Below, piece by piece: positions 1-32,774 of a stretch of DNA of 32,774 bases (positions are counted from its first letter, which is position 1; each line of letters begins with the position of its first letter). A program made the position numbers and the translations under genes. This DNA is from Nitrosomonas sp. (GTDB lineage Bacteria; Pseudomonadota; Gammaproteobacteria; Burkholderiales; Nitrosomonadaceae). The notes below the pieces were generated by a model that saw only the letters and a list, made by a program, of their open reading frames with translations, had not been told where the DNA came from and ran no database searches. The stretch lies in contig JAUXRH010000001.1 in NCBI GenBank assembly GCA_030682075.1, forward strand, positions 1 through 32,774, given 5' to 3'.

Positions 1-1
1 A

Positions 2-82
2 ACAATTGATCATCATGTACAAAGCTTCTTCGTGCAAGCCCTGCAACTCGATGTCAGAACATTGAGGCTGGAAGCCAAGTGA
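2..82 (+). CDS. possible C-terminal fragment of a CDS entering from the left edge (…TIDHHVQSFFVQALQLDVRTLRLEAK*)
   Basis: Open frame from the window edge to TGA at 80-82. No start is visible and the family is not recognised. Confidence 0.3.
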   Translation, partial: TIDHHVQSFFVQALQLDVRTLRLEAK

Positions 83-127
83 ATCAAGCATTCCAATGGT
101 ATTGTCAGGTTAAAATGAACTTCGAAA

Positions 128-307
128 CGTTAGTTCTAAAAATTCAGAGTTCTAAACAAGACCAGGCGCGAATAAAAAATATTGACGCAGCATATGATTG
201 ATAGGTGAGGAAATATTTTTTGTGAGCAACGAAGTATTGTGATGAAACGGGGTAAGCAGGCAAGCCGCAAAGCGGCTGCTCGCAAATATGGATTTTTAGA
301 GGTGCTC
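128..307 (+). repeat. MITE-like interspersed repeat, copy 1 (left terminus degenerate)
   Basis: About 170 bp nearly identical (about 6 differences by eye) to the reverse complement of 27540-27719. The right end GGATTTTTAGAGGTGCTC matches the terminal repeat. The outer ~7 bp on the left (cgttagt versus gggcgcc) do not match. Confidence 0.9.
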
Positions 308-435
308 TCAACATTTTTCAGCTTATTCCCTTGCTAAAAGGGCTTAACTTATGCCATTCGGGTCAGATACCTAACCGCGAATTTTTACAATTCTTATATC
401 TGCGAAATCAAACAACAGCAGAATGCCGTTTCTAT

Positions 436-2481
436 TTATCGCTTGACTGTCACCGTCTGCACCTGCATTGGCCAGGCACCCCGGTCAATTACTTTCGCAC
501 CCTCAAACACGATATAGCTCTGCCGCCCATAATGTGGCAATGGACGTATTAATGCGGCAAGCGAAGCGGCATCCTGAGCAGACACTACGGCGAGTGTTAT
601 TCCATCCACACGAGTAAGTGTCCATGCCTGCGCCGAACCTTTGTCGGCGACAATGTCGGGTCTTGCGGGCAGGTTGTGTTCGATCAGCCATGCGTCAATC
701 TGTTGCCGCAAGCCAATCACCAGTATGGGTATTGCTGGCAATTGATTGGCTGCGGGAATTATTTCAGGGGTACGGTGTTGTAGTTTGCTGGCCAGGGTTT
801 CTGCCAGATGATAAATTTCACCCTGCTCAGGTAACAGGATCGTCGCTGTTGCCTGATTGACCATTACTTCCCGTAAGATGGGTGGTGCTTCACCGGGTGC
901 GAGCTGACGAAACAGACGTAAATCCGGGTCAAGGACGACTTCCAACGGCTGATGCTTTAAATCCAGAGTAAAAGTCTGTTGCTCATGCTGTAATGCAAGG
1001 TGGCGGGTTTCTTCACCTGCCGCACTACGAATAACAATGGGGACTTGTAACTGGTAGACAGGGGTTGCCTGTTCCAGAGTCAAGGCGATCTGGTGGCCCG
1101 CCTGCGTCTGCCTTTGGCTTGCTTCGACAATCCTGATCGCGGGCGCGCCAGCACGATCCAGCCATTGATTGAAAACTGAGTTTAAATCCTGCGTGGATAC
1201 CATTTCAAAAATACGTTGAATATCCTGCCAGGAAGTGATTTTAAAACGTCGCATGGTCCAGAATGCCTGGATAGCACGGTCAAACATTTCTTCACCCAGC
1301 TGATCGCGCAGCATAAAAAATAGCATGGCGGCCTTGTTATAGCCCACGATTTTCGTGGCAGCATGTGTCCGCGAGGTAAAAGAACTCAAAGGTGCATCCT
1401 GGTCAGGTGCTAGTGCCGCGAAGTCACGTAACCAACCCAATCGCATTTCACGTGCAGCCGCACTACTTTCACGTTCTGTATAGGCGTAATCTGCCATGAA
1501 TGTGGTCAAGCCTTCTGACCAGTTGCCTTTCCTGTAATCTGGATAAACACCATTCCCCCACCAGTTATGCAATACTTCATGGCCCAGTGAAGTCGCACGG
1601 ATAAAGGGCAGTCGTAGCACGTCTACGCCAAGATACGTCAGGGTTGGCATTCCAAATCCGGTGGGGGTCGGGCTGGAGACCACACTGAATTCAGTAAATG
1701 GATAATCGCCTATCCATGATTCATAAAGTTCAACGTATCCCTTGACCGAGTCAAGATAGCCGGGCGCCAGTTGGCTGATTTCCGGGTGAAAGTAAGTGCG
1801 CAATTGAATCTGTTTGCCATTTGCACCTTGCATCGTATCCGTTTCAATACGGTATGGTCCCGCCATCAGGTCAATCCCTTCGGCTGGAAAAGGAAATTCA
1901 AAGCTTGCCTGATAGCCTTGCGTTGATTCAGTTTCTTTAATGAGCCTCCCAGCCACCAGTCCTCGTTGTCCTGACGGCAATTCAAGATTGACTCGATAAT
2001 GTACCAACGCACCCACAATCGAGGGGTACCAGCTGGATGAATTGGGTAAATAGGTGCCTTCATCACTGCTTACCGCTACGGGCCTGCCCAGCGTTTGTTG
2101 ATGATCCAGCGCGGTGTCCAGCGGAGACAACTCCCCGCGCCAATGAATTTCAATACGATAGGATGTGCTCAAGCTAAAAGGTATGTGCCAGGAATGATAG
2201 TGCGGACTGGTGTCACTGCTGGGCTCAAGCGGTTTACCCTCAATCAAGGCTTGTGTCACTTCAAAACGGCGACCCAGTATCAGCCGCAATTCCGTTGCAT
2301 TCTTCACCGTTATCACGCTGCGCCCTTCCATGCTATGCGCTGCAGGATCGATGCGTACATTGATATCGTAATCAATGTCCCCCGCCCTGTTGATTGCCGC
2401 TGCACTGGTAACAACACAAAATGCAATAACCATAGCAAACAAGCATCTGAATAAATGCCACCCTGTCATGGAATTATTCAT
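436..2481 (-). CDS. secreted M1-family metallopeptidase-like protein
   Basis: The long ORF (to 2526) contains HEVLHNWWGNG…NWSEGLTTFMADY, i.e. HExxH plus a downstream Glu. An N-terminal signal-peptide-like segment follows an internal ATG at 2481. Confidence 0.88.
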   Translation of the reverse strand: MNNSMTGWHLFRCLFAMVIAFCVVTSAAAINRAGDIDYDINVRIDPAAHSMEGRSVITVKNATELRLILGRRFEVTQALIEGKPLEPSSDTSPHYHSWHIPFSLSTSYRIEIHWRGELSPLDTALDHQQTLGRPVAVSSDEGTYLPNSSSWYPSIVGALVHYRVNLELPSGQRGLVAGRLIKETESTQGYQASFEFPFPAEGIDLMAGPYRIETDTMQGANGKQIQLRTYFHPEISQLAPGYLDSVKGYVELYESWIGDYPFTEFSVVSSPTPTGFGMPTLTYLGVDVLRLPFIRATSLGHEVLHNWWGNGVYPDYRKGNWSEGLTTFMADYAYTERESSAAAREMRLGWLRDFAALAPDQDAPLSSFTSRTHAATKIVGYNKAAMLFFMLRDQLGEEMFDRAIQAFWTMRRFKITSWQDIQRIFEMVSTQDLNSVFNQWLDRAGAPAIRIVEASQRQTQAGHQIALTLEQATPVYQLQVPIVIRSAAGEETRHLALQHEQQTFTLDLKHQPLEVVLDPDLRLFRQLAPGEAPPILREVMVNQATATILLPEQGEIYHLAETLASKLQHRTPEIIPAANQLPAIPILVIGLRQQIDAWLIEHNLPARPDIVADKGSAQAWTLTRVDGITLAVVSAQDAASLAALIRPLPHYGRQSYIVFEGAKVIDRGAWPMQVQTVTVKR

Positions 2482-2482
2482 T

Positions 2483-3706
2483 TTATAAGGGAGGGAATTT
2501 GGCAATAATTTCAATTGTCTCGTCATTTCGCTTCACCTTAAGTGGCAGCCAGGTCCCCGGTGCATGGCGTGTTACAACATTGATGACATCACTGGTGTCC
2601 TTGATTCCAAGACCGGCTATTTCTAAAATGACATCTGCTGCCAGGAGCCCTGCTGTTTCCGCGATGCTATCCTTTTCAACTTGCAGCACATGCGCACCGC
2701 CATGTGCGATTTCAAAGCGGATGCCCAGTCGCTGGCGCATGGATTGAGTTGCTGGTGAGACATAAGGCATCACACCGAAGACTGCGTCCGCATAACCTGG
2801 AACAAACGTCTGACATGACCGGCTGGTATCCCAGGGTAATAATGACGTAATGTTATCAATGCCGAGATCATGCAACTGATGCGGCACACCATAGCCATGC
2901 AGAATGTGCCCGGTTCCCATGACACCTACGACCAGCGGCTTTTCCGTTCCATTGGGTACATCGTGTGCGGCATGGATGATCTGTGCCATGGCTCTATCCC
3001 AGAGCTGCTGGCCTGCAATGAAACGACTGAAATCGGGATCATCATGGTCAATTTCACCTTCCTTTTTGTCCTTACGCTCATGCTGCTTGTAGATCGGCAA
3101 TAAAAAATTCACGTAGTCCTTGCTCGGTAATGCTGGACGTGACACGCCTTCACGCTCTTCCACGGGTACACTATAAAAGCCTTTTTCAGTAACCTGTCGT
3201 CTTAAACTGGTCTCAATATTCAATGCACGCATGGGAATCTGGTTCATGCGTGCAAAATGAAATAAGGGTAAATAAAGATCGGCATCGGTGCTCCAGACAA
3301 TATTCCATTGCGCCGCCCTGAGAAATTCCTGTTCATCCAATTTGCCTGCCACCCATTGGTCAAGAACCGCTTGTACCCGACGTGGAAACATCTCAAACCC
3401 GATTACCATGTTTGGGCGAAGGGCATACAGTGCTGCCAGTGTCTGCAACTGCCAGCGATGATGTTCCCTGTTTATATGAGTTTCACCCAGCAACACGACA
3501 TCACTTTTTACGGCCCGTGCGATGATATCCCGATTGGAAATTTTTCCTCCGTCCGGCACCATCCAGCTTCCCACTGTGACACAACCCGTCCACTGAGGTT
3601 TGTAACCTGGCCTGATTTGTTCCGTCGCTGAACCCAGGTTAATACTGCATAGCAGTAATAGGATACCCATCAAACCAAAGTATCGCTTAGCGCTAAGATT
3701 TGTCAT
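2483..3706 (-). CDS. ChaN-family protein with C-terminal PDZ-like domain
   Basis: Signal-like N-terminus; DVVLLGETHINREHHRWQLQ is the ChaN-type motif. C-terminal VLQVEKDSIAETAGLLAADVILEIAGLGIKDTSDVINVV is PDZ-like. Confidence 0.85.
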   Translation of the reverse strand: MTNLSAKRYFGLMGILLLLCSINLGSATEQIRPGYKPQWTGCVTVGSWMVPDGGKISNRDIIARAVKSDVVLLGETHINREHHRWQLQTLAALYALRPNMVIGFEMFPRRVQAVLDQWVAGKLDEQEFLRAAQWNIVWSTDADLYLPLFHFARMNQIPMRALNIETSLRRQVTEKGFYSVPVEEREGVSRPALPSKDYVNFLLPIYKQHERKDKKEGEIDHDDPDFSRFIAGQQLWDRAMAQIIHAAHDVPNGTEKPLVVGVMGTGHILHGYGVPHQLHDLGIDNITSLLPWDTSRSCQTFVPGYADAVFGVMPYVSPATQSMRQRLGIRFEIAHGGAHVLQVEKDSIAETAGLLAADVILEIAGLGIKDTSDVINVVTRHAPGTWLPLKVKRNDETIEIIAKFPPL

Positions 3707-3743
3707 TTTTTATTTTTCTTTCCTGAATTCAAATAATGATCCA

Positions 3744-6700
3744 TTACCCAACCCATTTTCTGGCATTTCTGAATAGGCGCATCCACGGGCCATCTTCACG
3801 TGATTCAGTGGATTCAGTCGACACGGGTGGATACCATGAATGCTGGGCTATTCGAAACACGCGTTCCGGGTGCGGCATGAGGATATTGAAACGCCCATCT
3901 GGGGTGGTAATACCCGTAATTCCCTGAGTAGAGCCATTGGGGTTGAGTGGATATACTTCAGTTGGTTGTCCCAGATGATCGACAAAACGCATGGCAACAA
4001 GTGGGGAAATTTCTGCCAGATGACGACTGTCAGAAAACTCTGCAAACCCTTCACCATGCGCAACCGTTATCGGCATACGGCTTCCTGCCATTCCATCGAA
4101 AAGTATGGAAGGATTTTGCGGGATCTCCACCATGACAAATCGTGCTTCAAATTGTTCTGATTGATTACGTACAAAATGAGGCCAGTTTTCTGCGCCGGGA
4201 ATAATTTCATGTAAATTGCTCATCATCTGGCACCCGTTGCAGACACCCAACGCAAAGGTATCGCACCGTAGAAAGAATGATTCAAATTCTTCACGTAACC
4301 GCGCATTAAATAGTATGGATTTAGCCCAACCTTCTCCTGCGCCCAATACATCACCATAAGAAAACCCGCCACATGCCGCAAAACCTTTATAGTCACTGAG
4401 TGAAACACGCCCGGCAATGAGGTCACTCATATGAACATCGATTGCTGTGAATCCTGCCCGGTCAAAAGCTGCGGCCATTTCCACATGACCATTAACACCT
4501 TGTTCACGCAAGATCGCAATCTTTGGCCGGATTCCTGTTTGAATATAGGGTGCGGCAATATCCTCATTGAGGTCAAAGCTTAACTGTAATTGCAGACCAG
4601 GGTCAGCGCTATCCAGTATGCGGTCATATTCCTGTTGCGCACATGCCGGATTATCACGTAATTTTTGCATCTGGCAGGTTGTCTCTGACCAGGCACGATG
4701 CAAAGCTATACGGCTTTCCGAGAATACAGGTTGATGCTGAAGCATAAACTGCACGTTATCGTTGTCATTCGGATGGCCAATAACAAAGCTGGCATCCGCC
4801 AAACCTGCTTCAGATAATTTTTTCAATACTTCATCGTGATGCACGGACTTAATCTGTATAACAGCACCCAGTTCCTCATTGAATAAAATAGCCAAAATTT
4901 GTTCGTCTACAGGTGCCTTTGCACATAAACAATCTAAATTAATGGATATGCCCGTGTGTCCAGCAAACGCCATCTCATTTAATGTCACAAACAAGCCTCC
5001 ATCGGAGCGGTCATGATAAGCAAGTAGTCTGTTTTCACGATTTAGCCGTTGTATGACCAAGAAAAAACTCTTGAGTTTCTCGGCGCCCTCCAGGCTTGAG
5101 ATATCAGGGGCGACATCACCCACCTGCTTATAAACTTGTGTCAATGCCGAGCCACCCAGCCGATTTTTCCTGGCACCCAGATCAATCAGTATCAACTCAG
5201 TCTCGCCACAATCCTTTCGTAATTGGGGTGTCAGTGTGTTACGGGCATCTGTTACTCTGGCAAAAGCTGAAATAATCAACGACAGTGGTGCTGTGACTTC
5301 TTTTCTAACGATTGAATTGCCTTCAGTCGATTCTTCCCATGAAGTTTTCATCGACATCGAGTCTTTGCCCACAGGAATACTAATGCCGAGTTGCGGACAA
5401 AATTCCATGCCAATAGCATAAACAGCGTCATACAAACCAGCATCCTCCCCCGCATGCCCTGTCGCTGCCATCCAGTTCGCCGAGAGCTTGATTTCGCTTA
5501 TCTGTTCAATCATTGCTGCAGCAATATTGGTAATGGCTTCGCCCACTGCCATACGTGCTGCTGCCGCTGGGTCGAGTAATGCCAAGGGAGTGCGTTCCCC
5601 AATTGCAAACGCTTCCCCCAGGTAAGTTTGATATCCCATCAAGGTTACTGCCACATCAGCTACCGGGACTTGCCAGGGACCTACCATTTGGTCGCGTGCC
5701 GTCATGCCGCCAACACTCCGGTCTCCAATACTGATTAGAAACGTTTTATCCCCCACAGCAGGTAATCTCAATACCCGATAGGCGGCATCTGTCAGATCCA
5801 ATTCTGTTAAATCGAATGGCTGTAGTGATTTTTCTATATGCGACACATCTCGCGTCATTTTTGGTGGTTTACCCAATAAGACGGAAAGCGCCATATCGAC
5901 CGGCTGGATATCCGATAGCTGATCTGTCACGATTAGCTGCTCTTCTATAGTTGCTTCGCCAACAACTGAAAATGGACAACGCTCACGCGCACAGATCTGC
6001 TGAAATAATTCAAGCATCTCCGGCTTGATTGCTAATACATAGCGTTCCTGTGCCTCATTACTCCAAATCTGCAGGGGCGACATACCCGATTCTTCCGAAG
6101 GAATATCACGCAAGTTAAATCGACCGCCGCGCCCGGAATCATGAATTAACTCGGGCAATGCATTAGACAAACCACCGGCACCAACATCATGAATAAATAG
6201 AATGGGATTGGCTTTTCCTGTTCTTTCCATCTGCCAACAGCGATCGATCACTTCCTGCGCACGCCGTTCCATTTCAGGGTTACCCCGTTGTACTGAATCA
6301 AAGTCCAATTTCTCTTGATTAGAACCGGTATCCATACTTGAAGCGGCGCCGCCACCCAAACCAATCAACATTCCAGGACCACCCAACTGGATGAGTTTTG
6401 AGCCCGCTGGAAATTTTTCTTTGTCTACGTGTTTTGCTGAAATTTGGCCTAATCCACCGGCAAGCATAATGGGTTTGTGATAACCACGCATTTCACCCGC
6501 AACAAATTCCTCAAAGGTGCGAAAATATCCGGCAAGATTAGGCCGTCCGAATTCATTGTTGAACGCGGCCCCGCCAATTGGTCCTTCCAGCATCACCTGT
6601 AACGATGAAACAATACGCGAAGGTTTACCATAGCGTTGCTCATTATCGGCTTGTGTTTGATATATTTCCCATGGCTGAATAAATCCAGGAATATAAAGAT

Positions 6701-7712
6701 TGGAAACCGAGAAACCGGTGAGTCCAGCCTTAGGCTTTGCTCCTCGACCCGTCGCACCTTCATCACGAATCTCACCGCCTACACCGGTTGCGGCTCCCGA
6801 AAAAGGTGAAATTGCTGTTGGATGGTTGTGGGTTTCCACCTTCATCAGCAGATGTGTGGATTCTTCCGCATAACCATAAACTTGATTTTCACCCGAATAG
6901 AAGCGAGTAATGCAAGCACCTTCAATGACAGAGGAATTATCTGCATAGGCCACCAGGGTGCCCTCAGGATGTAATTGGTGGGTATTACGAATCATCCCAA
7001 ACAGGGATTTATTCTGCGGCTTCCCATCAATTACCCAGTCTGCATTAAAAATCTTGTGGCGACAATGTTCCGAATTAGCCTGTGCGAACATCATGAGTTC
7101 TACATCCGTCGGATTACGCCCCATCCGTGTAAAATTACTGACGAGATAGTCAATTTCATCGGCGGATAACGCGAGACCCATATCATTATTTGCTTTTTGC
7201 AATGCAGCTAACCCACCCGTGAGGATGTTTACTGTATTCAGTGGCGCGGGTTCAAAATGACGGAATAATTTTTCAGCGGCATCAAACGAATCAAATACCG
7301 CTTCGGTCATACGGTCATGGATCAAGGCAAGTAACTGACGTTTTGTTTCTGCTGTGAGCATTCCATCTGTCTGAATATAAAATGCGATGCCACGCTCTAG
7401 CCGCTTAACTGCTTCCAATCCACAATGCTGACTGATATCGGTTGCTTTTGATGACCAGGGAGAAATTGTGCCCGGGCGTGGCAAAACCAGGAACAGTTCA
7501 CCCGTTATTTCGAGTGTCTGTTGCGCTGGGCCATAGTCCAGAAGTTTATTCAGAATATGCATTTCATCAGTCTGCAAATTACGTTCTAATTCACAGAAAT
7601 GCCAATATTCAGCATAAATATGAGACACTTGTGAAATTGTCGTTTTAATTGAGTCTGTTAATTTTTCCAGACGAAACGATGAAAGTGCACGGCCACCACG
7701 AAGTCGAAGCAT
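3744..7712 (-). CDS. purL: phosphoribosylformylglycinamidine synthase
   Basis: About 1320 aa with FGAM synthase motifs ([38 protein letters not shown]) and a C-terminal glutamine amidotransferase ([12 protein letters not shown]). Start chosen at [14 protein letters not shown]. Confidence 0.97.
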
Positions 7713-7795
7713 TAGAAATTTGATAACATTAAATTTGAACAGTGTAATTTTACACGAGAGATAACCCAACCGGTTTCTAACCGAGCAAACAATTC

Positions 7796-9331
7796 ATGAT
7801 GAATCGTGCCACTCCTGTTTATCTGACTGCTGAGATTCGTGAGATTGAGCGAATGGCAGCTACTTTGCCTGATTCTGCTAACCTGATGGAAGAAGCTGGA
7901 TTTGCTGCGGCACAAATAGCAGCCGAAAGATTATTACGCCATGATAAGTACCAAGTGCTTATTCTTGCTGGACCAGGAAATAATGGTGGCGATGCATTTG
8001 TTGTTGCGCGCTATCTTAAGCAATGGTGGTTTAACGTAACTTTAGTTTTTACTGGGGACCGCAGCAAATTATCGAATGATGCGAAACAAGCGCTGGATGC
8101 CTGGCTAATGATCGATAACAACGTATTCAGTGAGATTCCGGCTAATGAAAAGTGGCATGGAATTATTGACGGATTATTCGGTATTGGTCTTGATCAACAA
8201 AATAATCGTAACCTTGAAGGTAACTATCTAAATCTGGTTAATGCAATTAACCAGATGAATCTGCCTGTACTTTCACTGGATGTTCCTAGTGGCCTGGGGA
8301 GCGATAACGGGTGCGTGTATGGTGCCGTCATTCACGCTACGATAACTGTCACATTTATTGGATTAAAGCCAGGGCTCCTGACTAACTTTGGCCCCGAATA
8401 TTGCGGCGAAATTTTAGTACGCGACCTCGGTCTTGATGTTTTCGCAATGATGACGCCGCATATATGGGTCATTAATCAACAGGCTGTCCAGAAATTATTG
8501 CCTCCCCCTCGCCCGGCCAATAGCCATAAAGGCACATTTGGCAGTATTGGCATCATGGGTGGCTCCACCGGAATGATTGGCGCAACGCTATTGGCCGGCA
8601 GAGCCGCCTTAAAACTTGGCGCAGGTCGTGTTTATCTGGGGTTAATTGCCCGTAATTCACCTGTCGTCGATTCAACACAACCTGAATTAATGCTTCGATC
8701 GCCACATGAATTATTTAAACTGGATAATCTGACATGCCTGGTTATTGGTCCTGGTTTAGGTATGGAATCTGATGGCTACTCCTGGATTAATTGCGCACTT
8801 AGTTCCGAGCTGCCACTCGTAATCGATGCCGATGCATTAAATCACATTGCCATTCATACTCACCTGGCTGAAAAACTACAGCAACGCCATACCCCCGCCA
8901 TCCTGACACCTCACCCGGCTGAGGCCGCCCGTCTTTTAAATTGCAATACGGCAACTATACAAAATGATCGAATGGCTGCAGCACTAAAATTATCAGAACG
9001 ATTTAACTGTCATGTCGTGTTAAAAGGTGCCGGAAGCATATGCGTTTCACCTGATGGCGATCACCACATAAATGTCAGTGGAAATTCTGGCCTGAGCAGC
9101 GCGGGAACAGGTGATGTATTGTCAGGTATTATCGGTGCATTGCTGACACAAAACTTAGAAATAAGAAAAGCATTATTACTCGCTGTTTTTCTACATGGTG
9201 CCGCAGCAGATTCCTTACTTAAACAAAATAATGGCCCCTTGGGTATGACAGCATCTGAAATCACAGATTCTGCACGCCTCTTATTAAATAGCTGGATCTA
9301 CAATTCTAATAATTCCGGTGATAAAAATTAA
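7796..9331 (+). CDS. nnr: bifunctional NAD(P)H-hydrate epimerase / ADP-dependent NAD(P)H-hydrate dehydratase
   Basis: N-terminal YjeF_N (LAGPGNNGGDAFVVARYL) and C-terminal carbohydrate-kinase-like domain (LTPHPAEAARLL, NSGLSSAGTGDVLSGIIGALL). Confidence 0.95.
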   Translation: MMNRATPVYLTAEIREIERMAATLPDSANLMEEAGFAAAQIAAERLLRHDKYQVLILAGPGNNGGDAFVVARYLKQWWFNVTLVFTGDRSKLSNDAKQALDAWLMIDNNVFSEIPANEKWHGIIDGLFGIGLDQQNNRNLEGNYLNLVNAINQMNLPVLSLDVPSGLGSDNGCVYGAVIHATITVTFIGLKPGLLTNFGPEYCGEILVRDLGLDVFAMMTPHIWVINQQAVQKLLPPPRPANSHKGTFGSIGIMGGSTGMIGATLLAGRAALKLGAGRVYLGLIARNSPVVDSTQPELMLRSPHELFKLDNLTCLVIGPGLGMESDGYSWINCALSSELPLVIDADALNHIAIHTHLAEKLQQRHTPAILTPHPAEAARLLNCNTATIQNDRMAAALKLSERFNCHVVLKGAGSICVSPDGDHHINVSGNSGLSSAGTGDVLSGIIGALLTQNLEIRKALLLAVFLHGAAADSLLKQNNGPLGMTASEITDSARLLLNSWIYNSNNSGDKN

Positions 9332-9551
9332 CTTACCCCTAATTTCGTATCAAGCATGACCCTTCTCCTTCTACCCACCCCCTGGTGCAATTTTTCCGAA
9401 CAATAGTAGCCATTCTATTGGGTAATAAGAAATACGGGTTAAATTCTTCTCTTCTCCAAACCTGAACAAACCTATCGCATGATATTTTCACCAACAAGTG
9501 TCACAGTATGCGGGTGCTTGCCTTCACAATACTCTAAGGATTATTTTTATC

Positions 9552-10412
9552 ATGCTGGTTGCTATTGGATATGTGGTTATCATTATTTCAGTATTTGGTG
9601 GTTTCGCGTTAGCAGGTGGCCATTTAGCAGCTCTGTGGCAGCCAGTTGAGATCCTTATGATCGGTGGGGGTGCCATCGGCGCATTTATTGTTGGCAACTC
9701 AGGCAAAGCAATTAAAGCTACGCTAAAAGCACTACCTAGTGTTTTTAAAGAAACAAAATACACCAAAATTGTGTATTTGGAATTAATGACACTGCTTTAT
9801 GAGATATTGGGAAAAATACGTAAGGAAGGATTGATGTCAATCGAAGAAGATGTCGATAAACCTCAAGATAGTCAGATTTTTACAAAATACCCAGCCATTC
9901 TTTCCAACCATCATGCCATTGAATTTATAACGGATTATCTGCGCCTTATGGTCGGTGGAAACCTTAATTCGATGGAAATTGAGAATTTAATGGATAATGA
10001 ACTGGAAACCCATCATCAAGAAGGGGAAGTTCCAGTTCATACGGTTGCAAGATTGGGTGACGGGCTTCCTGCCTTTGGAATTGTTGCGGCGGTTATGGGT
10101 GTTGTCCACACGATGGAGTCGGTTCATCTTCCGCCTGCTGAACTCGGCATGTTAATTGCCGCAGCGCTGGTTGGTACTTTTCTGGGTATTCTTCTGGCAT
10201 ACGGTTTCGTATCCCCCTTGGCTGGCAAACTCGAACACCGACTGAATGAATCAAGCAAACTTCTTGAATGCATCAAGGTGACACTTTTAGCTAATCTTAA
10301 TGGTTACTCTCCTGTGCTGGCAGTGGAATTTGGCAGAAAGGTACTCTTTTCTACCGAGCGTCCAACATTTATGGAACTGGAAGAACATGTTAAGAAAAGC
10401 AAAAACAAATAA
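9552..10412 (+). CDS. motA: flagellar motor stator protein MotA
   Basis: MLVAIGYVVIIISVFGGFALAGGHLAALWQPVEILMIGGGAIGAFI…, MotA family. The ORF track starts at GTG 9498; ATG 9552 follows a CTAAGGA-like RBS. Confidence 0.95.
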   Translation: MLVAIGYVVIIISVFGGFALAGGHLAALWQPVEILMIGGGAIGAFIVGNSGKAIKATLKALPSVFKETKYTKIVYLELMTLLYEILGKIRKEGLMSIEEDVDKPQDSQIFTKYPAILSNHHAIEFITDYLRLMVGGNLNSMEIENLMDNELETHHQEGEVPVHTVARLGDGLPAFGIVAAVMGVVHTMESVHLPPAELGMLIAAALVGTFLGILLAYGFVSPLAGKLEHRLNESSKLLECIKVTLLANLNGYSPVLAVEFGRKVLFSTERPTFMELEEHVKKSKNK

Positions 10413-10459
10413 CCTCATCCATAAGATAGCAGTTTATTGTGTAATAACTGAGGTAGTGT

Positions 10460-11392
10460 ATGGCTGATGATCTTTCGCAACGTCCCATTGTAATTAAACG
10501 TATCAAGAAAGTTGCTGGTGGTGGACATCATGGGGGTGCCTGGAAGATAGCCTATGCTGATTTTGTAACGGCGATGATGGCGTTCTTTTTATTAATGTGG
10601 CTACTCGGTACCGCCTCGCAAGACACATTAAAAGGAATCTCTGATTATTTTCAAACCCCTATGAAAATTGCGTTTTCTGGTGGTGATAGCGTGGGTGATA
10701 GTTCCAGTATCATTAAAGGGGGCGGTACTGATCTGACACGACAAGACGGCCAGGTTAATAAAAGTTTCGCACAACCGATTAATCTCGAAGCAGCTCGTGT
10801 AGAACGGGAACGTATCGAGCATTCACGACTTATGCAGCTGAAACAGAAGATCAAACGTGCTATTGAATCAAACCCCACATTAAAAAAATTTGAAAATCAA
10901 TTATTATTGGATATCACAACAGATGGCCTACGCATCCAGATTGTTGATGAAAAGAATCGTCCGATGTTTGCAAGTGGCAGTGCAACATTGCAGCCTTATA
11001 CTCGATTCATACTCCATGAGATCGGTAAAACGCTCAATGATGTCACCAATAGGATCAGCCTTACCGGGCATACCGATGCGACGCCTTTTCCATCCGGGGA
11101 GAGAGGTTACAGTAATTGGGAACTATCAGCTGATCGGGCCAATGCTTCACGAAGAGAATTAATTCATGGTGGAATGGCTTCAGACAAAGTACTTCGCGTT
11201 GTTGGACTCTCATCCGCCGTGTTATTTGACAAGCAGGATCCATATAATCCGATCAACCGCAGGATCAGTATTATTGTCATGAATGAAAAAGCGGAACAAG
11301 AAATCACCAAAGATACCCAAAGTTTCAACGTGGGTAATAAACAAGATTTAAACAGGGAAGCTTTAGATGGGGTTAGATCCAATGCTCAGTAA
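10460..11392 (+). CDS. motB: flagellar motor protein MotB
   Basis: WKIAYADFVTAMMAFFLLMWLLG plug/TM motif and OmpA-like peptidoglycan-binding domain (ISLTGHTDATPF…NWELSADRANASRREL). Confidence 0.96.
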   Translation: MADDLSQRPIVIKRIKKVAGGGHHGGAWKIAYADFVTAMMAFFLLMWLLGTASQDTLKGISDYFQTPMKIAFSGGDSVGDSSSIIKGGGTDLTRQDGQVNKSFAQPINLEAARVERERIEHSRLMQLKQKIKRAIESNPTLKKFENQLLLDITTDGLRIQIVDEKNRPMFASGSATLQPYTRFILHEIGKTLNDVTNRISLTGHTDATPFPSGERGYSNWELSADRANASRRELIHGGMASDKVLRVVGLSSAVLFDKQDPYNPINRRISIIVMNEKAEQEITKDTQSFNVGNKQDLNREALDGVRSNAQ

Positions 11393-12173
11393 TTTTCTCA
11401 GTTGGTACCGGCCATTGCTTATTTCTTTGCAACGATCATCACTATTAGTCGCCTTATTTATCCAGCTGTTGACCTTGTTTACTATTTCCTTATTAGGAAT
11501 AACCCTACCCATAGTTACATTAAGCATATTTGAATTAGCCGTGTTACAAGGTATTTCCGCAGCGATTATTAGCCATAAACTAAAAATGCCCATCTGGTGG
11601 GTACCCATACATTTGATATTCATACCGGCAATAATCACTACTTTAGCGCTTACGCTATCCCCACTCTGGTTTTGTGGGGCTTTTTTTATACTGATTCTTA
11701 TGTTTGGAAAAACTTATCAGACAAAGGTGCCACTCTATCTTTCAAGTCATAAAGCTGCCAGTGTGTTAGCTTCTTTGTTACCTAAACACAAAGATTTTTC
11801 TTTAATTGATCTGGGCTGTGGATGTGGTGGGCTATTGGCACACATCAGTAAAATTCAACCAAAAGGAAATTTCTTTGGAGTAGAAGCCGCCCCTATCCCA
11901 TTTCTTCTGAGTAAATTACGCACCATGGCTAACTCTTCCAACTGCCGGATTCAATGGGGAGACTTCTGGAAACATGATCTTTCTCCATATGACGTTGTTT
12001 ATGCATACCTTTCTCCTGCACCAATGGAATCACTATGGGACAAAGCCTGCAAGGAAATGCGTCCCGGCAGTATTCTCATCAGCAATAGTTTTATAATTCC
12101 CGGGGTAAAGCCAGAGAAATGCCTGAAGCTTAATGATCTGACAGATTCAACGCTTTATTTATGGCGAATATAG
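11382..12173 (+). CDS. membrane-anchored class I SAM-dependent methyltransferase-like protein
   Basis: Several hydrophobic segments in the first ~120 aa, then SAM motif I LIDLGCGCGGLLAHI and downstream motifs (FFGVEAAP, MRPGSILISNSF). Start ATG 11382 overlaps the motB end; the ORF track gives 11367. Confidence 0.75.
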   Translation: MLSNFLSWYRPLLISLQRSSLLVALFIQLLTLFTISLLGITLPIVTLSIFELAVLQGISAAIISHKLKMPIWWVPIHLIFIPAIITTLALTLSPLWFCGAFFILILMFGKTYQTKVPLYLSSHKAASVLASLLPKHKDFSLIDLGCGCGGLLAHISKIQPKGNFFGVEAAPIPFLLSKLRTMANSSNCRIQWGDFWKHDLSPYDVVYAYLSPAPMESLWDKACKEMRPGSILISNSFIIPGVKPEKCLKLNDLTDSTLYLWRI

Positions 12174-12191
12174 ACGGCATCGTATCGTTCT

Positions 12192-13574
12192 TTAGTGACG
12201 GCGGCGCCAGGTTGTTCCTTTTGCGCCATCTTCAAGGACGATACCCGCGTCTAATAACACCTTACGAACAGCATCAGCCTCAGTGTAATTACCTTCTTTC
12301 CGGGCATTTAACCGCTGTAAAATCATTTGCTCTATCTGTTTTGGTGTAAATAATCCTTCATCGTCAGAATCAATATTCTGTTGCAGATAATCTTGTGGGT
12401 TTTGTTGTAGCAGCCCTAATATGCCACCGAGTCCTCTAAGTAGGGTTGCCTTTTGCATTGATCCGGTTTTATTAACTTCACTGGCGAGATCAAATAATAC
12501 AGCGACAGCCTCAGATGTGTTGAAATCATCATTCATTGCTTCCATAAATGTCTGGGCATCGATATTTTTCCAGTCTATTTCTGCATTGGAAACCGCATGA
12601 TCTTTTAATGCAGTATAAAGTCGATCTAATGCATTCTTTGCATCATTTATATGATGATCGGAATAATTCAGCGGGCTGCGATAATGTGCGCGGAGTATAA
12701 AAAAACGAATCACTTCTGGTTGATAACGCTTAAGGACATCACGCACAGTAAAGAAGTTACCTAATGATTTTGACATCTTTTCATCATCTACCCGCACAAA
12801 ACCGTTATGCATCCAGTAATTCACAAAAGGATGACCATGCGCGCCCTCGCTCTGCGCAATTTCATTTTCATGATGTGGGAACTGTAGATCCTGTCCGCCA
12901 CCATGAATATCAAAATGCTTGCCCAGGTAATGTTCGCACATTGCCGAGCATTCGATGTGCCAACCAGGGCGCCCTTTCCCCCAAGGTGAATCCCAATTGG
13001 GTTCGTCCGGCTTCGCTGATTTCCATAAGACAAAATCAAGGGGGTCTTCTTTATGTCGATCGATCTCTACCCGTTCTCCAGCACGTAAATCTTCCAGGGC
13101 TTTACCTGAAAGTTTTCCATAACCAGGAAATCTGTGAACAGAAAAATACACATCACCATTGTCTGCAACATAAGCGAGCCCTTTCTCCACTAATGTTTTA
13201 ATCATGGCAATCATGTTTTCGACATAATGTGTCGCTCGCGGCTCATGCGATGGTGATACCACACCTAATGCCGCCGCATCTTCTTCCATTGCACGGATAA
13301 ACCGGTCTGTAAGAATCTCAAAAGATTCTTTATTATCATTTGCTCTTTTAATGATTTTGTCGTCAATATCCGTAATATTACGCACATAAGTAACATTAAA
13401 ACCAATCGTTCTAAACCATTGCACAATAGTATCAAATACAACTAATACACGCGCATGTCCGAGATGACAGTAATCATAAACTGTCATGCCACAAACATAT
13501 ATCTTGACGCTTCCGGGTGTTAAAGGGACAAAATCCTGCTTTGTTCTGCTAAGAGAATTGTAAATTTTAAGCAT
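12192..13574 (-). CDS. cysS: cysteinyl-tRNA synthetase
   Basis: [17 protein letters not shown]…[18 protein letters not shown]-type HIGH motif, KMSKSLGNF signature. Internal ATG 13574 chosen over the track start at 13694. Confidence 0.97.
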
Positions 13575-13727
13575 TGTGAGTAGGTAAGATTGTGGAGCTG
13601 GCCATCTTCTTGGTAGAATCCCAGATGTCTTAGGCATAATTATGCAAAATGCCTGCATGAAAATTATAACATAATGAGCGTTCTGGATACCCATCTAGAC
13701 GCAATATCTAATATACCAGGAGACCCT

Positions 13728-14330
13728 GTGCGCATTATTCAATCAATTGTTTTCCTTTCATTCTTTTTAAGTAGCGCTGCCTTTGCAACGAACCCAAGAA
13801 TTAACATCAAAACAAATCTCGGCTCTATCACTGTTGAACTCTACCCTGACAAAGCACCTAAAACTGTTGAGAATTTCTTAAGTTATGTAACCGACGGATT
13901 CTACAAAGACACAATTTTTCATCGCGTCATACCTAACTTTATGGTACAAGGCGGCGGTTTTGACAAATCTTATACACAGAAAATAACAAAAAACCCCGTC
14001 GCAAATGAAGCTGACAATGGTCTTAATAATCAGATTGGAACGATTGCAATGGCGCGCACATCTGATCCACATTCCGCAACAGCACAATTTTTCATTAATG
14101 TTGCTAATAATGCCTTTCTTGACTACTCTGCACCTAATCAACGCGGCTATGGTTATACTGTGTTTGGCAAAGTTATTGACGGAATGGCGATAGTTAATAA
14201 AATTGCGGCTATACCAACTGGATCCGGAGGACCATTTCCAAGTGATGTACCGAAAACAAGTATTATAATTGAAGACATCGAACTGATTTCAGTTGCTACG
14301 ACAGCACCTGAAGTAAATAACAAAAACTAG
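13728..14330 (+). CDS. ppiA: peptidyl-prolyl cis-trans isomerase, cyclophilin type, signal-peptide-bearing
   Basis: Cyclophilin motifs [16 protein letters not shown] and [15 protein letters not shown] start at 13728 after CCAGGAGA gives the signal peptide [20 protein letters not shown]; the track starts at 13674. Confidence 0.9.
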
Positions 14331-14338
14331 GGACGAGC

Positions 14339-14830
14339 ATGATTAAAATAAACACTAATTATGGTGATATAGGACTTGAACTTGATAACGAAAAGGCACC
14401 AGACACCGTACATAATTTTCTTGATTATGTGAATAGTGGTTTTTATGACAACACCTTATTTCATCGTGTTATTGATGACTTTATGATTCAAGGAGGGGGA
14501 TTTGAACCCGGTCTAAAACAAAAAAAAACAAATGCACCGATACAAAATGAGGCAGCCAACGGTTTAAAGAATGATGCCTACACAATCGCCATGGCACGCA
14601 CATCCGATGTACATTCAGCCACTGCACAATTTTTCATTAATCTGGCCAGCAATGGATTCCTTAACTACAGCGCACCAACCTCTCAAGGTTTTGGATACTG
14701 TGTATTTGGCAAAGTAATAGAAGGTAAAGAGGTAATAGACAAAATAAAGAAAGTCAAAACCGGGAATCTCAACGGACACCAGAATGTTCCTCTAGAAGAT
14801 GTCATTATTACCAAAATAGAAGTCGTTTAA
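14339..14830 (+). CDS. ppiB: peptidyl-prolyl cis-trans isomerase, cyclophilin type, cytoplasmic
   Basis: [18 protein letters not shown] and [12 protein letters not shown]; no signal peptide; 8 bp downstream of ppiA. Confidence 0.93.
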
Positions 14831-14853
14831 CCAAGGTTTGGTAAGGAGGTACA

Positions 14854-16029
14854 TCATAACAACCCTCTGACCAAATCGGCCTTAATATCTTTTGGTGATT
14901 CCAGCCCTACTGCGATGCGTAATAAACCATCAGTAATGCCTGCTTGATCACGAGCTTCTTGACTAATGCGACTATGAGTAGTCGTCGCTGGGTGAGTCAA
15001 TGTGCTCTTTGCGTCGCCTAAATTAGCGGTAATAGAAATTAAACGTGTGTTATCTATCACACGCCAGGCAGCTTCTTTACCGCCTTTTACTTCAAATGAT
15101 ACGATACCACCGCCGGTTTTCTGTTGGCGCTGGGCTAGTTCGTATTGTGGGTGTGATGGCAAACCAGGATAATATACCCGTGATATATCAGGCTGTCTTT
15201 CAAGCCATTGCGCAATTTCCATAGCATGTGTCGTATGTGCATCCATACGAATTTTAAGCGTCTCCATCCCTTTTAGAATTACCCAGGCATTAAAGGCACT
15301 GAGTGTAGGCCCCGCTGTGCGCAAAAATCCAAATATCCCACCATCCATTAATAAATCGCGGTTACCTAATACAGCACCACCCATTACTCTACCTTGACCA
15401 TCCAAATATTTAGTTGCCGAGTGAATAACGACATCCGCACCAAGTTGTAACGGATTCTGTAAAATAGGCGAACAAAAACAATTATCAACTACAAGCCACG
15501 CATCCGTTTTTTTCGCTAATACAGATAAAGCCGCTATATCAGAAATTTCTGTCAATGGATTAGATGGGGTCTCTAAAAATAACAGTTTTGTGCCAGGTCT
15601 TATCGCTGCATCCCACTCTGAAACATCAGTAGCAGATACAAATGTTGTCTCAATCTCAAAACGTTTTAGAATATTGTTAAATAAATTAACGGTAGCACCA
15701 AATAAACTACGTGAGGCAACGATGTGATCACCTGCTGACAGTAATCCCATAACACATGAGAGTATTGCGGACATCCCTGTAGAGGTCGCAATGCAGGCTT
15801 CAGCACCTTCCAAAGCAGCAAGCCTTTCTTCCATCGCAGTAACAGTAGGATTGGTAAAGCGTGAATAGATATTACCTGGCTCTTCACCAGCAAATCGTGC
15901 GGCAGCCTGAGCTGCACTTTCAAATATATAACTTGAGGTGAGATACATCGCCTCAGAATGTTCATTAAACTGGCTACGGTGAATACCTGTATGTAATGCA
16001 AGTGTTTCTTGATCAAGTTCGTTTGACAC
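14854..16029 (-). CDS. metZ: O-succinylhomoserine sulfhydrylase
   Basis: Cys/Met metabolism PLP enzyme: YSRFTNPTVTAMEERLAALEGAE…, HSATKYLDGQGRVMGG. Position after purF supports MetZ. Confidence 0.92.
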   Translation of the reverse strand: MSNELDQETLALHTGIHRSQFNEHSEAMYLTSSYIFESAAQAAARFAGEEPGNIYSRFTNPTVTAMEERLAALEGAEACIATSTGMSAILSCVMGLLSAGDHIVASRSLFGATVNLFNNILKRFEIETTFVSATDVSEWDAAIRPGTKLLFLETPSNPLTEISDIAALSVLAKKTDAWLVVDNCFCSPILQNPLQLGADVVIHSATKYLDGQGRVMGGAVLGNRDLLMDGGIFGFLRTAGPTLSAFNAWVILKGMETLKIRMDAHTTHAMEIAQWLERQPDISRVYYPGLPSHPQYELAQRQQKTGGGIVSFEVKGGKEAAWRVIDNTRLISITANLGDAKSTLTHPATTTHSRISQEARDQAGITDGLLRIAVGLESPKDIKADLVRGLL

Positions 16030-16121
16030 GTGAGACCTTATTGAAATATTTAAACTGCACAGTAATTTTTAGACAAATCTTATTAATTTTAATAACTCAT
16101 CAATCCGGATTGATTCCCCTA

Positions 16122-17642
16122 TCAATCCAGCGTAGCAAAGGTTAGATCTAACTGTGTGCTAAATCTATCTTGAGCTGTTTTTAAACCAGAGTTACGCTGC
16201 AATTCAATTCTATTTAAATATTCTGATGTAACATCACCCGTTACATACTCACCATCGAAACAAGAGGTTTCAAAGTTTGAAAGTGCCGGGTTTACTTTTG
16301 ACACATCATTCTTTAAAGCATCAAGGCTCTGAAAAATGATATAATCTGCCCCAATTTCACGACCAATGTCATCTTCACTACGATTCGTTGCAATGAGCTC
16401 CTGACGAGTCGGCATATCAATTCCATAAACATTAGGATGACGCACAGGTGGCGCAGCAGAAGCAAAATAAATTTTATTTGCGCCAGCTTCCCGTGCCATC
16501 TGTACAATTTCACGGCTTGTTGTACCACGCACGATAGAATCATCCACCAGCAAGACGTTTTTACCTCGAAACTCAACACCCATCGCATTAAGCTTCTGTC
16601 TAACAGATTTACGGCGCAATTGCTGCCCTGGCATTATAAAAGTCCGCCCTACATAACGGTTCTTAACAAAACCTTCGCGAAAGTTTACACCAAGATGATT
16701 GGCTAATTGCAATGCACTGGGGCGGCTGGAATCAGGAATAGGAATAACCACATCAATATCAAGATGTCGCATATCCTTGGATATCTTGTCAGCCAGGCTC
16801 TCTCCCATATTCAGTCGTGTCTCATATACCGAAACACCATCGATCATTGAATCGGGGCGCGCCAAATAAACATATTCAAAAATACAAGGATTAAGTGTCG
16901 GGCTGTTAACACATTGTTTACTATAGAAATTTCCACCTTCATCTATAAAGATTGCTTCACCAGGCGCAACATCGCGTATCAGTTTAAACCCTAATATATC
17001 CAGTGCAACACTTTCAGACGCAACCAGGTATTCTGTTCCTTGATCAGTCTCCATCGAACCAAATACGAGTGGGCGAATACCATATGGATCACGAAAAGCT
17101 AGCAGACCATAGCCCGCAATCATCGCAACTACAGCATAAGCACCCTGACAACGCTGATGTACGCCGGTCACTGCCGCAAAGATAGTCGCAGGGTCAAGCT
17201 GATAATTATGTGTACTTCCTTGTAACTCATGGGCCAAAACATTAAGTAGTACTTCTGAATCTGAATTAGTATTTACATGACGTAAGTCTGCCCGAAACAA
17301 TTCTCGATTTAGTTGCGCCGCATTTGTAAGATTACCGTTGTGCGCCAACACAACACCAAAGGGTGAGTTAACATAAAATGGCTGTGCTTCCGCTGAAGAG
17401 CTTGCAGATCCAGCAGTAGGATAACGTACATGACCAATCCCCATATTACCCACTATCGTGCGCATATTACGAGTACGAAACACATCCCTAACCATGCCAC
17501 AGCCCTTGTGCATATGAAAAGTATTTTCATGAGCTGTAACAATACCACTCGCATCCTGACCGCGATGCTGCAACATTAATAGCCCATCATATAGTAACTG
17601 GTTGGCAGGTGATTTTGCCACAATGCCGAGAATTCCACACAT
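16122..17642 (-). CDS. purF: amidophosphoribosyltransferase
   Basis: MCGILGIV N-terminal nucleophile Cys, [16 protein letters not shown] motif [18 protein letters not shown]. Confidence 0.97.
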
Positions 17643-17740
17643 AGACAGACTCCGTGAATATGACTCGGATCAGTGAAACACTGAAAAGATATCGAATAAT
17701 TTACTCATAGAAACACTTATATATTCCATTGCAAGTACTA

Positions 17741-18247
17741 CTAATAATCTTTATCGGCTTCAAAGTTTATCCGACGGGATAATTCATTTGGCAACCAAGG
17801 GGTAATTTTCATCGCAGCAACTTCTAATGGGCGATTCAGCAAAGACTGTTGCCAAAATGACTGCCTAGGTAATGCAGTCAATCCAGCTATTAAAACGAGT
17901 ATCATCACAACCAGAAACCCACGCAAGAAACCAAAAATTGCACCAAGAAATCGGTCAATAAATCCAAGTCCTATACTTTTAATGATCGCTGATAAAAACA
18001 TTGTAATGAGCATCATCACTAGTAATGTGGAAATGAAAACAGCGATAAATGCTATTAATATACGTAAAGTATTCCCACTCACACTAGAGGGCAGCATTGG
18101 TTCAAAATTGACTGCAAAAGAACTGGCAATCACAAATGCCACGACCCATCCGGCTAGTGACAATACTTCACGCACTAAACCACGCATAATACTCACCAGA
18201 ATCGATACAAAAATAATGCCTAAAACGACATAATCAAGGATGGTCAT
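17741..18247 (-). CDS. cvpA: CvpA family membrane protein
   Basis: MTILDYVVLGIIFVSILVSIMRGLVREVLSLAGWVVAF; located upstream of purF. Confidence 0.92.
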   Translation of the reverse strand: MTILDYVVLGIIFVSILVSIMRGLVREVLSLAGWVVAFVIASSFAVNFEPMLPSSVSGNTLRILIAFIAVFISTLLVMMLITMFLSAIIKSIGLGFIDRFLGAIFGFLRGFLVVMILVLIAGLTALPRQSFWQQSLLNRPLEVAAMKITPWLPNELSRRINFEADKDY

Positions 18248-18312
18248 TCGGGAGCACGTAATGAATGTACATTAAGTAGCGACACAAACTTATATTTACC
18301 CAAGACAACTAT

Positions 18313-18987
18313 TTATTTCGCTGTTACTACACCAGTAAATCCGAGCTGCTTTAACTTTACCAGCTCGACTTCGGCGGCTCTACGAGTTGAAAAAGGTCCG
18401 ACGCGAACCCGCATTATTTCTTTATTATCAATCCGTAAAATTTCGGTATAAGATCTAATACCATTTGTAACAAGATTCTGCTGCTGCTGCCTTGCCTTAG
18501 AATGATCCGAGAAAGCACCTAGCTGAACAACAAATTCAGTCACCGGGGTTTGTGGATTACTGTTAGTAGGGGTAATGGATTTTGTTTCAATTTCTGATTT
18601 TGCTTCAATCACTCTCTTATTAAAATGTGGTTTATTCTGTGGAATAGGTGTTAAATTTTGTTTAACTGGCTTATCTATCTGATTTTTATCAATGCCACTC
18701 CCCCCCAAAGGCTGAATGGGCAATTGCTCAGCAGGTGCAACTTCTTTATAAGTATTGATAAGCGGCAATTTATCGGAATCCAATAATGTCGGTGAATAAT
18801 CAGATATTGCAGCTCCAGAAGGCATATGTATCGCTATTTCATGCTGCTCTAGTTCTAGTTTTAGCTCATCATCAAAAATCATTGGCAAAATCAGAACAGC
18901 TAAAATCACCAATGTTATTGCACCAAGTAAGCGTCTTCTAGCACGCTTCCTTAACAATAACTCTTCTTCACTAATATTCATTGCCAT
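18313..18987 (-). CDS. dedD: SPOR-domain (DedD-like) cell division protein
   Basis: N-terminal TM; C-terminal SPOR repeat FVVQLGAFSDHSKARQQQQNL…MRVRVGPFSTRRAAEVELVKL; between folC and cvpA. Confidence 0.8.
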   Translation of the reverse strand: MAMNISEEELLLRKRARRRLLGAITLVILAVLILPMIFDDELKLELEQHEIAIHMPSGAAISDYSPTLLDSDKLPLINTYKEVAPAEQLPIQPLGGSGIDKNQIDKPVKQNLTPIPQNKPHFNKRVIEAKSEIETKSITPTNSNPQTPVTEFVVQLGAFSDHSKARQQQQNLVTNGIRSYTEILRIDNKEIMRVRVGPFSTRRAAEVELVKLKQLGFTGVVTAK

Positions 18988-19003
18988 TTAAGATATCCGA
19001 TTA

Positions 19004-20329
19004 TTACTCGCGCCAAATTGTGCTTTTGTATTGCAACACGGCACCCACTGTATAAAACGAACCTAGAACGCAGATTCTATCATTTTTAGTTGCATGCTTA
19101 CAGGCAAATACATAAGCTTCTGCCGGGTCAGAAAAAGCAATAACTTTTCCATTATCCCTTGTTAGTCCAAAATTTTTCAACACCATCACCAGTTCGTCAG
19201 CACTGGCGCCACGTAATGTCTGGATACTTGATACCAGCCATATATCTACACAATGTTTCAGGGCTTGTACAACACCTTCCATGTCCTTATCTTTCAGCAT
19301 TGATAACACCGCATAAGTCTGCTGAAAAGAACCCATGGCGTCAAGATTTGACGCTAAAATAACTGCAGCAGCAGGATTATGTGCAACATCCATAACTTCA
19401 ACTGGTTGACCGGAAAATACCTGAAATCGTCCGGGCAGTTTCACATCTAGCAAGCCCTGTCGGATATCATTCATATTAACAGGTAAGCAATCTCTCAGCA
19501 TATCGAGTGCCATTAGACAAGCAGTTGCATTCTGTAGTTGATTAGCGCCTCGCAATGCGGGATAAGGAAGGCAATGATGTTTACCCTTAGGCCCCCAAAA
19601 CTGCCATTGATCATCCTTGGTTAAGTAACCAAAGTCGTCGCCGATTAAAAAACATTGGGCACCGATTGTATTTGCATGCTGTTGAACCGTTAAAGGCGTG
19701 TCAGGCTCTGCACAGATGGCAATTTTCCCTTTTCTAAAAATACCTGACTTTTCAAAGCCAATAGCATCGCGAGTATGACCAAGGTACTCCATATGATCGA
19801 GACCAATGCTGGTAAGTATTGCACAATCTGCGTCAAAAATATTAACCGCATCTAAGCGTCCTCCCAAGCCAACTTCCAGAATCGCAACATCAACACCGGA
19901 TTGAGTAAAAAGGCGCATTGCAGCAAGTGTAGTAAATTCAAAGTAAGTTATGGAAATACCGCTACGCACTCTTACTTGCTCAATTGAGTCAAAAGCTTCG
20001 CATAGTGAATGATCGCTTACCTCTTGCTGATTAATGCGTATGCGTTCATTAAATTGGAGTAAATGGGGAGATGTGTAACAACCAACGTTAAATCCTGCGC
20101 AAGTTAAAATAGCTTCCAGCATAAAACAAACGGAACCTTTTCCATTTGTACCACCGACTATTATAAGAGGGAATGTTGGATCTAACCCAAGCATGTCCTT
20201 AATTTGATTAACGCGCGACAGCCCCATCTCTATGGGTTTAGTATGGATATGATCCAGGTAAACCAGCCATTTATCTAGAGAACCTGGCTCTGGATTAAAA
20301 CGAGTCATATGTTTCAAAGTATCTCTCAT
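19004..20329 (-). CDS. folC: bifunctional folylpolyglutamate synthase / dihydrofolate synthase
   Basis: IIVGGTNGKGSVCFMLEAIL P-loop and LTSIGLDHMEYLGHTRDAIGFEKSGIFR. The true start may be ATG at 20308. Confidence 0.95.
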   Translation of the reverse strand: MRDTLKHMTRFNPEPGSLDKWLVYLDHIHTKPIEMGLSRVNQIKDMLGLDPTFPLIIVGGTNGKGSVCFMLEAILTCAGFNVGCYTSPHLLQFNERIRINQQEVSDHSLCEAFDSIEQVRVRSGISITYFEFTTLAAMRLFTQSGVDVAILEVGLGGRLDAVNIFDADCAILTSIGLDHMEYLGHTRDAIGFEKSGIFRKGKIAICAEPDTPLTVQQHANTIGAQCFLIGDDFGYLTKDDQWQFWGPKGKHHCLPYPALRGANQLQNATACLMALDMLRDCLPVNMNDIRQGLLDVKLPGRFQVFSGQPVEVMDVAHNPAAAVILASNLDAMGSFQQTYAVLSMLKDKDMEGVVQALKHCVDIWLVSSIQTLRGASADELVMVLKNFGLTRDNGKVIAFSDPAEAYVFACKHATKNDRICVLGSFYTVGAVLQYKSTIWRE

Positions 20330-20370
20330 CTATCCCAAAGAGATCAGTCGCTCGAAGAAAAAGTAGATAT

Positions 20371-21243
20371 TTAGGTGGCGGCTGGTACGGGTCCCCGCAT
20401 CAACAATGTGCAGAGATTCGACAACTTATCACGCATTTGTCTGCGATCAACAATCATATCTATCGCACCATGTTGAAGCAGGAATTCAGTACGCTGAAAC
20501 CCTTCTGGCAATTTCTCTCGCACGGTTTGTTCAATGACACGTGGGCCAGCAAAACCAATCAATGCTCTGGGTTCAGCTATTACAACGTCTCCAATAAAAG
20601 CAAAACTGGCAGATACACCCCCCATTGTCGGGTCAGTTAATACAGAAATAAATGGAAGTTTTTCTTTACTTAAATGTGTAAGTGCTGCAGATGTTTTTGC
20701 CATCTGCATAAGCGATAATAAGCCTTCTTGCATACGTGCACCACCACTTGCGGTAAAACAAATAAATGGGATATGTTTTTCAAGACATACTTTTATGCCA
20801 CGAACGAAACGTTCGCCAACAACTGAACCCATTGAACCACCCATAAAGCCAAATTCAAATACTGCTACAACAGCAGGTACTGTCTTTATAGTACCTTGCA
20901 TTACAATCAGGGCATCGTCTTCATCCGTATTTTCTTTCGCCTGTTCTAATCGGTCAACATAACGTTTACTATCTTTAAATTTAAGTGGGTCAACGGCGAT
21001 CACTTCAGCACCAATCTCTTGACGACCCGCAGTATCAAGCAGCAGGTCAAGGCGAGTCCTTGCTGAAATACGATTATGGCTATCACATCTAGGACAGACG
21101 TTAAGGTTTTTAATTAAATCCGTATAATAAAGAACCGCCTCACAAGCGCTACATTTACTCCAAAGCCCTTCTGGAACAATTTTCTTATCACCGTGTTCTT
21201 TCCGCTTAATCTTGGGTGGGATAATTTTCTGGAACCAGCTCAT
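20371..21243 (-). CDS. accD: acetyl-CoA carboxylase carboxyltransferase subunit beta
   Basis: Zinc ribbon [55 protein letters not shown]. Confidence 0.97.
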
Positions 21244-21286
21244 AGATTTGATTTTTTTAAATTAGCAGTGAGATTCAATATTACTT

Positions 21287-22087
21287 TCATTTCTTATCGA
21301 TTGCGCATCGCAATGATTTTAACAAGTTTCCAACATTTACCAATAATTCAGTTTTAGCTGATTTTTCAATTTCATCAATGATACGACTACCAACTACTAC
21401 CGCATCAGCTAGCACTGACACGGCCTTAGCCGTTGCACCATCACGTATACCAAAACCTACACCAATAGGAATAGAAATATGAGCTCGTAGTCGTGCCAGC
21501 ATATTGGCGACTTCATTTAAATCAAGGTGTGATGCGCCTGTTACACCTTTCAATGAAACATAGTAAATATAACCTTGTGCAAATTTAGCTACTTGTTGCA
21601 TACGATTTTCCGGTGTCGTAGGTGAAAGCAAAAATATTGCATCAATGTTATATTTATTAAGCTGAGTTACCCATGCTTCACATTCTTCTGGGGGGTAGTC
21701 AACCGTCAACACACCATCAATGTCACATTCCTTCGCTTTGACTGCAAAGTTCTCATACCCCATTGCCTCTATAGGATTAGCATAGCCCATCAGAACCACA
21801 GGTGTAACCGCATCAGTTTGTCTGAAGTCTGATACCATTGCGAACACATCATTCAGACCAACATGATGTTTCAATGCACGTTCAGATGAACGTTGAATCG
21901 TTGGCCCATCTGCCATAGGATCAGAAAATGGTACACCTAACTCAATAATATCTGCACCTGCTTTTACCATCTCATGCATTAAGGGGACGGTCAATGTTGG
22001 CTCAGGATCACCTGCCGTGATAAATGGAATCAGTGCTTTTCTATTTTGGGCTTCAAGTGTGGCAAATGTGCTAGCAATACGATTCAT
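21287..22087 (-). CDS. trpA: tryptophan synthase alpha chain
   Basis: ALIPFITAGDPEPTLT, IELGVPFSDPMADGPTIQ, YYVSLKGVTGA. Confidence 0.97.
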   Translation of the reverse strand: MNRIASTFATLEAQNRKALIPFITAGDPEPTLTVPLMHEMVKAGADIIELGVPFSDPMADGPTIQRSSERALKHHVGLNDVFAMVSDFRQTDAVTPVVLMGYANPIEAMGYENFAVKAKECDIDGVLTVDYPPEECEAWVTQLNKYNIDAIFLLSPTTPENRMQQVAKFAQGYIYYVSLKGVTGASHLDLNEVANMLARLRAHISIPIGVGFGIRDGATAKAVSVLADAVVVGSRIIDEIEKSAKTELLVNVGNLLKSLRCAIDKK

Positions 22088-22102
22088 AGTTTTATAATTA
22101 TA

Positions 22103-23302
22103 TTAGAGCGCTATTCCAGACATTTCGGCTACTGTGGCCATATCTTTGTCTCCACGGCCAGAAAGATTAACCAGTAATAACTTGTCTTTACTTAGTGTGG
22201 GTGCATATTTGGCAGCATATGCCAGTGCATGACTGGATTCCAAAGCTGGCATAATGCCCTCAAATCGACAAAGCGCATGAAATGCTTCCAGCGCTTCATC
22301 ATCCGTTATGGCTTGGTATTCAGCGCGACCAATATCTTTCAGCCATGCATGTTCAGGCCCTACACCAGGATAATCCAAACCAGCAGAAATGGAGTGCGTC
22401 TCGGTGATCTGGCCATTTTCATCCTGAATCAGATAGGTGCGATTACCATGTAACACACCAGGCTTACCCGTCATTAGTGTCGCCGCATGCTGGCCTGTTT
22501 CTATGCCCCTTCCTGCAGCTTCCACCCCAATCATTCGCACCTTATCATCTTCGATATAAGGATAAAATAAACCAATGGCGTTTGATCCACCACCGACACA
22601 AGCTATTAATGCATCTGGCTGCCGTCCATATTCCTCCTGCATTTGAACTTTTGCTTCATTACCAATAATAATCTGAAAATCACGTACCATCATTGGATAA
22701 GGGTGCGGCCCAGCTACCGTTCCAATGATATAAAATGTATTTTCGATATTAGTGACCCAATCACGCATGGCTTCATTGAGCGCATCTTTCAGAGTTCGAG
22801 AACCAGATTCAACTGGTATTACGGTAGCACCCAGAAGTTTCATGCGATATACATTGGTAGCCTGACGTTTTACATCCTCAGAACCCATATAAACCAAACA
22901 TTCCATGCCATAACGTGCCGCCACCGTGGCGCTGGCCACACCATGTTGGCCTGCACCCGTTTCAGCGATGACACGTGTTTTACCCATCCGATTAGCCAGC
23001 AATGCCTGACCAATTGTATTATTAATTTTGTGCGCACCAGTATGATTCAGGTCTTCTCTTTTTAAAAGAATTTGTGCACCACCCAAGTGGGCTGACCACC
23101 TCTTCGCATGATAAATAGGACTGGGGCGCCCCACATAATGCTTTAGTTCATAAGCAAATTCAGCTTGGAAATCAGCATCATCACGATAACGCTCATACTG
23201 AACGCGCAAATCTTCAAGTGCCGAGATCAACGTTTCAGCAACAAATATACCCCCATAAGGGCCAAAATGGCCACGCTTATCAGGAAGATCATAAACTTTC
23301 AC
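22103..23302 (-). CDS. trpB: tryptophan synthase beta chain
   Basis: [49 protein letters not shown]. Confidence 0.98.
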
Positions 23303-23915
23303 TGTCTCGAACTCCTTGCATGAAAGCAGAAATTTTTGTTTCGTCTTTTATACCCTTTGCAGCTTCCACACCACTTGATACATCGACTGCCCATGGCTGA
23401 GTCTGCTTAATTCCTAATGCTACATTACCTGCATTAAGACCCCCGGAAAGGATCACCGGTAAGGATAAATTCTTTGGAATCAAATCCCAGTCAAATACAT
23501 GACCAGTCCCACCCGGCAAACCTGATGTATAAGCATCAAGTAATAAACCCCTGGCATTTTTATAGCGTACAGCATATTGTAACAAATCTAAGCCTACTCT
23601 GACTCGAATCGCTTTAATATAGGGCAAAGAAAATTGATTACAGAACTCTGGCGATTCATCACCATGAAATTGCAACAAATTTAGACCTGCCGCAACAGAG
23701 GTCTCTTCCACCCATTCCCGGGCCGGGTTAACATAAACACCCACTTTACACACAAATGGCGGCAATGTTGCTTCAATTTCATGGGCCACTTCAGGCGTGA
23801 TAAAACGCGGACTTTTTGGCCAAAAAACAAACCCAATCGCATCCGCACCAAACTTTACAGCTGATCGTGCATCTTCGCTACGAGTAATCCCACATACCTT
23901 GACACGTACTGACAT
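23289..23915 (-). CDS. trpF: phosphoribosylanthranilate isomerase
   Basis: [35 protein letters not shown]; 14-nt overlap with trpB. Confidence 0.97.
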
Positions 23916-24014
23916 AATTAAATTAAATTAAAGAAAATACAAAATAGAATTACTATTTGGCCTGGAATCATTATGGTGGATATCACTTAAGGTCAGATAG
24001 TTACTTAAGACTGC

Positions 24015-24815
24015 TCACCTATTTATGACAGGTAAAGCCATCAAGGAAGGAAATGCACTGAAATCTGGCAACCGCCACTTTGAATCATAGGTAACTCCGG
24101 CCAAGTAAAGTCCTGCTGCAGAGAAAGTTGGCGCAGCATTGGTTCGATCACGACTGTTCATCAACATCTGCATCCATTCAGGAGAATGTTTACCTTTACC
24201 TACGTAAACAAGGCATCCTACGATATTACGTACCATATGATGCAAGAATGCATTAGCACAAAATTCAAAAATGAAAATATTACCCCGGCAAGAAACCTCT
24301 AGCTTGGTTAGTTTACGTATTGGAGATTTTGCTTGGCATTCTGCGGCTCGAAAAGCTGTAAAATCGTGTTCTCCAAGTAATATTCTAGCGGCGATTTGCA
24401 TTTGTACGAGATCAAGCGGTTGGTGCAGCCAACCCACTCTTTTATTGTAGAGCCCTGGACGAACAGGGTGATTGAGTAATAAATACAAATAACGGCGTCC
24501 GCTTGCGCTATAACGTGCATGAAAATCGTCAGAAACTTCTGATGCCCATAAAACCGCTATATCATCTGGCAGAAAAGTATTAACTCCTCGAATCCAGGCA
24601 TTTAATGGGCGATGTACCTGAGTGTCGAAATGTACGACTTGATATAACGCATGAACGCCTGTATCTGTACGTCCCGCCGTAACAACTCGTATATTACTGC
24701 AGGCAATTCTAGACAATGCAGACTCAAGCGCGTCTTGCACTGAGCAATTTGTTAACTGACTCTGCCAGCCACAATAACGCCTGCCATCATATTCCAGAAT
24801 CAGTAGGATTCTCAC
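24015..24815 (-). CDS. truA: tRNA pseudouridine(38-40) synthase
   Basis: LEYDGRRYCGWQSQ and catalytic TAGRTDTGVHALYQVVHFDT. Confidence 0.96.
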   Translation of the reverse strand: MRILLILEYDGRRYCGWQSQLTNCSVQDALESALSRIACSNIRVVTAGRTDTGVHALYQVVHFDTQVHRPLNAWIRGVNTFLPDDIAVLWASEVSDDFHARYSASGRRYLYLLLNHPVRPGLYNKRVGWLHQPLDLVQMQIAARILLGEHDFTAFRAAECQAKSPIRKLTKLEVSCRGNIFIFEFCANAFLHHMVRNIVGCLVYVGKGKHSPEWMQMLMNSRDRTNAAPTFSAAGLYLAGVTYDSKWRLPDFSAFPSLMALPVINR

Positions 24816-24890
24816 AGAATTTGAGCCAAAATAGCAAATTTAGACAGATGATGTTTTAAATTATAAATGGGAATTATCGCCACAAATTAA

Positions 24891-27482
24891 CTACAAGTTC
24901 TCTAGCATTGCCTTTGCACTTTCTTTTTGCTGAGGATTGCCTTCATTCATGACTTCCTCCAGTATTTCTTTAGCACCTTCACTATCATCCATTTCCATAT
25001 AGGCTTTTGCCAGGTCAATTTTAGTTTCGACGGCCTGCCATTGTTCTCCCTTTTCTTCTATTGCTACATCACCTGCTGAACTCGCAGGTGATTCGTCCAG
25101 ATCTTGAATAATAGCAGCAGTTTTTGGTTTAGCCATTAGCGTTGCATCTTCAGAAGACAACGCTGCAGTAGAAGTTTCAAATTCATCAGGGAAGTCTATT
25201 GCTAAATCAAGCTTCTTTTCTTCAGTTTGCAATTCCGACTCATTCGAGACGAATTGCTCTGGAGTACTGGCTTCTGTAGGGGCATCAAGATCAAATGCAA
25301 TACTATTATCTACCACACTTCGCTCAGTTTCCGCACTGGATATGTCAGTAACCGCCATAGATTCATTCGCATCCGTCGCATTCTCAAAATCCAGATCAAT
25401 CGTATCATCAATTTCATTTGCTGCTGGAGTTGCCGGTTGTTTCGTAGTTTCAGAGTTCTCTCGCGGTATTTCAGCCGTAACTAGGTCAACATTTAGATCC
25501 TGATCTAGCACACCACCTTCATTTATGGGTGTCTCAGGGTCAGCCAAAGAAGTAGTTGTGTCTATATCCATATCTTCCAGAACCTTGTCCAGCTGCTCAC
25601 CATGCTCAGTTTGGTTATTACTTTCATACACATCATCTAAATCCAAATCTAAATCAATTTCATAATCAGATTCATACTGAACATCAGCAACAGCCACAAA
25701 TTCAGGCGATTCTTGCGTCAAATTTTCTGATTCAAACGATGTGTCAGTAACAGTATTTAGCCTATCATGACTAGCTGCCACATTTTCTTCCTCATCCTCA
25801 GGAAAATCCAAATCAATCTCATTTAAATTATCTTCGATTTCATCAGTAACCAATGCATCTGTATCATGAACTAAATTAGATCCAGTGCTATCCTCGTCAA
25901 CAGAAACGTCATTTACTTCTTCTGATACTAATGAGTCAGCGGCCACCACCGAAGAAGCCACTCTACTGTGTAAAGGCGATGGCATATAAAAATCCATTTC
26001 ATCAGGGTCTGTTTCATTCTCTGTTTTTTTACGACGCATCTTGTTCATGACAAGAATACCCAACAACAGGAGAACCAATGCACCACCCACGTATTCAATA
26101 TTCCTCATTAGTTGATCCACGAGAGACGTCTCTTCAGATGCCTCAGATAAATCTGGTGTTATCACTGATTGAGCCTCAATAGACTGAGGTGGTATTATTA
26201 ATGTTTCATCAGAAATATCAGTGCCCGAAGATGATGATGGTAAAATCACTTTTGACTCAAGAAAAGTTTCAGCCTGAGTCTGTGCCTGCGCTAAAACTGG
26301 GTCTTTCAGTTCCAAGAGCCTCTGCAGATTTTGTATATTCTTTTCCAGTAATGCGATCCGCTCGTTTGCCTCTATTAATGCCAGACTCCGTGCAATAGAG
26401 TCCTCTTCAATCATTTGAATTCGATCCTGGGGCGAACCCACCCCACCATAACCTCCCGAAGCATCACCATTAAATGAGCCGCTTGAAAGCCTGAGTATTT
26501 CTTCTGGTCGTCCTTTTAATGACGCAGCCTGTTCCCCAGTTAGCATAGTCGTAATCTGACCAGCATCGGCATGTTTTAATACTTCACGTTTCGGCTGTTC
26601 ATTTGATGCTGCAGCGAGCTTATTTTGATAATTACGCCAATTCACAATCTGCACTTTAACTTGCGCGTTTGCTTCTGTTTCAGAAATTGATTTAATCTCA
26701 CTATTACTAGGTATGCGCAGAATTTTGCCTACCCTGAGTAGATTAATGTTATCTCCTATAAAGGCATCACGATTTGCTCGAAAAAGAGCAATTAGCATTT
26801 GATCGAGACTTACTCCTTGGGGTGAAACTTGCATGGCAATACGAGACAATGTATCACCTCGAGTTACAGGACCATAGGTAGTTTTACTCGGATAATCCGG
26901 GTAAGATCCTATGCCAGAATTACTTTTAGCTGTTATCTGTTGAACGACTGAGGCGGTTGGTACTTCAGATTCATTTGAACGTATTTTTACAGCAATGGGC
27001 ACATTTCGAATTGTTGGTGCAACGAGTTCTGGTTTTTCTGATTCAACTGGATCTAACAATACGGTATATTCACGCATCAAACGTCCAGACGCCCAACTAA
27101 GCTCTATGAGTATGTTCAGAAAGGGCTCGTTAACTAATTGAGGTGAGGTAATCTTGATATAAGAATCACCATTAGCGCGTGGCTCAATGGAAATTTGTAA
27201 TGTAGAGAAAAAAGGCAGATAAGTAATTCCAGCCTGACGAAACGCTTCATGTGAAGCGAGGTTTGCAGTTAAAGAAGAGATCTCGTTATTTTCTACTGCG
27301 ACCAAATCAATTTCAACTTTAAGTGGTTGTCCCAGAGCAGAATTAAGTGTTAATTTCCCAAGACCAGCCGCATAAACAGTCCACGGTAACAGAAAAATAA
27401 TTACAAGGAAGCTTACTCTAAAATAAAACTTATACACAGAGGTACCCTCTTTAATTCTTGGGAAGATAAAAGATGCTAGCAT
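24891..27482 (-). CDS. fimV: FimV-family polar/pilus assembly protein
   Basis: N-terminal GLGKLTLNSALGQPLKVEIDL, LysM-like region, TM, long acidic region, and conserved FimV C-terminus (IDLAKAYMEMDDSEGAKEILEEVMNEG). An alternative GTG start at 27437 has a better RBS (AAAGAGGG). Confidence 0.93.
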   Translation of the reverse strand: MLASFIFPRIKEGTSVYKFYFRVSFLVIIFLLPWTVYAAGLGKLTLNSALGQPLKVEIDLVAVENNEISSLTANLASHEAFRQAGITYLPFFSTLQISIEPRANGDSYIKITSPQLVNEPFLNILIELSWASGRLMREYTVLLDPVESEKPELVAPTIRNVPIAVKIRSNESEVPTASVVQQITAKSNSGIGSYPDYPSKTTYGPVTRGDTLSRIAMQVSPQGVSLDQMLIALFRANRDAFIGDNINLLRVGKILRIPSNSEIKSISETEANAQVKVQIVNWRNYQNKLAAASNEQPKREVLKHADAGQITTMLTGEQAASLKGRPEEILRLSSGSFNGDASGGYGGVGSPQDRIQMIEEDSIARSLALIEANERIALLEKNIQNLQRLLELKDPVLAQAQTQAETFLESKVILPSSSSGTDISDETLIIPPQSIEAQSVITPDLSEASEETSLVDQLMRNIEYVGGALVLLLLGILVMNKMRRKKTENETDPDEMDFYMPSPLHSRVASSVVAADSLVSEEVNDVSVDEDSTGSNLVHDTDALVTDEIEDNLNEIDLDFPEDEEENVAASHDRLNTVTDTSFESENLTQESPEFVAVADVQYESDYEIDLDLDLDDVYESNNQTEHGEQLDKVLEDMDIDTTTSLADPETPINEGGVLDQDLNVDLVTAEIPRENSETTKQPATPAANEIDDTIDLDFENATDANESMAVTDISSAETERSVVDNSIAFDLDAPTEASTPEQFVSNESELQTEEKKLDLAIDFPDEFETSTAALSSEDATLMAKPKTAAIIQDLDESPASSAGDVAIEEKGEQWQAVETKIDLAKAYMEMDDSEGAKEILEEVMNEGNPQQKESAKAMLENL

Positions 27483-27539
27483 TGTACCGTGCTGATGTAA
27501 GCTGAAATTATGCCTTATATTACATGCTAATTCATTTTA

Positions 27540-27719
27540 GGGCACCTCTAAAAATCCATATTTGCGAGCAGCCGTTTTGCGGCTTGCCTGCTTACCTCGT
27601 TTCGTCACAATACTTCGTTGCTCACAAAAAATATTTCCTTACATATCAATCATATGCTGCGTCAATATTTTTTATTCGCGCCTGGTCTTGTTTAGAACTC
27701 TGAATTTTTAGAGGCGCCC
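27540..27719 (-). repeat. MITE-like interspersed repeat, copy 2 (most intact, 180 bp)
   Basis: Ends GGGCACCTCTAAAAATCC and (reverse complement) GGGCGCCTCTAAAAATTC form terminal inverted repeats. It is flanked by TTTA on both sides (27536-27539 and 27720-27723), a candidate target duplication. Confidence 0.9.
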
Positions 27720-27794
27720 TTTAAAAGATACTCGCAACCTCAACTCAATACAACATTCCCATCCATCAAACTGTAAACCTTATTAAATAGCTTA

Positions 27795-28907
27795 TTAATT
27801 CTCTACTAAAATGCGTAGCATTCTCCGTAATGGCTCTGCTGCACCCCACAGCAATTGATCACCAACCGTGAATGCTGATAAATATTCACCTCCCATACTG
27901 AGTTTACGCATGCGTCCTACCGGGATAGATAATGTTCCAGTAACTGCCGTAGGTGTTAATTCTTTAGTGGTTCTTTCACGTTCATTTGGTATAAGATTTA
28001 CCCAATCATTTGATTTAGAGACAATGTCTTCTATTTCATCCAAAGGCACATCCCGTTTCAGTTTAATCGTTAACGCCTGACTATGACACCGCATAGCGCC
28101 AACACGCACACAAATACCATCTACCGGGATTTGCTCATTTTCATGTCCCATAATTTTATTTGTTTCGGCTTGGCCCTTCCATTCCTCGCGACTTTGTCCG
28201 TTACCCACATCGGTATCTATCCAGGGAATCAGGCTGCCAGCAAGCGGTACGCCAAAGTTTTCAACCGGAAATTTCTTATCACGTAATATTCCAGCCACCT
28301 CTCGATCAATATCCAGTATGCTCGATGCAGGATTATCCAATAAATCTTTAGCGACACGGTGCGTTTCACCCATTTGTTGAAGTAATTCACGCATATTCTG
28401 TGCGCCAGCACCAGAGGCGGCCTGATAGGTCATCGCATTCATCCACTCGACCATATTTTTCTCAAATAATCCACCGACGGCCATTAACATTAAACTCACC
28501 GTGCAATTACCACCAATATAGTTCTTTACACCATCATGTAACGCTTGTTTGATAACAGGTTTATTAATCGGGTCAAGTATAATGACGGCATCTTTTTCCA
28601 TGCGGAGTTTAGAAGCCGCATCAATCCAGTAACCTTGCCAGTTAGCCTGACGCAATCTACCAAACACCTCGTTAGTATAATCACCGCCTTGGCAGGAGAT
28701 AATAATATCCATTGACTTAAGCTTTTCAATATCGTACGCATCTTTCAGCGTCGGAATATCTCTTCCAATATCCGGTCCTTTTCCACCTTTCTGAGAAGTT
28801 GTGAAAAAATCAGGCTCTATCAGTGAAAAATCATCTTCCTCACACATACGCTGCATTAGTACCGAACCAACCATGCCACGCCAACCAACAAATCCAACTC
28901 GTTTCAT
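27795..28907 (-). CDS. asd: aspartate-semialdehyde dehydrogenase
   Basis: [38 protein letters not shown] active-site Cys. Confidence 0.97.
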
Positions 28908-28938
28908 TTGATTATCTCTAGTCCTTAAATATCACAAT

Positions 28939-30000
28939 CTATAGCGCTTCCAAAACTGCGTCACCCATTTCAATGGTTCCAACAAGGGTCATTCCTTGTC
29001 CAAAAATATCACGCGTACGATAATTTTTGGATAAAACTTTTTTAACTGAATTTTCAATTCGTAATGCGGCTTCTTCTTGATTAAAAGTATAACGTAACAT
29101 CATCGCAACTGACAGTATTGTAGCCAACGGATTAGCCACATTCTTGCCCGCAATATCAGGGGCTGATCCATGACTTGGCTCAAATAATCCCTTATTGTTC
29201 TGATCTAGTGAAGCCGATGGCAGCATGCCAATAGAACCCGTCAGCATTGAAGCTTCATCGGATAAAATATCGCCAAACATATTGCCTGTCACCATCACGT
29301 CAAATTGCTTTGGATCACGAATCAATTGCATTGCTGCATTATCGACCAGCATATGTGAGAGTGTTACATCGGGATATTCATTTGCAGTTTCAGTCACAAC
29401 ATCACGCCAAAGTTGAGTACATTCAAGTACATTCATCTTGTCAACCGAGCATAACTTGCGATTCCTTTTACGTGCTGTCTGAAAAGCAACATGTGCAATT
29501 CTGCGTATCTCTGTTTCACTATAGATCATCGTGTTGTAACCAACCCGCTGGTTATCTCGCTGTTCAATACCACGTGGCTCACCAAAATAAATATCACCCG
29601 TCAGTTCACGCACAATCATGATATCCAAGCCTGCAACTACTTCGGGTTTTAAGGTTGAAGCATTAGCCAACTCAGGATATAGGATCGCAGGACGCAGATT
29701 GGCAAACAGATTAAGTGCCTTACGTATTCTGAGTAATCCTTGTTCAGGTCGTTTTGAACGTGGGAGCGCATCATACTGTGGGCCACCTACCGCACCAAGC
29801 AAGACTGCATCTGCTTCATTAACCAGTTTACAAGTCACCTCTGGAAAAGGATCAGCCGCTGAATCGACGGCACAACCACCCAATAAACCTGATTCTAATT
29901 CAATTTTCAGGCCATCACTCTTCAGCGCTGTTAATACTCGCACACCTTGAGTAATTATTTCCGGGCCAATTCCGTCACCGGCCAGAACTGCAATCTTCAT
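28939..30000 (-). CDS. leuB: 3-isopropylmalate dehydrogenase
   Basis: [15 protein letters not shown]…, [25 protein letters not shown]. Confidence 0.97.
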
Positions 30001-30029
30001 ATAACCCTTTGCAATCTAATGAAATATCT

Positions 30030-30668
30030 CTAAAGAAACAACCATGGCTGCTCAATACGCCGTTTTTGTTCAAATTGCCTTATCTTTTCTTTGTGCTGCA
30101 AAGTCAGGCCTATTTCATCTAAGCCATTTAGCAAACATTGTTTCCGGAACGGATCAATATCGAATCGAAAAGCATCACCACTGGGTGTTGTGACCGTTTG
30201 AGCGGCTAAGTTAATGGTCAGAAAATATCCACCGGTTGCTTCTACTTCGAGAAATAACTGGTCTATGATTCTTGCATCAAGCACGATGGGTAACAGGCCA
30301 ATCTTGAAACAATTATTGTGAAAAATATCTGCGTAGCTTGGCGCAATAATGACTCGAAAACCGTAATCCTGAAGTGCCCAAGGCGCATGTTCACGGCTTG
30401 AACCGCATCCAAAATTAGCACGCGCCAGTAATACCTGCGCACTCTTGTAACAGGGTTGATTCAGTATAAAATCAGGGTTCAATTTACGTTGAGATACATC
30501 CATGCCCGGCTCGCCATGATCCAGGTAGCGCCACTCATCGAACAGATTTTGACCAAATCCTGAGCGTTTGATCGATTTTAGAAACTGCTTGGGAATGATA
30601 GCATCGGTGTCGACATTTGCACGATCCAATGGTACTACCAGTCCTTCACAGAAATGAAATTTCTCCAC
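30030..30668 (-). CDS. leuD: 3-isopropylmalate dehydratase small subunit
   Basis: [32 protein letters not shown]. Confidence 0.97.
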
Positions 30669-30671
30669 TGG

Positions 30672-30797
30672 CTAGTTTGCCGATTTCTCAATTGCTTCGC
30701 CGCCCTTCTGAATATCCTTCCCCACCCCACTCAACGTATTGCAAGCAGACAACTGGAGAACAGCAATCAAAGCAATCATTAAGGACAACATTTTCAT
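30672..30797 (-). CDS. ecn: entericidin A/B-type small lipoprotein
   Basis: MKMLSLMIALIAVLQLSACNTLSGVGKDIQKGGEAIEKSAN: lipobox LSAC plus the entericidin signature NTxxGxGKDIQxGGEAIE. RBS AAGGGAGTT precedes the ATG. Confidence 0.92.
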   Translation of the reverse strand: MKMLSLMIALIAVLQLSACNTLSGVGKDIQKGGEAIEKSAN

Positions 30798-30843
30798 AGT
30801 AACTCCCTTATAGTTTAATAAAAAAGAAAATCTTATTTGAAGT

Positions 30844-32250
30844 TTAAATTTCCCGCACATCAACAAAGTGTCCCGCCACCGCTGCTGCTGCTGCCATTGC
30901 CGGACTCACTAAGTGGGTTCTTCCGCCCGGCCCCTGCCTGCCTTCAAAATTACGATTGGATGTCGAAGCACAGCGTTCTCCTGGCGCCAGTCGGTCATCA
31001 TTCATGGCCAGACACATTGAACAACCCGGCTCACGCCACTCAAATCCGGCTTCCCGAAAAATTTTATCAATCCCTTCCTGCTCAGCCTGATGTTTGACCA
31101 AACCAGAACCTGGAACCACGATAGCGAGTTTAATTGTAGATGCGATCCGCCTGCCCTTCACTACGTTGGCTGCTGCACGCAAATCTTCAATCCGTGAATT
31201 GGTGCAGGAGCCAATGAATACCTTATCCAGAAAAATTTCATTGATGGGTGTATTAGGCATTAATCCCATATACTCCAATGCATGTTCGACATCTTGCCTT
31301 TTTGCCTTATCAGTAATCTGCAAGGGATCAGGTATTCTGCCATCGATTGTTGTCACCATTTCAGGCGAAGTTCCCCAAGTAACTTGCGGTTTAATCTGGC
31401 ATGCGTCCAGTGTTACCACTTGGTCAAATACAGCATCTTCATCACTTTTCAAGGTGCGCCAAAATGTAATTGCCTTTTCCCAATGCTCACCTCTCGGCGC
31501 GAAGGGACGCCCCTTAATGTAGTCAATCGTAGTTTGATCAACCGCGATCATCCCCGCACGTGCACCCGCTTCAATTGCCATATTGCAAAGCGTCATACGG
31601 CTTTCCATCGAAAGCGCACGTATCGCAGATCCTGCAAATTCAATCGCATAACCAGTACCACCTGCCGTACCAATCCTGCCAATTACTGCCAGTGCAATAT
31701 CTTTGGCGGTAATAGCATAACCGAGTTCACCATCAACCAATATTTGCATGGATTTTGCTTTTTTCATAAGCAGGCATTGCGTTGCAAGTACATGCTCTAC
31801 TTCTGATGTGCCAATGCCAAACGCAAGACAACCAAAAGCGCCATGTGTGCTGGTATGTGAATCACCACATACGACCGTCATGCCAGGTAAAGTGGCGCCC
31901 TGCTCTGGGCCAATCACATGAACAATACCCTGGCGCAGATCGTTCATCTTAAATTCTGTAATGCCAAATTCATCACAATTCTCATCAAGTGTATCCACTT
32001 GCAAACGTGAAGTTGGGTCTGCAATACCGTGACTTCGATCAGTTGTCGGTACGTTATGGTCGGCGACTGCAAGAATGGAATCCACTCGCCATGGTTTGCG
32101 CCCTGCAAGTTTCAGCCCTTCAAAAGCTTGCGGGCTGGTAACTTCATGTACCAGATGTCGATCAATATACAGCAGCGACATACTATCCGATTCATCAGAT
32201 TCAGTATGAACAAGATGTTGCCGCCAAAGTTTATCGTATAAATTTTCCAT
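30844..32250 (-). CDS. leuC: 3-isopropylmalate dehydratase large subunit
   Basis: [15 protein letters not shown]…, [34 protein letters not shown] 32250 chosen over the track start 32316. Confidence 0.97.
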
Positions 32251-32326
32251 CTTCCAAGCCCCCCGCAGTACCTTGGGATTATCCCATAAAGTAGCTATTA
32301 TAAATAGATTCCACACAGCGCTCGAA

Positions 32327-32394
32327 TTGCCTCGCTAAAAAAGTAACCCAAGTGTAGCGTAAAAGGCTATCGTTGCCTCGCATTAAAAGTAACC
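32327..32394 (-). repeat. pair of ~22-bp direct repeats (TTGCCTCGCTAAAAAAGTAACC / TTGCCTCGCATTAAAAGTAACC), probable IS-end remnant
   Basis: Units at 32327-32348 and 32373-32394, 46 bp apart, just upstream of a transposase-like fragment. Confidence 0.6.
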
Positions 32395-32417
32395 AGTAAA
32401 AACAATGATTTACCCGT

Positions 32418-32621
32418 ATGAATAGGCAAGAGAAGCCAGCATATTGGAGAGCGATTCGTGAATGTTATAAGAACTCGAATCATCATGAGAAAGATCGTAT
32501 ACTGAATGCATCTTGCACGGCGTGTGGTAACCAACGCAAATTTGCGATACGCAGGCTTGGCCAAACGCTTAAAACAATAATCACAAAGCAACGGCCAGTG
32601 TGTATTTCAATCTGCAATTGA
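32418..32621 (+). pseudogene. remnant of the N-terminal region of an integrase-type transposase
   Basis: MNRQEKPAYWRAIRECYKNSNHHEKDRILNASCTACGNQRKFAIRRLGQ… resembles the HTH N-terminus of rve-type IS transposases (…EKxRILDEFCxxxGYHRKYAIRLL…). It ends at 67 aa with no catalytic core. Confidence 0.55.
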
Positions 32622-32626
32622 ATGAC

Positions 32627-32774
32627 GGGCACTTCTAAAAATCCATATTTGCGAGCAGCCGCTTTGCGGCTTGCCTGCTTACCCCGTTTCGTCACAATAC
32701 TTCGTTGCTCACAAAAAATATTTCCTTACCTATCCATCATATGCTGCGTCAATATTTTTTATTCGCGCCTGGTC
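32627..32774 (-). repeat. MITE-like interspersed repeat, copy 3 (truncated by window end)
   Basis: Starts GGGCACTTCTAAAAATCC and is nearly identical to copies 1 and 2 up to …GCGCCTGGTC at the window edge. Confidence 0.9.

What the first reader, a model, noticed from the sequence alone, without database searches (positions are those of the whole stretch)
27540..27719. Three-copy ~180 bp MITE-like repeat with TIRs and a putative TTTA target duplication
Copies lie at 128-307 (+), 27540-27719 (-) and 32627-end (-). Copy 2 has near-perfect terminal inverted repeats (GGGCRCCTCTAAAAATYC) and matching TTTA on both flanks. It is too short to encode a transposase, so a trans-acting transposase is implied. 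The TIR style would suit an IS5-like element, but that is inference. Three copies in under 33 kb suggests a large genomic family.
Basis: partly seen in the sequence, partly recalled or inferred. Interest (0 to 1): 0.62.

Follow-up and report, generated by a model that had tools for sequence, protein, structure and literature searches.

The report
IS5-driven MITE family swarming a Nitrosomonas genome
The repeat is a 180-bp non-coding "hitchhiker" transposon, present in roughly 300 copies in this ammonia-oxidising Nitrosomonas genome, that shares its ends and its 4-bp target duplication with a full-length IS5-family insertion sequence found intact in a sister species; it is an ordinary kind of element, but unusually abundant here.

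Summary
The 180-bp repeat is a MITE (miniature inverted-repeat transposable element). The window is contig C245 of a 2.73-Mb Nitrosomonas-like assembly with 358 exact terminal-repeat matches (0 control matches) and 94 copies or fragments in an unselected 695-kb sample; about 300 copies are extrapolated. Homology ends at the terminal inverted repeats. 43 of 73 complete copies carry an exact 4-bp duplication (about 4.5 by chance; preferred target C|TTAA|G). 33 of 38 copies lie outside ORFs, where about 15% of random positions lie. The window copy's empty site is intact in two related Nitrosomonas.

It has an open 356-aa frame in 16 copies in congener G101, which also holds at least 40 MITE copies. 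The window's own genome shows only IS fragments. MITE and IS share only their ends, so trans-mobilisation is inferred, not shown.

The family has subfamilies, a 141-bp deletion form and a ~298-bp extended form. A few internal stem pairs covary. Only the middle window copy is complete. New member of a known kind; the density is high.

The parts
27540..27719 (-). Complete 180-bp MITE copy (subfamily A)
   Evidence: 40 own-genome copies scored
27701..27719 (-). Left terminal inverted repeat, GGGCGCCTCTAAAAATTCA (element positions 1-19)
27540..27558 (-). Right terminal inverted repeat, TGGATTTTTAGAGGTGCCC (element positions 162-180)
27536..27539 (.). Target-site duplication TTTA, left
   Evidence: one copy of the target in empty-site relatives L096/L099
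27720..27723 (.). Target-site duplication TTTA, right
27607..27691 (-). Internal imperfect stem (element positions 29-56 paired with 85-113), with a few pairs that covary between subfamilies
27561..27599 (-). Segment (about element positions 121-159) absent from the 141-bp form of the element
   Evidence: relatives
135..307 (+). Second MITE copy; outer left TIR lost at the junction with another repeat (window 1-134); right end GGTGCTC
32627..32774 (-). Third MITE copy, cut by the contig end

Best explanation
A non-autonomous DNA transposon (MITE), about 180 bp, moved by the transposase of an IS5-family insertion sequence that has the same 16-bp ends. Shown: shared TIRs, exact 4-bp duplications at AT-rich sites (C|TTAA|G-like), an unoccupied orthologous site, high copy number, intergenic bias, and an intact IS in a congener that also carries the MITE. 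Inferred: the IS5-type transposase binds the TIRs and inserts the MITE in trans; copies accumulate between genes because insertions into genes are lost; copies without a duplication arose largely by recombination between copies.
For: Copies and TIRs. TSD exactly 4 bp: 25 of 43 in the unselected sample, shuffle mean 2.7, max 9 in 2000; 43 of 73 over all own-genome copies, shuffle mean 4.5, max 13. Empty site in Nitrosomonas sp. OFTM190 and OFTM113 (L096, L099). IS partner: 1340 bp, ends GGGCACCTCTAAAAAT...ATTTTTAGAGGTGCCC, TSD TTAA, 356-aa ORF, NF033581 IS5 at 269.9 bits against a cut-off of 140, PF05598 + PF01609; further IS copies with the same ends and 4-bp TSDs. MITE and IS coexist in G101, G006, G018 and G020. 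Intergenic bias: 5 of 38 inside ORFs of at least 120 aa, against 4230 of 5000 random positions.
Against: No intact transposase copy was found in the window's own genome, only fragments about 78-91% identical to a congener's IS, so the present source of transposase there is unknown (lost, or missed in a 340-contig assembly). Beyond the 16-24 terminal bases MITE and IS share no sequence, so the pairing rests on the ends and the duplication length. 30 of 73 copies lack a TSD.
Confidence: 0.94

Rival explanations
1. An intergenic palindromic repeat of ERIC or REP type whose primary role is as a structured RNA in transcripts, spread by unknown means and not by an IS5 transposase.
For: Strong fold (z -7.5 on one strand); three internal pairs with both sides changed between subfamilies (29:113, 41:100, 54:87), 32 double-change cells against 17.0 shuffled, 0 of 500 shuffles; intergenic bias.
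Against: Exact 4-bp TSDs, a clean empty site, and ends identical to a full IS5 element in the same genus. The number of pairs with a double change does not exceed shuffles (4 against 4.8), and with few subfamilies the independent events are few. No Rfam match and no promoter- or terminator-like site in the region.
Confidence: 0.05
2. Internal-deletion derivative (type I MITE) of the IS5 element, rather than unrelated DNA captured between IS5 ends. This concerns origin only, not how it moves.
For: Same TIRs and TSD length; internal deletion is a common origin of bacterial MITEs (general knowledge).
Against: BLAST with word size 5 finds no internal similarity beyond 16-24 terminal bases to any of the IS copies compared.
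Confidence: 0.12
3. Part of a larger segmental duplication, not a mobile element.
For: Window positions 1-134 beside copy 1 are themselves repeated at 8 places.
Against: Complete copies sit in different gene contexts, similarity stops at the TIRs, 43 of 73 have a 4-bp duplication, and there is an empty site.
Confidence: 0.01

Closest known systems
IS5 family insertion sequences (NCBIfam NF033581 transpos_IS5_4; DUF772 + DDE_Tnp_1)
   Same: The partner IS has the ends GGGCRYCTCTAAAAAT and makes 4-bp target duplications, as the MITE does
   Different: The MITE has no ORF and shares nothing with the IS beyond the ends; exact ISfinder subgroup not determined
Correia elements (CREE) of Neisseria
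   Same: Short palindromic non-coding element with TIRs, high copy number, intergenic
   Different: The TIRs and the 4-bp AT-rich TSD here are its own; no promoter-like site was found; estimated copy number (about 300 in 2.7 Mb) is above the >120 quoted for N. gonorrhoeae (PMC10969869)
ERIC / IRU repeats of enterobacteria
   Same: Intergenic imperfect palindromes of similar size, up to 711 copies in Photorhabdus (PMC10969869)
   Different: Here a partner IS with matching ends and a TSD is demonstrable
Chunjie MITE (Geobacter) and QMITE2 (Coxiella)
   Same: MITEs with size variants and truncated copies; QMITE2 is itself a target of another IS (PMC10969869)
   Different: No sequence relation known or tested

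Membership tests
Bacterial MITE (class) | Short (under about 600 bp), no transposase ORF | tested here: met
   180 bp (141 and ~298 bp variants)
Bacterial MITE (class) | Terminal inverted repeats at the element boundary | tested here: met
   19-bp TIRs; similarity ends there
Bacterial MITE (class) | Target-site duplication | tested here: met
   4 bp in 43 of 73 copies, shuffle mean 4.5
Bacterial MITE (class) | Multiple dispersed copies | tested here: met
   358 exact TIR hits, 0 control; 94 places in 695 kb
Bacterial MITE (class) | Unoccupied orthologous site | tested here: met
   L096 and L099, between asd and fimV
IS5-family-mobilised MITE | Autonomous IS5 element with the same TIRs | tested here: met
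   Intact in congener G101; fragments only in own genome
IS5-family-mobilised MITE | Same TSD length as the IS | tested here: met
   4 bp in G006, G018, G020 and G101 IS copies
IS5-family-mobilised MITE | Mobilised by the IS5 transposase | not testable with these tools
   Needs a transposition assay
Type I MITE (internal-deletion derivative) | Subterminal sequence homologous to the IS | tested here: not met
   Only 16-24 terminal bases match

The most novel reading that the evidence does not exclude
The MITE interior is kept as a functional folded nucleic acid (RNA processing site or cruciform) and not just as cargo between IS5 ends, so that about 300 copies act as dispersed structured elements between genes.
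Probability: 0.15. Interest if true: 0.5.

Novelty: new member of a known kind. Interest (0 to 1): 0.36.

Why it matters
It is a dense IS5-type MITE family in an environmentally important genus, with a matching intact IS in a sister species, so donor and non-autonomous element can be tested together. It probably explains part of the assembly's fragmentation into 340 contigs, since many contigs, this window included, begin or end inside a copy. If the copies without a duplication come from recombination, the family is also a driver of genome rearrangement. No paper describing MITEs in Nitrosomonas was found in the library searched.

Tried and rejected
Plasmid blastn of the 180-bp copy: no match. 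Viral-contig scan with a 43-base pattern from the MITE's left end: no match. Rfam on the window: no match. Promoter and terminator scan around copy 2: none, no more than in shuffles. An internal-deletion origin from the IS was rejected on sequence. A larger segmental duplication was rejected. RNAalifold's own consensus structure supported only one double-change pair; the stem taken from the single-copy fold gave more, but the number of pairs with a double change does not exceed shuffles, so structural selection is left open.

Full report
What is there. The window is contig C245 of a 2.73-Mb, 340-contig genome (99.8% complete). The nearest named loci to its asd gene are Nitrosomonas (88% identity and below), so the genome is taken to be Nitrosomonas or very close to it. 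Copy 2 (27540-27719, - strand) lies between asd (27795-28907) and fimV (24891-27482). It has 19-bp near-perfect TIRs and TTTA on both sides. Copy 1 has lost its outer left end against another repeat, and copy 3 is cut by the contig end.

Copy number. A search of the genome scored 40 copies of the 180-bp element at E 1e-94 to 1e-80, with the number of candidates scored capped there. The TIR pattern GGGCRCYTCTAAAAATYC occurs 176 + 182 times, the reversed control 0 times. In contigs C1-C100 (694,576 bp, long contigs cut at 20 kb) there are 94 copies or fragments, about two dozen of them at contig ends. Scaling by length and allowing for split copies gives about 300; this is an extrapolation.

Transposition signature. 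In the unselected sample 25 of 43 complete copies have an exact 4-bp duplication; none has a 5-, 6- or 8-bp one; shuffled right flanks give a mean of 2.7 and a maximum of 9 in 2000. Over all 73 non-redundant complete copies it is 43, with a shuffle mean of 4.5 and a maximum of 13. The preferred site is C|TTAA|G-like. In Nitrosomonas sp. OFTM190 and OFTM113 (L096, L099) the same asd-fimV interval has a single copy of the target and no MITE. Of the 38 copies with enough flank, 5 lie inside ORFs of at least 120 aa, against 85% of random positions.

Copies without a duplication. In the 30 copies without a TSD, left and right 4-mers both look like targets, and their Hamming distances resemble those of shuffled pairs rather than one-base decay. 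This fits recombination between copies, but it was not tested by synteny.

The partner. A PF01609 search of the own genome led to a transposase fragment (C190) whose frame ends 150 bp before a 15/16 match to the MITE end. Searching the genus found full elements of about 1.34 kb with the same ends and, in most, 4-bp duplications. Those in G006, G017, G018 and G020 have broken reading frames or in-frame stops. G101, a complete 4.1-Mb congener, has 16 copies with an open 356-aa frame, 13 of them with identical scores. One of them, read in full, is 1340 bp with TSD TTAA. The protein passes NF033581 (IS5 family) at 269.9 bits against 140 and matches PF05598 and PF01609. G101, G006, G018, G019 and G020 all carry MITE copies. 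In the own genome only fragments of this IS were found, one of them interrupted by a MITE copy (C320). MITE and IS share only their 16-24 terminal bases.

Family structure. Most own-genome copies differ from the consensus at 2-8 positions, and a second set at 12-35. The alignment shows at least three subfamilies and mosaics between them. A 141-bp form lacks about element positions 121-159 and is frequent in relatives such as G006. A ~298-bp form carries about 127 bp in place of the outer 8 bp of one TIR and ends in GAGGYGCCC; two of six have a 4-bp duplication. The single strand folds strongly (z -7.5 and -4.6). On 34 copies three internal pairs and one TIR pair show changes on both sides; double-change cells are 32 against 17.0 shuffled (0 of 500), but pairs with a double change are 4 against 4.8, and few independent events are involved.

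Distribution. Of 101 genomes searched, the exact TIR pattern is in the own genome, 14 others of the genus, and one genome elsewhere in the order. No match in plasmids or viral contigs.

Verdict. It is a new member of a known kind, notable for density and for the matching intact IS in a sister species.

Noticed in passing
own-genome contigs C1-C100, e.g. L181:4107-4269, L219:5233-5395: A second, unrelated MITE-like family of about 163-169 bp with ends CYAGGAGYCTGTCGGACTT; 53 end matches in the sample, 33 of them within 200 bp of contig ends, so it also breaks the assembly.
   Followed up: partly
window 1-134: A repeat present at 8 places at 99-100% identity (plus two weaker partial matches), several at contig ends, abutting MITE copies here and in C59; possibly the end of another insertion sequence.
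   Followed up: partly
L210, L222, L228, L242, L245 (own-genome contigs): A ~298-bp form of the MITE with a ~127-bp tail (TAGTAATCGGCC...TTGAAAGAGGYGCCC) in place of the outer 8 bp of one TIR.
   Followed up: partly
G006 loci L054, L059, L064, L067-L072: Nine near-identical IS5 copies in which the transposase is split over two reading frames; either a programmed frameshift or a dead element moved in trans.
   Followed up: partly
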